Origin: Microlunatus capsulatus
Lineage (GTDB): Bacteria; Actinomycetota; Actinomycetes; Propionibacteriales; Propionibacteriaceae
Length of the DNA: 64,000 nucleotides
Direction: 5' to 3'
NCBI RefSeq assembly: GCF_017876495.1
Contig: NZ_JAGIOB010000001.1
Span: 1,550,001-1,614,000, forward strand
The position numbers and the translations under genes were made by a program. Under the pieces are notes generated by a model that was not told the origin of the DNA, made no database searches, and saw only the letters and a program-made list of their open reading frames with translations. Numbering within the stretch: the stretch's first letter is position 1; every line of letters begins with the position of its first letter. Shown here in pieces: positions 1 to 64,000 of this stretch.

Positions 1-182
1 TGGTCGACGTCGGCCGGCCGCAGCCCGGCGTCGGCCAGGCAGCGCTGGACCAGCGGGGTGAGCTGCTCGACGTGGGCGCGCCGGTCGGCCACGCCGGCCG
101 TGCCCAGCACCTCCCCGCCCCGGGCGAGGCCGACGGCGACGGTGGTGGAGGTGTCGAGCGCCAGCACCAGCGGCTCAGCCAC
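1..182 (-). CDS. tsaB: TsaB, tRNA threonylcarbamoyladenosine biosynthesis protein (3' end cut by window)
   Basis: This is the N-terminal ~60 residues of TsaB, the inactive ASKHA-fold partner that works with TsaD and TsaE to make N6-threonylcarbamoyladenosine at position 37 of ANN-decoding tRNAs. The visible protein has the typical opening LVLALDTST followed by the VGLARGGEVL strand and the HVEQLTPLV motif seen in TsaB/YeaZ proteins. The GTG start lies inside the end of tsaE, giving an 8-base overlap, so the two are probably translationally coupled. The gene runs off the left edge, and tsaD/rimI would be expected beyond it. Confidence 0.9.
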   Translation of the reverse strand, partial: MAEPLVLALDTSTTVAVGLARGGEVLGTAGVADRRAHVEQLTPLVQRCLADAGLRPADVD

Positions 183-1122
183 GGTGGCCCCGCAGCGCGT
201 GCAGGTCGACGCCGGCCCAGCGGGGGCCGACGCCGTGCAGGGCGACCAGCCGCAGGTCGTCGTCGGCGTCGGGCGCGGGCCGGACGACGACGTCGACCTC
301 CAGCCGGTCCTCGGCCAGGCCCTCGGCCAGCCCGGCGCCCCACTCGACGACGGTGACGGCGTCGGCCAGCGTGGCGTCGAGGTCGAGGTCGTCGAGCTCC
401 TCGGCGCTGTGCAGCCGGTAGGCGTCGACGTGCACCAGCGCGGGCCCGTCGCCGCGCGCGGGGTGGATCCGGGAGAGCACGAAGGTGGGCGAGATCACCG
501 GCCCGGCGGTGTCGAGGCCGCGGCCGATGCCCTGGGTGAGGGTCGTCTTGCCCGCGCCGAGGTCGCCGGTGGCGATGAGCAGGTCGCCGGGCCGCAGCAG
601 CGCCGCCAGCCGCTCCCCCAGGTCCTGCATGGCCGGGCCGGTGGGCACGACGACGACGGCGGGCAGGTCCTTGGCCAGGATGACGCCGTGCGGCGCCGGC
701 CGGTCGACGACGTAGCCGCGGTGCTCCCAGAAGGTGATCAGCTGGCCGAACTCCGCGCGGGCGAAGAGCTCGACGCGCCGGTGGCCGGCCCGGGCGGCCA
801 GCTCCTCGGCGGCGTGCACGAGGGCGGAGGCGATGCCGTGCCGCTGGAAGTCGGGGTGCACCGAGACCCGGGCGAAGGTGACCAGCCCCGGTCCCGTGGG
901 GACCACGAGCAGGGCGCCGGCCGGGCGGCCCGCCACCTCGGCGTAGACCCCCGTCCCCGAGGCCAGCGTGGCGGCGACCGACGCGGGCGTCTCGGTGATG
1001 GCGGTGGAGGGCGGGTCGAGCGGCGGCCGGGCCCCGAAGGCGGCGTGGATGACCTCGACCATCCCGGCGGCGTCGTCCTGCTCCGCCACCGAGACCACGA
1101 GTTCAGATACCGAGGTGCTCAC
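175..1122 (-). CDS. tsaE: Bifunctional GNAT acetyltransferase / TsaE ATPase
   Basis: This is a fusion of two domains. Residues ~5-155 form a GNAT N-acetyltransferase fold, with the acetyl-CoA loop seen as HPDFQRHGIAS. Residues ~160-315 form TsaE, with the Walker A GDLGAGKTTLTQGIG, the SPTFVL segment and the VEWG motif. TsaE supplies the ATPase of the tRNA t6A complex. The GNAT half could be the RimI-like partner that travels with tsaB/tsaD, but its substrate cannot be read from sequence. I place the start at the GTG at 1122 (315 residues), not the upstream ATG at 1164: the longer start lies inside the terminator hairpin 1137-1180, and a TAGCAT -10 box (1131-1136) sits 8 nt upstream of the GTG. 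The 3' end overlaps tsaB. Confidence 0.9.
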   Translation of the reverse strand: MSTSVSELVVSVAEQDDAAGMVEVIHAAFGARPPLDPPSTAITETPASVAATLASGTGVYAEVAGRPAGALLVVPTGPGLVTFARVSVHPDFQRHGIASALVHAAEELAARAGHRRVELFARAEFGQLITFWEHRGYVVDRPAPHGVILAKDLPAVVVVPTGPAMQDLGERLAALLRPGDLLIATGDLGAGKTTLTQGIGRGLDTAGPVISPTFVLSRIHPARGDGPALVHVDAYRLHSAEELDDLDLDATLADAVTVVEWGAGLAEGLAEDRLEVDVVVRPAPDADDDLRLVALHGVGPRWAGVDLHALRGHRG

Positions 1123-1136
1123 CGGCGGACATGCTA

Positions 1137-1180
1137 GTGCCCCGGTCCCGACGTGGTTCTCCACGTCCGGACCGGGGCAC
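1137..1180. terminator. Strong hairpin between the helicase gene and tsaE
   Basis: A 20-bp inverted repeat with one mismatch and a TTCT loop. The outer arms are GTGCCCCGGTCC and GGACCGGGGCAC, and the inner arms are ACGTGG and CCACGT. It begins 31 bp after the stop of the helicase gene on the minus strand, so it most likely ends that transcript. There is no long U tract, as is usual in GC-rich actinobacteria. Confidence 0.8.
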
Positions 1181-1211
1181 GGTGCAGCAGGCGCCCGGGT
1201 GGGCGCGCCGG

Positions 1212-4202
1212 TCAGCGCTCGAAGCTGCGGCGCTGGGGGCGACGGCCCTCGTAGCCACCGGAGCGGGAGCGCGGGCCGCGCGAGCCGCGGTCGCCCGAGG
1301 GGCGGCGGTTGCTGCGCGGCGGCGCGATCAGCCGCTCGTAGTCGGCGGCGCTGACGGCCACCCCGGTCGGCCGGACGGCGCCCGTGACGTCGGCCACGGC
1401 CGCGTCCCCGGGAGCACCGGTCAGCGACTGGGGCTTGACGCCGGCCTGGGAGGTGAGCCGGGTCATCTCGCGACGCTGGTGCGGCAGCGCGAGGGTGACG
1501 ACGACACCGGTGCCGCCGGCGCGGGCGGTGCGGCCGGCGCGGTGCAGGTACTCCTTGGGCCCGGCGGGCGGGTCCACCTGGAGCACGAGGCCGACCTCGT
1601 CGACGTGGATGCCGCGGGCGGCGACGTCGGTGGCCACCAGGACGGGCAGGTCGCCCTCCTTGAAGACCGAGAGGATCCGGGTACGGGCGCCCTGGGTCAG
1701 GCCGCCGTGCAGCGCCCCGGCCATGACGCCGGCGTCGCGCAGCTGCTCGGCGACGCGGTCCGCGCCGCGCTGGGTGCGGACGAAGACGACGGTGCGGCCC
1801 GGGCGGCCGGCGATCTCGGCGGTCAGGGTGGCCTTGTCGTGCGGGGCCACGTAGACCAGGTGGTGCGCCATGGTGGTGACGCTGGCCTGGCCGGAGTCGA
1901 CCTCGTGGGTGACCGGGTTGCTCAGGTAGCGCTTGACCAGCCGGTCGATCGCCCCGTCGAGGGTCGCGGAGAAGAGCATCCGCTGGCCGCCGGCCGGGAT
2001 CGTGTCGAGGATCTGGGTGACGGCCGGCATGAAGCCGAGGTCGGCCATGTGGTCGGCCTCGTCCAGGACGATGGTCTCGACGCGCGTCAGGTCGACGGCG
2101 TTCTGGTCCATCAGGTCGATGAGCCGGCCCGGGGTGGCGACGACGACGTCGACGCCGCGCTGGAAGGCGCGCAGCTGCGGGGTGTAGGACATGCCGCCGG
2201 CGATGAGGACCGTCGAGAGGCCGAGGGTGCGGGCCAGCGGGGTCAGCACGTCGGTGACCTGCATGGCCAGCTCGCGGGTCGGCACGAGGACCAGGCCGCG
2301 GGGGTGCTTGCTGGTGCCGCCGGCGAGCCGGGCGAGCATCGGCAGGCCGAAGGCCAGCGTCTTGCCGGAGCCGGTCTGGCCGCGGCCCAGGACGTCCCGG
2401 CCGGTCAGCGCGTCGGGGATGGTCGCGGCCTGGATCGGGAAGGGCGCGGTGATGCCGCCGGCGGTCAGCGCGCTGACCAGCGAGGGCGGGAGACCGAGGC
2501 TGGCGAAGTCGCCGTCCGTGGTCGTCGGGGTGGTGGCGGTGGGCTCGGTGATGGTCACGTGCTGGTGCTCCTGCGGGGTGTCGCTGCGGTCGAGCGGACG
2601 GGTGTCGGGCTGGGGGGTGGTGACGGGCACCTCGTCGGCGACGGCGGCCGGGGCCTCGTCGGTGACGGCCGTGGCCTCGTCGGTCACGAGGGCCTCGTCG
2701 GTGACGGCGGCCGGGGCCTCGTCGGTGACGGCCGTGGCCTCGTCGGTCACGAGGGCCTCGTCGGTGACGGCGGCCGGGGCCTCGTCGGTGACGGTCGGCG
2801 CCTCGTCGGTCAGGACGGGGGCCTCGTCGGTGACGGGGGCCTCGTCGGCGGGGGCCGGCGTCGGCTCGACGAGGACGGGTGCCTCGTCGGAGCTGGCGGC
2901 GGCAGCGGCTGCGGCGGCCGCGCGCTCCTCGCGGTGCGCCGCCGTCCGGGGACGGTCGGGGCGCTCGGTGCGCTCCGCCCGCTGCTGGGCGGAGCGCTCG
3001 TCGCGCTCCTCGAAGGCCTGACGGCGGTCGTCCCGGTTGTCCGCCGGACGCTCGCTGCGCTCGCCGTACGAGGAGCGACGGTCGTCGCGGTTGTACGCCG
3101 GACGGTCGCTGCGGTCCCCGGAGGAAGGGCGACGGTCGTCGCGGTTGTAGGCCGGACGCTCGGTCCGGTCACCGTACGAGGGGCGACGGTCGTCCCGGTT
3201 GGAGGCCGGGCGCTCGCTGCGCTCGCCGTACGAGGGCCGGCGGTCGTCACGGTTGTAGGCCGGACGCTCGGTCCGGTCGCCGTACGAGGGGCGACGGTCG
3301 TCGCGGTTCGCAGCCGGGCGACGGTCGTCACGGTTGTACGCCGGACGGTCGCCGCGGTCCCCGGAAGGGCGGCGGTCGTCCCGGTTGTAGGCCGGGCGCT
3401 CGGTCCGGTCGCCGTACGAGGGGCGACGGTCGTCGCGGTTGTACGCCGGGCGCTCGCTGCGCTCGCCGTACGAGGGGCGACGGTCGTCACGGTTGTAGGC
3501 CGGACGCTCGGTCCGGTCGCCGTACGAGGGGCGACGGTCGTCGCGGTTCGCGGCCGGGCGACGGTCGTCCCGGTTGTACGCCGGGCGCTCGCTGCGCTCG
3601 CCGTACGAGGGGCGACGGTCATCACGGTTGTACGCCGGACGCTCGGTCCGGTCGCCGTACGAGGGGCGGCGGTCGTCACGGTTGTACGCCGGACGCTCGG
3701 TCCGCTCGCCGTACGAGGGGCGACGGTCGTCACGGTTCGCGGCCGGGCGACGGTCGTCGCGGTTGTACGCCGGGCGCTCGGTCCGCTCGCCGTACGAGGG
3801 GCGACGGTCGTCCCGGCCCCCGGCGGGGCGACGGTCATCCCGGTTGTAGGCCGGACGCTCGCCGCGGTCCCCGGAGGAGGGGCGACGGTCATCCCGGTTG
3901 TACGCCGGACGCTCGGTCCGCTCGCCGTAGGAGGGGCGGCGGTCGTCGCGGTTGTAGGCGGGGCGCTCGGTGCGCTCGCCGGAGGACGAACGGCGGTCGT
4001 CCCGGCTGTAGGCCGGACGCTCGCTGCGCTCACCCGAGGGGCGGCGGTCGTCGCGGCCCTCGCGACGGGGGGTGGGGCCGGACTGGCCGCCGCGGCGACG
4101 GGGGTCGTGACCCCGGTCCTTCCGCTCGGCAGCGCTCCAGCGCTTCTTCTCCGTGCCGTCCGCCTTGCGGCTCTTGGGCGCGGGCGTGCTCTTGGCAGGC
4201 AT
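1212..4202 (-). CDS. DEAD-box RNA helicase with long repetitive disordered N-terminus
   Basis: A 996-residue protein whose helicase core occupies only roughly residues 560-930. The core has a Q motif, Walker A GQTGSGKT (~605), the DEAD box in VLDEADHMADLGF (~710), SAT in MLFSATLD and motif VI HRAGRTARAG. The C-terminal tail is rich in Arg, Gly and Ser, as in RNA-binding helicase tails. The first ~560 residues are unusual: a lysine-rich start, 22 copies of RDDRR in ~18-residue repeats, an Ala run and an acidic TDEA repeat. Such helicases unwind mRNA and ribosomal RNA; a role in cold adaptation or RNP granules is inference. I place the start at MPAKSTP (4202), preceded by a GA-rich site, not at the longer in-frame ATG at 4262. 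A TAGTCT -10 box at 4351-4356 would give a ~145-nt leader. It sits between tsaE and the hydrolase/alr genes. Confidence 0.93.
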   Translation of the reverse strand: MPAKSTPAPKSRKADGTEKKRWSAAERKDRGHDPRRRGGQSGPTPRREGRDDRRPSGERSERPAYSRDDRRSSSGERTERPAYNRDDRRPSYGERTERPAYNRDDRRPSSGDRGERPAYNRDDRRPAGGRDDRRPSYGERTERPAYNRDDRRPAANRDDRRPSYGERTERPAYNRDDRRPSYGDRTERPAYNRDDRRPSYGERSERPAYNRDDRRPAANRDDRRPSYGDRTERPAYNRDDRRPSYGERSERPAYNRDDRRPSYGDRTERPAYNRDDRRPSGDRGDRPAYNRDDRRPAANRDDRRPSYGDRTERPAYNRDDRRPSYGERSERPASNRDDRRPSYGDRTERPAYNRDDRRPSSGDRSDRPAYNRDDRRSSYGERSERPADNRDDRRQAFEERDERSAQQRAERTERPDRPRTAAHREERAAAAAAAAASSDEAPVLVEPTPAPADEAPVTDEAPVLTDEAPTVTDEAPAAVTDEALVTDEATAVTDEAPAAVTDEALVTDEATAVTDEAPAAVADEVPVTTPQPDTRPLDRSDTPQEHQHVTITEPTATTPTTTDGDFASLGLPPSLVSALTAGGITAPFPIQAATIPDALTGRDVLGRGQTGSGKTLAFGLPMLARLAGGTSKHPRGLVLVPTRELAMQVTDVLTPLARTLGLSTVLIAGGMSYTPQLRAFQRGVDVVVATPGRLIDLMDQNAVDLTRVETIVLDEADHMADLGFMPAVTQILDTIPAGGQRMLFSATLDGAIDRLVKRYLSNPVTHEVDSGQASVTTMAHHLVYVAPHDKATLTAEIAGRPGRTVVFVRTQRGADRVAEQLRDAGVMAGALHGGLTQGARTRILSVFKEGDLPVLVATDVAARGIHVDEVGLVLQVDPPAGPKEYLHRAGRTARAGGTGVVVTLALPHQRREMTRLTSQAGVKPQSLTGAPGDAAVADVTGAVRPTGVAVSAADYERLIAPPRSNRRPSGDRGSRGPRSRSGGYEGRRPQRRSFER
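2641..2800 (-). repeat. 63-bp in-frame tandem repeat coding TDEA-type acidic units
   Basis: Units 2641-2703 and 2704-2766 are identical over 63 bp, with a further partial copy after them and looser copies on to ~2890. Each unit codes 21 residues built from VTDEAP, VTDEAL and VTDEAT. It lies just N-terminal to the helicase core and gives a strongly acidic linker next to the basic-rich repeats. Confidence 0.9.
3015..4058 (-). repeat. ~54-bp in-frame tandem repeats coding NRDDRRPSYGER-type units
   Basis: About 22 RDDRR cores are spaced by roughly 18 residues, the common unit being YNRDDRRPSYG(E/D)R(T/S)ERPA. Some units are shortened (RDDRRPAAN). The variants R(T/S)ER and PS(Y/S)G alternate in a higher-order pattern, as expected from unequal crossing over. 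The array is in frame within the helicase gene. Confidence 0.95.
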
Positions 4203-4350
4203 GCATCTCACTTCTGTCCGGCGGTGCGGACCTTGGCTCAGGCACGTCAACGCCCGAACCATCGCAAGATGTGGTGGGAAGACGAGCCTCGGTGCGCCGC
4301 TCCGTCGTGGAGCGCGCGATGGGCATGGCCGGCAAACGGCCAGAAGAACA

Positions 4351-4356
4351 AGACTA
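4351..4356 (-). promoter_or_regulatory. Possible -10 box (TAGTCT) of the helicase gene
   Basis: TAGTCT on the minus strand, about 150 bp before the helicase start. No good -35 is visible. The leader it would make includes a small hairpin (TGGCCG...CGGCCA). Long leaders are common on stress helicase genes, so this is a plausible regulatory region only. Confidence 0.35.
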
Positions 4357-4423
4357 CCATCCGGACGGCGGCTCCCCGACCACCCGAGCTCTGCGATGAT
4401 CCCCGGCCCTCGCGGACCCGGGA

Positions 4424-5629
4424 TCAGCCGAAGCGCCGGCGGACCCGCTCGACCAGCTGGTCGATCACCTGGTCGAACACCGCGTGGTGCTCGAGAATTC
4501 CCATGTGCCCGCAGTCGGCCACCCGGCGGGTGTCGGCGTCGGGCAGCAGCTCGACGATCGCGTCCGTGCGGGTGACCGGGGTGATCAGGTCGTCCTCGCC
4601 GCCCACGACGGCGGTCTCGACCGTGCTCAGCACCGAGAAGGCCGCGTACTCGTCGAGCTCGGCGAAGCCCGGGTAGAAGTCGGCGACCACCTCGAGCGAG
4701 GTCTGGGCGAGCATGTCGGACATGAACTCGACGTAGCTGACGGGGACGTCGGAGCCGAAGGCCATCGCCCGGGTGACGACGTGGCTGAGGTCCGAGCCCG
4801 CCCGGCGGCCCCGCTCGACCAGCTCGGGCGCCTTGTTGAGCGCGGCCAGCAGCGGCGGCGCCGCCCGGGAGAAGACCCGGCCCGGGAGCCCGCGGACCGG
4901 GGAGTAGTCGGCCATCTCCCCCGCCGCGGTGGAGAAGAGCGCGACCCCGCGGACCCGGTCGCCGAACAGCTCCGGCCGCTCCTGCGCGAGGTGCATGATC
5001 GTCATGCCGCCCATCGAGTGCCCCACCAGCACCACCGGCCCCGGGCCGGCCACCTCCTCGAGCACCTGGAACAGGTCCTCCGCCAGCTGGGGGACGCGGC
5101 AGCGGGCGACGTCGGAGCGCCCCGAGCGGCCGTGCGATCGCTGGTCGTAGAGGACCGTGCGGACGCGTCCGCGCAGGTGCAGGCGCTGGAAGTGCCAGCA
5201 GTCCAGGCTCAGCGCGTAGCCGTGCACGAGGACGACGGTGAGGTCGTCGGGCGCGCCTCCGGCCACCTCGTCCACCTCGGTGTGCAGCACGACGCCGTCG
5301 GGGGTGAGCACGTCGGGACCGGGCGCGCGCAGGGAGAAGAAGGGCGGCTCCTCCTCGCCGCGCTGCTCCTCGACCTCGTGGCGCTCGTAGATCCGCCGCG
5401 TGACCAGGCGGCGCTCCAGCTGCAGGCCGGCCGCGACGCCGCCCGCGGCCAGCGCCGCGAGCCCGGCCAGCAGACCGGCGCCCGTGGCCAGCCGGCCCGG
5501 GGTGACCAGCGGAGCGGTCCGCCGCGGCGGGGCCGCCAGCCGGGCCAGCAGCGCGGCGGGCCCGCTGGCCGGCAGCACCGGCCGCAGTCCTCGCCGGCCG
5601 GGCGGACGCCGCGGCGGGAGGACGGCCAT
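4424..5629 (-). CDS. Membrane-anchored alpha/beta hydrolase
   Basis: A 401-residue alpha/beta hydrolase. It has the oxyanion HG in VLVHGYA, the nucleophile elbow GHSMGG, an acid in GGEDDLITP and the catalytic His in DCGHMGILEH. A hydrophobic segment around residues 45-68 after a basic N-terminus suggests an N-terminal membrane anchor. Its ATG shares one base with the alr stop (TGATG), so it is cotranslated with alr. An alpha/beta hydrolase between alr and tsaE is a common actinobacterial arrangement, but its substrate is not known. Confidence 0.85.
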   Translation of the reverse strand: MAVLPPRRPPGRRGLRPVLPASGPAALLARLAAPPRRTAPLVTPGRLATGAGLLAGLAALAAGGVAAGLQLERRLVTRRIYERHEVEEQRGEEEPPFFSLRAPGPDVLTPDGVVLHTEVDEVAGGAPDDLTVVLVHGYALSLDCWHFQRLHLRGRVRTVLYDQRSHGRSGRSDVARCRVPQLAEDLFQVLEEVAGPGPVVLVGHSMGGMTIMHLAQERPELFGDRVRGVALFSTAAGEMADYSPVRGLPGRVFSRAAPPLLAALNKAPELVERGRRAGSDLSHVVTRAMAFGSDVPVSYVEFMSDMLAQTSLEVVADFYPGFAELDEYAAFSVLSTVETAVVGGEDDLITPVTRTDAIVELLPDADTRRVADCGHMGILEHHAVFDQVIDQLVERVRRRFG

Positions 5630-6774
5630 CAAGCGGCCCCGCCCCGGTACCGCCGGGGGACCCGCTCCCCCACCCGGGTGACGATCTCGTAGCCGATGGT
5701 CCCGCACCAGTCCGCCCACGCGGCCGCGGTCGGCTCCCCGTCGGTCCCCGGCCCGAAGAGGACGACCTCGTCGCCGGTCGCGGCGGGGCCCGGCAGCTCG
5801 ACGACCAGCTGGTCCATGCAGACGCGGCCGCGGACCGGCGCCCGGCCGGCGCTGGACTGCACCTGCGCCACGCCGCTCGCGTGCCGCGGCACCCCGTCGG
5901 CGTAGCCGAGGGGCACCAGGCCGACGGTCACCGGGCGGTCGGCCACCCACGTCCAGCCGTAGGACACCCCGGCTCCCGCGGCGAGGTCCTTGACCTGCAC
6001 CAGCTGGGCCCGGAGCGTCATCGCCGGCCGCAGCACCAGCCCGGCCCGCGCCGCGATCCCGGGCGCCGGGTCGACGCCGTAGCTGGCGATGCCCACCCGC
6101 ACGAGGTCGTAGCGGGCCTCCGGCACCACCAGCGCGGCTGCCGAGTTGGCCAGGTGGCGCAGCCGGGGCTCCAGGCCGGCCACCCGGGCGCGGGCGTAGG
6201 CGTCGTCGAAGGCCGCGACCTGCAGCGGGACCGACGGGTGGCCCGGCTCGTCCGCGGCGGCCAGGTGCGACCAGATGGCCACGACCTCCAGCGCTCCCGC
6301 CGCCTCGGCCTCCGCCGCCGCCGCGCACAGCCCGTCCCAGGCCGCGGCGGGCGCGCCGTTGCGGGAGAGCCCGGTGTCGATCTTGAGGTGCACCCGCGCG
6401 GGCTGCTCGACGGTGGCGGCCGCGCCCACCAGCCGGCTGACCTGCTCGGCGGTCGACACCGAGACGTCGACGCCGGCGGCGACCAGCGGCGTCAGGTCCT
6501 CGTCCACGCCGTACAGCCAGGCGAGCACGGGCCCGGTGTCCCCGCCCTCGCGCAGCGCGAGCGCCTCCGCCGGCGTGGCGACCCCCAGCCAGCCGGCGCC
6601 GGCGGCCCGGGCCGCACGCGCGCAGGGCAGCATCCCGTGCCCGTAGCCGTCGGCCTTGACGACGACCATCACCGCGGCCGGAGCCACGAGGTCGACGAGG
6701 GCGGCCACGTTGGCGGCCACCGCGTCGAGGTCGACGTCGGCGCTCGCCGTCATCGGGTCGATCCGCGCGGTCAC
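5629..6774 (-). CDS. alr: Alanine racemase
   Basis: PLP-dependent racemase that makes D-alanine for peptidoglycan. The PLP lysine lies in VVVKADGYGHG (K40 from the GTG start), and the second catalytic base is expected in the GYADG motif. The substrate-binding VCMDQ segment is near the C-terminus. The length of ~381 residues is normal for the family. The GTG start overlaps the nnrE/nnrD stop by four bases (GTGA). The ATG at 6753, seven codons in, is the alternative start. Confidence 0.95.
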   Translation of the reverse strand: MTARIDPMTASADVDLDAVAANVAALVDLVAPAAVMVVVKADGYGHGMLPCARAARAAGAGWLGVATPAEALALREGGDTGPVLAWLYGVDEDLTPLVAAGVDVSVSTAEQVSRLVGAAATVEQPARVHLKIDTGLSRNGAPAAAWDGLCAAAAEAEAAGALEVVAIWSHLAAADEPGHPSVPLQVAAFDDAYARARVAGLEPRLRHLANSAAALVVPEARYDLVRVGIASYGVDPAPGIAARAGLVLRPAMTLRAQLVQVKDLAAGAGVSYGWTWVADRPVTVGLVPLGYADGVPRHASGVAQVQSSAGRAPVRGRVCMDQLVVELPGPAATGDEVVLFGPGTDGEPTAAAWADWCGTIGYEIVTRVGERVPRRYRGGAA

Positions 6775-8225
6775 GGACGGACCCCCAGCGCGCGGGCGCG
6801 GGCCTCGAGCCGGCCCACCGTCTCGGGCAGCCGCTCCGCCAGCGCGTGCGGCGGCAGCGGACCGGGGTGGGTGCGGGCGGCGACGGCCTGCACCGACGCC
6901 CCGAGCAGCCCCGCCCGCCACGCCGGCAGCCCGGCGGCCAGCAGCGTCGCGCAGATGCCGCCGAGGACGTCGCCGGAGCCGGCCCGGGCCGTCCAGGCAG
7001 GACCGGGCACCGCCACCCCGACCCAGCCGTGCTCCGGGCTGGCGACCAGCTGGCTGGCGCCCTTGAGCAGGACGGTCGCCCCGGTCCGCGCCGCGGCCGC
7101 GCGGACGGCCCGCAAGGGGTCCTCCTCGACCCAGCCCCGTTCGCGGTCCAGCAGCCGGGCCAGCTCGCCCGCGTGCGGGGTGAGCAGCCAGCTCGCGGGC
7201 AGGTGGTCCGGGAGGAACCGGAGGCCGTCGGCGTCGACCACGGCGGGCAGGCCGGTGTCCAGGGCCGCCGCGACGACGTCCGCGCCGTCGGGGCGGTCGC
7301 CCCAGCCGGAGCCCAGCAGGTGCGCCTGCACCCGGCCCGGGGAGAAGACGACGTCGGGCAGCCGGCGCCGGACCAGCTCGGCGGGCCGGTCGGCGCCGAG
7401 GAAGCGGACCATCCCGGCGCCCGCGTGCACCGCGCCGGTGGTGGAGAGTACGCCGGCGCCCGGGTACTGGTCGGAGCCGGCGTCCAGGCCGACGACCCCG
7501 CGGGCGTACTTGTCGCTGGCGGCGCCCGGGTAGGGCCAGCCGAGGGCCAGGTCGTCGTCCTCGAGGGCGTGCAGCCACCCCGGCGCGGTGGTGTCCGCGG
7601 CCTCCAGGCCGATGTCGACGCGTTCGACCACCCCGCAGCGGCCGCGGGCGGGCTCCAGCAGGTGGCAGGCCTTGTGCACGCCGAAGGTCACCGTGCGGTC
7701 GGCGCAGAACGCCGCCCCGGCGACGGCCCCGGTGTCGGCGTCGACCCCGGAGGGCAGGTCGACGGCCACCAGGGGCCAGCCATCCTCCGCCACCGCCTCC
7801 GCCAGCCGGGCGACCGGCTCCGGGAGCCCCGGCCGGCCGCCGATGCCCAGGACGCCGTCGACGACGAGGGTGACGGGGCCGCTCAGCCGGCCGTCTTCGG
7901 GCAGGTCGACGACCCGGCCGCCGGCGGCGAGCAGCGCCGCGAGCCCGGCCGCGTGCGGGCGGCCCAGGCAGCGGACGGCGCGGACCGCCACCCCGCGGGC
8001 GGCCAGCCGGGCGCCGGCGAACAGGGCGTCGCCGCCGTTGTTCCCCGGGCCCACGAGCAGCGTCACCGCCGTGCCGTACAGGTGCCCGGCCCGGTGCCGG
8101 AGCTCGGCCGCCAGCACCGCGGCCAGGCCGGCGGCGGCCCGCTGCATCAAGGCGTCGTCGCCGGTGCTGATCATGGTCCGGCGCTCCAGCTCGCGCACGG
8201 CGTCCGCGGTCGCGGCGGTGATCAT
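6771..8225 (-). CDS. nnr: Bifunctional NAD(P)H-hydrate epimerase / ADP-dependent NAD(P)H-hydrate dehydratase
   Basis: Repairs damaged NAD(P)H hydrates. The N-terminal epimerase (YjeF_N) domain covers residues ~1-215 with the motif GPGNNGGD at 59-66. The C-terminal dehydratase domain has LTPHAGELARL and GSGDVLGG. The 484-residue length fits the fused actinobacterial form. An AGGAGGG ribosome-binding site lies just before the ATG. It sits between acpS and alr, with which it forms a tight operon. Confidence 0.93.
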   Translation of the reverse strand: MITAATADAVRELERRTMISTGDDALMQRAAAGLAAVLAAELRHRAGHLYGTAVTLLVGPGNNGGDALFAGARLAARGVAVRAVRCLGRPHAAGLAALLAAGGRVVDLPEDGRLSGPVTLVVDGVLGIGGRPGLPEPVARLAEAVAEDGWPLVAVDLPSGVDADTGAVAGAAFCADRTVTFGVHKACHLLEPARGRCGVVERVDIGLEAADTTAPGWLHALEDDDLALGWPYPGAASDKYARGVVGLDAGSDQYPGAGVLSTTGAVHAGAGMVRFLGADRPAELVRRRLPDVVFSPGRVQAHLLGSGWGDRPDGADVVAAALDTGLPAVVDADGLRFLPDHLPASWLLTPHAGELARLLDRERGWVEEDPLRAVRAAAARTGATVLLKGASQLVASPEHGWVGVAVPGPAWTARAGSGDVLGGICATLLAAGLPAWRAGLLGASVQAVAARTHPGPLPPHALAERLPETVGRLEARARALGVRP

Positions 8226-8299
8226 CGCGCCCTCCTGGTGGCGATCATGGTGCTGCTGGTGGCCAGCGGCGTCCTGGTGCTGACCACGCCGGTGATCAT
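8222..8299 (-). CDS. Possible 25-codon coupling ORF between acpS and nnr
   Basis: An ATG two bases after the acpS stop opens a 25-codon frame. Its TGA overlaps the ATG of nnr (ATGA). The first ten bases, ATGATCACCG, are the same as those of nnr itself, suggesting a small duplication. It may simply be spacer; no conserved protein feature is visible. Confidence 0.25.
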   Translation of the reverse strand: MITGVVSTRTPLATSSTMIATRRAR

Positions 8300-8301
8300 G
8301 G

Positions 8302-8652
8302 TCAGGCCTCGCAGACGACGACGGCGGAGGCGATCCCGGCGTCGTGGGAGAGGGAGACGTGGATGCTGGCCACGCCCAGCGCGGCCGCCCGCGCCGCGAC
8401 GGTGCCGGTGACGACGAAGGACGGCCGCCCGCTGGCGTCGGTGACCACCTCGGCGTCCAGCCAGGACATCCCCGACGGCGCCCCGAGGGCCTTGGCCAGC
8501 GCCTCCTTGGCGGCGAAGCGCGCGGCTTGCGAGGCCACCGGGCGCTCGGCCTCGGCGGGGGTGAACAGCCGCCGGACCAGGCCGGGCCGGCGCTGCACGG
8601 CGGCGGCGAAGCGGCCCACGTCGCACACGTCGATGCCCAGGCCCACGATCAC
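8302..8652 (-). CDS. acpS: Holo-[acyl-carrier-protein] synthase
   Basis: Transfers 4'-phosphopantetheine from CoA to ACP. The 116-residue protein has the Mg-binding [10 protein letters not shown] motif at the start and [12 protein letters not shown] in the middle, both diagnostic for AcpS. The GTG start lies 46 bp after the glmS stop. It belongs to the glmS-acpS-nnr-alr run. Confidence 0.95.
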
Positions 8653-8698
8653 GGCGCGGTCCCGGCCGGGTCCCGGGGGCGGCCCCGGCGGACGGGGC

Positions 8699-10543
8699 TC
8701 ACTCGACGGTGACCGACTTGGCGAGGTTGCGCGGCTGGTCGACGTCGTGGCCCTTGCGGGTGGCCAGCTCGCAGGCGAAGACCTGGAGCGGCACCGTCGC
8801 GACCAGCGGCTGCAGCAGCGTCGAGACCTTGGGGAGCCGGATCAGCACGTCGGCGTAGGGCACGACGTCGGTGTCGTCGTGCTCGGCCAGCACGATCGTC
8901 CGGGCCCCGCGGGCGCGCACCTCCTGCAGGTTGGACAGCACCTTGGCGTGCAGCTGGTCCCGGCCCTTGGGCGGCACGACCGCGAACACGGGCAGCGCGT
9001 CCTCCAGCAGGGCGATGGGCCCGTGCTTGAGCTCGCCGGCGGCGAAGCCCTCGGCGTGGATGTAGGCCAGCTCCTTGAGCTTGAGCGCGCCCTCCAGGGC
9101 CACCGGGTAGCCGACGTGCCGGCCCAGGAACAGCACCGACGGCGCGTCGGCGAACTCCCCGGCCAGGTCCAGCACCGGCCCGATGGCCTCCAGCACCTCG
9201 GTGATGGCGGCCGGCATGGCCTGCAGCTCGGCCATCGTGGCCGCGATCTCGTCGCCGAACTTCGTGCCGCGGACCTGGGCCAGGTAGAGCCCCAGCAGGT
9301 AGCAGGCGACCAGCTGGGTGAGGAAGCCCTTGGTGGAGGCGACGCCGATCTCGGGGCCGGCGTGGGTGTAGATGACGGCGTCGGCCTCCCGGGGGATGGT
9401 CGAGCCGTTGGTGTTGCAGACGGCGAGCACCCGGGCCTTCTGCTCCTGCGCGTGCCGGATGGCCATCAGGGTGTCGGCGGTCTCGCCGGACTGGCTGATG
9501 GCGACGACCAGCGTCGTCGGTCCGACGATCGGGTCGCGGTAGCGGAACTCGCTGGCCAGCTCCACCTCGCAGGGGATCCGCGTCCAGTGCTCGATGGCGT
9601 ACTTGGCCACCATCCCGGCGTAGAAGGCGGTGCCGCAGGCGATGACGACGATCTTGTCGATGCTGCGCAGCTCGTTCTCGGTGATCCGCATCTCGTCCAG
9701 CACCAGCCGCGAGCTCTCGTCGTAGCGGCCCAGCAGGGTGTCGGCCACCGCGCGCGGCTGCTCGTAGATCTCCTTGCGCATGAACCAGTCGTAGCCGCCC
9801 TTCTCGGCGGCGGAGAGGTCCCAGTCGACGTGGAAGGGCCGGACGACGGCCGGACGGCCGTCGAAGCCGGTGACCTCGACGGTGCCGGCGGTGATCCGCA
9901 CGACCTGGTCCTGGCCCAGCTCGACGGCCTCGCGGGTGTGCTCGATGAAGGCGGCGACGTCGGAGGCGACGAAGTTCTCGCCCTCCCCCACCCCGACCAC
10001 CAGCGGGGAGTTGCGGCGGGCGGCGACGACGGCGGTCTCGTCGTGGCTGTCGACGGCGACGAGGGTGAAGGTGCCCTCCAGCCGGACGCAGACCGCGCGC
10101 ATCGCGTCGTCCAGCCGGGCCCCGGCCGTGACGGCGCGGCCCAGCAGGTGCCCGACGACCTCGGTGTCGGTCTCGGACGCCATGGTGACGCCCTCGGCCT
10201 CCAGCTCGGCGCGCAGCGTCACGTAGTTCTCGATGATGCCGTTGTGGACCACGGCCACCCGGCCGTCCGCGCTCACGTGCGGGTGGGCGTTGACGTCGTT
10301 GGGCGCCCCGTGGGTGGCCCAGCGGGTGTGCCCGATGCCGACCCCGTCGGCCGGCACCGGGTGCTCGGCCAGCTCCTTCTCGAGGTTGGCGAGCTTGCCC
10401 GCCTTCTTCGCCACCCGCAGCGTCCCCTCGGCCACCACGGCCACGCCGGCGGAGTCGTAGCCGCGGTACTCCAGGCGCCGCAGGCCGTGCACGACGACCT
10501 CCACGGCGGGCTGCGGGCCCACGTAGCCGACGATTCCGCACAT
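8699..10543 (-). CDS. glmS: Glutamine--fructose-6-phosphate aminotransferase (isomerizing)
   Basis: Makes glucosamine-6-phosphate, the first step to UDP-GlcNAc. The protein of 614 residues begins MCGIVGYVG, with Cys2 (after Met removal, Cys1) as the glutaminase nucleophile. Two SIS domains follow, and the C-terminus ends KSVTVE as in other GlmS. A TAGGGT box at 10551-10556 lies 7 nt before the ATG, so the mRNA is probably leaderless. It is divergent from coaA, and glmM, the next enzyme in the pathway, is 1.3 kb away. Confidence 0.97.
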
Positions 10544-10629
10544 GGGGGGAACCCTACCGGCCGGGGCCCCGGCCGACGCGGCCGTGACACGGGCGGGGCG
10601 CCCGGCCGCGGAGCCGTTAGATTCGTCCT

Positions 10630-11580
10630 GTGCCGGTGGACGCCCAGGTGTGGGGACCCTACGTGGAGCGCAGCCGGGACGACTGGGCCGCGCTCGCCGA
10701 GTCCACCGCGGCCGGCCTCGACGCCGACGCCCTCGAGCGGGTCCGCGGCCTCGGCGACCCGACCAGCCTGCTCGACGTGCGCGAGGTCTACGTGCCGCTG
10801 AGCCGGCTGCTCACCCGCTACGTCCTGCACACCGGCGAGCTGCACCGCTCGTCCAACGAGTTCCTGCGGCTCTCGGTGGACCGGACGCCCTTCGTCATCG
10901 GGATCGCCGGCTCGGTCGCGGTCGGGAAGTCGACGACGGCGCGGCTGCTGCGCGAGCTGCTCGCCGCCTGGCCCGAGCACCCCCGCGTCAGCCTCGTCAC
11001 CACCGACGGCTTCCTGCTGCCCAACGCCGAGCTGGAGCGCCGCGGGCTGATGCACCGCAAGGGCTTCCCGGAGTCCTACGACCGCCGCGCCCTGCTGCGC
11101 TTCGTCATGGACGTGAAGTCGGGCAAGGAGGAGGTGGCGGCCCCGGTCTACAGCCACCTCGTCTACGACATCGTCCCCGACGAGCAGGTGGTGGTGCGCC
11201 GCCCCGACATCGTCATCATCGAGGGCCTCAACGTCCTGCAGCCGGCCCGCGTGCGCGGGGACGGCACCACCGGCCTCGCCGTCAGCGACTTCTTCGACTT
11301 CTCCGTCTACGTCGACGCCGACCCCGACGACATCCGCGCCTGGTACGTGCAGCGCTTCCTGTCGCTGCGCGAGACCGCCTTCCGCGACCCGCGCTCCTAC
11401 TTCACCCGCTACGGCGAGCTGACCGTGGAGCAGGCGGTGCGGCAGGCCGAGGGCGTGTGGGACACGATCAACGGCCCGAACCTCGTGCAGAACATCCGCC
11501 CCACCCGCGGCCGGGCGACGGCGATCCTGCGCAAGGACCCCGACCACCACGTCCGCTGGGTCCGCATCCGCAAGGTCTGA
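10630..11580 (+). CDS. coaA: Type I pantothenate kinase
   Basis: First step of CoA synthesis. The 316-residue protein carries the P-loop GSVAVGKST (residues 94-102) and typical CoaA blocks ([25 protein letters not shown]). The GTG start has a TAGATT -10 box at 10618-10623 six bases upstream and no ribosome-binding site, suggesting leaderless expression. It is divergent from glmS. Confidence 0.96.
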
Positions 11581-11654
11581 GACCGCCTCCGGGAGAGCGC
11601 CGGGGGTGTGACGTATCAGGGCGCGGTCCCACCGCTCCTGGGGGGCAGACGGTC

Positions 11655-11707
11655 GGACCGGGGCGCGAGGGGACGTCCTGCGCGCGTTCTGGGGGGCGCC
11701 CCGGTCC
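11655..11707. terminator. 12-bp inverted repeat between convergent coaA and glmM
   Basis: GGACCGGGGCGC (11655-11666) is repeated in reverse complement at 11696-11707, with a 29-nt spacer. It lies between the ends of two convergent genes and may act as a terminator, although the loop is long. Confidence 0.45.
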
Positions 11708-11783
11708 CTCCGTCGACGACCCGCGGGGAGGGTCGGCACGTCGGAGGTGCGTCCGTGACGGGGAGAGCGGGCGCACCCCTCGA

Positions 11784-11823
11784 CGGGCTCGGGGAGCAGG
11801 GTACGGGCTCGGGGAGCGGGGTA
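11784..11823. repeat. Two tandem 20-bp units near the glmM stop
   Basis: Units 11784-11803 and 11804-11823 differ at one base (CGGGCTCGGGGAGC[A/G]GGGTA). The unit resembles half of the CCTGAGCCTGTCGA-type palindrome found at 51672-51732 and 58287-58321. Confidence 0.75.
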
Positions 11824-11836
11824 CGGGGGTCCGGGC

Positions 11837-13189
11837 TCAGAGGGCGAGCGAGGACTTCACGACGTCGGCCAGCCGGTGGGCCACGTCGTTGGCCTGGTCG
11901 TAGGTCGTGGCCTCGACCATCACCCGGACCAGCGATTCGGTGCCCGAGGGGCGGAGCAGCACCCGGCCGGAGTCGCCCAGCTCGGCCGAGGCCTCCGCCA
12001 CGGCCGCGGTCAGCACCGGGTCGGTGTCCGTGCGGTTCTTGTCCACCCCGGGGACGTTCACCAGGACCTGCGGCAGCCGCGTCATCACCGAGGCCAGCTC
12101 GGCCAGCGACTGGCCCGAGGTGGCCATCCGGCTCATCAGGTGCAGGCCGGTGAGCACGCCGTCGCCGGTGGTCGCGTGCTCCATCATCACGACGTGCCCG
12201 GACTGCTCGCCGCCCAGGAAGAAGCCCCCGCTGCGCATCGACTCCAGCACGTAGCGGTCCCCGACGCGGGTCTGGTCGACGGTGATGCCGTGCGCCCGCA
12301 TGGCCTGGACGAAGCCGAGGTTGCTCATCACGGTGGCCACGACGGTGTCGTGCTTCAGCCGGCCGTCCTCGCGCAGGGCCAGGGCCAGGACGGCGAGGAT
12401 CTGGTCGCCGTCGACCATCCGGCCGGCGGCGTCGACGGCCAGGCAGCGGTCGGCGTCGCCGTCCAGGGCGATGCCGAGGTCGGCGCCGGTGGCCACGACG
12501 GTCTCCCGCAGGGAGTCCATGTGCGTGGAGCCGCAGTTCTCGTTGATGTTGAGGCCGTCCGGCGTCGCGTGGATGCGGACCACCTCGGCGCCCTGGGCCT
12601 CGAACGCGGCCGGTCCGGCCACGGAGGCGGCGCCGTTGGCGCAGTCGACGACGACCTTGATGCCCTCGAGGCTGACGGGGCCGCCGACGCTGCCCACCAG
12701 GTGGGCGACGTAGGTCTCGAGCAGGGAGAGGTCCTCGGTGACGCGGCCGACGCCGCCGCCGGTGGGCCGGGGCCAGTCGTCGCCGAGGCGCTGCTCGATG
12801 GCGTCCTCGAGCCTGTCGTCCAGCTTCGCGCCGCCGCGGGCGAAGAACTTGATGCCGTTGTCCGGCATCGGGTTGTGGCTGGCGGAGAGCATCACGCCGA
12901 AGTCGACGCCGAGGGCGCCGGTCAGGTAGGCCACACCCGGGGTCGGCACGACGCCGACGCGGAGCACGTCCACGCCGGCGCTGGCCAGGCCGGCGACGAC
13001 CGCGGCCTCCAGGAACTCCCCGGAGGCTCGCGGGTCACGCCCGACGACGGCGCGCGGCCGCGGCCCGGTGGTCTCGTCAGCCTCGACGAGCACGTGGGCC
13101 GCCGCCACCGAGAGCTGCAGGGCCAGCTCCGCGGTCAACGCGTCGTTGGCCCGGCCCCGGACACCGTCGGTACCGAACAGGCGACCCAT
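11837..13189 (-). CDS. glmM: Phosphoglucosamine mutase
   Basis: Interconverts glucosamine-6-phosphate and glucosamine-1-phosphate for UDP-GlcNAc synthesis. The 450-residue protein starts [12 protein letters not shown], has the phosphoserine loop SASHNP (Ser104), the metal loop DGDADR and the C-terminal phosphate-binding RPSGTES. The gene order rplM-rpsI-glmM is conserved in actinobacteria. Confidence 0.97.
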
Positions 13190-13204
13190 GCAGGGACCGC
13201 CGGG

Positions 13205-13723
13205 TCAGCGCTTGCTGTACTGCGGAGCCTTGCGGGCCTTCTTCAGACCGGCCTTCTTGCGCTCCTTGATGCGGGAGTCGCGGGTCAGCATCCCGGCCTT
13301 CTTCAGCGACGGGCGGCTGGCCTCCTCGTCGACGGAGTTGAGGCACCGGGCGATGCCGAGGCGCAGGGCGCCGGCCTGACCGGTGACGCCGCCGCCGTGG
13401 ATGCGGGCGATGACGTCGTAGGAGCCGGGGACCGCCGCGGTCGAGAAGGGCTCGGCGACGATCTGCTGGTGCACCTTGTTGGGGAAGTAGTCCTCGAGGG
13501 TGCGGCCGTTGATGACCCACTGGCCGTTGCCCGGCACGATGCGGACGCGGGCGATGGCCTCCTTGCGGCGGCCGGTGGCGCCGGCGGGGGCGACCACGGC
13601 CGGGCGGCCGGAGGGCCCGAAGGACGTCTGCGCGGCGGCCTCCGAACGGTAGGCGATCTCGCGGTCCTCCTCGACGAAGGGCGCGACCTCGTCGGGGGTG
13701 GTCTCGGTGACGGTGTCAGACAC
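13205..13723 (-). CDS. rpsI: Ribosomal protein uS9
   Basis: A 172-residue S9 with the basic C-terminal tail ending APQYSKR, whose last residues reach the ribosomal P site. It has an N-terminal extension of ~45 acidic residues, common in actinobacteria. The GTG start is preceded by an AAGGGAA ribosome-binding site. It lies 29 bp after rplM and 15 bp before glmM. Confidence 0.96.
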
Positions 13724-13752
13724 TGGTGATTCCCTTGGCTCTTCGGTCGCTA

Positions 13753-14196
13753 CTACTGGGCGATCTGGGTGATCTGGTACGGCTGCGGCTGCTGCGCCGT
13801 GTGCGGGTGCTCCGGGCCGGAGTAGACCTTCAGCTTCTTGATGAGCTGACGGCTCAGCCGGTTCTTGGGCAGCATGCCCCAGACGGCGAGCTCCACGACC
13901 TGGCGCGGGTCCTTGGCGAGCAGGTCGCCGGCCGCGACCGAGGTCAGACCGCCGGGACGCCCGGAGTGCCGGTGGTAGAACTTGTCGGTCCGCTTGGCAC
14001 CGCCCAGGGCGATCTTCGACGCGTTGACCACGACGACGAAGTCCCCGCCGTCGACGTGCGGGGCGAACGTCGCCTTGTGCTTGCCGCGCAGCAGCGTCGC
14101 GGCCGTGACCGCGAGACGGCCGAGGACGATGTCCTCGGCGTCGATGACATGCCAAGACCTGGTGATCTCGCCCGGCTTGGGACTGTACGTAGACAC
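13753..14196 (-). CDS. rplM: Ribosomal protein uL13
   Basis: A 147-residue L13, the usual length, with the signature [15 protein letters not shown] and the block [13 protein letters not shown]. The GTG start is chosen because the protein aligns from [10 protein letters not shown]; the longer open frame upstream has no family similarity. It heads the rplM-rpsI operon behind a good promoter. Confidence 0.96.
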
Positions 14197-14306
14197 GGTC
14201 GTGACCAGCTTCCGTTGTGTTCGAGAGGTGGATCGTCGTTCGAGAGGTGCTTGCCCTGCTGCCCTGGCGCACGGTCGGACAACACGCACGCGGGCAACAG
14301 CGAGCC

Positions 14307-14335
14307 AGACTACCGCCGCCCCGGGGAGGGGTCAA
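14307..14335 (-). promoter_or_regulatory. Housekeeping promoter of rplM-rpsI
   Basis: TTGACC (14335-14330) and TAGTCT (14312-14307) on the minus strand, exactly 17 bp apart. The transcript would carry a leader of ~105 nt before the rplM GTG, long enough for autoregulation by L13. Confidence 0.75.
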
Positions 14336-14435
14336 AACAGGCGGTGCCGCCCGCTGGCGCAGAGGGCCCGGCAGGTGTCGTGGATCATAGTCCCCCGGCT
14401 CGCTGGGGCCCTGGAGGCACGGCTAGGTTGTCGCC

Positions 14436-15716
<1,281 letters not shown>

Positions 15717-15746
15717 CCCGCGCGGGGGCGCTCAGACCTTCACGGC

Positions 15747-15796
15747 CAGAGCCCCGGAGGGACGACGGAAGACCCCGTCGTCCCTCCGGGGCTCTG
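15747..15796 (+). terminator. Terminator after gltA
   Basis: A 20+ bp stem: CAGAGCCCCGGAGGGACGAC pairs with its complement ending at 15796, with a short AG-rich loop. It starts 30 bp after the gltA stop. Confidence 0.85.
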
Positions 15797-15942
15797 CCCG
15801 TGGGGGCGGCGCCCCCTCGACGCCCGTGACCGCCGCTCGTCACCGAGCTGCATCCCGGCCCCGGGTACCGCCGAAACCTGCCGGTCCCGGGGCTGGTGCG
15901 CGCCCGGCCGCTACGCTCCGCTCTTCCAGGAAGGAGGCGCCC

Positions 15943-17058
15943 GTGAAGGTCGTCTACAACAGCTTCAACGGCCGCTACGCCGACAACCCGCGGGCCGTCT
16001 TCGAGGGCCTGCGGCGGCGCCGACCGGGCCTGGAGCACGTGTGGCTCGCCGACCCGCGCCACCTCGCGGGCTTCCCGTCCGACGTCACCACGGTGCCCAT
16101 CCGCAGCGCCGAGGCCGTGGCGACGCTGGAGTCCGCCGACGTCCTGGTGTCCAACACCCACACCGACCTCGACCCCTGGACCAAGCAGCCCGGGCAGGTC
16201 TACCTGCAGACCTGGCACGGCACGCCGCTCAAGCGGATCCACCGCTCCGCCCTCAGCCATCCCGCGCCGGCGCTGATGGACGCGCTCGACGTCGAGATCC
16301 GGCGCTGGGACCACCTCATCTCCCCCAGCCCGGCCGCGACGACGCTGCTGCGCTCGGCCTTCGGCTACACCGGCTCGGTGCTGGAGACCGGCTACCCCCG
16401 CAACGACCAGCTGACCGGCCCCGGCGTCGAGGAGCGGCGGGCCCGGGCCCGCGCCCGCCTGGGCCTGTCCGCGGCCTCCCCCGTCGTGCTCTGGGCGCCC
16501 ACCTGGCGCGACGACGACGTCGATGACGACGACGCCCCGGACGGCCTGGACGCGGGCGCGCTCGCCGAGCACCTCGGTCCCGACGCCGTCGTGCTGGTCC
16601 GCCGGCACTACTACCTCGGCGACCGGCCCGCCCGGTCCCCCCACCCGCAGGTCCGCGACCTGAGCAGCCACCCCGACATCGGCGAGCTGCACCTGGCCGC
16701 CGACGTGCTCGTCACCGACTACTCGTCCTCGATCTTCGACTTCGTCGTGACCGGCCGTCCGGTCGTGGTCTACGCCTACGACCTCGAGCACTTCCGCGAC
16801 CGGCTCCGCGGGTTCACCCTCGACCTGGAGACCGAGCTGCCCGGCCCCGTCGTCCAGGACCAGGACGTCCTGGCCGAGGTGCTGGCCGAGCTGCCCGCCC
16901 TGCAGGTGGCCTGGGCCGAGCGCTACGCCGCCTTCCGGGAGCGCTTCTGCTCCCTCGAGGACGGCCGGGCCACCGACCGCGTCGTCGAGGCCCTCTGGCC
17001 CGCCGACGCACCCGCTCAGCGGGCCCGCTCGACCCGCCTCTCGTCCCAGACGGGCTGA
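15943..17058 (+). CDS. CDP-glycerol glycerophosphotransferase family protein
   Basis: A 371-residue TagB/TagF-like transferase. Family motifs are visible: QTWHGTPLKRI (catalytic His region), GYPRNDQL, WAPTWRDD and the nucleotide/phosphate motif VTDYSSSIFDF. Such enzymes add or polymerise glycerol-phosphate in teichoic acid-type polymers at the inner face of the membrane. It stands alone here without other wall-polymer genes, so the substrate is uncertain. The GTG start has an AAGGAGG site six bases upstream. Its last 43 bp overlap the end of the convergent ABC-F gene. Confidence 0.88.
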   Translation: MKVVYNSFNGRYADNPRAVFEGLRRRRPGLEHVWLADPRHLAGFPSDVTTVPIRSAEAVATLESADVLVSNTHTDLDPWTKQPGQVYLQTWHGTPLKRIHRSALSHPAPALMDALDVEIRRWDHLISPSPAATTLLRSAFGYTGSVLETGYPRNDQLTGPGVEERRARARARLGLSAASPVVLWAPTWRDDDVDDDDAPDGLDAGALAEHLGPDAVVLVRRHYYLGDRPARSPHPQVRDLSSHPDIGELHLAADVLVTDYSSSIFDFVVTGRPVVVYAYDLEHFRDRLRGFTLDLETELPGPVVQDQDVLAEVLAELPALQVAWAERYAAFRERFCSLEDGRATDRVVEALWPADAPAQRARSTRLSSQTG

Positions 17059-18713
17059 TCGGCCTCGTAGACCCCGCCGTCGCTGCCGAAGACCAGGAAC
17101 CGGTCGAAGCCGCGGGCGAACCACCGGTCGTGGGTGACCGCGACGACGGTGCCCTCGAAGGAGTCCATGCCCTGCTCCAGGGCCTCGGCCGACTCGAGGT
17201 CGAGGTTGTCGGTGGGCTCGTCGAGCAGCAGCAGCGTCGCCCCGGACAGCTCCAGCAGCAGGATCTGGAAGCGCGCCTGCTGGCCGCCGGAGAGGGAGTC
17301 GAAGCGCTGCTCGGCGGCGCCGGCCAGCTCGTAGCGGTCGAGCTTGCGCGAGGCGAGCTCGCGGCCCATCCCCGCCCGGCCCATCCCGTTCGGCCCGGTG
17401 TCGCCGCGGTGCAGGATCTCCAGCAGCGTCCTCCCCACCAGCTCGGGGTGGTGGTGGGTCTGGGCGAACCAGCCCGGCCGGACCCGGGCGCCCAGCCGGG
17501 CCGTCCCGGTGTGGGCCACCGGGGCGATGTCGAGGCTGCCGACGGGCTGGTGCTCGACGTCGGGGTCGGTCCCGCCGCGGGCCAGCAGCCGCAGGAAGTG
17601 GGACTTCCCGGACCCGTTGGAGCCGAGCACGCCCACCCGGTCGCCGAACCAGATCTCGGTGCTGAACGGCCTCATCAGCCCGGTCAGCTCGAGGTCGTCG
17701 ACGACGACGGCCCGCTTGCCGGTCCGCCCGCCGCCGAGCCGCATGGAGACCTTCTGCTCCAGCGGCACCGCCTCGGGCGGGCCGGCCTCCTCGAACTTCG
17801 CGAGCCGGGTCTGGGCGGCCTTGTAGCGCGAGGCGAGCCCGTCGTTGTACTTGGCCTTGACCTTGAGCATCTGGACGAGGTCGACGATCTTCTGGTGCTC
17901 CTCGTCCCAGCGCCGGCGGAGCTCCTCGAAGCGCGCGAACCGCGCCGCGCGGGCGGCGGCCAGGCTGGCGAAGCCGGTGCCGTGCACCCAGACGCTGTTG
18001 CCGGCCGCCCCCAGCTCGAGGACGGCGACGGCGGTGGCGGCCCGGGCCAGCAGCTCCCGGTCGTGGCTGACCAGCAGCACCGACTTCTGGGTGGCCGCCA
18101 GCTGGCCCTCCAGCCAGCGCTTGCCGGGGACGTCGAGGTAGTTGTCGGGCTCGTCGAGCAGCAGCACCTCGTCCGGCCCGCGCAGCAGCGCCTCCAGCGC
18201 CAGCCGCTTCTGCTCCCCGCCCGACAGCGTGCCCACCTCGCGCCACCGGACGCGGTCGTAGGAGACCCCGAGCGCGGCGGTGCAGCAGGCGTCGAAGGTG
18301 ACCTCGGCGTCGTAGCCGCCGGCGTCGGCGTAGTCGGCCAGCGCCTGCGCGTAGGCCATCTGGGTGGGCTCGCTGTCGTCCTCCATGAGCGCCAGCTCCA
18401 GGGCGTCGACGGCGGCGGCCGCGGCCCGCAGGCGCGGCGGGGCGAGGGAGAACAGCAGGTCCCGGACGGTGCTCCCGTCCCGGATGGAGCCGATGAACTG
18501 GCGCATCACGCCGAGCCCGCCGCTGCGGGAGACCGAGCCGCTGCTGGGCGCCAGGTCGCCGGCGATGATCCGCAGCAGCGTCGTCTTGCCCGAGCCGTTG
18601 GGTCCGACGAGCGCGACGACGGCGCCCTCGCCCACCCGGAACGAGACGTCGTCGAGCAGCACGCGGCCGTCCGGCAGGTGGTAGCCGACGGCCGACAGGT
18701 CGACGTGCCCCAT
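17016..18713 (-). CDS. ABC-F family ATP-binding protein
   Basis: A 565-residue soluble protein with two ABC domains and no membrane segment. Walker A motifs are GPNGSGKT and GSNGSGKS; signatures are LSGGEQKR and LSGGQQAR; a charged linker joins the two. ABC-F proteins act on the ribosome as translation factors or antibiotic-protection factors. Which one cannot be told from this sequence. The ATG has a GGAGG site. The C-terminal coding end overlaps the glycerophosphotransferase gene by 43 bp. Confidence 0.9.
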   Translation of the reverse strand: MGHVDLSAVGYHLPDGRVLLDDVSFRVGEGAVVALVGPNGSGKTTLLRIIAGDLAPSSGSVSRSGGLGVMRQFIGSIRDGSTVRDLLFSLAPPRLRAAAAAVDALELALMEDDSEPTQMAYAQALADYADAGGYDAEVTFDACCTAALGVSYDRVRWREVGTLSGGEQKRLALEALLRGPDEVLLLDEPDNYLDVPGKRWLEGQLAATQKSVLLVSHDRELLARAATAVAVLELGAAGNSVWVHGTGFASLAAARAARFARFEELRRRWDEEHQKIVDLVQMLKVKAKYNDGLASRYKAAQTRLAKFEEAGPPEAVPLEQKVSMRLGGGRTGKRAVVVDDLELTGLMRPFSTEIWFGDRVGVLGSNGSGKSHFLRLLARGGTDPDVEHQPVGSLDIAPVAHTGTARLGARVRPGWFAQTHHHPELVGRTLLEILHRGDTGPNGMGRAGMGRELASRKLDRYELAGAAEQRFDSLSGGQQARFQILLLELSGATLLLLDEPTDNLDLESAEALEQGMDSFEGTVVAVTHDRWFARGFDRFLVFGSDGGVYEADQPVWDERRVERAR

Positions 18714-18800
18714 GGCGGCCGCCTCCGTTCTGGTGGGTGAGGCCCCTAGGGTGCTACGACCCGACCCCCTCCTGGCAAGCCGGTTCCGCGGCGCCGCCGC

Positions 18801-19328
18801 TCAGGCCGCGAGCAGCAGGGCGAGCGCGGCGGTGTCGACGTTGCTCTGCGGGTCCACGCCGTTGCGGCTCACCAGCTGGGTGACGGTGCCCTCGACGTCG
18901 GCCTCCACCCAGGCGGCGCGGTGGTCGAGGCCGAGGTGCGGCAGCCCGGGCAGGAAGACGCAGCCGGAGGCCACCGCGTACTCGGGCACCGAGGCGAGGG
19001 TGCTCGACGGCGGGTGCAGCACCACCAGGCCGGGCGGCTGGGCGTCGGCGAACAGGCCGGGCCGCAGCGGGTGCTCCCCGATGAGCTGGCCCTCGGCCAC
19101 GACCAGCCCGACGGCGCCCGCCTGCGGGGCGTCGGGCAGCTCCTCGCGCACCCGGAACACCGTGCTGACGGGCAGCAGCCCGGGCACGGCGGCCATCTGC
19201 ACGGCCAGCACCAGGAACCGGGCCCACTCGACGGTGTCCTGCGGCCAGCGGCCGCTCAGCAGGAAGCCGTACAGCGACCCGCCCGACTGCAGCGGTGCGA
19301 CCTCGATCGACGACGGACGACCAGTCAT
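18801..19328 (-). CDS. Protein of unknown function
   Basis: A 175-residue protein I do not recognise. It has no signal peptide or membrane segment and is of ordinary composition, with Leu/Val/Pro-rich strands, suggesting a small globular cytoplasmic protein. The start at 19328 is chosen for the GGAGGT site four bases upstream; a longer frame opens at 19370. It lies between the ABC-F gene and the two-component genes, with spacing that suggests its own transcript. Confidence 0.7.
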   Translation of the reverse strand: MTGRPSSIEVAPLQSGGSLYGFLLSGRWPQDTVEWARFLVLAVQMAAVPGLLPVSTVFRVREELPDAPQAGAVGLVVAEGQLIGEHPLRPGLFADAQPPGLVVLHPPSSTLASVPEYAVASGCVFLPGLPHLGLDHRAAWVEADVEGTVTQLVSRNGVDPQSNVDTAALALLLAA

Positions 19329-19502
19329 GGCGACCTCCAGCTCGGCGGAGCAGACGCCCCTCCCGGTCACGGCGACGACGCAGCACCCGAGCGGGCTGGC
19401 ACCATCGTCAGCAGTCCAGGGCTGGCAGACAAGAGGGGTCGAGTGCCAGCGGCCGCGGCACGGGTGCGGGGCGAGGTGCCGCTGGGGCCGGAGTGACGCA
19501 GA

Positions 19503-20878
19503 TCACGACCCGCCGGCGGCCGGCAGCTCGACGACGGCCTGCAGGGTCCAGGGCGGCGCGGCGTCCTCCAGCCGGACGGCGCCGCCGACCCGGGCCGCCA
19601 GCTCCCGGGCGATGGGCAGGCCGAGCCCCGTCCCGCCGACGTCGCGGCTGCGGGCGTCGTCGCGGCGGGTGAAGCGCTCGAACACCCGCTCGCGCTCCTC
19701 GTCGGGCAGCCCGGGCCCGTCGTCGAGGACGACGAGCCGGACGCGGCCCTCGGCGACGACCGCCGCCAGCTCGACGGCCGAGCCCGCGTGCCGCACCGCG
19801 TTGTCGAGGAGGTTCTGCACCACCCGGCGGAGCTCCTCCGGGTCGGCCAGCACGGTCGGGTCGGCGCCCGGCCGGACGGTGACCGGCACCCGCGCGGGCG
19901 TCCGCTCCGCGACGTCCTCGAGCAGCCCCCGCACGGCGACGGGCACGGTGCGGGCGGGGCCGCGGGTGTCGGCGTCGGCGCGGGCCAGCAGCAGCAGGTC
20001 CTCCACCAGCCGGCCGAGCCGGTCGACGTCGACGAGCAGCTCCGCCGGCAGCTGCCCGCCCTCCCCCAGCCGCTCCGCCACCTCCAGCTGGGTCCGGATC
20101 GACGTCAGCGGGCTGCGCAGCTCGTGGGCGGCGTCGGCGACGAAGGAGCGCTGCCGCGCCCGGCCGGCGGCCAGCCGGTCCAGCATCTGGTTGAGCGTCA
20201 CGGCCAGCGCGTGCACCTCGTCGTCGGCCACCGGCACCCGCAGCCGCTCGGTCCGACCGGTGCCGCTGATCCGCTCGGCCTGCGCCCGCAGCTCCTCGAC
20301 CGGGCGCAGCGTCGAGCCGACGACCCGCCAGGCGACGGCGGCCAGCGCGACCAGCACCAGGGGGAACAGGGTCAGCAGGCCGGTGCGCAGGGCCGCCCGG
20401 ACGGCCAGCACGTCGCCGACGGGCAGGGCCACCAGGACGCTCACCGGGCCGTCGGGCGCCTCGGCGGCCACCGCCCGGACGCGGAGCGGCACGGCCAGCG
20501 CCGCCCGGGCGCCGGGCACCTGGACGGCCTCCCCGGCCAGCGCGCGGGCCAGCTCGTCGGGCCGGAGCAGCGGCGTCAGCCGGTCGGCGGTCGCCGAGCC
20601 CGCCACCACGCGCTGCTGGGCGTCGACCACCTGCACCACCTGGGCGCCGGAGACGGGGACGGGGCTCGGCAGCCGGCCCGCCTCGACCAGTACGGCCACC
20701 TCGTCGGCGGCGGCCAGCGCCCCGTCGTCCAGGGTGCGGTCGACGGCGAAGGTCAGGGCGCCGTAGAAGGCGAACCCGCCGGCGAGCAGGGCGACCCCCA
20801 CGCCGGTCACGCCGATGATGATCAGCCGGGCCCGCAGGCTCAGCCGCGCGGACCAGCGGCGCGGGGTGAGCCGGCCGC

Positions 20879-20882
<4 letters not shown>
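19503..20882 (-). CDS. Sensor histidine kinase
   Basis: A 459-residue membrane kinase with membrane segments ~18-45 and ~163-187 enclosing a ~115-residue extracytoplasmic sensor. HAMP (~188-240) is followed by the dimerisation domain with AAHELRSPL (His253), then the HATPase domain with NLLDNAVRHAG, DDGPGLP and GGTGLGLPI. The GTG start overlaps the regulator stop by 4 bases (GTGA), so the two are co-translated. The divergent LolA/ABC/peptidase operon is the likeliest target, which suggests an envelope-stress signal (inference). Confidence 0.93.
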
Positions 20883-21535
<653 letters not shown>

Positions 21536-21596
21536 GGGGTCCAGCGTGGCACGGGGCGCCCGCCGGGACCCGGCCCGACGCCCCCTCGGGCGCGGG

Positions 21597-21613
21597 CTCA
21601 GCGTCCTCTCAGC
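21597..21613. promoter_or_regulatory. 11-bp-phased direct repeat CTCAGC-N5-CTCAGC
   Basis: CTCAGC at 21597-21602 and again at 21608-21613, one helical turn apart. OmpR-family regulators typically bind such direct repeats. It sits in the divergent region between the response regulator and the LolA-like gene. Confidence 0.5.
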
Positions 21614-21635
21614 ACCCCGAGAGCAGGATGGCCGC

Positions 21636-22736
21636 ATGCAGATCCTCACCCGTCGTCCGGCCCTGCGCTGGATCGCCCCGGTGGCCCTCGCGCTCGCCGT
21701 GGGCGGCACCGGCATCGTGGCCGCCACCGCCGACGCCGACCCGAAGCTGGCCCCCAAGACCGCCGAGCAGCTGCTCGTCGACCTGCAGGGCTCCGACGTC
21801 GCCGGTCTCTCCGGCACGGTCGTGCAGAAGGCCGAGCTCGGCCTGCCCGCGCTGCCCGCGATGGGCGGCGGCGCGGACGCCTCGCAGCTCACCTCGCTGC
21901 TGAGCGGCAGCCACACGCTGCGGGTCTGGTACGACGGCCCCGACAAGGCGCGCTTCGCGCTGCTGGACGACGACCTCGGCGAGACCGACGTCATCGTCAG
22001 CGGCCGGGACCTGTGGACTTGGTCCAGCCAGGACAACGAGGCCACCCACGCCACCCTCCCCGCGGAGCCCGCGGCCGGTGAGCGGCCCAGCCGCCCCGGC
22101 GTGCCGACCACCCCGCAGGAGGCCGCGAAGACGGTGCTCGACGCGATCGGGCCGTCCACCGTGGTCAGCACCGACTCCGCCGTCGAGGTGGCGGACCGGC
22201 CGGCGCGCGAGCTGGTGCTCGCCCCGACCGACGACCGCTCGCTCATCAGCCAGGTCCGGATCGCCGTCGACGACGCGACGTCGGCCCCGCTGCGGGTGCA
22301 GGTGCTCGGCGAGGACGCGGCCACGGTCGCCGAGATCGGCTTCACCGCCGTCGACTTCAGCGCCCCCGACGCGGGCCAGTTCAGCTTCAACCCCCCGCCC
22401 GGGGCCGAGGTCACCGAGAAGGGCGCCCTCGACGCCCCCGCGCCGCGTGAGCCCGGCACGGCCGACCGCGAGGCGGCCGAGGCGGCCAAGGCCTCCACCC
22501 GCGTCGTGGGCGAGGGCTGGACCACCGTCGTGGTCTCGAAGCTCCCCGCCAGCTCGACCGACGCGGCCAGCGGCCAGCTCGGCACCGTGCTCGCCACCCT
22601 GCCGACCGTCTCCGGCTCCTGGGGCAGCGGCAAGTTGCTGGCCGGTACCGCCTTCTCCGCGGTGCTGACCGACGACGGCCGGGTCGCCGTCGGCGCCGTG
22701 GCGCCGCAGCTGCTCTACGACGCCCTCGCCCGCTAG
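21636..22736 (+). CDS. Exported LolA-like (outer-membrane lipoprotein sorting-like) protein
   Basis: A 366-residue protein with an N-terminal signal peptide (RRPALRWIAPVALALAVGG, then ATADADP). The mature part resembles the LolA/RseB beta-barrel fold: WYDGPDKARF, then VSGRDLWTWSSQDN and later VAEIGFTAVDFS. There is no lipobox. Such proteins in monoderm actinobacteria are thought to bind lipids or lipoproteins outside the membrane. It is the first gene of an operon with an ABC-2 exporter 10 bp downstream and faces the two-component system. The start was chosen at 21636 because only that Met gives a clean signal peptide. Confidence 0.8.
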   Translation: MQILTRRPALRWIAPVALALAVGGTGIVAATADADPKLAPKTAEQLLVDLQGSDVAGLSGTVVQKAELGLPALPAMGGGADASQLTSLLSGSHTLRVWYDGPDKARFALLDDDLGETDVIVSGRDLWTWSSQDNEATHATLPAEPAAGERPSRPGVPTTPQEAAKTVLDAIGPSTVVSTDSAVEVADRPARELVLAPTDDRSLISQVRIAVDDATSAPLRVQVLGEDAATVAEIGFTAVDFSAPDAGQFSFNPPPGAEVTEKGALDAPAPREPGTADREAAEAAKASTRVVGEGWTTVVVSKLPASSTDAASGQLGTVLATLPTVSGSWGSGKLLAGTAFSAVLTDDGRVAVGAVAPQLLYDALAR

Positions 22737-22746
22737 GCCGCCGGGC

Positions 22747-23709
22747 GTGGTCCGACCAGACGACGCCCCGGGGGGCACCGGCGCGCCGCCGGTGCTCACC
22801 CGCGGGCTGACCAAGCAGTTCCGCCGCCAGACGGCGGTCAGGTCCGTCGACCTCGAGGTGCCCGCGGGAGCCGTCTACGGCTTCCTCGGCCCCAACGGGT
22901 CGGGCAAGACGACGACGATCCGGATGCTGCTGGGCCTGGTCCGGCCCACGGCCGGCTCGGTCGAGCTGCTCGGCCTGCCGATGCCCGAGCGCGGCGGCGA
23001 GGCCCTGCGCCGGGTGGGCGCCCTCGTCGAGGGCCCCGCCTTCCACCCCTACCTCTCCGGACGGGCCAACCTGGCCCGGCTGGACGCCGCCGACGGCCAC
23101 AGCGACGCCCGCACCTCGGCGGCCCGGATCGACGCCGCCCTCGACCGCGTGGGCCTGCTGGCCGCCGCCACCAAGCGCTACCGGGCCTACTCCCTCGGCA
23201 TGCGGCAGCGGCTGGCCATCGCCAACGCCCTGCTGATGCCGCGGGACCTGCTGGTGCTCGACGAGCCGACCAACGGCCTCGACCCGCAGGGCACCCGCGA
23301 GGTGCGCCACCTCGTCGGCGACCTCGCTGCCGACGGCGCCACCGTCCTGGTCTCCAGCCACCTGCTCGCCGAGGTGGAGCAGATGTGCAGCCACGTCGGC
23401 GTCATGTTCGAGGGCCAGCTGGTCTCGCAGGGCTCGATGGCCGAGCTGTCCGCCGGCACCACCAAGACCGTCCGCGTCGACACCGACCGGACCGAGGACG
23501 CGGCCCGGGTGCTCGCGCAGCTGGGCCTCACCGAGGTGGCGCGCACCGCCACCCGCGTCAGCGCCGTGCTGGGCGAGGTCGAGGCCGCCAAGATCGTGCC
23601 CGAGCTGGTGCACGCCGACGTCCCCGTGCTGGGCTTCACCGTGCAGAGCCCCAGCCTGGAGGACGTGTTCGTCTCGCTCACCGGAGAGGGCTTCGATGTC
23701 AGCGGCTGA
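22747..23709 (+). CDS. ABC transporter ATP-binding protein
   Basis: A 320-residue exporter ATPase of the CcmA/DrrA type with Walker A GPNGSGKTTT, signature YSLGMRQRL, Walker B LLVLDEPTNGLDP and the switch His in SSHLL. The ~90-residue C-terminal extension is typical. It is 10 bp after the LolA-like gene and overlaps the permease by 14 bp, forming one transcription unit. Confidence 0.93.
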   Translation: MVRPDDAPGGTGAPPVLTRGLTKQFRRQTAVRSVDLEVPAGAVYGFLGPNGSGKTTTIRMLLGLVRPTAGSVELLGLPMPERGGEALRRVGALVEGPAFHPYLSGRANLARLDAADGHSDARTSAARIDAALDRVGLLAAATKRYRAYSLGMRQRLAIANALLMPRDLLVLDEPTNGLDPQGTREVRHLVGDLAADGATVLVSSHLLAEVEQMCSHVGVMFEGQLVSQGSMAELSAGTTKTVRVDTDRTEDAARVLAQLGLTEVARTATRVSAVLGEVEAAKIVPELVHADVPVLGFTVQSPSLEDVFVSLTGEGFDVSG

Positions 23710-24583
23710 GGTGCTGGGCACGCCCGGCGCCGCCCCCCGACCCGTGCCGGCGGCCGCGCCCGCCTCGCCGCTCGGCTGGCTGCGCTTCCTGCGCTCCGAG
23801 CTCACCATCATCTTCGGCCGGCGCCGCAACCTCGCCGGCATCGGCGTGCTGGCCGTCGTGCCGGTCGTGCTGGCGATCGCCGTCAAGGTCTCCGCCCCGG
23901 GCGGGGGCGGCGGCCCGGACTTCATCAGCGCCATCACCGGCAACGGGTTGTTCGTCGCCTTCGCCGCGCTGACCCTGGAGATCCCGATCTTCCTGCCGCT
24001 GGCCGTCGGCGTCATCGCCGGCGACTCGGTGGCGGGCGAGGCCAACATCGGCACCCTGCGCTACCTGCTCACCATCCCGGCGGGCCGGACCCGGCTGCTG
24101 GCGGTGAAGTTCGCCGCCATCGCGATCTCCGCGCTGGTGGCGGTGCTCGTCGTCGCCGTCGTCGGCACGGTGATGGGGCTCGCGCTGTTCGGGGGCGGGC
24201 CGATGACCCTGCTGTCGGGCACGCAGACCTCGATGGCCGACGGGTTGGGCCGGCTCCTGCTGACCTGCCTCTACCTCACCGTCCAGCTCGCGGCGCTGGG
24301 GGCGATCGGCCTGTTCATCTCCACCCTGACCGAGCAGCCGATCGGCGCGACCGTGGCCGTCGTCCTCGTCAACGTGATGATGTTCGTCCTCGACTCGATC
24401 TCCCAGCTGTCGTGGCTGCACCCCTGGCTGCTGACGCACTGGTGGACCGCCTTCGGCAACCTGCTGCGCGACCCGGTGGCCACCGAGGACATCACCCGCG
24501 GCCTGGTCACCGCGGCCGTCTACGCCGGGGTGTTCTGGCTGGCGGCCTGGGCCCGGTTCTCCGGCAAGGACGTCACCAGCTGA
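23696..24583 (+). CDS. ABC-2 type permease
   Basis: A 295-residue permease with about six hydrophobic segments, starting near residue 45 after a Pro/Ala-rich cytoplasmic tail. Conserved features include GDSVAGEANIGTLRYLLTIPAGR, typical of ABC-2 exporters. It forms the exporter with the preceding ATPase. The cargo is unknown; with the LolA-like partner, lipids or lipoproteins are candidates. Confidence 0.9.
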   Translation: MSAAEVLGTPGAAPRPVPAAAPASPLGWLRFLRSELTIIFGRRRNLAGIGVLAVVPVVLAIAVKVSAPGGGGGPDFISAITGNGLFVAFAALTLEIPIFLPLAVGVIAGDSVAGEANIGTLRYLLTIPAGRTRLLAVKFAAIAISALVAVLVVAVVGTVMGLALFGGGPMTLLSGTQTSMADGLGRLLLTCLYLTVQLAALGAIGLFISTLTEQPIGATVAVVLVNVMMFVLDSISQLSWLHPWLLTHWWTAFGNLLRDPVATEDITRGLVTAAVYAGVFWLAAWARFSGKDVTS

Positions 24584-24618
24584 GCGCAGACCGGCCGTCC
24601 CGGCGGTCCCGACCGCCG

Positions 24619-26208
24619 GTGCCCCCGGTGGCCGGCGCCGCTGCGCCGAGCCCCCACCGCGCCCCCGCCCGGGTGGCCGCCGGGCTGGTCGCGACGGCGC
24701 TCGCCCTCGCCCTGGTGGGCTCGCTCCCCCGGCCCGTGCCCCGTCCGGCGCCGCCCCCGCCCCCGGCGGACGTGCTGGCCACGGCGCTCGCCGCGCGGGT
24801 GGACGTCGCCGGGGTCCGGCCCCACCTCGCGGCGCTGCAGGCCGCGGCCGACGCGCACGACGGCCACCGGGCCGACGGCTCCCCCGGTCACGACGCGAGC
24901 GTCGCCCTGGTCGCGGACGCCCTGCGGGCCGCCGGCTTCGCCGTCGAGACCCCGGAGTTCCGCTACCCCGTCGAGGTCGTGCTGGCCCGGCACGTCGTGC
25001 TGGACGGCGACCGGCTGCGCGCGGACCGCCTCGAGGGCAGCCCCGAGACCCCCGCCGACGGCGTCGCCGGACCCCTGGTGGTGCCGGGCGGCGGGGCCGC
25101 GACGGGCTGCCGCGCCGCCGACCTCGACCCGCTCACCGCGGCCGGGGCGGTGCTGCTGGTCCGCCGCGGCGGGTGCCCCTTCGCCACCAAGGCCGCGCGG
25201 GCCGCCGACGCGGGCGCCGCGGCGCTGCTGGTGGCCAACGACGAGGCGGGCCCGCTGACCGGCGGGACGCTGCGCGAGCGCGGCCGGCTGCCCGTCGCCG
25301 GGGTCAGCACCGCCGACGGCGACCGGCTGTCCGCGCGCGCCGGCACCCGGGTGGTGCTCGACCTGCGGACCCGCACCGAGACCCGCACCAGCCGCAACGT
25401 CGTCGCCCAGACCCGGACCGGCCGGGCCGACGACGTCGTCGTGGTCGGCGGCCACCTCGACAGCGTCGAGGAGGGCCCGGGGATCAACGACAACGGCAGC
25501 GGGGCGGCCGCGCTGCTGGAGCTGGCGACGGCGCTGGGCCCCGAGCCCGCCGTCGACCGGGCGGTCCGGTTCGCCTGGTGGGGCGGGGAGGAGCTCGGCC
25601 TGCTCGGCTCGCAGGCCTACGTCGACGGCCTCGACGCCGCCGGCCGGCGCGCCCTCGCGCTGTACCTCAACGTCGACATGCTCGGCTCGCCCAACCCGGG
25701 CTTCTTCGTCTACGACGGCGACGACTCCGCCGACGACGGCGCGGGGCCCGGACCGGCCGGCTCCGCCGCGCTGGAGCGCACCCTCGTCGACCGGCTCACC
25801 GCCCTCGGCACCGCCCCCGGCCCGACGGACTTCGACGGCCGCTCCGACTACGGCCCGTTCATCGACGTCGGCGTCCCGGCCGGCGGGCTGTTCAGCGGCG
25901 CCGAGGCGCTCAAGACGCCGGCGCAGGCCGCGCGCTGGGGCGGCACCGCCGGCGAGCCGTTCGACCCCTGCTACCACCGGGCCTGCGACGACCTCGGCAA
26001 CGTCGACCTGCCGGCCCTCGGCCTGCACCTGGACGCCCTGGCCTGGACCGTCGGCCGCTACGCCGCGGGCGGGGCCGGACCGGCGCCGGACCCGGTCGCG
26101 CCGCGCGCCGTCGTCCCCGCCCTGGCCCCGCCGGCCCGGCGCCGGGCCGTCCTCGGCCACCATCCACCGGCGGGCGCGCGCAGGCGGGCGGGCGACCCGC
26201 CCCGGTAG
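24619..26208 (+). CDS. Secreted M28 aminopeptidase with PA domain
   Basis: A ~529-residue exported zinc peptidase. A hydrophobic signal segment (VAAGLVATALALALVGS) is near the N-terminus. A protease-associated (PA) domain at ~150-260 is followed by the M28 core. Zinc ligands and catalytic residues are recognisable in GGHLDSV, INDNGSGAA, WWGGEELGLLGS, NVDMLGSPN and CYHRACDD. The exact start is unsure: the first in-frame GTG after the permease stop (24619) is used, with no clear ribosome-binding site. It probably ends the LolA-ABC operon. Confidence 0.85.
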   Translation: MPPVAGAAAPSPHRAPARVAAGLVATALALALVGSLPRPVPRPAPPPPPADVLATALAARVDVAGVRPHLAALQAAADAHDGHRADGSPGHDASVALVADALRAAGFAVETPEFRYPVEVVLARHVVLDGDRLRADRLEGSPETPADGVAGPLVVPGGGAATGCRAADLDPLTAAGAVLLVRRGGCPFATKAARAADAGAAALLVANDEAGPLTGGTLRERGRLPVAGVSTADGDRLSARAGTRVVLDLRTRTETRTSRNVVAQTRTGRADDVVVVGGHLDSVEEGPGINDNGSGAAALLELATALGPEPAVDRAVRFAWWGGEELGLLGSQAYVDGLDAAGRRALALYLNVDMLGSPNPGFFVYDGDDSADDGAGPGPAGSAALERTLVDRLTALGTAPGPTDFDGRSDYGPFIDVGVPAGGLFSGAEALKTPAQAARWGGTAGEPFDPCYHRACDDLGNVDLPALGLHLDALAWTVGRYAAGGAGPAPDPVAPRAVVPALAPPARRRAVLGHHPPAGARRRAGDPPR

Positions 26209-26217
26209 GTTCGGGGT

Positions 26218-26415
26218 GTGGAACGGGACCCGGAGCTGCGCGGCAAGCTCGCCAAGGAGGGCCGGCTGTGGGCGATGGCCGCCGTCTGCGCGACGGCCGG
26301 CGCCGTCACCGTCGCCGTGACCGACGCCATCCCGCCCGGGGTGCTCGCCTTCCTGGTGGCGCTCGCCGTGCTCGGCCCGCTGCTCCGGCTGTACGAGAAG
26401 CGGCACCGGCGGTGA
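26218..26415 (+). CDS. Small two-helix membrane protein
   Basis: A 65-residue protein of unknown function with two hydrophobic helices (~19-36 and ~40-58) and basic tails. The GTG start lies 6 nt after TAGGTT (26206-26211), whose TAG is also the stop of the peptidase gene. Its TGA overlaps the trmB GTG, so it leads the trmB-truA operon. Confidence 0.65.
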   Translation: MERDPELRGKLAKEGRLWAMAAVCATAGAVTVAVTDAIPPGVLAFLVALAVLGPLLRLYEKRHRR

Positions 26416-27200
26416 GCGCGCCCGACGCCGGGCCCCCGCCGGCCCCGGTGCAACCGGCCGGCGAGCGGCCCGCCCGGCCGCCGCGGGTGCACCGCGAGGT
26501 CGTGTCGTTCGTCCGGCGCAGCGCCCGGATGCGGCCCAACCAGCGCCGCGCCTGGGACGCCCACCACGAGCGCTTCGTGCTGCCGGTGGACCGGCGCGAG
26601 ACGAGCACGTCGGTCGACCCGGACGCCCGGCTGGACCTGACGGCGGCCTTCGGCCGCGAGGCCCCGCTGGTCGTCGAGATCGGCCCCGGCCCGGGCGACT
26701 CGCTGGTGGCGATGGCCGCCGCCCGGCCCGAGGTCGACGTGCTGGCCTTCGAGGTCTACGAGCCGGCAGCGGCCCAGCTGGTCAGCGCGCTGCACCGGGC
26801 CGGTCTGGACAACGTCCGCATCGTCGTCGCCGACGCGGTGGCGGGGCTGCAGCACCTGCTGCCCGCTGGTCGCCTGGCCGAGCTGTGGACCTTCTTCCCC
26901 GACCCGTGGCCCAAGTCCCGGCACCACAAGCGCCGCCTGGTCAGCCCCGCCCTGGCGGCCGTCGCCGCCGAGCGGCTGCAGCTCGGCGGCACCTGGCGGC
27001 TCGCCACCGACTGGGAGGACTACGCCCTCGCCATGCGGGAGGTGCTGGACGCCGAGCCCGGACTGGAGAACCTCCACCCGGGGGGCTGGGCGCCGCGCTG
27101 GGACGCCCGTCCGCTCACCCGCTTCGAGCAGCGGGGGCTGGACGCCGGCCGGGCCGTGCACGACCTCACCTACCGGCGGGTCACGCCGGCGGCCCCGTGA
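26412..27200 (+). CDS. trmB: tRNA (guanine-N7-)-methyltransferase
   Basis: A 262-residue SAM methyltransferase that makes m7G46 in tRNA. It has the SAM motif VVEIGPGPGDSL and the diagnostic FFPDPWPKSRHHKRRL. The Pro-rich N-terminus of ~30 residues is usual in actinobacteria. The GTG start overlaps the preceding stop by 4 bases, and its own end overlaps truA in the same way. Confidence 0.95.
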   Translation: MSAPDAGPPPAPVQPAGERPARPPRVHREVVSFVRRSARMRPNQRRAWDAHHERFVLPVDRRETSTSVDPDARLDLTAAFGREAPLVVEIGPGPGDSLVAMAAARPEVDVLAFEVYEPAAAQLVSALHRAGLDNVRIVVADAVAGLQHLLPAGRLAELWTFFPDPWPKSRHHKRRLVSPALAAVAAERLQLGGTWRLATDWEDYALAMREVLDAEPGLENLHPGGWAPRWDARPLTRFEQRGLDAGRAVHDLTYRRVTPAAP

Positions 27201-28075
27201 GCGGCCCCACCCGCCGCTGGCGGCTGGACCTCGGCTACGACGGCGCCGGCTTCTCCGGCTGGGCCCGCCAGCCCGGCCTGCGGACCGTGCAGGGCGAGCT
27301 GGAGGACTGGGTGACCCGGGTGCTGCGGCTGCCCGAGCCGGCGGCGCTGGTCTGCGCCGGCCGCACCGACACCGGCGTGCACGCGCGCGGCCAGGTGGCC
27401 CACGTCGACCTGCCCGCCGACGCCCTCGAGGACGGCGCGCTGCTCACCCGCCGGCTGCACCGGGTGCTGGCCGGTGACCTCGTCGTGCGCGCCGTCACGC
27501 CGGCCCCCGAGGGCTTCGACGCCCGCTTCGGCGCGGTCTGGCGGCGCTACGTCTACCGGCTCAGCGACGGCGGCGCCCCGCTGGACCCGCTGCACCGCGG
27601 CTGGGTGGTGGCCGTCCAGCCGGCGCTGGACCTCGACCGGCTGGCCTCCGCCGCGCCCGTCCTGCTGGGCCTGCGCGACTTCGGCGCCTTCTGCAAGCGG
27701 CGCGAGGGCGCGACGACGGTCCGGACCCTGCTGGAGCTGTCCGCGGCCCGGGTGCCCTCGGGGCCGCTCGCCGGCGCCGTCGAGCTGACAGTCCGGGCCG
27801 ACGCCTTCTGCCACTCGATGGTCCGCTCGCTGGTCGGCGCGCTCGTCGACGTCGGCGCGGGCCGGCGCGACCTCGGCTGGCTGCGGCGGGTGACCACCGA
27901 GGCGGCCCGCTCCCCCGACGTCCAGGTGATGCCGGCGAAGGGGCTGGTGCTGGAGGAGGTCGGCTACCCGCCCGACGACCAGCTGGTGGCCCGGGGCCTG
28001 GAGGCCCGCAGCGTCCGCCGGGCTGCCGCCGAGCCCGACCCCGAACCCACCCCGTCCGAGGAGGTGCCCGCGTGA
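27197..28075 (+). CDS. truA: tRNA pseudouridine(38-40) synthase
   Basis: A 292-residue pseudouridine synthase. The catalytic Asp lies in CAGRTDTGVHARGQVAH; RRYVYRL and FCHSMVRSLVG are also family blocks. In most actinobacteria truA follows rplQ; here it is ~22 kb from rplQ and in the opposite orientation. It is joined by GTGA overlaps to trmB and the rsmC-like gene. Confidence 0.95.
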   Translation: MSGPTRRWRLDLGYDGAGFSGWARQPGLRTVQGELEDWVTRVLRLPEPAALVCAGRTDTGVHARGQVAHVDLPADALEDGALLTRRLHRVLAGDLVVRAVTPAPEGFDARFGAVWRRYVYRLSDGGAPLDPLHRGWVVAVQPALDLDRLASAAPVLLGLRDFGAFCKRREGATTVRTLLELSAARVPSGPLAGAVELTVRADAFCHSMVRSLVGALVDVGAGRRDLGWLRRVTTEAARSPDVQVMPAKGLVLEEVGYPPDDQLVARGLEARSVRRAAAEPDPEPTPSEEVPA

Positions 28076-28689
28076 GCGAGCCGTCCCACTACTTCGACGC
28101 GACCCCGACCGGCCCCGAGCGCCGGCGGACCGTCACCGTCGGCGTCTGGGGTCGCGAGCTGGAGCTGAGCACCGCCAACGGCGTCTTCGCCGGCGACGGC
28201 CTGGACCGCGGCACCGCGGTGCTGCTGCGCGCGTCGGCCCCGCCGACGGGCAGTCCCCGGGTGCTCGACCTCGGCTGCGGCTGGGGGCCGATCGCGGTCG
28301 GGATCGCCGTGCACTGCCCCGGGGCGCAGGTGGACGCCGTCGACGTCAACGACCGGGCGCTGGGCCTGTGCCGCGACAACGCCGCGGCCCTCGGCGTCGG
28401 CGACCGGGTGCGGGCGCTGCGGCCCGAGCAGGTGGAGGACGCGGCCCGCTACGACCAGATCTGGTCGAACCCGCCGATCCGGGTGGGCAAGGAGGCGCTG
28501 CACGTGCTGCTGCTCCGGTGGCTGCCGCGGCTGACCCCCGACGGGGAGGCCCGGCTGGTCGTCGGCCGCAACCTCGGCGCGGACACCCTGCAGCGCTGGC
28601 TGGTCGAGCAGGGCCACCCCACCGAGCGGGTCGCCTCGGCCAAGGGCTTCCGGGTGCTCGTCGTCCGCCCGGCCGCGACCCAGGGCTGA
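28072..28689 (+). CDS. RsmC-like class I SAM methyltransferase
   Basis: A 205-residue protein with the SAM motif VLDLGCGWGPIAV, an acidic loop (VDVND) and the N-P-P-[IF] motif in SNPPIRVGK, the sign of base-amino methylation. It matches the single-domain actinobacterial relatives of 16S rRNA G1207 N2-methyltransferase RsmC. The GTG start overlaps the truA stop by four bases. Confidence 0.85.
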   Translation: MSEPSHYFDATPTGPERRRTVTVGVWGRELELSTANGVFAGDGLDRGTAVLLRASAPPTGSPRVLDLGCGWGPIAVGIAVHCPGAQVDAVDVNDRALGLCRDNAAALGVGDRVRALRPEQVEDAARYDQIWSNPPIRVGKEALHVLLLRWLPRLTPDGEARLVVGRNLGADTLQRWLVEQGHPTERVASAKGFRVLVVRPAATQG

Positions 28690-28697
28690 CGCCTGCT

Positions 28698-29315
28698 GTG
28701 CTTCCGGTGACCCCGCCGCTCGACGCCCTGCTGGCCGACCTCGCCGCCTGGTCCCCGCCCGACCCGGAGCAGGCGCGGCTGCGCACGGCGTACCGCGACC
28801 GGCTGCTCGCCGCGGGTCCGGCGGCGCTGCGCCGCGACGGCGGCCCGGAGCACGTGACGGCCAGCGCCCTGGTCCTGGACCCCGACCTGGAGCGGACCGT
28901 GCTGTGCCTGCACCGCAAGGGCCGGTTCTGGGTGCAGCCGGGCGGCCACCTCGAGCCGGACGACGCCGACGTGGCCGCCGCGGCGCTGCGGGAGGCGCGC
29001 GAGGAGACGGGCCTGACCGGCCCGATGGCACTGCCCGGGCTGCTGGACCTCAACCGGCACGCCCTGCCGGCCGGCTTCGGCGCCTGCCGCGTCCACTGGG
29101 ACGTCGGCGTCGCCGTGACCGCCCCGGCCGACGCCGTGCCCGCCGTCAGCGACGAGAGCCACGCGGTGGCCTGGTTCGCCCTCGACGCGCTGCCCCAGCC
29201 GCTGGCCGGCAGCGTGGCCACCCGCCTGCAGCGCGCCCGCGCCCTGCTGGCGGGCCGCTCCGGTGCGGGCCGGTCCGCTGGGAGCCGCGCGACCGGCGAC
29301 GGCGGCGGGACCTGA
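28698..29315 (+). CDS. NUDIX hydrolase
   Basis: A 205-residue NUDIX protein. The NUDIX box is seen as GGHLEPDD...LREAREETGL, with one residue more than the classical spacing. Substrate is unknown. It begins 8 bp after the methyltransferase stop, so it probably belongs to the same operon; the GTG at 28707 is the alternative start. The last ~15 residues are Gly/Ser/Arg-rich. Confidence 0.85.
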   Translation: MLPVTPPLDALLADLAAWSPPDPEQARLRTAYRDRLLAAGPAALRRDGGPEHVTASALVLDPDLERTVLCLHRKGRFWVQPGGHLEPDDADVAAAALREAREETGLTGPMALPGLLDLNRHALPAGFGACRVHWDVGVAVTAPADAVPAVSDESHAVAWFALDALPQPLAGSVATRLQRARALLAGRSGAGRSAGSRATGDGGGT

Positions 29316-29381
29316 GAACATAGGGGTGCTAGACGTCGGCGCAGCGGTGGGCCGGCCCCGTTCCCAGCCGAGGAGATCTCC

Positions 29382-30422
29382 GTGGCGACACCACCGGTCC
29401 CGGTCGTGGCCCCGACACCCGGCACCCCGACGCCGTCCACCCCGGACCCGACGACGGCACCCGCCCGTCCCGCGCCGCGCTGGCTGGTCACCCTGCCCCT
29501 GATGCTGGGCGGCGGCGCGCTGATCGCCCTGCAGTCGCAGGTGAACGGCGCCCTCACCGGTCGGCTGGGCACCGGGCTCCGGGCGTCCGCGCTCGCGGCC
29601 CTGGTCAGCTTCGGCTCCGGCCTGCTCGTGCTGAGCCTGCTGGCCCTGCTGCACCGGCCGACGGGTCGCGGGGTGGCGGCCCTCGGCGGCGCCGTGCGCC
29701 GGCGCCGGATCCCGCTGTGGCTGGTGCTGGGCGGCCTCGGCGGGGCCTTCTTCGTCGCGTCCCAGGGGCTGGCGGCCCCCACGCTCGGCATCACCTTCTT
29801 CATCCTCTGCTTCGTGGCCGGCCAGGCCGTCATGGCGCTCGTCGTCGACCAGCGGGGCTGGGGACCCAACGGCGTCACCGCCCTCACCCGCTCCCGGGTG
29901 GCCGGCGCCGTGCTGGCCGTGCTCGCGGTCGCCGTCTCCGGGGCCGGGCTGCTCAGCGCGGTCCCCGTCACCGGCTCCCTGCTCGTGCTGGCCGCGCTGC
30001 CGCTGCTGGCCGGGGCGGTCAACAGCGCGCAGCAGGGCGTCAACGGCCGGCTCGCGGCCCACGTCGGACCCTGGGTCACCACCTGGAACAACTTCTGGGT
30101 GGGGACGCTCGGCCTCGTGCTCTTCCTCGCCGTCGCCCTGCTGCGGCCGGGGCACCTCACCGGGTTGCCGACGGAGCCCTGGCTGTACCTGGGCGGGCTC
30201 TGCGGCATCGGCTTCATCTGGGCCTCGACGGTCACCGTGCGGGTGCACGGGGTGCTCGTCGTCGGCGTCTTCTCCGTGGCCGGGCAGGTGGTCACCGCGG
30301 CCCTGATCGGCTTGCTCACCGGGCCCGGGCGGCCGGGGCCGACGACCTGGGCGGCCGTGGCCGTCAGCCTGGCCGGGGCCGCCGTCGTCGGGCTGGCCCA
30401 GCGCCGCCGTCACGCCGGCTGA
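29382..30422 (+). CDS. DMT-superfamily permease (DUF606/YdcZ-type tandem)
   Basis: A 346-residue membrane protein with a Pro/Thr-rich N-terminal tail and about ten membrane helices. It is an internal duplication: ALQSQVNGALTGRLG near residue 50 matches SAQQGVNGRLAAHVG near 215. This is the DUF606/YdcZ-like branch of drug/metabolite transporters. Substrate is unknown. The GTG has AGGAG six bases upstream. It converges on the ABC permease gene 21 bp away. Confidence 0.85.
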   Translation: MATPPVPVVAPTPGTPTPSTPDPTTAPARPAPRWLVTLPLMLGGGALIALQSQVNGALTGRLGTGLRASALAALVSFGSGLLVLSLLALLHRPTGRGVAALGGAVRRRRIPLWLVLGGLGGAFFVASQGLAAPTLGITFFILCFVAGQAVMALVVDQRGWGPNGVTALTRSRVAGAVLAVLAVAVSGAGLLSAVPVTGSLLVLAALPLLAGAVNSAQQGVNGRLAAHVGPWVTTWNNFWVGTLGLVLFLAVALLRPGHLTGLPTEPWLYLGGLCGIGFIWASTVTVRVHGVLVVGVFSVAGQVVTAALIGLLTGPGRPGPTTWAAVAVSLAGAAVVGLAQRRRHAG

Positions 30423-30443
30423 CGAGCTCCGCCAGCACGCCGG

Positions 30444-32030
30444 CTAGCGGCTCTCCGACACCGCCGAGAGGACCTCGGGCCAGCGGCGCTCCAGCAGGCG
30501 CCCGCCGCGGCCGACGCCGAGCACGAGGACGAGCGCCCCGGTCGCGAGCCCCACGGGCACCGACAGCCAGCCCACCCAGGGGCGGAACAGCGAGCCGACG
30601 ACGAGGGCCGCCGTGGGCAGCCCCACGACGAGCGTGCCGAGGGTGGTGACGCCGAAGGACAGGAACGCCGGCAGGCCCCCGCTGCTGCCCTTCTGGAACG
30701 GGTTGGCCCCCGGCGGCGGCGCCGGCCACTGCCAGAGCCCGCCCACGAAGGCGCCCACGCCGAGGCTGCCCAGCAGGAACGCCGCCGTCAGGCCCAGCAC
30801 CGGGCCCAGCAGGTCCCAGCGGCCGGTCAGCGCCACCGCGGCCACCAGCATCACGACGAGCAGCGGCAGGAAGATCGTCAGGGTCGACAGGACGCGGCCC
30901 CAGCGGTCCGCGGTACCCGGCATCCCCGTCGTGACGTGGGCCCAGAGGGCGCTGCCGTCGTAGGAGAGGTCCTGGGCGACGCTGGCTCCCACCAGCAGGG
31001 CGAGCAGGCTGGGGGCGAACACCGCGACCAGCGGGCTGCCCCCGGGGTTCAGCAGCGAGGTGGCGATGAGGACCACGGGCGCGATGAGGAAGCCGGCGAT
31101 GCCGGCGACGTAGCGCGGGTCCCGGCGCCAGTACCGCAGCGTCCGGGCCGCCACGGCACCGGCCGGCGTCGCCGGGTAGAGCCGGTCGACCCAGCCGCTG
31201 TGCCCGGCCCGGGCCGCCTCGCCGCCGCCCTCGACCGGCTCGACCAGGCGGGCGGCGAGGAAGTGCTCCCACGCCTTCCACAGCCCGGCCACCAGGGCCA
31301 CCGCCAGCACCAGGTGCACGAGCGCGGGGACCCAGGCCCCGCGGGCGACGTCGGCGGGGAGCGCCCACGCCCACCCGAACGGGGTCCAGCCGGCCACCTG
31401 GGCGGCGGTGGCGAGCAGGGCGCGCAGCCGCTCGGGACCGGCCTGGGCGAGGCCGCCCAGCAAGTTGCCGCCGACGGCGAGCGCGGCCCCCACCAGGGCC
31501 AGCAGGACGAAGGCGAGGTCGCGGAAGCGGCGCGAGGACAGGAACGCGGCGAAGGCCGCGGTGGCGGCGCGGGCCAGCAGCAGGCAGGTCAGCACGCCGA
31601 GCGGCACCGCGACCAGCGCCGCGAGGGTGAGCGGGACCGACCGCGTCCAGGTCAGCAGCAGGCCGAGCCCGATGAGCACGGTGGCCACGCCGGGGACGCC
31701 GATCGCGCCGGCCACCAGCAGCCCGGGCAGCAGCTCGCGGGCCCGGACCGGCAGCAGCGCGAACTTGGCCGGGTCGACCGTCTCGTCGACGCCGAAGACG
31801 AGCAGGGAGAGCACCAGCCAGCCCGCGCTCAGCAGCGCGAAGGTGAGCACGGTGACGTCGGCGGTGGTGGCGGGCGAGGTCCAGCGCAGGGCGACCAGCC
31901 CCGCGAGCACGCCGGCGACCAGGCCGAGCGCGTAGAGACCGCCGATCACCAGCCCGACGGTGCGCCAGGCGCTGCGCCGCAGGCCGTTGCGGAGCAGGGT
32001 CAGCTTGAGGCGGACGAGGAGCGCAACCAC
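30444..32030 (-). CDS. ABC transporter permease
   Basis: A 528-residue protein with about twelve hydrophobic segments, in two halves around a cytoplasmic stretch (~240-270). It forms an exporter with the ATPase encoded just upstream; the two overlap by 31 bp. The GTG start at 32030 is the most upstream plausible one. Cargo is unknown. Confidence 0.85.
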   Translation of the reverse strand: MVALLVRLKLTLLRNGLRRSAWRTVGLVIGGLYALGLVAGVLAGLVALRWTSPATTADVTVLTFALLSAGWLVLSLLVFGVDETVDPAKFALLPVRARELLPGLLVAGAIGVPGVATVLIGLGLLLTWTRSVPLTLAALVAVPLGVLTCLLLARAATAAFAAFLSSRRFRDLAFVLLALVGAALAVGGNLLGGLAQAGPERLRALLATAAQVAGWTPFGWAWALPADVARGAWVPALVHLVLAVALVAGLWKAWEHFLAARLVEPVEGGGEAARAGHSGWVDRLYPATPAGAVAARTLRYWRRDPRYVAGIAGFLIAPVVLIATSLLNPGGSPLVAVFAPSLLALLVGASVAQDLSYDGSALWAHVTTGMPGTADRWGRVLSTLTIFLPLLVVMLVAAVALTGRWDLLGPVLGLTAAFLLGSLGVGAFVGGLWQWPAPPPGANPFQKGSSGGLPAFLSFGVTTLGTLVVGLPTAALVVGSLFRPWVGWLSVPVGLATGALVLVLGVGRGGRLLERRWPEVLSAVSESR

Positions 32031-32770
32031 GCCAGGGTCTCCTCTCCGCTGGCCTGGAACCCGACGAGGTCGAGGAACCGCTGCTGCAGCGTGCTGCCGG
32101 CGCGGACCGCGTCGACGGTGCCGGCGGCCAGCACGCGGCCCTGGGCCACCACCGCCAGCTCGTCGCAGAGGCTCTCGACCAGCTCCATCACGTGGCTGGA
32201 CAGCACCACGGTGCCGCCGCTGGCGGTGTAGCCGCGCAGGATCGAGCGGATGCCCTCCCCCGACACCGGGTCGACGGCCTCGAACGGCTCGTCGAGCACC
32301 AGCAGCCGCGGCGCGTGGATGAGCGCGCAGGCCAGCCCGATCTTCTTCGTCATGCCGGCGGAGTACTCGACGACGAGGGTGTCGCGGTCGCCGGTCAGCC
32401 CCAGCGCCTCCAGCAGGTCCCCCGAGCGGCTGGCGATGTCGGCGGGCGGCACCCGGCGCAGCAGGCCGACGTAGTGCAGCAGCTCCCCGCCGCTCAGCCG
32501 GTCGAACAGCCGGACGCCGTCGGGCAGCACGCCCATCAGCGCCTTCGCCGCCGCCGGGTCGGCCCAGACGTCGTGGTCCAGCACCCGGGCCGTGCCCGCG
32601 TCGGGCCGGAGCAGCCCGGTGGCCATGGAGAGCGTCGTCGTCTTGCCGGCGCCGTTGGGTCCGACCAGCCCGAACATGCAGCCGCGCCGCACCTCCAGGT
32701 CCAGGCCGTCGACCGCCCGTTTCGCGCCGAAGCTCTTGGTCAGGCCCTGCAGGGCCAGTGCCGCTGACAT
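32000..32770 (-). CDS. ABC transporter ATP-binding protein
   Basis: A 256-residue ATPase with Walker A GPNGAGKTTT, Walker B LLVLDEPF and the His loop SSHVME. The signature motif is degenerate (YSAGMTKK in place of LSGGQ). The family is the CcmA type of ABC-2 exporters. It is divergent from the GH81 gene; the ATG lies in a GC-rich region with no obvious promoter. Confidence 0.9.
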   Translation of the reverse strand: MSAALALQGLTKSFGAKRAVDGLDLEVRRGCMFGLVGPNGAGKTTTLSMATGLLRPDAGTARVLDHDVWADPAAAKALMGVLPDGVRLFDRLSGGELLHYVGLLRRVPPADIASRSGDLLEALGLTGDRDTLVVEYSAGMTKKIGLACALIHAPRLLVLDEPFEAVDPVSGEGIRSILRGYTASGGTVVLSSHVMELVESLCDELAVVAQGRVLAAGTVDAVRAGSTLQQRFLDLVGFQASGEETLAWLRSSSASS

Positions 32771-32845
32771 GGGTCCAGTCAAACACCTCTCCCCGGGCGG
32801 CGCCGGACCCGACGGGCGGTCCGGCGGGCCCGGGCGCGGCCGTCG

Positions 32846-32874
32846 TTGACGACCGGTCCGGGGCTGGCTACGGT
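32846..32874 (+). promoter_or_regulatory. Promoter of the GH81 gene
   Basis: TTGACG (32846-32851) and TACGGT (32869-32874), 17 bp apart. The start point would be near 32881, directly before the LacI-type operator. Confidence 0.7.
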
Positions 32875-32886
32875 GACCGCACGGGT

Positions 32887-32902
32887 GTGAGAGCGCTCTC
32901 AC
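32887..32902. promoter_or_regulatory. LacI-type operator (perfect 16-bp palindrome)
   Basis: GTGAGAGCGCTCTCAC is a perfect palindrome with the central CG and the T-G-A/T-C-A ends typical of CelR/BglR-like LacI-family operators of actinobacterial polysaccharide genes. It lies just downstream of the predicted start point, where repressor binding would block transcription until sugar is present. No LacI gene is in the window. Confidence 0.75.
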
Positions 32903-32947
32903 GCCGGTCGGGGGCGCCAGCGAACTCTGCCCAGAGGAGCCCCCACC

Positions 32948-35900
32948 GTGTCCCGTGCCCCCGTCCCCCTCCCGACCGCCAGCCCTGCGGGCGACCGGTC
33001 CCCCGGCCGCGGCCGGCTGCGCCGTCGTGGTGCCGCCGCCGTCGCGGCCGCCGCCCTCGTCGTCGGCGCCGTCGCCGGCGCCGTGGCCCCCGAGCGCGCC
33101 ACCGCCGCCACCACCGGGGTCGGAGCCGGCTCGTACACGACCACGCTGCCCGCCGGCGCCGCCCTGCCGTCCGGCTGCGGCGACCTGTCGACGAACCCGC
33201 GCGCCTTCGTCACCGCGAACGCCCCGAAGGGCGCGGTGCCCACCAACGACTGGTGGAGCCCGCTGCTGTTCAAGCGCCTCGACTGCTCCTTCGGCGAGCC
33301 GATGATGGCCCACCCCGCCTCCTACGACACCGACCGCGGCGGCCTCGGGATCTCGTACACGACGACGCCCGTCATCACCGGCACCGCCCGCGGGGTCGGG
33401 GAGTACAAGTTCCCCTACACCCGCGACCTCGAGGTGGGCGTCGCCGGCCTCGACGCGCCGAAGGTCATGGTGGACGGCTGGACCGACTGGACCGTCACCC
33501 CCGTCTGGTCCGACGGCACCCGGACCCTCAAGGCGACGATCGGCCACGGCCTGCCGCTCTCCTACTACCAGGTGACCGGCGGGCAGGCCCAGATCCGGAC
33601 CGACGACGCCCCCCGCGTCTGGTCCCGGACCGGCGCCACCGTCGGCTTCACCGTCCGCGGCCACGACTACGTCGCCTACGCCCCGACCGGGGCCACCTGG
33701 AGCCAGAGCGGCTCCACCCTCAGCTCGACCCTGGGCGGCAAGGGCTACTTCAGCGTCGCGGTGCTGCCGACGACGCCGGCCAGCACCGACGCCACCCGGA
33801 CCGCGCTCGCCACCTCCTACGGCCGCTACGCCCACGCGGTGGTGACGGGCACGAAGCTGACCTACGCCTACAACACCCGCACGGCCGCCGCGAACGCGCG
33901 CTACTCCTTCACCACCACCCGGCGGGAGGGCTCGGGGGCCGGCACCGTCGTCGCCCTCTACCCGCACCAGTGGAAGGCGCTGAACGGCGGGACGCCGATC
34001 AGCCAGACCTACGTCTCGCCGCGCGGCATGATGAAGACCCTCGTCGGCGCGAGCAGCTTCCTGACCTCCCAGGTGTTCCGCGGGGTGCTGCCCGAGGTGC
34101 CCGCCGTCGCCACCAGCCAGGGCGCGGACAAGGCCACGCTGACCGCGCTGCTCGCCCAGGTCGCCGACGACCCCGCCGGGGAGCAGAAGCCCGACACCTA
34201 CTGGGCCGGCAAGGGCCTGGGCCGGGCGGCGCGGATCGCCGAGATCGCCGACCAGCTGGGCAGCACCGCGGTGCGCGACAAGGCGCTCGCCTCCATCCGC
34301 TCCACCCTCACCGACTGGCTCACCGCGTCCCCGGGCGAGCAGGACCACCTCTTCTACTACGACCGCAGCTGGGGGACGCTGATCGGCTACGGCGCCAGCT
34401 ACGGCTCCGACGCCGAGCTCAACGACCACCACTTCCACTACGGCTACTTCATCGCCGCGGCGGCCACCCTGGCCAAGTTCGACCCGGCCTGGGCCGCCAC
34501 CGGGAAGTACGGCGGCATGGTCGACCTGCTGGTCCGCGACGCCAACAACTACGACCGCGCCGACGCCCGGTTCCCCTACCTGCGCGACTTCGACATCTAC
34601 GCCGGCCACGACTGGGCCTCCGGCCACGGGGCCTTCGCCTCCGGCAACAACCAGGAGTCCTCCTCGGAGGGGATGAACTTCGCGGGCGCCCTCATCCAGT
34701 GGGGCCAGGCGACCGGCAACACGAAGGTCCGCGACGCCGGCATCCACCTCTACACGACCCAGGCCGCGGCCATCCAGGAGTACTGGTTCGACGTCGACGG
34801 CACGAACTTCCCCGCCGCCTTCCCGCACAGCGCCGTGGGCATGGTCTGGGGCGACGGCGGTGCCTACGCCACCTGGTTCACCGCCGACCCGGAGAAGATC
34901 CAGGGCATCAACCAGCTGCCGATCACCGGCAGCCACTTCTACCTGGGCTACCGGCCCGCCTACAACGGCACCAACTACGCCGAGGTCGTGCGGAACCGGG
35001 GCGGTGAGCCCACGGTGTGGCAGGACATCCTCTGGGAGTTCCTGGCCCTGGGCGACCCGGACGCGGCGCTGGCCAAGTACCGGGCGGACCCGGGCTTCAC
35101 CTCCGAGGAGGGCGAGTCGAAGGCGCACACCTTCCACTGGATCCGCAACCTCGCCGCCCTGGGCACCGTCGACACCCGCGTCACCGCCGACCACCCGATG
35201 GCGATGGCGTTCACCAAGGGCGGGAAGCGGACCTACGTGGTGGCCAACATCTCCACCAAGGCGCTGACGGTGACGTTCTCCGACGGCCGCTCCGTCGCGG
35301 CCCCGGCCGGCCGCACCGTCGCCGCGGGGGCGCGCACCTGGAGCGGCGGGAGCGCCGGGGCGGTCCCGACCACCCCGCCCACGACCCCGCCGACCTCGCC
35401 GCCGCCGACCAGCAGCCCGACGCCGACCGCCCCGCCGGCCAGCCCGACCCCGACGGCACCGCCGACGAGCGAGAACCCGACGACGCCGCCCACCACCCCG
35501 CCGAGCAGCGCGTCGACCCGCTACCTGCGGGCCGACGGCACCCTCGGCGCGGCGGGCAGCGCGGGCACGGTCGTGGTGGCCGCGGCGAACGGCAACTACG
35601 ACGGCACCCCGCACGCCGCCCGGACCTTCACCGCGACGGGGGTGACCGGCCGCTGGTCCGGCCGGACCGCCTTCGACCTGTCGGTGGACGCCGGCACCGG
35701 CGTCGGCAACGCCACCCAGGTCCGGGTCTCCTACGACCTGACCGGGAACGGCTCGGCCGAGCGGGTGGAGACCTACCGGTACTTCGCCACCGACCCGGTG
35801 CCGGGCTACGAGCACTCCACCCAGGGCACCCAGCTGCTCTCCAGCAGCGGGACCGGCGGCGACCTGGAGGGCGGCACCGTCACCGTCCAGGTCTGGAGCG

Positions 35901-35968
35901 CCATCGGCAGCGGACCGACGACCCTCGGGGTCGGCGCGACCTCGCGGGTGGTGCTGCCGCTGTCCTGA
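32948..35968 (+). CDS. Secreted GH81 endo-beta-1,3-glucanase with C-terminal accessory domain
   Basis: A 1006-residue secreted laminarinase. An N-terminal signal peptide ([23 protein letters not shown]) is followed by the GH81 catalytic domain (~60-790). The conserved motifs DHHFHYGYF (Asp493) and NNQESSSE (Glu570/574) hold the proposed catalytic acids. A Pro/Thr linker (~805-853) leads to a ~150-residue beta-rich C-terminal domain that is probably carbohydrate-binding; its family is not certain. The enzyme would cleave fungal or algal beta-1,3-glucan outside the cell. The GTG start has an AGAGGAG site. It is controlled by the promoter/operator just upstream. Confidence 0.93.
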
Positions 35969-35986
35969 GCGTCCCGGACCCGGCCG

Positions 35987-36022
35987 ACGGACCCGTCCTC
36001 CCTGGTGGGAGGGCGGGCCCGT
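35987..36022 (+). terminator. Terminator after the GH81 gene
   Basis: A hairpin with CCTCCC-TGGT-GGGAGG at its core and ACGG(A)CCCG / CGGG(C)CCGT outer arms, 19 bp after the stop. Confidence 0.65.
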
Positions 36023-36087
36023 CGCCGTCCGGGGGGCGGGGACGCCGCCTGTCGGGCGCCGCGGGGGCCGCCGTACGATGCCAGGAG

Positions 36088-36113
36088 GTCATGTCACCGG
36101 CCCGCGACATGAC
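36088..36113 (+). promoter_or_regulatory. Inverted repeat GTCATGTC-N10-GACATGAC in the sodA leader
   Basis: A perfect 8-bp inverted repeat. A possible -10 box TACGAT lies at 36073-36078, so the repeat is at or just after the start point of the sodA mRNA, 24 bp before the ATG. It may be an operator for a redox or metal regulator. Confidence 0.5.
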
Positions 36114-36137
36114 GACTCTCCACTCGAAGGGACACCC

Positions 36138-36764
36138 ATGGCCGACTACACCCTGCCGGACCTGCCGTACGACTACAGCGCGCTCGCGCCCCACATCTCG
36201 CCCGAGATCATGGAGCTGCACCACTCCAAGCACCACGCGACCTACGTCAAGGGCGTGAACACCGCGCTGGAGCAGCTGGCCGAGGCGCGCGAGGGCAGCT
36301 CGTTCGGCAACATCAACAAGCTCGAGAAGGACCTCGCCTTCCACCTGGGCGGGCACATCAACCACTCGGTGTTCTGGCCGAACATGTCCCCCGACGGCGG
36401 CGACAAGCCGGACGGCGAGCTGGGTGCCGCGATCGACGAGTTCTTCGGCAGCTTCGACGCCTTCCGCGCGCAGTTCGAGGCCAACGCCAACGCCATCCAG
36501 GGCTCCGGCTGGTCGATGCTGGTCTACGACACGCTGGGCCAGCGGCTGAACATCGTGCAGCTGTTCGACCAGCAGGGCAACGTCCCGCTGGGGCAGATCC
36601 CCGTGCTGCTGCTCGACATGTGGGAGCACGCCTTCTACCTGCAGTACAAGAACGTCAAGGCCGACTACGCCAAGGCGTGGTGGAACGTCGTGAACTGGGC
36701 CGACGCCCAGCAGCGCTTCGCCGCCGCCAAGGCCCAGACGGCCGGGCTCATCGCGCCCTTCTGA
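36138..36764 (+). CDS. sodA: Superoxide dismutase (Mn/Fe family)
   Basis: A 208-residue Mn/Fe superoxide dismutase that converts superoxide to oxygen and peroxide. The metal ligands are in place: His28 (MELHHSKHH), His76 (HINHSVFW), Asp160 and His164 ([13 protein letters not shown]). There is no signal peptide, so it is cytosolic. The ATG is preceded by GAAGGGA. I cannot tell Mn from Fe specificity with certainty. Confidence 0.95.
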
Positions 36765-36783
36765 GCGCTCCTCGCCCCACCGC

Positions 36784-36817
36784 CGACGGCGTCCACCCCA
36801 CCGGGTGGGCGCCGTCG
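36784..36817 (+). terminator. Terminator after sodA
   Basis: CGACGGCGTCCACCC and GGGTGGGCGCCGTCG form a 15-bp stem (one G:U) with a CACC loop, 19 bp after the stop. The same stem sequence recurs at 49728-49761 after the HAD gene. Confidence 0.8.
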
Positions 36818-36864
36818 TCGCGTCCGGGCTCCCGCGTCGCCCCGCCCCCCCGCCCCGCCCCGCC

Positions 36865-36914
36865 CCGCAAGCCGTGAACCAACTTGGACTGGACGACCAC
36901 CTCGTTCACGGCTT
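36865..36914 (-). repeat. Hairpin element, copy 1
   Basis: GCAAGCCGTGAAC (36865-36877) is inverted at 36902-36914 with a 24-nt spacer. On the minus strand it reads ...GTGAACGAGGTGGTCGTC...; copy 2 is similar. Confidence 0.75.
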
Positions 36915-36924
36915 GCCGGACCGG

Positions 36925-36966
36925 AGCGCGTGAACGGGTGGTGAGTAGACGCACCACTCGTTCACG
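36925..36966 (-). repeat. Hairpin element, copy 2
   Basis: CGCGTGAACGGGTGGTG (36925-36941) is inverted, with one mismatch, at 36950-36966 around an 8-nt loop. On the minus strand it reads GTGAACGAGTGGTGCGTC..., homologous to copy 1, but the outer stem is changed on both sides (GCC/GGC to CGC/GCG). Confidence 0.75.
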
Positions 36967-37011
36967 CGTTGTCCTCGGGACGGGTCAGGCGGACCGGTCA
37001 GGCGGGATGGG

Positions 37012-37746
37012 TCAGGCGGCGGTTTGCGGGCAGACCCGGACGGCGCCGTCGCCCGCCGGCTCGACCCACCAGACCCGGCCGGCCCCGGCGACCCGGGGCG
37101 TCGCCCCCGGCGCGAGGACCAGCACGGTCCCCTCGTCCACCGCGACGCCGGGGCCCAGCCGGCCGGCCGCGACCGCCGCGACGAGGCGGGTCAGCGTCCC
37201 CCACTGGGCGGCGTGCACGTCCATGGCGAGGTCGACCAGGCCCAGGCCCTCGACGACGGCCAGCTCGTCGCGCTCCTCGCCGTTGTCCTCCGCCGTCACC
37301 ACCACCCCGTCCAGCCGGTAGCCGCCGACCAGGGCCTGCCGCGCGGCGACGGCGGCGCCGGCCGAGAAGCCCAGGTAGGGCGCCCCGCCGTCCACCAGCG
37401 CGCGGACGGCGGCGGCCGCGGGCGCGAGCGCCTCGGCGTAGGCGGGCGTCAGGCCCCCGGCCACCAGCAGCCCGTGCAGCCCGTCGAGCGACGCCGGGTC
37501 CAGCCGACCGCCCTCCGGCACGGGGAGCGGGCGGCAGCGGACCGGCCCGCACGCGGCCAGCGCCGCGGCGAACCAGGCCAGGTCGGCCGGCCCGTCGTCG
37601 TCGACCTCGTGCACCACGACGACGCCGACCTCCGCGACGTCGGTCCCGCGCTCACGGGCGAGCGCCGCCGCCTCGGCGAGGAAGGGCCCGTAGACGTCCC
37701 GGTGCCGGCCCTGGTCGCGGCCGCCGCCGACGAGGTGGGTGCTCAT
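37012..37746 (-). CDS. Peptidase S51-like (cyanophycinase/dipeptidase E-like) protein
   Basis: A 244-residue protein of the class-I glutamine amidotransferase-like fold. The nucleophile Ser lies in GFSAGAAVAA, and the MSTHLVGGGRDQ start is typical for this actinobacterial subfamily. Substrates of relatives are Asp-X or cyanophycin-derived peptides; the real substrate here is unknown. A TAGTGT box (37758-37753) lies 6 nt before the ATG, suggesting a leaderless mRNA. Confidence 0.8.
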   Translation of the reverse strand: MSTHLVGGGRDQGRHRDVYGPFLAEAAALARERGTDVAEVGVVVVHEVDDDGPADLAWFAAALAACGPVRCRPLPVPEGGRLDPASLDGLHGLLVAGGLTPAYAEALAPAAAAVRALVDGGAPYLGFSAGAAVAARQALVGGYRLDGVVVTAEDNGEERDELAVVEGLGLVDLAMDVHAAQWGTLTRLVAAVAAGRLGPGVAVDEGTVLVLAPGATPRVAGAGRVWWVEPAGDGAVRVCPQTAA

Positions 37747-37810
37747 GGCGGCACACTAGGGGTACCGGCCCGCCCCTCGGAGCGAGGACGGTCGTCCCCG
37801 AGGAGGACCG

Positions 37811-39163
37811 GTGCCCGCAGCCCACCCGACCGTCGTGGTCGTCGGCGCCAGCCTGGCCGGCCTGCTGGCGGCGGCCGCCGCGGCGCGGGCGGGCCACCCC
37901 GTCACCGTCCTGGAGCGCGACGCCCTGACCGGTCCGCCCGGCCCGCGCCGGGGCGTGGCCCAGGGCGCCCAGCCGCACGTGCTGCTGCACCGCGGGCTGG
38001 CGGAGGCGACGACGCTGCTGCCCGGGCTGGGCGAGGACCTGCTCGCCGCGGGCGCCGTCCGCGTCGACACCGGGCGGCTCCCCTGGTTCGGCCCGGCCGG
38101 CTGGCAGCCGACCGATGTCCCCTCGTACGCCGTGCTCTCGCTGACCCGGCCGCTGCTCGAGCACGTGGTCCGGGAGCGGGTGCTGGCCCTGCCCGGGGTC
38201 GGGCTGCGCGGCGGGTGCCGGGTCCGCGGGCTGGAGCGCGCCGGCGGCCGCTGGCGGGTGCTGGTGGAGGACGGCCCGGACGAGGAGGCCGACCTGGTCG
38301 TCGACGCCTCCGGCCGCGGCTCCCGGCTGCCGACCTGGCTGGCCGCCCTGGGCCTCGCGGTCGAGGAGCCGGAGACCGTCGACGCCGGGCTCGGCTACGC
38401 GAGCCGGCTCTACCGGGCCCGCGACGGCCACCCGCTGACGAACGGCGCCGTCGTCCAGAGCACGACGGACAGCCCGCGCGGCGGCCTCGCCCTCCCCGTC
38501 GAGGACGGCGGCCTCCTCGTGCTGGCCTGCGGCTACGGCGAGCACCGCCCGGATCGCGACGTCGACCTCGTCGCGTACCTCGGCGGGCTCCGCGAGCCGG
38601 CCCTCGGCGAGCTGACGGCCGGCCTCGAGCCCGTCGGGGAGGTCGCGGTGCACCGGCAGACGGGCAACCGGCGCCACCAGCACGGGCGTCGCCGGGACTG
38701 GCCCGACGGGCTGCTCGCCGTCGGCGACGCGCTCTGCGCCTTCAACCCCGTCTACGGCCAGGGCATCACCGTCGCCGCCATCCAGGCCCGGCTGCTGGGC
38801 GAGGCCCTGCGCCGGCGGCGGGGCGGCAGCACCCGGCGGCTTCAGCGGCGGCTCCGCGCGGCGGCGGACCTGCCCTGGGCCGTGGCCACCGGCGAGGACC
38901 GCCGCTACCTCGACGGCACGACCCCCAGCCCCGCCGCCCGGCTGGTGGGGGCCTGGACCACCGAGGTCGGGAACCTCGCCGTGGCCGGGGACCGGCGCGC
39001 GCTCGTCGCGCTCGGCCGGCTGTACCACCTGATGGGCTCACCGCTGGAGCTCGCGCACCCGGCGCTGCTGCTGGCCGCCGCCCGTCGTCGTCGAGGCCCG
39101 GCGCAGCCGTCGGCGCCGCGCCCGCCCGAGCTCGAGGCGCTGCTCACCGCCGCCCACGGCTAG
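37811..39163 (+). CDS. FAD-dependent oxidoreductase / monooxygenase-like protein
   Basis: A 450-residue flavoprotein. The N-terminal dinucleotide-binding fold is seen as VVVVGASLAGLLAA, and the second FAD motif as GDALCAFNPVYGQGITVA. It resembles aromatic-ring hydroxylase/geranylgeranyl reductase-like proteins. Substrate is not known. The GTG has AGGAGG four bases upstream. It ends in a CTAG shared with the convergent DNA ligase gene. Confidence 0.85.
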   Translation: MPAAHPTVVVVGASLAGLLAAAAAARAGHPVTVLERDALTGPPGPRRGVAQGAQPHVLLHRGLAEATTLLPGLGEDLLAAGAVRVDTGRLPWFGPAGWQPTDVPSYAVLSLTRPLLEHVVRERVLALPGVGLRGGCRVRGLERAGGRWRVLVEDGPDEEADLVVDASGRGSRLPTWLAALGLAVEEPETVDAGLGYASRLYRARDGHPLTNGAVVQSTTDSPRGGLALPVEDGGLLVLACGYGEHRPDRDVDLVAYLGGLREPALGELTAGLEPVGEVAVHRQTGNRRHQHGRRRDWPDGLLAVGDALCAFNPVYGQGITVAAIQARLLGEALRRRRGGSTRRLQRRLRAAADLPWAVATGEDRRYLDGTTPSPAARLVGAWTTEVGNLAVAGDRRALVALGRLYHLMGSPLELAHPALLLAAARRRRGPAQPSAPRPPELEALLTAAHG

Positions 39164-40707
39164 CCCTCCTGCTCCTCCCCCGCCCGCAGCGGGCCGCCGA
39201 GGGCCCGCACGGTGTCCAACGTGTCCACCTCGTCGGGCGTCTTGTCGGGCCGGTAGCGCAGCACGCGGGCGAACCGGAGGGCGACGCCGCCGGGGTAGCG
39301 GGTGGAGGCCTGCAGCCCGTCGACCGCGATCTCGACGACCAGCGGCGGGTCGACGTGCACCGTGCCGGGCGTGCGCCGCACCTCGCGGGCCAGCAGCTGC
39401 TCGGTCTGCCAGCCCAGCAGCTCGTCGGTGAGGCCCTTGAAGGTCTTGCCGAGCATGACGAACCCGCCCGTCGCGGGGTCGCGGGCGGCCAGGTGCAGGT
39501 TCGAGAGCCAGCCCTGGCGGCGGCCGTGGCCCCACTCGGCGCCGACGACGGCCAGGTCGAACGTGTGCCGGGGCTTCACCTTGACCCACCCCGCGTCGCG
39601 GCGGCCGGCCGCGTAGGGAGCGTCGAGGTTCTTCACCACGACGCCCTCGTAGCCCTGCGCGACCGCCTCGGCGAAGGCCGTCGCCACGCCCGCCACGTCG
39701 GCGCAGGTGCGGCGCGGCACGCGGAGGGCGGCGGGCACCACGGTCTCCATCACCGCCAGCCGCTCGTGCAGCGGCTCGTCCAGCAGGTCGCGGCCGTCGA
39801 CGTGCAGCAGGTCGAAGAAGAACACCCGCAGCGGGCGGCCGCCCGGTGCCGGATCGGTGGCGCTCATCGTGCGCGAGGCCACCACCTGGAAGGCCTCCGG
39901 GGTGCCGTCGTCGCGCAGGGCCAGCACCTCCCCGTCCAGCACCAGCCGCTCGTGCGGCAGCGAGCGGGCCACCGCCACGACGTCGGGCAGCCGGGCGGTG
40001 ATGTCGTCGAGGCTGCGGGTGAAGACGGAGACCGCGTGCCCGTCGCGGTGCACCTGCACCCGGACGCCGTCGAGCTTGGCGTCGACGACGGCCGGCAGCC
40101 CGCTGCGCTCTGCCGCCGCCTCCGGTCCGGGGGCCGCCGCCGCGAGCATGGGCTGGACAGCCGTCCCCACCCGCAGCCCGACGGCCTCCAGCGCGGGCAG
40201 CCCGCCCCCGGCCAGCAGCCGGGCGGCCGTCGTGGTGGAGGAGGTGAGCATGGCGGCCCGCCGGACGGCCGCGACCGGCACCCCGAACGCCGCGGCCAGC
40301 CCCTCCTGCACCTGCGCCTCGAGGGCGCCCTGGCGGAGCTCCCCGGACACCAGACCGGCCAGCAGCCGCTGCTCGGCCGCCGTCGCCCGGCCGAACAGGT
40401 CGCGGACGGCCGCCGTCCGGGCCGCGGCGGAACCCGTCCCGGCCAGGCCCGCGACGGCGGCGAAGGCGGCGTCGACCTCGGCGACGGTCAGCGACGGCTC
40501 GGCGGCGGGCGGCGGCGCGTCCTGCAGGGTGCGCCAGCCGACGCCGGTGCGCCGCTGGCGCAGCGACCCGCTGAGGTAGGAGATCACGACCTCCACCTCC
40601 TCGGGAGCCGTGCCGGCCAGCACGGCGGCGATGAGGTCGCGCTTGGCCAGCCGCGACCGGGTGGCGGCGAGCGCGGCGGAGGTCTCCGCCAGACGGCTCA
40701 ACAACAT
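39160..40707 (-). CDS. ATP-dependent DNA ligase (LigB type)
   Basis: A 515-residue ligase with an N-terminal DNA-binding domain, the nucleotidyl lysine in VDAKLDGVRVQVH (Lys211), motif III VLDGEVLAL, motif IV GYEGVVVK, motif V VKVKPRHTFDL and an OB domain. This is the size and layout of mycobacterial LigB, an auxiliary to the essential NAD ligase. The stop codon overlaps that of the convergent flavoprotein gene (CTAG). Confidence 0.93.
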   Translation of the reverse strand: MLLSRLAETSAALAATRSRLAKRDLIAAVLAGTAPEEVEVVISYLSGSLRQRRTGVGWRTLQDAPPPAAEPSLTVAEVDAAFAAVAGLAGTGSAAARTAAVRDLFGRATAAEQRLLAGLVSGELRQGALEAQVQEGLAAAFGVPVAAVRRAAMLTSSTTTAARLLAGGGLPALEAVGLRVGTAVQPMLAAAAPGPEAAAERSGLPAVVDAKLDGVRVQVHRDGHAVSVFTRSLDDITARLPDVVAVARSLPHERLVLDGEVLALRDDGTPEAFQVVASRTMSATDPAPGGRPLRVFFFDLLHVDGRDLLDEPLHERLAVMETVVPAALRVPRRTCADVAGVATAFAEAVAQGYEGVVVKNLDAPYAAGRRDAGWVKVKPRHTFDLAVVGAEWGHGRRQGWLSNLHLAARDPATGGFVMLGKTFKGLTDELLGWQTEQLLAREVRRTPGTVHVDPPLVVEIAVDGLQASTRYPGGVALRFARVLRYRPDKTPDEVDTLDTVRALGGPLRAGEEQEG

Positions 40708-41271
40708 GGGGGCATCATGCCGCCCGGCGCTGACAGCGGGGCCGCACGGACCGGCGACGGACCGCCCGCGGCCCGGCGGAGGTGTGCTAAGAAGGCGGGG
40801 CCCTCCGCAGGGGTCACCCTTTCGTCAAGATCGGGGCGCGGGGAGCCCGGCCTGTTGACACCGAACCGGTTAAGTGATGGGTTGACCCCCAGACGTTCGA
40901 GGGAGAGCGAGGAGTGACGAAGATGTTGCCTGCCGGGGGTCGGCACGCCCGCGCCGCCTGCCCAGCCGCCGGTGCGGTCCGCACCGGTGCCGCGACGGCG
41001 TCACCCCCCACCTCCTCCACGTCCGACCCCGGCGCCGCGGGACCATCCAGCCCGGCGCCGGCGTGAGGCCTCCGGACCCGCGGGTCCCCGGCCACCGGCC
41101 CGGGTCCGCCCGGCGCCTCCCGGTCCGCGGCGCAGCCAGCGCCGCCGCCACCGCCCCACCCCGCCACCGCCCCACGGGCTGACCGCCGCCCCGCTGCGTC
41201 CGCTCACGCTCCACGCCCGACCGCTCGACTCATCGACCACAGCAACGACGCGATCCTCCGAAAGGACCTCG
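40708..41271 (+). other. 565-bp region before the ABC importer operon
   Basis: The region contains TTGACA at 40855-40860, immediately followed by the palindrome AACCGGTT (40864-40871), which could be a LacI-type operator. No matching -10 box is visible at 16-18 bp. Downstream is a small possible ORF (40914-41066), then ~200 bp rich in C and CCG repeats with no clear feature, ending in the GAAAGGA ribosome-binding site of the next gene. Confidence 0.4.
40914..41066 (+). CDS. Possible 50-codon leader ORF
   Basis: A GTG or, three codons later, an ATG (40923) preceded by GAGGAG opens a frame of 47-50 codons. The product is low-complexity Ala/Pro/Ser with one Cys and has no recognised domain. It could be a leader peptide of the importer operon or chance. 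Confidence 0.22.
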   Translation: MTKMLPAGGRHARAACPAAGAVRTGAATASPPTSSTSDPGAAGPSSPAPA

Positions 41272-43101
41272 ATGACCAACCCCGAGATCGACCCGGCAGC
41301 TCCCGCCTTCGGCGGCAGCCCGGCCCCGGCCCAGCCCTGGGGCACCAGCCGCCGGCGCTTCCTCTCCCTGTCCGGCCTCGCCGTGGGCGGCGCCCTCGTC
41401 GGCGTCGGCGCCACCGGCTGCGGCACCGCCCAGACGGGCAACAGCACCGGTGACGGCGCGGCCCAGGGCCGCCCCGGCGCCTCGGGCGACACCTTCTTCG
41501 TCGCCGGCTTCCAGTGGGGCCCGCCCACCAACTTCAACCCGGTCGGCGCGACGCCCCAGTGGCCCACCGCCGGGCGGCAGAGCCAGCTGATCTACGAGTC
41601 GCTCGTCCGCTTCAACCTCATCGACGGCTCGTTCTCCCCCGGCCTCGGCAAGGAGATCCAGCAGACCGACGACACCACGCTGACGGTCCCGCTGCAGGAG
41701 GGGACGAAGTTCTCCGACGGCAGCGAGCTCACCGCCGACGACGTCGTCTACACCTTCGAGCTGGCCAAGGACGTCAGCACCAGCTACTCCAGCGTGTGGA
41801 CCTACCTCGACTCGGTCACCGCCTCCGACCCGCGCACCGTGGTGTTCAAGGTCAAGACGGACCCCTACAACCCGGGCTCGGTCAAGGACGCCATCGCCAA
41901 CGTCTACATCCTGCCGAAGGCGATCTGGAGCAAGTTCAGCAACGACAGCATCACCGCCGAGACGAACCTGCAGCCGATCGGCTCCGGTCCCTACCTGATG
42001 GACAAGGCCGACCAGACCCAGGTCGCGCTCAAGCGCAACGACGACTACTGGGGTAAGGAGGTCTACGGCACGCCCGCCCCGCTGGCGATCGTGCACCCGA
42101 TCTTCAAGAGCAACAACGACGGCGACCTCAAGCTGGCCAGCGGCGAGATCGACGCCAGCCAGCAGTTCACCGCCCAGATCTGGAAGATGTGGGAGGACCA
42201 GAAGAAGCCGGTCAAGACCTGGCTCAAGGACAAGCCGTACTACCTGCCGGGCAACCTGCCGCTGCTGATCATGAACCTGGAGCGCAAGGGCCTCGACAAC
42301 CCGAAGGTGCGCCAGGCGATCGCCTACGCGATCGACTACCCGAACATCGCGGCGACGGCCATGTCCAGCTACTCCGACCCGGCCAAGGCCAGCCTCATCG
42401 TCCCCGTCGGCTACGAGTCGAAGTACTTCGACCAGGCCGGCGTCGACTCCGAGGGCTGGTCCTTCAACAAGGAGAAGGCCGTCGAGATCCTCGAGGGCGA
42501 GCTGAACTGCACCAAGGGCTCCGACGGCATCTACTCCCTGCCCGACGGCACCAAGCTGGGCGGCTGGGAGCTCATCACCCCGACCGGCTGGACCGACTGG
42601 AACACCGCCTGCGAGATCGTCGCCAAGTCCGCCAAGGCGGTCGGCATCGGCATCGAGACGAAGTTCCCGCAGGCCCCGACCATGCAGAAGGCCATGCAGA
42701 ACGCTGACTTCGACCTCTGCATGTACTCCTACACCGGCGTCACCGCCGCCAGCCCGTGGGTCCGCTTCCGCGACGCCATGGACGACCGGGGTGTGCCGGA
42801 GGCCGGCAAGACCGCCTTCTTCAACTACAACCGGTTCTCCCACCCCGACGTGCCGGGCCTGCTGGACGCGGCCGCCGGCGCGAAGACCGACGAGGAGGCC
42901 GTGGCGGCCTACACGGCGCTCGACAAGATCTACCGCGAGCAGATCCCGGTCGTCCCGCTCATGTACCGCCCGCTGGAGTTCTACGAGGTGAACGAGACGA
43001 ACTGGACGGGCTTCCCGACCGAGGACGACCCGTACGCCCCGCCGATGTGGCAGGGAGCCGGCATCAACTGGCTGTTCAAGATCAAGAAGGTGGGCAGCTA
43101 G
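41272..43101 (+). CDS. Family 5 solute-binding lipoprotein of an ABC importer
   Basis: A 609-residue extracellular binding protein of the SBP_bac_5 family. The N-terminus has a twin-arginine motif (SRRRFLSLSG, residues 26-35) and a Cys at ~50 in GATGC, pointing to a Tat-exported lipoprotein. Family blocks follow: LIYESLVRFN, PLQEGTKFSDG and LTADDVVYTFELAKD. Homologues carry peptides or beta-linked oligosaccharides; the FQWGPPTNFNP opening is one I associate with sugar-binding members, but this is uncertain. A GAAAGGA site precedes the ATG. Confidence 0.92.
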   Translation: MTNPEIDPAAPAFGGSPAPAQPWGTSRRRFLSLSGLAVGGALVGVGATGCGTAQTGNSTGDGAAQGRPGASGDTFFVAGFQWGPPTNFNPVGATPQWPTAGRQSQLIYESLVRFNLIDGSFSPGLGKEIQQTDDTTLTVPLQEGTKFSDGSELTADDVVYTFELAKDVSTSYSSVWTYLDSVTASDPRTVVFKVKTDPYNPGSVKDAIANVYILPKAIWSKFSNDSITAETNLQPIGSGPYLMDKADQTQVALKRNDDYWGKEVYGTPAPLAIVHPIFKSNNDGDLKLASGEIDASQQFTAQIWKMWEDQKKPVKTWLKDKPYYLPGNLPLLIMNLERKGLDNPKVRQAIAYAIDYPNIAATAMSSYSDPAKASLIVPVGYESKYFDQAGVDSEGWSFNKEKAVEILEGELNCTKGSDGIYSLPDGTKLGGWELITPTGWTDWNTACEIVAKSAKAVGIGIETKFPQAPTMQKAMQNADFDLCMYSYTGVTAASPWVRFRDAMDDRGVPEAGKTAFFNYNRFSHPDVPGLLDAAAGAKTDEEAVAAYTALDKIYREQIPVVPLMYRPLEFYEVNETNWTGFPTEDDPYAPPMWQGAGINWLFKIKKVGS

Positions 43102-43134
43102 AGGACCGCGAGAGCTCGAGAGGACTGACCGACC

Positions 43135-44145
43135 ATGGGCCTGACCCGTTACCTCGGACGAAGACTGTTGTGGTTCCTCGGCACCCTCGTGGTGGCGCTG
43201 CTGCTCAACTTCTTCCTGCCACGTCTGATCCCCGGCAACCCGGTGGACTCCATCGTCAGCAACCTGGCCCGAGGGGGCGGGGTCGGCGGCGAGGACCTGA
43301 AGATCATCTACGAGAACTACAACCGCGAGTTCGGGCTGGACAAGCCGATCTGGCAGCAGTTCTTCATCTACCTGGGCCAGCTGGCCCAGGGGAACCTCGG
43401 GACCTCGTTCGCGCAGTACCCCGCCTCGGTGAACACCCTGGTCGGTCAGTCCCTGCCCTGGAGCATCGTGCTCCAGGTGCCGGCGATCCTCATCGGCTGG
43501 GTCGTCGGGAACATCCTCGGCGCGATGGCCGCCTTCCGCGGCGGCTGGTTCGACCGCGGCGCCTTCGTGACGTCGCTGTTCGCCACCTCCATCCCCTACT
43601 ACTGCCTGGCGATCCTGCTGCTCTTCATCGTCGGGGTGCAGATGGGCGTGCTGCCCATCGGCGGGGCCTACTCCTTCGGGCTCAGCCCCGAGTTCAGCGC
43701 CGCGTTCTTCGGTGACGCGATCACCTACTTCTGGCTGCCGTTCTGGTCGCTGGTGATCGTGTTCATCGGCGGCCAGGCCGTCGGCATGCGCTCGATGGCC
43801 ATCTACGAGCTCGGCGCCGACTACGTGAACTACGGCCGCGGCCTCGGGCTCACCGACAACCGGATCACGGGCTACGTGTTCCGCAACGCGATGCTGCCCC
43901 AGATCACCGGGCTGGCGCTGTCCATCAGCGGCCTGGTCGGCGGCGCCCTCGTCACCGAGCTGGTGTTCTCCTACCCGGGCGTGGGCACCCTGCTGTTCAA
44001 CGCGATCAGCACCGTCGACTACCCGGTCATCCAGGCGGTCACGCTGATCATCACCCTGGCCGTGCTGCTGGCCAACTTCGCCGTCGACATCGTCAACGGC
44101 CTGATCGACCCCCGGATCCGGGCCGCACGGAGTGGAGAGCGCTGA
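43135..44145 (+). CDS. ABC importer permease (DppB/OppB type)
   Basis: A 336-residue permease with six membrane segments. The N-terminus (YLGRRLLWFLGTLVVALLLNFFLPRLIPGNP) and the EAA loop (ELGADYVNYGRGLGLTDNRI...FRNAMLP) are characteristic. Pairs with the next permease. The stop and the next start overlap by one base (TGATG). Confidence 0.95.
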   Translation: MGLTRYLGRRLLWFLGTLVVALLLNFFLPRLIPGNPVDSIVSNLARGGGVGGEDLKIIYENYNREFGLDKPIWQQFFIYLGQLAQGNLGTSFAQYPASVNTLVGQSLPWSIVLQVPAILIGWVVGNILGAMAAFRGGWFDRGAFVTSLFATSIPYYCLAILLLFIVGVQMGVLPIGGAYSFGLSPEFSAAFFGDAITYFWLPFWSLVIVFIGGQAVGMRSMAIYELGADYVNYGRGLGLTDNRITGYVFRNAMLPQITGLALSISGLVGGALVTELVFSYPGVGTLLFNAISTVDYPVIQAVTLIITLAVLLANFAVDIVNGLIDPRIRAARSGER

Positions 44146-45107
44146 TGAAGTCGATCAACCTGACCCCGAGGTTCTGGTTCGCCGCCGTCCTCGTGCTCAT
44201 CACCCTGTTCATCGGCCTGGTCGGGCCGTTCATCGTGCGGACCGACCCGGACGCCGTCATCGGCGGGCTCTACGACGCCCCCTCGGGCACCCTGCCGCTG
44301 CTGCTGGGCACCGACAACGAGGGCCAGAGCGTGCTCGCGAACCTCGTGTACGGCACCCGGACGTCGCTGCTCGTGGGGCTGGTCGCCGGCATCATCGCCA
44401 GCACCATCGGCCTGGTCCTCGGCCTGGTGGCCGGGTACCAGGGCGGCTGGCTCGACGACGCCATCTCGGGCCTCACCAACGTCGCCCTGGCCATCCCCTC
44501 CATCGTGCTCGTGATCCTGCTGGGCATCGCGCTCAACAACCGCAGCTCGCTGGCCCTGGCCTTCATCATCGGCATCACCTCCTGGCCGTGGATGGCGCGC
44601 GCGGTGCGCGCGCAGTCCACGAGCATCCGGGCCCGCGAGCACATCGACGTCGCCCGGCTGTCCGGGGCGTCGTGGGTGAGCATCCTGAGCCGCGACGTGC
44701 TCCCCTACCTGCTCAGCTACGTCGTGATGGCGTTCGTGCTGCAGGTGTCCGGCGCGATCCTGGCCGAGGCGGCGCTCAGCCTGCTCGGCCTCGGCCCGTC
44801 CGGTACCACCAGCCTGGGCGTGATGCTCTACTGGGCCCTCCAGTGGGGCTCGATCCGCACCGGCGCGATCTGGGCCTTCCTGCCGCCCACGGTCATGCTG
44901 ACGCTGATCGCCTTCTCCCTGCTGCTCCTGCAGTCCAGCCTCGACGAGGTCTTCAACCCGCGGCTGCGCCGCGGCAAGCTGGCCAAGCGGAAGACGAAGG
45001 GCGGGCAGCCGCTGCCGCTGCCCGTCGCGACCGCGGCCCCCACCCCCGTGGGGGCGGCCGGCATCGTCGAGAACCCCGTCCCCGCGTCCACCGGAGGAAC
45101 CCGATGA
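44145..45107 (+). CDS. ABC importer permease (DppC/OppC type)
   Basis: A 320-residue permease with six membrane segments. GTDNEGQSVLANLVYGTRTSLLVG is the typical OppC opening; the EAA loop is REHIDVARLSGASW...DVLPYL. The last ~45 residues are a Pro/Ala-rich cytoplasmic tail. Its TGA overlaps the ATG of the next gene (ATGA). Confidence 0.95.
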   Translation: MKSINLTPRFWFAAVLVLITLFIGLVGPFIVRTDPDAVIGGLYDAPSGTLPLLLGTDNEGQSVLANLVYGTRTSLLVGLVAGIIASTIGLVLGLVAGYQGGWLDDAISGLTNVALAIPSIVLVILLGIALNNRSSLALAFIIGITSWPWMARAVRAQSTSIRAREHIDVARLSGASWVSILSRDVLPYLLSYVVMAFVLQVSGAILAEAALSLLGLGPSGTTSLGVMLYWALQWGSIRTGAIWAFLPPTVMLTLIAFSLLLLQSSLDEVFNPRLRRGKLAKRKTKGGQPLPLPVATAAPTPVGAAGIVENPVPASTGGTR

Positions 45108-46252
45108 CCCGGCTGCTCAACGCCGAGAACCTGCGCGCGGCCTACCGCACGCCTGACGGCCGGCAGGTCTTCGCCGTCGACGACGTCAGCGTCTACATCG
45201 ACGAGGGCGAGGTGCTCGGCGTCGCCGGCGAGTCCGGCTCCGGCAAGTCGACCCTCGGCGCGATCCTCTCCCTCACCACCCGGCCCCCGCTCTACGTCGA
45301 GAGCGGCACGCTCGAGATCGACGGCAAGCGCCAGGAGCTCGGCGAGCGGAGCAAGATCCCCCGCACCTGGCGCGGCTCGGTCGTCTCCCTGCTGCCGCAG
45401 GGCGCGATGAACTCGATCAGCCCCACCCAGCGGGTGCGGGACCTCGTGTTCGACGTCATGCGGGCCCACGACCGCAGCATCAAGCGGGACGAGGCCCTCG
45501 ACCGGGCCCGCGACCGGCTGAAGTCGCTGGACCTGCCCGTCCGGGTGCTCGACTCCTACCCCCACCAGCTGTCCGGGGGCATGAAGCAGCGGACCGTGAC
45601 GATCATCTCGACGCTGCTGAACCCGCGGCTGCTGATCGCCGACGAGCCGACCTCCGCGCTCGACGTGTCGTCGCAGAAGGCGCTCATCGACATGCTGCTG
45701 CAGATGCTGGAGCAGAAGATCATGTCGGGCGTCGTCTTCGTCACCCACGACCTGCCGGTGCTGCGCACGGTCTCGGACCGGATCGCCATCATGTACGCCG
45801 GCAAGATCGTCGAGGTGGGCGACGCCGAGGAGATCACCGAGCGGCCGCGCCACCCCTACGCGGGCGCGCTGCTCGGCGCGGTCCTGGTGCCCGAGCCCCG
45901 CTACCGCGAGATGCGGGTCTTCGGCATCCCCGGCTCGCCGCCCAGCCTGCTGGACCCGCCGACCGGCTGCCGGTTCCACCCGCGCTGCGGCGTGGCCTAC
46001 GCGGAGTGCGCCACCGAGGAGCCGCCGCACGTCGGCGACGAGCTGCGCTTCTCCAAGTGCTTCTGGGCCAAGAAGCACCCCGGCGAGTCGGTGCCGCTGG
46101 AGGCCGTGACGTCGGACTCGCTGGCCGAGGCCGACCCGGTGGGCACGGACCCGCGTCCCGCGGAGTCCGAGGAGCACGACGACGAGGACGGACCGGCCCG
46201 CACGGGGTCGGCGCAGGGCCGCGAGGTCCCGACGGGAGGGGTGTCGGCATGA
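45104..46252 (+). CDS. ABC importer ATP-binding protein (DppD/OppD type)
   Basis: A 382-residue ATPase with Walker A GESGSGKST, signature LSGGMKQR and Walker B LLIADEPTSALD. The C-terminal oligopeptide/dipeptide domain has the Cys-rich GCRFHPRCGVAYAEC, which in relatives binds an iron-sulfur cluster. An unusual acidic tail of ~60 residues follows. ATGA overlaps on both sides. Confidence 0.94.
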   Translation: MTRLLNAENLRAAYRTPDGRQVFAVDDVSVYIDEGEVLGVAGESGSGKSTLGAILSLTTRPPLYVESGTLEIDGKRQELGERSKIPRTWRGSVVSLLPQGAMNSISPTQRVRDLVFDVMRAHDRSIKRDEALDRARDRLKSLDLPVRVLDSYPHQLSGGMKQRTVTIISTLLNPRLLIADEPTSALDVSSQKALIDMLLQMLEQKIMSGVVFVTHDLPVLRTVSDRIAIMYAGKIVEVGDAEEITERPRHPYAGALLGAVLVPEPRYREMRVFGIPGSPPSLLDPPTGCRFHPRCGVAYAECATEEPPHVGDELRFSKCFWAKKHPGESVPLEAVTSDSLAEADPVGTDPRPAESEEHDDEDGPARTGSAQGREVPTGGVSA

Positions 46253-47088
46253 GCGAGGACGTGCTGGTCGCCAGCGGGGTGAGCAAGACCTTCGGCCACG
46301 GCAAGAACGTCGTCGAGGCCGTCAAGGACGTCTCCTTCGCCCTGGCGGAGAACGAGGTCGTCACCGTCGTCGGCGAGAGCGGCTCGGGCAAGTCGACGCT
46401 GGCCCGGATGGTGCTGGGCCTCATGCCCATCACCTCGGGCACGATGACCTTCCGCGGCAACGACGTCAGCAAGATGAACGCCCGCGGCCGGACCGACTAC
46501 TGGAAGGACGTCCAGGCGGTCTTCCAGGACCCGTTCTCGTCCTTCAACCAGTTCTTCACCGTGCGCCGGCTGCTGGCCCGCTCGATGCGGCTGCTGGACG
46601 ACAAGGTCGGCGCCGAGCGGCTGGAGGAGGCCCTGGGCCACGTCGGGTTCCCGAACCCGGCCGACGTCCTGGACCGCTACCCGCACGAGCTCTCGGGCGG
46701 GCAGCGCCAGCGCGTCATGATCGCGCGGGCGCTGATGATGCGGCCCAAGCTGCTGGTGGCCGACGAGGCGACGTCGATGCTCGACGCCTCCCTGCGGGTG
46801 AACGTGCTCAACGTGCTCACCGACCTGCGCGAGCAGCTCGGCATGACGGTCCTGTTCATCACCCACGACATCGGCCAGGCCTGCTACGTGGCCGACCGGG
46901 TGCTCGTCATGGAGCACGGGGTGATGGTGGAGCAGGGGCGGGCCGAGGACGTCATCTTCAACCCGCAGCACGAGTACACCCAGCGGCTGCTGGCCGACGT
47001 GCCGAAGCTGCACGAGGTCCAGGACCTCACCCGCGCCCGGGTGTCGGACGGCCCGTCCGCCTCCGGCGCGCACGCCCAGCGGGTCTAG
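46249..47088 (+). CDS. ABC importer ATP-binding protein (DppF/OppF type)
   Basis: A 279-residue ATPase with Walker A GESGSGKST, Q loop VFQDPFSSFNQ and signature LSGGQRQR. The Walker B neighbourhood is VADEATSMLDAS, with Ala for the usual Pro after DE. The C-terminus ends without the Cys-rich motif. It is the last gene of the importer operon and is followed by a strong terminator. Confidence 0.94.
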   Translation: MSEDVLVASGVSKTFGHGKNVVEAVKDVSFALAENEVVTVVGESGSGKSTLARMVLGLMPITSGTMTFRGNDVSKMNARGRTDYWKDVQAVFQDPFSSFNQFFTVRRLLARSMRLLDDKVGAERLEEALGHVGFPNPADVLDRYPHELSGGQRQRVMIARALMMRPKLLVADEATSMLDASLRVNVLNVLTDLREQLGMTVLFITHDIGQACYVADRVLVMEHGVMVEQGRAEDVIFNPQHEYTQRLLADVPKLHEVQDLTRARVSDGPSASGAHAQRV

Positions 47089-47108
47089 CACCCGCACTCC
47101 CCCGGACT

Positions 47109-47148
47109 GCGAGGCCGGCCGCGGAACAGGCCCCGCGGCCGGCCTCGC
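47109..47148 (+). terminator. Terminator of the importer operon
   Basis: A perfect 16-bp stem, GCGAGGCCGGCCGCGG and its complement, with an 8-nt loop, 20 bp after the last stop. It also lies beyond the end of the convergent SDR gene. Confidence 0.85.
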
Positions 47149-47180
47149 GCCTTCCCCGGCGCGGCCGGCGACGGACCGGC

Positions 47181-47921
47181 TCAGCGGGGGAAGTACTCCA
47201 CCCGCGGGGTGAAGACGAGGTTCTGCCCCAGCACCCCGCGCGGCCGGCCCAGCGCGTGCACGATCTCCGCCGCCACCTCGCCCGGGTCCATCATCCGCTC
47301 GGGCGGGATGCCCCACTGCTCCATCATCGGGGTGTCCATCGCCGCGGGCATGATGCCCTGGATGCGGCAGGGGTGGGAGAACTCCCGCACCTCGGTCTGG
47401 AAGATCTCGGTCGCCTTCGCGAAGGCGGCCTTCGAGCTGTTGTAGGCCACCGCGCCGCTGCCCACCGTCACCGCCGAGATGGAGATGACGTTGAAGATCT
47501 CGGCCTCGGTGTCCCCGGTCCGCGCCTGCAGGTACCCGTTGAGGAAAGCCTGCATGAGGAACACCGGGCCGTGGCAGTTGACGGCGAACACCTGGGCGTA
47601 GGCGGCCTCGTCGACGTCGGTCAGGTAGCCGGGCCGGTCGATGCCGGCCACGTTGACGAGGATGTCGAAGCGGGCGCCGAAACGCTCGAAGAGGCCGCCG
47701 ACGACGGCGGTCCGGTCCTCGCCGGCGGTCACGTCCAGCCGAACGGCCTCCGCGGAGCCGCCCGCGGCCTGCACGCGCCGGACCGTCTCCGCAGCACCCG
47801 CCTCGTCGATGTCGGCGGCCACGGCGTGCACACCCCGGGCCGCCAGCGCCACGCAGGTGGCCCGTCCCAGCCCGCTCGCCCCGCCGGTGACCAGCGCCAC
47901 CCGTCCGTCCAGTCCTGCCAC
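47181..47921 (-). CDS. Short-chain dehydrogenase/reductase
   Basis: A 246-residue SDR. The NAD(P) motif TGGASGLG is at residues 12-19, NVAG in the middle (LVNVAGIDRP) and the catalytic Tyr-Lys in YNSSK, preceded by the Ser in ISISAVT. The acid DIDEA after the second strand suggests NAD preference. Substrate is unknown. The GTG start has GAGGAG upstream. Divergent from the glycosyltransferase gene. Confidence 0.9.
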   Translation of the reverse strand: MAGLDGRVALVTGGASGLGRATCVALAARGVHAVAADIDEAGAAETVRRVQAAGGSAEAVRLDVTAGEDRTAVVGGLFERFGARFDILVNVAGIDRPGYLTDVDEAAYAQVFAVNCHGPVFLMQAFLNGYLQARTGDTEAEIFNVISISAVTVGSGAVAYNSSKAAFAKATEIFQTEVREFSHPCRIQGIMPAAMDTPMMEQWGIPPERMMDPGEVAAEIVHALGRPRGVLGQNLVFTPRVEYFPR

Positions 47922-47972
47922 GCGCGTCTCCTCGTCGTCCGGCCGGCTGACCCGGCCGCCGGAGCAGCACAG

Positions 47973-48005
47973 TACCCAGCCGGTACGAAGCCGAACCGCT
48001 GGGTA
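47973..48005. promoter_or_regulatory. Inverted repeat TACCCAGC-N17-GCTGGGTA between divergent genes
   Basis: A perfect 8-bp inverted repeat; inner CGGT and ACCG extend the symmetry. It lies in the ~125-bp divergent region of the SDR and glycosyltransferase genes, where a repressor of both could bind. Confidence 0.45.
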
Positions 48006-48045
48006 GGAGTACCAGGACCTGCCCCTGCGAACTGATCGGCACTGC

Positions 48046-49011
48046 GTGCGCATCCTGCTCTGGAACGTCCACGGCGGCTACAGCGACTCCCTGACCAGCG
48101 GGGGCCACACCTACCTCTACCTGCCGGCCGACGAGCACGGCAGCGGCGGCCTGCCGCGGCTGGACCGACCCGACGGGGTCGACGTGCGGCTCACGAGCCC
48201 CGAGGAGCTGCGCGACGACCCGCCGGACGTCGTCGTCCTGCAGCGGCTGGAGGAGCTGGACCTCGCCGCGGCCGCCGGCGTGCGGCCCGGGATCGACGCC
48301 CCCGCCGTGTTCTGCGAGCACAACACGCCGCGCGGCGACGTGCCCGACAGCCGGCACCCGCTGGCCGACCGCGACGACGTCACGGTCGTCCACGTCACCC
48401 ACTTCAACGCGCTGGTCTGGGACTGCGGCCGCACCCGGACCGCGGTGGTCGAGCACGGCATCGCCGACCCCGGCCCGCTGTGGACCGGCGAGCTGGGGCA
48501 CCTGGCCTTCGTCGTCAACGAGCCGGTGCGGCGCTGGCGGAACACCGGGACCGACCTGCTCCCCCGCTTCGCCGAGCACCCCGTGGATGCCTTCGGCATC
48601 GACGCCGACCTGCTGCCGGGCGCGCTCCCCGGCTCGTCCCGGCTGTCCTACGCCGGGAACCTCACGCCCACCGAGCTCTACGCCGCGATGGCGCAGCGCC
48701 GGGCGTACCTGCACCTCAACCGCTGGACCTCGCTGGGGCTGTCGCTGATCCAGGCGATGCTGCTGGGCATGCCCGTCCTCGTCCTCGACACCACCGAGGC
48801 CTCCCGGGCGGTGCCCCCGGGGGCCGGTGCGCTGTCCACCGACGTCGAGGTGCTGCGGCGCGAGGCGGCCCGGCTGCTGGCCGACCCCGCCGAGGCGGCC
48901 GCCCGCGGCGCCGTCGCCCGGACCGCCGCCCTCGAGCGCTACGGCCTGGCGGCGTTCTGCCGCGCCTGGGACGCCGTGCTCGAGCGGGCCCGCGACCAGC
49001 ACCCCCGCTGA
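48046..49011 (+). CDS. Glycosyltransferase (GT-B fold, family 1/4-like)
   Basis: A 321-residue protein. The opening VRILLWNVHGGYSDSL and the C-terminal blocks LHLNRWTSLGLSLIQAMLLGMPVLVLDTTEA fit glycosyltransferases that use a nucleotide sugar. Acceptor unknown. The GTG start has no clear ribosome-binding site. It is followed at 26 bp by a HAD gene. Confidence 0.82.
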   Translation: MRILLWNVHGGYSDSLTSGGHTYLYLPADEHGSGGLPRLDRPDGVDVRLTSPEELRDDPPDVVVLQRLEELDLAAAAGVRPGIDAPAVFCEHNTPRGDVPDSRHPLADRDDVTVVHVTHFNALVWDCGRTRTAVVEHGIADPGPLWTGELGHLAFVVNEPVRRWRNTGTDLLPRFAEHPVDAFGIDADLLPGALPGSSRLSYAGNLTPTELYAAMAQRRAYLHLNRWTSLGLSLIQAMLLGMPVLVLDTTEASRAVPPGAGALSTDVEVLRREAARLLADPAEAAARGAVARTAALERYGLAAFCRAWDAVLERARDQHPR

Positions 49012-49037
49012 CCACCACCACCCCGAGGAGCTCCCCG

Positions 49038-49703
49038 ATGGCCGCACCCCGCGCCGGCGTCCTGCTGGACGTCGACGGAACCCTGCTGGACACCAACTAC
49101 CTGCACGCCCTGGCCTGGTGGCAGGCGATGCGCGACGGCGGCGTCGAGGGCGTGACGATGGCCGACTGCCACCAGGCCGTCGGGATCGGCAGCGAGGAGC
49201 TGGTGCGCCGCCTCGCCGGCCGTGACGACGACGCGGTCGTGGAGGCGCACTCCACCCGCTACGACGCCCTGCAGGACCAGGTCGTCGCGTTCGACCGCTC
49301 GGCCGACCTCGTGCAGAAGCTGGCGGGCACCGGGCTGGCCGTCGTGCTGGCCACCAGCGGGCGCCAGCAGGACCTGGAGTGGATGCTGCCGGCCATCGGC
49401 GTCGAGGACGGGCTGATCGACGGCTCGACGACCTCGGGCGACGTCGAGCGGGCCAAGCCGCACCCCGACCTGCTGACCACCGCGATGGAGCAGCACGGGC
49501 TCGACCCCGCTCGGACCGTCGCCGTCGGCGACACCGTGTGGGACGTCCAGGCGGCCCACGACGCGGGGATCCGGGTCGTCGCCTTCACCACCGGTGGCAT
49601 CCCCCGCTGCCAGCTGGAGCAGGCCGGCGCGGACGAGGTCTGGTCGGGTCCGGCCGACCTGCTGGAGCACTGGTCGTCCTCGCTGCTGGCCGCGCTGGCC
49701 TGA
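49038..49703 (+). CDS. HAD-family hydrolase
   Basis: A 221-residue HAD phosphatase of the beta-phosphoglucomutase/phosphoglycolate type. The nucleophile motif is LLDVDGTLLDT (Asp11, Asp13); motif II is LATSGR, the Lys in AKPHPDLL, and motif IV is VGDTVWDVQAA. The helical cap lies between motifs I and II. GAGGAG precedes the ATG. Pairs with the glycosyltransferase. Confidence 0.9.
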   Translation: MAAPRAGVLLDVDGTLLDTNYLHALAWWQAMRDGGVEGVTMADCHQAVGIGSEELVRRLAGRDDDAVVEAHSTRYDALQDQVVAFDRSADLVQKLAGTGLAVVLATSGRQQDLEWMLPAIGVEDGLIDGSTTSGDVERAKPHPDLLTTAMEQHGLDPARTVAVGDTVWDVQAAHDAGIRVVAFTTGGIPRCQLEQAGADEVWSGPADLLEHWSSSLLAALA

Positions 49704-49727
49704 CGGCTCCCCCGGCCCCGGACGACG

Positions 49728-49761
49728 AGACGGCGCCCACCCCGAGGGGTGGGCGCCGTCT
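49728..49761. terminator. Bidirectional terminator between the HAD gene and rplQ
   Basis: AGACGGCGCCCACCCC and its complement form a 15-16 bp stem with a very small loop. It lies between convergent genes; the arm sequence is nearly the same as the sodA terminator's. Confidence 0.85.
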
Positions 49762-49782
49762 GCGCTGCGTGCGGGAGGTGCG

Positions 49783-50430
49783 TCAGGCCTTGGTGGGCCC
49801 GTCGGTGGTCTCGTCCACGGTCGGCTCGGCCGCGGCCTCCTCCACCTCGACGTCGTCGCTCGGCGCCTGCTCGGTGTCGGTGGCGGCGTCGCGCTCCTCG
49901 GTGCCGGTGACGAGGCCCTCGGCGGGCGCCTCCTCCGACGTGCCCTCGGACTGGACCGCGTCGTCGGGGGCGTCGGCCGCGGCCGGGGTGCCCGCGGCGG
50001 CGGTGGCCGCCGGGGCGGCGCTGCGTCGGGGAGCGGCAGCGGCGGGCCGGTTGGCCTTCTTGCTGTCCTCGACCGACTCGGTCACCAGCTCGATCATCGC
50101 CATCGGGGCGTTGTCGCCCTTGCGCGGGCCGACCTTGGTGATGCGCAGGTAGCCGCCCTCGCGGTCGGCCATGGTCGGCGCGATCTCGGTGAACAGCGTG
50201 TGCACCACGCCCTTGTCCTTGACGGTGGTCAGGACGAGACGGCGGGAGTGGATGTCACCCCGCTTCGCCTTGGTGATCAGCTTCTCCGCCAGCGGGCGCA
50301 GGCGCTTGGCCTTCGCCTCGGTGGTGGTGATCCGCCCGTGCTCGAAGAGCTGGGTGGCGAGGTTCGCCAGGATGATCTTCTCGTGCGACGGGCTGCCGCC
50401 CAGACGATTGCCCTTGGTAGGTGCTGGCAT
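49783..50430 (-). CDS. rplQ: Ribosomal protein bL17
   Basis: The L17 domain is residues ~1-118 ([12 protein letters not shown]...AMIELV). A ~95-residue Ala/Glu/Asp-rich tail follows, highly acidic and likely disordered; acidic L17 tails are common but this one is long. Last gene of the alpha operon, 133 bp after rpoA. Confidence 0.96.
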
Positions 50431-50563
50431 GTCTACTCTCCGTTAGCGATGGTGGTGCAGAGGATCAGAGGCGACCGGGGCGCCGAGGCGGGACGGTCAC
50501 CTGACCCCGCTCCGGTCCCCCGCCGAGGGCGGGGGTGAAGGGGGTCGCCCCCCTTCGAGGTGT

Positions 50564-51586
50564 TCAGTACTGCTCGGTCTCGCTGAAGTCGGCGTCTTCC
50601 TCTTCGAGGTCGTCGTAGCGGCCGATGGCGGCCAGCGGGTCGAAGCCGGGGGCGCTGTCCTTGAGAGACAGACCCATCTCGTGCAGCTTCAGCTTGACCT
50701 CGTCGATGGACTTGGAGCCGAAGTTCCGGATGTCCAGCAGGTCCTGCTCGCTGCGGGACACCAGCTCGGACACCGTGTGGATGCCCTCGCGCTTCAGGCA
50801 GTTGTAGGACCGCACCGTCAGGTTCAGGTCCTCGACCGGCAGGGCCAGGTCGGCGGCCAGCTGCTCGTCGATCGGCGAGGGGCCGATCTCGATGCCCTCG
50901 GCCTCGACGTTGAGCTCACGGGCCAGGCCGAACAGCTCGACCAGCGTGCGACCGGCGGAGGCGACGGCGTCGCGCGGGCGGATGGCCGGCTTGGTCTCGA
51001 CGTCGAGGATCAGCTTGTCGAAGTCGGTGCGCTGCTCGACGCGGGTGGCCTCCACCTTGTAGGTGACCTTGAGGACCGGGGAGTAGATCGAGTCGACCGG
51101 GATGCGGCCGATCTCGGCGTCCGCCATCTTGTTCTGGACGGCGGAGACGTAGCCGCGGCCGCGCTCGACGACCAGCTCCATCTCGATCTTGCCGGTCTCG
51201 TTCAGGGTGGCGATGTGCAGGTCGGGGTTGTGCACCTCGACGCCCGCGGGCGGCGCGATGTCGGCCGCGGTGACCGCGCCCGGACCGGCCTTGCGCAGGT
51301 ACATCGTGACGGGCTCGTCCTCCTCGGAGGAGACGACGAGGCCCTTGAGGTTGAGGATGACCTCGGTGACGTCCTCGACGACGCCCTCGATCGTCGAGAA
51401 CTCGTGGAGGTTGCCGTCGATCTTGAGGCTGGTCACGGCCGCGCCCGGGATGGACGACAGCAGGGTGCGACGCAGCGAGTTGCCGAGGGTGTAGCCGAAG
51501 CCGGGCTCGAGGGGCTCGATGACGAACCGCGAGCGGTTGTCGGAGACGACCTCTTCCGACAGGGTCGGACGCTGGGCGATGAGCAT
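50564..51586 (-). CDS. rpoA: RNA polymerase alpha subunit
   Basis: A 340-residue alpha subunit: N-terminal dimerisation domain ([18 protein letters not shown]) and C-terminal DNA-binding domain ([16 protein letters not shown]...[13 protein letters not shown]). The ATG has GAAGGA upstream. The longer open frame upstream is discarded. A ~160-bp spacer with a repeat separates it from rpsD. Confidence 0.97.
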
Positions 51587-51671
51587 GGTGGTTCCTTCTT
51601 CCTCCGCGCTTCCCGCTATTTGAAGGCGCGGTGCCCCCGGTGCATCCGGCACCGGAGGTCGTGCTGCCCAT

Positions 51672-51732
51672 CGACGGGCTCAGGGCACGGACCCGCTCCC
51701 TGAGGAGGGGGACCCGCTCCCTGAGCCTGTCG
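51672..51732. repeat. CCTGAGCCTGTCGA-type repeat inside the alpha operon
   Basis: CGACGGGCTCAGGG (51672-51685) is inverted, with one mismatch, at 51719-51732; within it GGACCCGCTCCCTGAG occurs twice exactly (51689-51704 and 51710-51725). It lies between rpsD and rpoA. The same core forms the palindrome at 58287-58321. Confidence 0.8.
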
Positions 51733-51746
51733 ACGGGTGGTGGGTC

Positions 51747-52352
51747 CTACTTGGAGTAGAGCTCGACGATCAGCTGCTCCTGGACGTCCACCACGATCTG
51801 CTGACGGGTCGGCAGCTGGTGGACCAGGACGCGGCCGCGCTCGGGCAGGGCCTGCAGCCAGGCCGGGACGTCGCGCTCGCCGTGGGTCTCGCGGGCCACC
51901 ACGTGCGGGGTGGTCTCGCGCAGCTTCGGCGCCAGGTCGATGATGTCGTGCGCGGAGACGCGGTAGGACGGGATGTCCACCTTGTGCCCGTTGACCAGGA
52001 AGTGGCCGTGGACGACGAACTGGCGCGCCTGCCGCCGGGTCCGGGCGAAGCCGGCGCGGTAGATCACGTTGTCGAGGCGGGACTCCAGGATCTGCAGCAG
52101 GTTGTCACCCGTCTTGCCCTGGAGGCGGTTCGCCTCCTCGTAGTAGCGGCGGAACTGCTTCTCGAGGACGCCGTAGGAGAAGCGGGCCTTCTGCTTCTCG
52201 CGGAGCTGGAGCAGGTACTCCGACTCCTTGGTGCGCCCCTTGCCGTGCACGCCGGGCGGGTACGGGCGGCGCTCGAAAGCCTTGTCGCCACCGACCAGGT
52301 CAACACCCAGCCGACGGGACTTCTTGGTCATGGGACCGGTGTAGCGAGCCAT
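51747..52352 (-). CDS. rpsD: Ribosomal protein uS4
   Basis: A 201-residue S4 with the S4 RNA-binding domain (RLDNVIYRAGFARTRRQARQ) and no N-terminal zinc cysteines. S4 represses its own operon in E. coli. The start MARYTGP is the usual one. Confidence 0.97.
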   Translation of the reverse strand: MARYTGPMTKKSRRLGVDLVGGDKAFERRPYPPGVHGKGRTKESEYLLQLREKQKARFSYGVLEKQFRRYYEEANRLQGKTGDNLLQILESRLDNVIYRAGFARTRRQARQFVVHGHFLVNGHKVDIPSYRVSAHDIIDLAPKLRETTPHVVARETHGERDVPAWLQALPERGRVLVHQLPTRQQIVVDVQEQLIVELYSK

Positions 52353-52384
52353 GTGTGTGTCTCAGTCCTTGTTCGTAGGTCGGG

Positions 52385-52789
52385 TCAGACGCGGCGGCGC
52401 TTGGGCGGGCGGCAGCCGTTGTGGGGCACGGGGGTGACGTCGGCGATCGCACCGACCTCGAGGCCGACGGCCCCGAGCGAGCGGATCGCGGTCTCCCGGC
52501 CCGAACCCGGACCCTTGACGAACACGTCGACGCGCTTCATGCCGTGCTCCATGGCGCGACGGCCAGCAGCCTCGGCCGCCATCTGGGCGGCGTACGGGGT
52601 CGACTTGCGCGAGCCCTTGAAGCCCACGGTCCCGGCCGAGGCCCACGCGATGACCGCGCCGGTCGGGTCGGTGATGGAGATGACCGTGTTGTTGAACGTG
52701 CTCTTGATGTGAGCGTGGCCCGAGACCACGTTCTTCTTTTCCTTCTTCCGCACCTTGGTGGAGCGGGTGTTGCGGCCTGCAGTAGCCAT
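52385..52789 (-). CDS. rpsK: Ribosomal protein uS11
   Basis: A 134-residue S11, with [15 protein letters not shown] and the C-terminal [13 protein letters not shown], both diagnostic. Follows rpsM at 47 bp. Confidence 0.97.
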
Positions 52790-52836
52790 GTGTTCTCAGA
52801 TCTCCTGGAGTCTCGCCCAAGTAAGGCCCGGGGGGC

Positions 52837-53211
52837 TTACTTGGCCTTCTTCTTGCCGGCGACGGGCTTGCGGGCGCCCTTGCGACCACGGGCGTTGGTG
52901 CGGGTGCGCTGACCGCGGACCGGCAGGCCGCTGCGGTGACGCCGGCCCTGGTAGGAGCCGATCTCGACCTTGCGGCGGATGTCGGCGGCCACCTCGCGAC
53001 GGAGGTCACCCTCGGTCTGGTAGTTCGCCTCGATCCAGTCACGCAGCTGGACCAGGTGCTCGTCGTTCAGCTGGTGGACGCGGAGGTCGCCGCTGATCTG
53101 CGTGGCTTCGAGGGTCTCCAGGGCGCGGGTGCGGCCGACGCCGAAGATGTAGGTGAGGGCGATCTCGAGGCGCTTGTCGCGCGGGAGGTCGACACCGATG
53201 AGACGTGCCAT
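52837..53211 (-). CDS. rpsM: Ribosomal protein uS13
   Basis: A 124-residue S13 with [14 protein letters not shown] and the basic [22 protein letters not shown]-type block and tail. It follows rpmJ after a long, structured 257-bp spacer. Confidence 0.97.
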
Positions 53212-53321
53212 CAGGCGGTACTGCCTTTCGGGATGGTCGACGCCGGCCCGGTCAGGGGCCCCGGCCGCGGGGGCCGGTGCGTCGCGGAGGTGTCTGGCGT
53301 GATGCGTCCCTGGCTGCCTTG

Positions 53322-53342
53322 CGGACGAGATCTGCTCGTCCG
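53322..53342 (-). promoter_or_regulatory. Hairpin in the rpmJ-rpsM spacer
   Basis: CGGACGAG-ATCTG-CTCGTCCG, a perfect 8-bp stem and 5-nt loop, 111 bp before rpsM. GTGGCCG...CGGCCAC and a GC-rich hairpin are also in the spacer. In E. coli S4 binds a leader before rpsM, so a regulatory leader is possible; it may equally be a weak terminator. Confidence 0.4.
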
Positions 53343-53468
53343 ACCGGGGCCCCGGCCTCCGACCGGGGGTGGCTCCGCCGGCAGGCCGACGGAGGTGCGA
53401 TCACACGTTCTGGGGTGGTGCGGGTGGCCGACCGGGGCCGGCCACCGGGTTCGAGCGGAGCGGGAGGC

Positions 53469-53582
53469 TCAGCCCTGCCGCTGCTTGTGGCGCGGGTTGT
53501 CGCAGATGACCATCACGCGGCCGTGGCGGCGGATGACCTTGCACTTGTCGCAGATCCGCTTGACGCTCGGCTGGACCTTCAT
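53469..53582 (-). CDS. rpmJ: Ribosomal protein bL36
   Basis: A 37-residue L36 ([19 protein letters not shown]...HKQRQG). It has the zinc-binding set C11, C14, C27 and H32, so it is the C+ form. AGGAG lies upstream of the ATG. Confidence 0.96.
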
Positions 53583-53767
53583 GGAGCTCACTCCTGGTTC
53601 TGCCCCGCGCGCACCCGCTCGCGAGAGCGGCCGGCCCGGAGGGGGGTGGTGTGGACATCGGCCAGGCGGCTCCGGGAGACCCGGCACCACGCCCTGCGCG
53701 TCGGTCCCGCTCGACGATCCGTCACCGGACACGCTCGCAGGCACCACCGACAGGCGGCCAAGGGGAT

Positions 53768-53796
53768 ACTGTACGCTCGCCGCCCGTCGGACTCAA
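53768..53796 (-). promoter_or_regulatory. Promoter of rpmJ-rpsM-rpsK-rpsD-rpoA-rplQ
   Basis: TTGAGT (53796-53791) and TACAGT (53773-53768), 17 bp apart. The -35 lies inside an inverted repeat (CCCGTCGG at 53783-53790 and CCGACGGG at 53804-53811) that may also end the infA transcript. The leader before rpmJ would be ~180 nt. Confidence 0.7.
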
Positions 53797-53854
53797 GTTC
53801 GCCCCGACGGGCCAAGCACTCGTGGGGACGCGGCGCGGACGCCGCGTCCGGGCC

Positions 53855-54076
53855 TCACTTGTGGCGGTAGACGATCCGGCCGCGGGTGAGGTCGTAGGCC
53901 GAGAGCTCGACGACCACCCGGTCGGCCGGGAGGATGCGGATGTAGTGCTGCCGCATCTTGCCGCTGATCGTCGCCAGCACCTTGTGCCCGTTGGTCAGCT
54001 CGACCCGGAACATCGCGTTCGGCAGGGCCTCGACGATCGTTCCCTCGAGCTCGAGCGCGCCCTCTTTCTTGGCCAT
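53855..54076 (-). CDS. infA: Translation initiation factor IF-1
   Basis: A 73-residue OB-fold protein ([20 protein letters not shown]...RGRIVYRHK), near-identical to the family. The ATG at 54076 gives the exact family length. Confidence 0.97.
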
Positions 54077-54151
54077 GGATCCCCATCTGTTGCTGTACGT
54101 GTGTGTGGCCGGACCGCCCGGGAGGACCTGGGCACGGCTGACCGACATGTC

Positions 54152-54180
54152 AGTCTACGCGCCGCCGCCGCACCGCTCAA
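54152..54180 (-). promoter_or_regulatory. Promoter of infA
   Basis: TTGAGC (54180-54175) and TAGACT (54157-54152), 17 bp apart, giving a ~70-nt leader. Confidence 0.75.
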
Positions 54181-54216
54181 ACGGCGCCCGACCGCGCGGG
54201 AGCGCGGGGATCCGGC

Positions 54217-55098
54217 TCAGAAGGCGGTCTGGCCGCGGTCGACGCGCTCCCGGTAGAGCTCGACGCTCTCCTTCAGGGCCTTGAGGATGTAGGGCGGGAA
54301 GTCCAGCCCCTGCCGGTCGGCCCACAGCAGGCGGTGCTCGACGCGGCCGATCTCGCGCGCGTAGCCGGCGAGGTCGGCGTCGATGCCGAGGTCGGTGGCG
54401 ACCCGGCCCATATCGGCCTTGTAGCCCGGCATCGCGTTGGTGCCGACGAGGTTGTAGCTCTTCTCGCGCAGCACCCGGGCCAGGAACAGCTGCCAGGGCT
54501 TGAGCACCTTGTCCTGGACCATCGCGGTGGCCGACATCTGGTAGAAGGCGAAGTGCCCCGGCTCCTGCTGCTTGATGGGGTGCACGATCGTCTCGACGAT
54601 CGCGTGCTCCCCCATCTCCTTGAGCCCGGTGTTCAGCTGGTTGTAGGCCAGCACCGCCTGGCGCTCGGTGCTCGCGCCGGTGAGGAAGTAGAGCAGCTTC
54701 GCGATGTCCTGCACCGGCTTCAGCGTGGCCAGCGCGCCCAGGATCTTGATCCGGAAGGACACGTCGAGGTGGGGCTGCGCGGGCGGACGGCCCAAGTCGG
54801 TCTGCAGCCGGTCGAGGATCAGCCCGTGCTGGATCTCCTGGGGCTGCCAGACGTCGGAGTAGAAGGTCTTGTTGGTGTCGTCGACGTCGGGCAGCAGCAC
54901 CAGCAGCTCCAGGACGTTGCGGTCTACCTCGAGCTCCACGCGGGCGAGGTAGTCGATGACGTGGCCGAAGCGGTCGGCGACCCGGCGGGGGTCGAGGATC
55001 GTCCGGTCGACCGACCCCAGGGGGATCGGCGGGTACAGCTCACCCAGTCGCTGGACGTGCTCAGCGATCTTGCGCGGGGTGACGGGTTGCCGTGGCAC
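54217..55098 (-). CDS. Ferritin-like diiron-domain protein of unknown function
   Basis: A 293-residue, mostly helical protein. EIQHG (in WQPQEIQHGLILDRL) and EPGHFAFYQ give two E-x-x-H motifs on separate helices, as in ferritin-like diiron proteins; other Glu/His pairs are also present. Actinobacterial relatives are sometimes mislabelled LepA. Activity unknown. The GTG start is 6 nt after TAGGAT (55110-55105), so the mRNA is likely leaderless. Confidence 0.65.
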   Translation of the reverse strand: MPRQPVTPRKIAEHVQRLGELYPPIPLGSVDRTILDPRRVADRFGHVIDYLARVELEVDRNVLELLVLLPDVDDTNKTFYSDVWQPQEIQHGLILDRLQTDLGRPPAQPHLDVSFRIKILGALATLKPVQDIAKLLYFLTGASTERQAVLAYNQLNTGLKEMGEHAIVETIVHPIKQQEPGHFAFYQMSATAMVQDKVLKPWQLFLARVLREKSYNLVGTNAMPGYKADMGRVATDLGIDADLAGYAREIGRVEHRLLWADRQGLDFPPYILKALKESVELYRERVDRGQTAF

Positions 55099-55236
55099 GC
55101 GGTCATCCTACGGACGGCGCGGGCGTGCGCCGTCCTCGGAAGACGTGTTGTTACCCACAGGTCATGAGGGCAAACCCTCACCCCGCCGGTGCCGAACCAT
55201 GGTGTTCGCTCCCCTGCCGTCGGCCAGCGCGCCGGC

Positions 55237-55605
55237 TCAGAGCAGCAGGAGCAGCAGCACCACGACCAGCAGCACGGCGCCGGCGACCCCTGCGACGGCG
55301 ACGACGGTGAGCCCGTTCCCGCTGCGGGCCGGGGCGAGCTCCCCGGGACGGCCGCCCGAGCTCGCGACGAGGGCGGGGTCGGCGTAGGTGGGCAGGGGCG
55401 CCAGGCCCTCGACCACGGGGACCAGCTCGCCCAGCGTCCGCGCGGCGAACAGCCGGTCGAGCCGGGCGCGGTACTCGTCGGCGTCGAGCGTGCCGGCCTC
55501 GAAGGCCGCGTTGAGCCGGGTGCTGAGCCGGTCGCGCTCGCCGTCGTCGACCGGCAGCGCCGGCGTGCTGCGGTAGGGCGAGGAGATCGGCAGGTCGCTG
55601 CTCAC
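55237..55605 (-). CDS. DUF1707-domain membrane protein
   Basis: A 122-residue protein. The DUF1707 domain (VDDGERDRLSTRLNAAF...LDADEYRARLDRLFAA) is followed by a linker and a C-terminal membrane helix with a poly-Leu end. The function of the domain is unknown. The GTG is 6 nt after TAGCGT (55617-55612), and the TAG of that box is also the sigma-factor stop. Confidence 0.85.
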   Translation of the reverse strand: MSSDLPISSPYRSTPALPVDDGERDRLSTRLNAAFEAGTLDADEYRARLDRLFAARTLGELVPVVEGLAPLPTYADPALVASSGGRPGELAPARSGNGLTVVAVAGVAGAVLLVVVLLLLLL

Positions 55606-55614
55606 CCCGTCACG

Positions 55615-56646
55615 CTACCCGGCGACCGCGGCCGTCCCGCGGACGAGCGCGCGCCGCTCCCCGGGGTCCTCCGGCAGCACCCGCGGCAGCCCGAACCGGT
55701 CGAAGAGCGTCAGCTCGAAGAACGCGACCACGTGGGAGAAGCCGTGCGGGGTCAGCGTCGGCACCTGCACGTGGAACGCGTGGTGCCGCCCGTCCGGCCC
55801 CAGCATGTACAGGGCCAGCGCCGGCCGGCCGTTGGCCATCACCGGGACCATCACCTGGTCCCCTGCCGCGGACGCCGGGCACTGGGTGCTGATCAGGGTG
55901 CCGATCGCCGCGGGGCCGGAGTACCAGCCGTCGAACGGCGGCATCTCCCAGACCGCGTCCTCGGTGAGCAGCTCGACGATCCGGGCCACGTCGTAGCGCT
56001 CGAAGGCGTCCACGTAGGCGGTGAGCATCCGCTGCGCGTGCTCCTCCTCGACCGGGGGCAGCTCGGCGTCGGGGTCGAGCTTGGCCAGCTGGGCCCGGGC
56101 CCGCTGCAGGCTGCTGTTCACCGCGGCCACCGAGAGGTCCAGCAGCTCGGCCACCTCGCTGGCGTGCCAGGCCAGCACGTCGCGCAGGATGACCACCGCC
56201 CGCTGGGGCGGCGTCAGGTGCTGGAGGGCGGCGACGAAGGCCAGCCGCACGCTGTCGCGGCTGACCACCGCGGAGGCCGGGTCGGCGTCGCCGTGGCCCC
56301 AGACGACGGTGTCGGGGAGCGGCTCCAGCCACGGCGTCTCGGGCCGGCTGCTCAGCTGCCCGGCGGGGTCCGCGGCGGGCTGGCCGAGGCCGGTGGGCAG
56401 CGGCCGGCGCTGGCGCGACTCCAGCGCCGTCAGGCAGACGTTGGTGGCGATCCGGTACATCCAGGTGCGCAGCGAGGAGCGGTTCTCGAAGCCGTGGAAG
56501 GCGCGCCAGGCCCGGATGTAGGTCTCCTGCACCAGGTCCTCGGCGTCGTGCACGGAGCCGAGCATCCGGTAGCAGTGAGCGGTCAGCTCCCCGCGCAGGG
56601 GCTCGACCTGGCTGAGGAAGACGTCGTCGTCGGTCGCGAGGCTCAC
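55615..56646 (-). CDS. ECF RNA polymerase sigma factor with C-terminal SnoaL-like domain
   Basis: A 343-residue sigma factor. Region 2 contains HCYRMLGSVHDAEDLVQETYIRAWRA, region 4 is LTPPQRAVVILRDVLAWHASEVAELLDLSVAAVNSSLQRAR. A ~130-residue SnoaL/NTF2-like domain follows, as in the SigG/SigJ-like groups, where it replaces an anti-sigma factor as control element. A TACTTT box is 6 nt before the GTG. Divergent from a VOC gene. Confidence 0.9.
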   Translation of the reverse strand: MSLATDDDVFLSQVEPLRGELTAHCYRMLGSVHDAEDLVQETYIRAWRAFHGFENRSSLRTWMYRIATNVCLTALESRQRRPLPTGLGQPAADPAGQLSSRPETPWLEPLPDTVVWGHGDADPASAVVSRDSVRLAFVAALQHLTPPQRAVVILRDVLAWHASEVAELLDLSVAAVNSSLQRARAQLAKLDPDAELPPVEEEHAQRMLTAYVDAFERYDVARIVELLTEDAVWEMPPFDGWYSGPAAIGTLISTQCPASAAGDQVMVPVMANGRPALALYMLGPDGRHHAFHVQVPTLTPHGFSHVVAFFELTLFDRFGLPRVLPEDPGERRALVRGTAAVAG

Positions 56647-56738
56647 CCCGAGAAAGTACCGCCGCAGCCGATGATCCGCAGCCCCTGCCGCGGTCTCTCC
56701 TGCACAGCGTCCCGCTGCCCCGAACAGGAGTGACCGCC

Positions 56739-57134
56739 GTGCACCGGATGATCTTCGTCAACCTGCCCGTCGCCGACGTGGAGGCCAGCAAGGCCTTCTA
56801 CACCGGGCTCGGCTTCAGCCTCAACCCCGAGTACTCCGACGCCTCGACGGCCTGCGTCGTGGTGTCCGACACCATCGTCGTGATGGCCCTCCAGCGGGAC
56901 CGCTTCGCCGACTTCGTCGCCGGACCCGTCGGCGACCCGGCCGCCGCCACGACCTCGATCAGCTGCCTCTCGGCCGAGAGCCCGGACGAGGTCGACGCCC
57001 TCGTCGAGCGGGCGCTGCGGCACGGCGGCCGGCCGTGGCTGGACAAGATGGTCGACGGGCCGATGTACGGGCACAGCTTCACCGACCCCGACGGCCACGT
57101 CTGGGAAGTCCTGCACATGGCCCAGGGCGGCTGA
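56739..57134 (+). CDS. VOC-family (glyoxalase/bleomycin-resistance-like) protein
   Basis: A 131-residue protein with two beta-alpha-beta-beta-beta modules (MIFVNLPVADVEASKAFYTGLGF and GHSFTDPDGHVWEVLHM). Substrate unknown. CAGGAG is 8 nt upstream of the GTG at 56739; the GTG at 56730 overlaps that site and is less likely. Divergent from the sigma factor, which may regulate it. Confidence 0.85.
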   Translation: MHRMIFVNLPVADVEASKAFYTGLGFSLNPEYSDASTACVVVSDTIVVMALQRDRFADFVAGPVGDPAAATTSISCLSAESPDEVDALVERALRHGGRPWLDKMVDGPMYGHSFTDPDGHVWEVLHMAQGG

Positions 57135-57191
57135 TCCCGCCGGCGCTGAACCGGTCCAGGAGCCCCCGGCCCGGCCGCTAGCGTGGGTCCC

Positions 57192-58226
57192 ATGACCTAT
57201 GTCGCCGACGACGCCCGCTACGACGTCCAGCCCTACCGCCGCTGCGGCCGCAGCGGGCTCAAGCTCCCCGCCGTCTCCCTCGGGTTCTGGCACAACTTCG
57301 GGGACGACAAGCCCCTGGAGACCCAGCGCGCGGTGATGCGCCGCGCCTTCGACCTCGGCGTGAACCACTTCGACCTGGCCAACAACTACGGCCCGCCCTA
57401 CGGCGCCGCCGAGGTGAACGCCGGGACCATCCTCCGCCAGGACTTCGCGCGGTACCGCGACGAGCTGGTCATCTCCTCCAAGGCCGGCTGGGACATGTGG
57501 CCCGGCCCCTACGGCGACCACGGCTCGCGCAAGTACCTCACCGCCAGCCTCGACCAGTCCCTGGAGCGGCTCGGCCTCGACTACGTCGACATCTTCTACC
57601 ACCACCGTCCCGACCCCGAGACGCCGCTGGAGGAGACGATGGGGGCGCTCGACGCTGCCGTCCGGGCCGGCAAGGCGCTCTACGTGGGCGTCTCGTCCTA
57701 CTCCCCCGAGCACACCGCCGCGGCCGCCGCGATCCTGCGCGACCTCGGCACCCCGATGCTCATCCACCAGCCCTCGTACTCGATGTTCAACCGCTGGATC
57801 GAGGGCGGGCTGCTCGACGTCCTAGAGCAGGAGGGCGTCGGCTGCATCGCCTTCACCGCGCTGGCCCAGGGCCTGCTGACCAACCGGTACCTCGACGGCG
57901 TGCCCGCCGACTCCCGCGCGGCGCAGGGCAAGTCGCTGAGCACCGACCAGATCAGCGAGGACAACCTCGCCCGGGTCCGCGCGCTCAACGAGATCGCCGC
58001 CGGCCGGGGCCAGACCCTCGCGCAGCTGGCGCTCGCCTGGGTGCTGCGCGACGCGCGGGTCACCTCGACCCTGATCGGCGCCAGCAGCGTCGCCCAGCTG
58101 GAGGACAACGTCGCCGCCGTCGGCAACCTGGACTTCACCGCCGACGAGCTCGCCGCCATCGACGAGCACGCCGTCGAGTCCGGCATCGACCTCTGGGCCG
58201 GGGCCCGGGACGCCACCGCCAGCTGA
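57192..58226 (+). CDS. Aldo/keto reductase (YghZ/glyceraldehyde-3-phosphate reductase-like)
   Basis: A 344-residue NADPH-dependent reductase, TIM barrel. The tetrad is in DLANNYG (Asp, Tyr), SSKAGWDMWPGPYGD (Lys) and FYHHRPD (His). The blocks GPPYGAAE and MWPGPYG fit the YghZ/MgrA subgroup, which acts on L-glyceraldehyde-3-phosphate or methylglyoxal. The ATG at 57192 is chosen; a TAGCGT box ends 7 nt upstream. Confidence 0.88.
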   Translation: MTYVADDARYDVQPYRRCGRSGLKLPAVSLGFWHNFGDDKPLETQRAVMRRAFDLGVNHFDLANNYGPPYGAAEVNAGTILRQDFARYRDELVISSKAGWDMWPGPYGDHGSRKYLTASLDQSLERLGLDYVDIFYHHRPDPETPLEETMGALDAAVRAGKALYVGVSSYSPEHTAAAAAILRDLGTPMLIHQPSYSMFNRWIEGGLLDVLEQEGVGCIAFTALAQGLLTNRYLDGVPADSRAAQGKSLSTDQISEDNLARVRALNEIAAGRGQTLAQLALAWVLRDARVTSTLIGASSVAQLEDNVAAVGNLDFTADELAAIDEHAVESGIDLWAGARDATAS

Positions 58227-58286
58227 GCCGGACCCACCGAGGCTGAGCCGCCCGCGACGCAGCGGCCTGAGCCGACCCCTCCGCGG

Positions 58287-58321
58287 CCTGAGCCTGTCGA
58301 AGGCCCTTCGACAGGCTCAGG
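58287..58321. repeat. 17-bp palindrome CCTGAGCCTGTCGAAGG, likely bidirectional terminator
   Basis: A perfect inverted repeat with a 1-nt centre (58304). It lies between the convergent reductase and peptidase genes. The sequence is related to 51672-51732 and 11784-11823, so it is a dispersed family. Confidence 0.85.
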
Positions 58322-58332
58322 GAGCGGGAGGC

Positions 58333-60435
58333 TCAGGCGGCCGGCGGCACCAGACCGGTGTGGTGGGCGGCGAAGGCCAGCAGGTCGGCCCACTCGGCCG
58401 CCTGGAGGGCGGCGGGCTTGCCCGCGCCGTGGCCCGTGGCCACCTCCACCCGGGTGAGCACCGGGGCGTCGCCCGCCTGGGCGTGCTGCAGGGTCGCGAC
58501 GAACTTGTGGCTGTGCAGCGGGACGACCCGGTCGTCGTGGTCCCCCGTCACCACCAGCGTCGCCGGGTAGCGGGTCCCCGGCCGGACGGCGTGCAGCGGC
58601 GAGTAGGCCAGCGCGTCGGCGAACTGCGCGGGGTCGCGCGGGTCGCCGTAGTCGGAGATCCACGCCGCGCCCACCGTGAAGAGGTGGAAGCGCAGCATGT
58701 CCAGCACGCCGACGCCAGGCAGCGCCACCGCGGCCAGGTCGGGCCGCTGCGTCATCACCGCCCCCACCAGCAGGCCGCCGTTGCTGCGCCCGTGCAGGGC
58801 CAGCTGCTCCCGCGTCGTCACGCCGGTGGACTGCAGGTGCTCGGCCACGGCCACGAAGTCGTCGAAGACGTTCTGCTTACGGCTGAGCCGGCCGGCCTCG
58901 TACCACTCGGTGCCGTACTCCCCGCCCCCGCGCAGGTTGGCGATGGCCAGCACGCCGCCGGCGGCCAGCCAGCCTGCCCAGCCCGGCCGGTAGTCGGCGA
59001 AGAGCGGGATCTTGAAGCCGCCGTACCCCCACAGCAGGGTCGGCCGCGGCGCGTCCGCGTCCGCCCCCGCCGCCCGGATGAGGAAGTAGGGCACCCGCGT
59101 CCCGTCCGCGCTGGTCGCGGCGGACCGCTCGACGGTGACCTCCGGCGGCACGAAACCCCCGCCCGCGCCCCGCACCAGCCCGGGCAGCGGGGTGACCTCG
59201 CCCGAGCCGAAGTGGACGAGGTGCGCCGCCGTGGGGCTGACCACCGAGGACAGGCCGACGAAGACCTCGTCGTCGCCGGCGTGGCCCTCGAGCCCGACGA
59301 CGGCGCCGGCGGGCAGGTCGACGGGGCCGAGCAGCCGCCCGTGGAGGTCGTAGCGGCTCACCCGTGGCTGGGCGTCGACGAGGTGCACGGTGACGAAGCC
59401 GTCCCCGGCGGCGACGACCTGGCCCAGGGTGTGCTCGGTCTCGGCCAGCACCTCGCGCCACGCGTCGTCGCGGCCCCGGCGGACGGCCTCGAGGTCGACG
59501 GCGACGACGCGACCCCGCTCGGCCTCGTCGTCGGTGGAGAGGTAGAGCGTCGAGCCCTCGGAGCGGACCAGCGTGAACTCCGCGACCGGCTCGTCGACGA
59601 CCTTCAGCGGCTCCCCCAGCGCGCTGGCGCCGTCGTCGGTGGTCACCGGGTAGGCCCACAGCCGGTTCTGGTTCTCGGTCCCGGCGACGATGCTGACGAC
59701 CAGCCAGCGGTCGTCGTCGGTGGTCTCGGCCCAGAGCATCAGCCGCTCGTCGGAGAACTCCAGCAGCAGCTCGTCCTCCGCGACGGGCCGGCCGACGCGG
59801 TGCAGCCGCAGCTTGCCGCCGGCGAGGGCGGAGGTCTGGGTGCCCTCGGCGTGGCCCTCGTGGTCGAACGCGGTGTAGACGAACGAGCGGCCGTCCGGCA
59901 GCCAGACGGCCTCGGAGAACTTCGTCTGGACGCCGACGTCGGGCACCTCGGCGCCGCTCTCGACGTCGAGCAGGTGGAAGGTGTGCCAGTCGCTGCCGCC
60001 CTCGCTGACGGCGTAGGCCAGCTGGGCGCCGTCCCGGCGCACGGCCAGCGCGGCCAGGGAGCTGGTGCCGTCGGCCGAGAAGGTGTTGGGGTCGACCAGC
60101 ACGCGGCCGCCCTCGAGCAGCTCGGGCAGGGAGTCGGCGATATACCAGACGTCCTGGTCCTGGCGGCCGTCGTTCCGGTTCACCAGGTAGCGGCCGCCCC
60201 GGTGCAGCGGGGTGCCGGCACGGGGCCGGGCCAGCACGGCGGCCATCGTCGCGCCGAACCACGCCCGCTCGGGCAGGGCGGCGAGGTAGGCGCTGCTGGT
60301 CGCGTTCTGCCGGGCGACCCAGTCGGCGGTCTCGGCGGCGTCGGGGTCCTCGAGCCAGCGGTACGGATCCGCCACGGCCCGGCCGTGGAGCTGCTCGCGG
60401 GTGTCGTCACGTCGGGTGCTGGGGTAGTCGACCAC
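58333..60435 (-). CDS. Prolyl oligopeptidase family serine peptidase (S9A)
   Basis: A 700-residue peptidase. It starts with the typical YPSTRRDD...DPYRWLED and a beta-propeller (~70-400); the hydrolase domain has the nucleophile in HGRSNGGLLVG, the Asp in TGDHDDRVVP and the His in ATGHGAGK. It has no signal peptide. It cleaves after Pro in short peptides. GTG start, with TAGCGT 8 nt upstream. Confidence 0.95.
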   Translation of the reverse strand: MVDYPSTRRDDTREQLHGRAVADPYRWLEDPDAAETADWVARQNATSSAYLAALPERAWFGATMAAVLARPRAGTPLHRGGRYLVNRNDGRQDQDVWYIADSLPELLEGGRVLVDPNTFSADGTSSLAALAVRRDGAQLAYAVSEGGSDWHTFHLLDVESGAEVPDVGVQTKFSEAVWLPDGRSFVYTAFDHEGHAEGTQTSALAGGKLRLHRVGRPVAEDELLLEFSDERLMLWAETTDDDRWLVVSIVAGTENQNRLWAYPVTTDDGASALGEPLKVVDEPVAEFTLVRSEGSTLYLSTDDEAERGRVVAVDLEAVRRGRDDAWREVLAETEHTLGQVVAAGDGFVTVHLVDAQPRVSRYDLHGRLLGPVDLPAGAVVGLEGHAGDDEVFVGLSSVVSPTAAHLVHFGSGEVTPLPGLVRGAGGGFVPPEVTVERSAATSADGTRVPYFLIRAAGADADAPRPTLLWGYGGFKIPLFADYRPGWAGWLAAGGVLAIANLRGGGEYGTEWYEAGRLSRKQNVFDDFVAVAEHLQSTGVTTREQLALHGRSNGGLLVGAVMTQRPDLAAVALPGVGVLDMLRFHLFTVGAAWISDYGDPRDPAQFADALAYSPLHAVRPGTRYPATLVVTGDHDDRVVPLHSHKFVATLQHAQAGDAPVLTRVEVATGHGAGKPAALQAAEWADLLAFAAHHTGLVPPAA

Positions 60436-60474
60436 GTCGGCCCACGCTACCCGGCCCGCTCGGGCGGGTCGCGC

Positions 60475-61338
60475 TCAGTCGGCCAGCGGGCCGAACGGGA
60501 CGCCGAGCGCGGTGAGCATCTCCTCGCCGCCGTCCTCGGCGGTGAGCACCCAGGTCCCGTGCGCGGTGACGGTCATCGTGTGCTCCCAGTGCGCGGCCAC
60601 CCGGCCGTCGTCGGTGACGACGGTCCAGTCGTCGGCCAGCACGTGGTTCTCGGGCGAGCCGAGGGTGAGCATGGGCTCGACGGCCAGGGCCAGCCCCTCC
60701 ACGAGCCGGGGCCCGCGGCCGCGGCCGGGCAGCACGCCGCGGGGGGCCAGGTTGGGCACGTCCGGCGGCTGGTGCATGGCCGAGCCGATGCCGTGCCCCA
60801 CGTACTCCTCGACGATGCCGTAGCCGCCGTCGAGGGAGCGGACGTGCTCCTCGACCGCGGCGGAGATGTCGCCGACGTGGCCGCCCAGCCGGGCGGCGGC
60901 GATGCCGTGCCACAGGGCGCCGCGGGTGGCCTCGCTGAGGGCCAGGGCCTCCGGCGCGACCTCGCCGACGGCGACGGTGAGGGCGGAGTCGCCGTGCCAG
61001 CCCTCGACGACGGCGCCGCAGTCGATGGAGAGCAGGTCGCCCTCGGCGAGCACCCGGTGGCCGGGCACGCCGTGCACGACCTCCTCGTTCACCGACAGGC
61101 AGGTGACGCCCTGGAACCCGCCGACGCCCTCGTGGGCGCCGTAGTCCAGGAACGACGGGGTGGCGCCGGCGGAGCGGATGACCTCGGCGGCGACGGCGTC
61201 GAGCTCGCGGGTGCTGACGCCGGGCCGGACGGCCGCCCGGGTGGCGGCGAGGGCGGCGGCCACGACGAGGCCGGCCCGCCGCATCAGCAGCAACTGCTCG
61301 CGGGTCTTGATCTCCACGCCCCGGTGGCCGAACACCAC
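60475..61338 (-). CDS. map: Methionine aminopeptidase type I
   Basis: A 287-residue enzyme removing N-terminal Met. Metal ligands: SIDCGAVVEGWHGDSA (two Asp), GHGIG (His), EPMLTL (Glu) and the C-terminal EHTMTVT (Glu). The GTG at 61338 is 4 bp after the adk stop, so the two are coupled; a longer frame at 61428 would overlap adk. Confidence 0.95.
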   Translation of the reverse strand: MVFGHRGVEIKTREQLLLMRRAGLVVAAALAATRAAVRPGVSTRELDAVAAEVIRSAGATPSFLDYGAHEGVGGFQGVTCLSVNEEVVHGVPGHRVLAEGDLLSIDCGAVVEGWHGDSALTVAVGEVAPEALALSEATRGALWHGIAAARLGGHVGDISAAVEEHVRSLDGGYGIVEEYVGHGIGSAMHQPPDVPNLAPRGVLPGRGRGPRLVEGLALAVEPMLTLGSPENHVLADDWTVVTDDGRVAAHWEHTMTVTAHGTWVLTAEDGGEEMLTALGVPFGPLAD

Positions 61339-61342
61339 GGGG

Positions 61343-61942
61343 TCAGCCCTCGGTGCTGAGGGCCGGCGCGCCGCCGGTCTTGGCGTCCAGCGCGTCGAAC
61401 AGGCGCCGGGAGACCTCGTCGACCGCACCCAGGCCGTCCACCTCCACCAGCAGGTCGCGGCGGCGGAAGATCTCGAGCAGCGGTGCGGTCTGGTCGGCGT
61501 AGACCTGCTGCCGGACGCGGATGGTCTCCTCGCGGTCGTCGGCGCGGCCGGCGGTCTCGGCCCGCTTCAGCAGCCGGGCGACCACCTCGTCGGTGTCGGC
61601 GACCAGGCAGATGACGGCGTCCAGCGCCTCTCCACGGCCGGCCAGGAAGGCGTCGAGCGTCTCCACCTGGTCGGGCGTGCGCGGGTACCCGTCGAGGAGG
61701 AAGCCCCGCACGCAGTCCACCTCGGCGAGCCGGGCGGCGACGATCTCGTTGGTGATCTCGTCGCTCACGTAGCCGCCGGAGTCCATGATCTCGCGCACCT
61801 GCTGCGCGAGCGGGGTGTCCGAGGTCTTCATGGCCCGGAAGATGTCGCCCGTCGAGATGGCCGGGATCCCGTAGCGCTGCGCGACGTGCGCGGCCTGGGT
61901 GCCCTTGCCCGCCCCCGGCGGACCCATGATGAGGAGACGCAT
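61343..61942 (-). CDS. adk: Adenylate kinase
   Basis: A 199-residue kinase converting ATP and AMP to 2 ADP. P-loop GPPGAGKGTQ (7-16), AMP-binding STGDIFR, and GFLLDGYPRT. The LID is of the short type without zinc cysteines. The ATG overlaps the secY stop by one base (TGATG). Confidence 0.96.
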   Translation of the reverse strand: MRLLIMGPPGAGKGTQAAHVAQRYGIPAISTGDIFRAMKTSDTPLAQQVREIMDSGGYVSDEITNEIVAARLAEVDCVRGFLLDGYPRTPDQVETLDAFLAGRGEALDAVICLVADTDEVVARLLKRAETAGRADDREETIRVRQQVYADQTAPLLEIFRRRDLLVEVDGLGAVDEVSRRLFDALDAKTGGAPALSTEG

Positions 61943-63249
61943 CAGCGGAGGAACCCTTCGTAGTTGCGTTGCTGCAGCTGGCTCTCGATCTGCTTCACGG
62001 TGTCCAGGCCGACGCCGACGATGATGAGGATCGAGGTGCCGCCGAAGGGGAAGTTCTGGTTGGCGTCCAGGAAGATGAACGCCACCGACGGCAGCAGGGC
62101 GATCAGGCCCAGGTAGAGCGAGCCCGGGAAGGTCAGCCGGGAGAGCACGAAGGCGAGGTAGTCCTCGGTCGGCTTGCCCGCCCGGATCCCCGGGATGAAG
62201 CCGCCGTACTTCTTCATGTTGTCGGCGACCTCGTTCGGGTTGAACGTGATGGCCACGTAGAAGTAGGCGAAGAACACGATCAGCAGGAAGAACGTGACCA
62301 TGTAGAGCGGGTGGTCGCCGCGCACGAAGTTCGCCGAGATCCACGACGAGAAGCGGCCCTCGGGCCGGAACTGGGCGTAGAGGGCGGGCAGGTACAGCAG
62401 CGACGAGGCGAAGATGACGGGGATGACGCCGGCCTGGTTGACCTTGATGGGGATGTAGGTCGTCGAGCCGCCGAGCATCCGGCTGCCGACCATCCGCTTG
62501 GCGTACTGCACGGGGATGCGGCGCTGGGACTGCTCGACGAAGATGACGCCGGCCATGACCACCAGGCCGAGGGCGATCACCAGCAGGAAGATGACCCAGC
62601 CCTGCGAGCCCGGGCGGGCGACCTTGAGGCCCCACAGGGCGCTCGGGAAGGTGGCGGCGATCTGGGTGAAGATCATCACCGACATGCCGTTGCCGACGCC
62701 GCGCTCGGTAATCAGCTCACCCATCCACATGATGACGCTGGTGCCGGCGGTCATCGTCAGGATCATCGTGATGACCGGGAAGATGCCCTTGTCGTAGACC
62801 AGGCCGGGGCAGCCGGTGAAGAGCCGGTCGTTGACGGCCACGGTGACGAACGCCGTCGAGTTGAGGACGGCGAGCACCAGGGTCAGGTACCGGGTGTACT
62901 GGGTGATCTTCGTCTGGCCCGCCTGGCCCTCCTTCTTGAGGGCCTCGAGCCGCGGGATGACGACGGTGAGCAGCTGCAGGATGATGCTGGCGGTGATGTA
63001 GGGCATGATCCCCAGCGCGAAGATCGCGAGCTGGAGGAGCGCCCCGCCGGAGAACAGGTTGATCAGGGAGTACAGGCCCTGCTGCTCGCCGCTCTGGGCC
63101 TGCTTGAGGCAGAAGTCGACCTGGCTGACGTTGACGTTCGGCGTCGGGATGATCGACCCCAGCCGGAACACGGCGAGGATCGCCAGCGTGAAGAAGATCT
63201 TCTTCCGCAGGTCCGGGGTCCGGAATGCGTTGGCGAATGCGGTGAGCAC
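61942..63249 (-). CDS. secY: Protein translocase subunit SecY
   Basis: A 435-residue ten-helix channel of the Sec translocon. It starts LTAFANAFRTPDLRKKI; the QYAKRMVGSR and GFIPGIRAGKPT blocks are diagnostic. The GTG start has GAGAGGGAGG upstream. rplO is not upstream; a different gene is. Confidence 0.97.
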   Translation of the reverse strand: MLTAFANAFRTPDLRKKIFFTLAILAVFRLGSIIPTPNVNVSQVDFCLKQAQSGEQQGLYSLINLFSGGALLQLAIFALGIMPYITASIILQLLTVVIPRLEALKKEGQAGQTKITQYTRYLTLVLAVLNSTAFVTVAVNDRLFTGCPGLVYDKGIFPVITMILTMTAGTSVIMWMGELITERGVGNGMSVMIFTQIAATFPSALWGLKVARPGSQGWVIFLLVIALGLVVMAGVIFVEQSQRRIPVQYAKRMVGSRMLGGSTTYIPIKVNQAGVIPVIFASSLLYLPALYAQFRPEGRFSSWISANFVRGDHPLYMVTFFLLIVFFAYFYVAITFNPNEVADNMKKYGGFIPGIRAGKPTEDYLAFVLSRLTFPGSLYLGLIALLPSVAFIFLDANQNFPFGGTSILIIVGVGLDTVKQIESQLQQRNYEGFLR

Positions 63250-63426
63250 TCCCGCCCTCCCTCTCTTGTTCGACAGCCCCGTCGTGACCGAGCACCTCTC
63301 GGGACGACCCCGACCGCGCAGGACCGGACGACTTTATCAAGGGATCGCGGGGAAGCACGCATCCCCGACGAGCCCGGACCGGCGCGGAGGTCCCCGCGCA
63401 CCGCGCGTCGGCACCCGGGACGACGA

Positions 63427-63464
63427 CAGCCGCCGGTCGACTCAGGCAGGTCGACCGGCGGCTG
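63427..63464 (-). terminator. Terminator of the last gene
   Basis: A perfect 15-bp stem (CAGCCGCCGGTCGAC and its complement) with an 8-nt loop, 20 bp after the stop at 63484. Confidence 0.85.
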
Positions 63465-63483
63465 ACGGCTCGTGCGGCGCGGC

Positions 63484-64000
63484 TCAGAGCTCCAGGCGGG
63501 AGATCCAGTAGGTGGCCGTCGCCGGGCTGGCGTTGCCGAAGCGGGCGTTCGGCAGGTAGAGGCTCCCCCGGAAGGACGCGGCCGTCGTCGGCACGTCGAA
63601 GGTCGCGTCGCCCTCGAGGTCGGCGGCGGTCAGCGTGTCCACCAGCGTGCCGCGGGTGCCCCGGCGGTCCAGCTGGACCACCGCGACCTGGTTGAGCCGG
63701 TTCTGCACCGCGTAGAGGGTCCGGCCGCGCAGCAGCAGGCCGTCGCCGTTGGTCAGCTTGGCCCCGCCCAGGTCGACTTCGCGGGCCACGCCGGTCGAGG
63801 GGTTGACCCGGAACAGCGTCCCGGTGGCGGAGTCCACGACCAGCAGCGAGCGGCGGTCGGGGCTCTGGACGATCCCGTTGGCGCTGTTGGTGCCGGCCGG
63901 CGCCTGCACCCAGTCGCCGCGGAGCGGGAGGGTGCGGACGCGAGCCCGGGCCGGGTCGCCCTTCCGGGCCACCGCGTAGAGCTGCGGCCGGCGCGAGTCG
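63484..64000 (-). CDS. SMP-30/gluconolactonase-like beta-propeller protein (5' end cut by window)
   Basis: The last ~172 residues of a beta-propeller protein. Repeats GIVQSPDRRSLLVVDSATGTLFRVNPSTG and LLLRGRTLYAVQNRLNQVAVVQLD are typical of SMP-30/NHL propellers. The reading frame runs to the window edge (DSRRPQLYAVARKGD), so the start is not seen. It separates secY from rplO. Function unknown; export is likely for such proteins but cannot be seen here. Confidence 0.7.
   Translation of the reverse strand, partial: DSRRPQLYAVARKGDPARARVRTLPLRGDWVQAPAGTNSANGIVQSPDRRSLLVVDSATGTLFRVNPSTGVAREVDLGGAKLTNGDGLLLRGRTLYAVQNRLNQVAVVQLDRRGTRGTLVDTLTAADLEGDATFDVPTTAASFRGSLYLPNARFGNASPATATYWISRLEL

Follow-up and report, generated by a model that had tools for sequence, protein, structure and literature searches.

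A DEAD-box RNA helicase of Microlunatus capsulatus carrying a long mixed-charge repeat tail, a feature also present in relatives from two or more actinobacterial families

The window analysed is a stretch of 64,000 nucleotides from the genome of Microlunatus capsulatus (contig NZ_JAGIOB010000001.1, positions 1,550,001 to 1,614,000). Close to its left end, the complementary strand encodes a DEAD-box RNA helicase whose core is preceded by about 560 residues of low-complexity sequence (Table 1). The mechanical ORF caller placed the start of the gene at 4262 (1016 aa); the start at 4202 (996 aa) was preferred because of the conserved head and of the AGAAGTGAG sequence lying just upstream. A frame on the opposite strand (1131..4676, 1181 aa) was considered as a gene and rejected; we read it as an antisense mirror image of the helicase gene, which is GC-rich.

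Table 1. Features of the helicase gene and of its presumptive leader (positions are those of the window).
Feature	Position	Strand	Basis
Leader element GGGCGTTGACGTGCCTG, hairpin 1	4239..4255	(-)	shared by 10 of the 16 leaders extracted from the genus; single site in genome
Leader stem 2, GTCCG-loop-CGGAC, just before Shine-Dalgarno-like AGAAGTGAG	4216..4231	(-)	folding; weak here, z -0.5
DEAD-box RNA helicase gene, 996 aa	1212..4202	(-)	open frame and Pfam domains
Conserved basic head, aa 1-42 (..PKSxKADGTxKKRWSxxERxxRGxxPRRRGG..)	4077..4202	(-)	orthologue comparison
Arg/Asp/Glu/Tyr mixed-charge repeat tract, 22 RDDRR, aa 50-407	2982..4055	(-)	repeat and motif counts
9-residue alanine run, aa 428-436	2895..2921	(-)	translation
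Acidic DEA/TDEA array, aa 438-523, two DNA-identical 63-bp units	2634..2891	(-)	repeat finding; absent in nearest sister species
Helicase core, aa 564-915	1458..2513	(-)	Pfam and motifs
Short C-terminal tail, basic (NCPR +0.10), aa 916-996	1215..1457	(-)	charge count

The N-terminal half of the protein contains tandem repeats far beyond chance. Motif counts on the translation gave 22 copies of RDDRR between aa 50 and aa 390, spaced by 17 or 18 residues with 9-residue steps interspersed, and nine copies of TDEA further on. At the DNA level, Tandem Repeats Finder identified arrays at 3025-4056 (period 54, score 524), 3075-3737 (period 240, score 1090) and 2630-2841 (period 63, 3.3 copies, 93%), and two 63-bp units, at aa 472 and aa 493, were identical. 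The original prediction, a helicase core placed behind some 560 residues of RDDRR repeats, an Ala run and an acidic TDEA repeat, with identical 63-bp units and near-identical units of about 54 bp, was thus confirmed by translation, Pfam and repeat counts. The search of the genome for another protein with the same repeats gave six matches, all within the helicase gene, the next best elsewhere having an E value of 0.17. The two best-matching DEAD-box paralogues (52% and 47% identity) lack a comparable tail, the frames that hold them, 544 and 584 aa long, being too short for one.

The core scored well above the gathering scores of Pfam DEAD (2.2e-43, 148.3 bits versus 26) and Helicase_C (8.2e-26, 90.9 bits versus 23.5), both within aa 589-896, which places the protein in the DEAD-box RNA helicase superfamily at the domain level. 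FPIQ, GQTGSGKT, PTRELA, TPGR, DEAD, SAT, ATDVAARG and HRAGRTARAG, which we take to be the helicase motifs of this core, can all be read in the translation. No equivalog cut-off was reached among the NCBIfam models compared (CshA, RhlE, CsdA/DeaD, SrmB and DbpA). The best scores were those of the CshA (316.3 bits versus a cut-off of 646) and RhlE-type (302.2 versus 743) models (NF053631, NF007882); as these are less than half of the cut-offs, the helicase is no assigned member of either group. The CsdA/DeaD models gave 275.4 and 266.7 bits (cut-offs 890 and 989) with the match confined to aa 563-911, and the SrmB and DbpA models reached 57% of theirs. The best PDB chain matches were Hera ("heat resistant RNA dependent ATPase") and CshA. 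Judged by these profiles, this DEAD-box RNA helicase is of a general CshA/RhlE type. The likeness to these enzymes and structures resides in the core of two helicase domains: the models match from profile position 1 or 3, leaving the long N-terminal tract outside.

Slightly more than half of the residues in the segment aa 46-432 are charged (fraction of charged residues, FCR, 0.517), with a net charge per residue (NCPR) of +0.057 and 111 Arg for no Lys, the repeats being encoded by CGN and GAC/GAT codons. Arginine-enriched mixed-charge domains are defined by a high charged fraction, an excess of Arg over Lys and nearly balanced charges, and the composition of aa 46-432 falls within this definition. 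The threshold for SR-related proteins (at least 70% S+R, as given in the available portion of PMC9479744) lies well above the maximum of 55% found in any window of aa 46-432, the 20-residue window being our choice. Positive and negative charges are finely mixed: the mixing statistic was 0.019 compared to 0.079 for shuffled sequences (z -5.1), and over the whole of aa 46-563 the mixing again exceeded that of shuffles (z -4.3). The head is basic (aa 1-45, NCPR +0.18), and the only net-acid block is aa 433-563 (NCPR -0.22 to -0.23). The original prediction had seen in the tail a block of Arg, Tyr and Asp followed by a block of acid, a pattern taken to favour phase separation or RNA binding. The acid array does form such a block; for the repeats, charge segregation was rejected as a signature and finds no support as the driver, these being better mixed than shuffles here as in all 57 orthologous tracts described below. 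With the acid array included, the NCPR of the tract falls from the +0.057 of the repeats to about -0.01; the newer acid array may offset the charge of the expanded repeats, which is no more than a suggestion, both values lying inside the family range. From its composition, the tail is probably disordered.

The nearest sister species (G006) has a helicase whose core is 99% identical in protein and 95% in DNA, and the surrounding 12 kb are collinear. Its protein has 13 RDDRR copies in 851 aa versus 22 in 996 aa, and lacks the acid array. The variation in repeat number and length anticipated from the repeats was thus found, between sister species in this comparison of one genome per species. Repeat units were closer to one another within a sister species (distance 0.144) than between the two (0.183), and 23 of 28 units had their nearest relative in the same genome, as expected if the units turned over by unequal exchange or slippage. 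Sixteen full-length units gave pS 0.348 and pN 0.086; with the unit-defining RDDRR codons set aside, the values were 0.304 and 0.118. As the differences lie mostly at silent sites, more than slippage of the DNA is at work, and the encoded residues have been retained.

Distribution of the tail was analysed in 67 orthologues from the Propionibacteriaceae, 18 from genomes of the genus and 49 from the 54 further genomes of the family that gave a match; three genomes whose matches were no better than that of the second paralogue (G028, G039, G113) and two with partial matches (G074, G085) were excluded. No match was obtained in 2 of 20 genus genomes (E <= 1e-150) and in 52 of 117 family genomes (E <= 1e-120). 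Behind the head motif, 57 of the 67 orthologues have an Arg/Asp-rich tract, which measures 89-521 aa (median 247) and is longest in M. capsulatus. The ten others include two genes open at a contig end (G032, G046), six in which the loose pattern detected no head (G018, G024, G049, G063, G069, G076) and two with tracts below 80 residues, G087 (71) and G013 (18). The latter, a member of the genus, has only 56 aa ahead of the core; the shortest tract among the 57 is in G012.

A scan of contigs extended the survey to other families. At least 16 of the 80 loci listed had an Arg/Asp-rich tract within the last 250 residues before the core, the rule applied; three (L027, L068, L084) end at or near the core start, at a contig end, and could not be scored. 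Among the matches listed, the tract-bearing loci with a species or genus name are those of Tessaracoccus, Acidipropionibacterium, Propionibacterium, Pedococcus, Phycicoccus, Knoellia, Janibacter and Mobilicoccus, named orthologues of the Intrasporangiaceae included; no tract was found in the loci of Actinomadura, Nocardia, Rhodococcus, Streptosporangium, Geodermatophilus, Blastococcus and Streptomyces. A quick tree built from 58 cores placed the tail-bearing proteins mostly in two adjoining groups, Propionibacteriaceae and Intrasporangiaceae/Dermatophilaceae, with six changes of the tail label compared to 19.5 in shuffles; some rows without a tail (f18) share the common branch of the two groups. 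Phycicoccus sp. Soil802 (L081) has no tract and stands apart from the other Phycicoccus rows. The M. capsulatus helicase was itself tagged "none" in this tree, but only because the last 250 residues before its core are mostly acid array in place of Arg/Asp repeats. The notion that the repeats are peculiar to this protein or genome was therefore abandoned, tracts being present in at least two actinobacterial families. By sequence comparison, the tail is a real, maintained feature of these families, and its general kind is already known.

The tracts differ widely in sequence; what they share is a composition. Across the 57, FCR was 0.535±0.066 and NCPR +0.022±0.021, R/(R+K) reached 0.962 compared to 0.750 in the cores of the same proteins, and charges were more finely mixed than in shuffles in every tract (z < -2 in 46); shared descent makes these values non-independent. 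A tract has about 132 charged residues, for which randomly chosen signs would give an NCPR spread of approximately 0.047; the observed 0.021 is suggestive only, as shared descent and local motifs lower the expected figure. Tyrosine varies from 0 to 6%. The sequences flanking the tract are conserved as motifs. The consensus of the head is roughly PKS[FHY]KADGTPKKRW[ST]AAERAARGHxPRRxGG; a strict pattern detected it in 57 of 67 orthologues (0.04 expected in shuffles) and in 56 of the 57 measured tracts, G035 being the miss, while the loose pattern that defined the 57 detected it in 59 of 67 (shuffling these N-termini gave an expectation of 6.3). No second head copy was found in the genome below E 0.6, the value of the next best match, and none on plasmids at E <= 1. 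A pre-core motif, DxM[SEDANTQ]W, lies no more than 60 residues from the core; it was found in 51 of 67 orthologues (0.01 expected) and is absent from 11 of the 18 in the genus, the M. capsulatus helicase and its nearest sister included. We propose that selection may hold the bulk chemistry of the tail (about half charged, near-neutral, Arg rather than Lys, finely mixed) together with the flanking motifs, leaving length free.

The region upstream of the gene contains a candidate structured mRNA leader. An element matching GGNCG[TC]TGACGT[AG]CCT was found in 10 of the 16 genus leaders extracted and in one locus from another genus of the family (L108); the other six genus leaders lack it, some having different hairpins at that place. 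The genome has a single site with up to one mismatch, compared to three for the reversed control pattern. Over the 11 sequences, 94.5% of the 55 cells of hairpin 1 can pair; four of the five pairs are invariant, and the fifth shows two-sided changes in three sequences and is unpaired in three, including M. capsulatus. When the stretch of stem 2, which varies in sequence, was folded alone, a stem formed in all 12 leaders folded (of 18 listed), with a mean z of -2.4 relative to mononucleotide shuffles; that of M. capsulatus gave -0.5 (p 0.29) and folds differently within a longer piece. Two-sided changes affect three of the nine consensus pairs of stem 2 in a poor MAFFT alignment, and the covariation term was not in favour. 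No Rfam leader was identified, the two matches in 900-5000 lying far below gathering scores; a simple scan of 4180-4480 gave no promoter or terminator, and leaders of the Intrasporangiaceae type showed no clear alignment with one another. That the leader might serve autoregulation is a guess.

The reading we favour, to which we give about an even chance, is that this arginine-enriched mixed-charge tail makes multivalent contacts with RNA and probably enters RNP condensates. The basic head and the Arg/Tyr-rich repeats would establish many weak contacts (Arg-phosphate, Arg-Tyr, Arg-Asp) that would raise the local RNA concentration for the RecA core. The tail would probably let the helicase enter or seed condensates, which its ATPase cycle would keep fluid, and slippage or unequal exchange of the 54-bp and 63-bp units would alter tail length freely. 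The Arg/Tyr/Asp composition does suit RNA binding or condensation, as originally predicted. In E. coli, according to the available text of PMC12758526, DeaD undergoes phase separation in vitro and shares its location in cells with SrmB and RhlE. The charged regions of Rho and RNase E/G in the M. capsulatus genome and the clustered net charge of animal Ddx3 proteins, both described below, are counted in favour as well, as are the steady bulk chemistry of the 57 tracts and the constraint on the repeat units. Several observations weigh on the other side. Because Tyr is below 1% in 22 of the 57 tracts, a Tyr-Arg sticker role cannot be general. Finely mixed neutral polyampholytes show weaker electrostatic condensation than blocky ones, and the fine mixing of the tract counts against condensate entry; so do, for the reading as a whole, the near absence of a tract in G013, its reduction to 89 aa in G012 and the lack of a match in two of the 20 genus genomes. 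High GC content favours Arg and Asp codons, which argues against selected chemistry, although the excess of Arg over Lys is still larger than in the core.

The same features could be explained without condensation. The head and repeats may simply tie the core to rRNA or mRNA in the manner of the basic tails known from other DEAD-box proteins of bacteria, without forming a granule. Such tethering, which appears possible if rather doubtful, would account for the basic head and the basic C-terminal tail flanking the enzyme, and near-neutral fine mixing argues for solubility; yet a net positive charge would be expected of a pure tether, and the tracts of the 57 orthologues are close to neutral. 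The persistence of the head (of the K..RW[ST]..E[RK] type) and of the pre-core motif, far above expectation and around a tract that turns over, would rather suit a swollen soluble linker between two partner-binding elements. This seems unlikely, as the pre-core motif is missing from most orthologues of the genus and a mere linker would hardly need 96% Arg among its basic residues. Neutral drift, with GC-rich repeats slipping in a tolerant N-terminus and composition reflecting GC bias, would be in line with the wide variation in repeat number, with an acid array that contains DNA-identical units and is missing in the sister, and with the near lack of a tract in one genus member. It is very unlikely in view of pN/pS values of 0.20-0.39 among repeat units, of the similar bulk charge in the 57 family orthologues and of an Arg over Lys excess beyond that of the core. 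A bolder scheme, which we regard as quite unlikely, would make the locus a previously undescribed modular condensate switch, in which a partner-docking head, a charge-balanced Arg/Asp spacer with a length tuned by repeat turnover and a helicase-gating pre-core DxM[SED]W (in most of the family) would be coupled to a structured mRNA leader, by which the helicase would sense the demand for RNA remodelling and adjust its own production.

The original prediction had also envisaged that the repeats might be a common family feature already described. Common they are; a literature search found no description of a charged repeat tail on these helicases, the nearest account being, in its available part, PMC9479744, which links Arg/Ser-rich domains in bacteria to DEAD-box helicases. 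The proteins dealt with there resemble ours in having Arg-rich low-complexity sequence joined to DEAD-box/Helicase_C domains and differ by their S+R content (at least 70%, versus at most 55% in any 20-residue repeat window here). The system in the accessible part of PMC12629991 similarly has Arg-enriched, charge-mixed low-complexity regions on RNA-related proteins, with purine-rich codons, whereas the tail described here is bacterial and has Tyr/Pro/Asn/Ser spacers and CGN plus GAC/GAT codons. A charged disordered N-terminus with evolutionarily conserved net charge, ahead of a DEAD-box core, characterises Ddx3/Ddx4, the net charge of full-length animal Ddx3 proteins clustering near +3 (PMC10935546, as far as its available text goes). 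Unlike these, the present tail consists of tandem RDDRR units behind a bacterial head motif and has none of the FG/RG motifs of Ddx4. LAF-1 is another DEAD-box protein with a charged disordered N-terminus. Further context is found in the available parts of PMC9312465 and PMC13269538. The 57 bacterial helicases form a natural series, with one core and tails of 89 to 521 residues that have unlike repeats and a similar charge balance; with this series, selection on disordered charged tails becomes testable in non-pathogenic bacteria, and the mixed-charge domains of eukaryotes can be brought into comparison. The tail is thus a good test bed for such selection, but no new class of system.

A variable-length disordered insert, R/K-rich in Actinobacteria, is also present on the RNA helicase Rho; this is a different enzyme, and the insert lies between two N-terminal domains, not ahead of the core (PMC10284900, in the portion available). 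In the M. capsulatus genome, Rho has an R/D-rich repeat region with RDGQQ repeats (NCPR +0.054 and no Lys in a hand-chosen part of 149 residues), and RNase E/G has charged low-complexity arms.

Among the same-genus orthologues of the helicase, the one at locus L099 (genome G013) keeps the conserved basic motif at its N-terminus and is almost devoid of the charged Arg/Asp tract, with 56 residues preceding the helicase core. This locus is a natural near-deletion of the tract. The motif RDDR was absent from the N-termini of the helicase orthologues assigned to family f18 (L136 and L138-L153); these N-termini are mostly short or Asp/Glu-leaning, not Arg/Asp-rich.

Inspection of the region preceding the helicase gene revealed a candidate two-hairpin mRNA leader, which may regulate the helicase. 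Its core element was found in 10 of the 16 leaders extracted from the genus and had no counterpart in Rfam. The long frame on the opposite strand is interpreted as mirroring the GC-rich helicase gene, not as a gene in its own right.

Features at the helicase locus (window coordinates)
Feature	Position	Strand	Remark
Candidate two-hairpin mRNA leader	4203-4255	(-)	upstream of helicase gene
Open frame, 1181 aa	1131-4676	(+)	antisense; spans whole helicase gene

In the window's own genome, Rho (L208) contains a tandem repeat region of the RDGQQ type, and the arms at both termini of RNase E/G (L211) are charged and of low complexity. R/D-rich tails are thus recurrent among the RNA enzymes of this genome.
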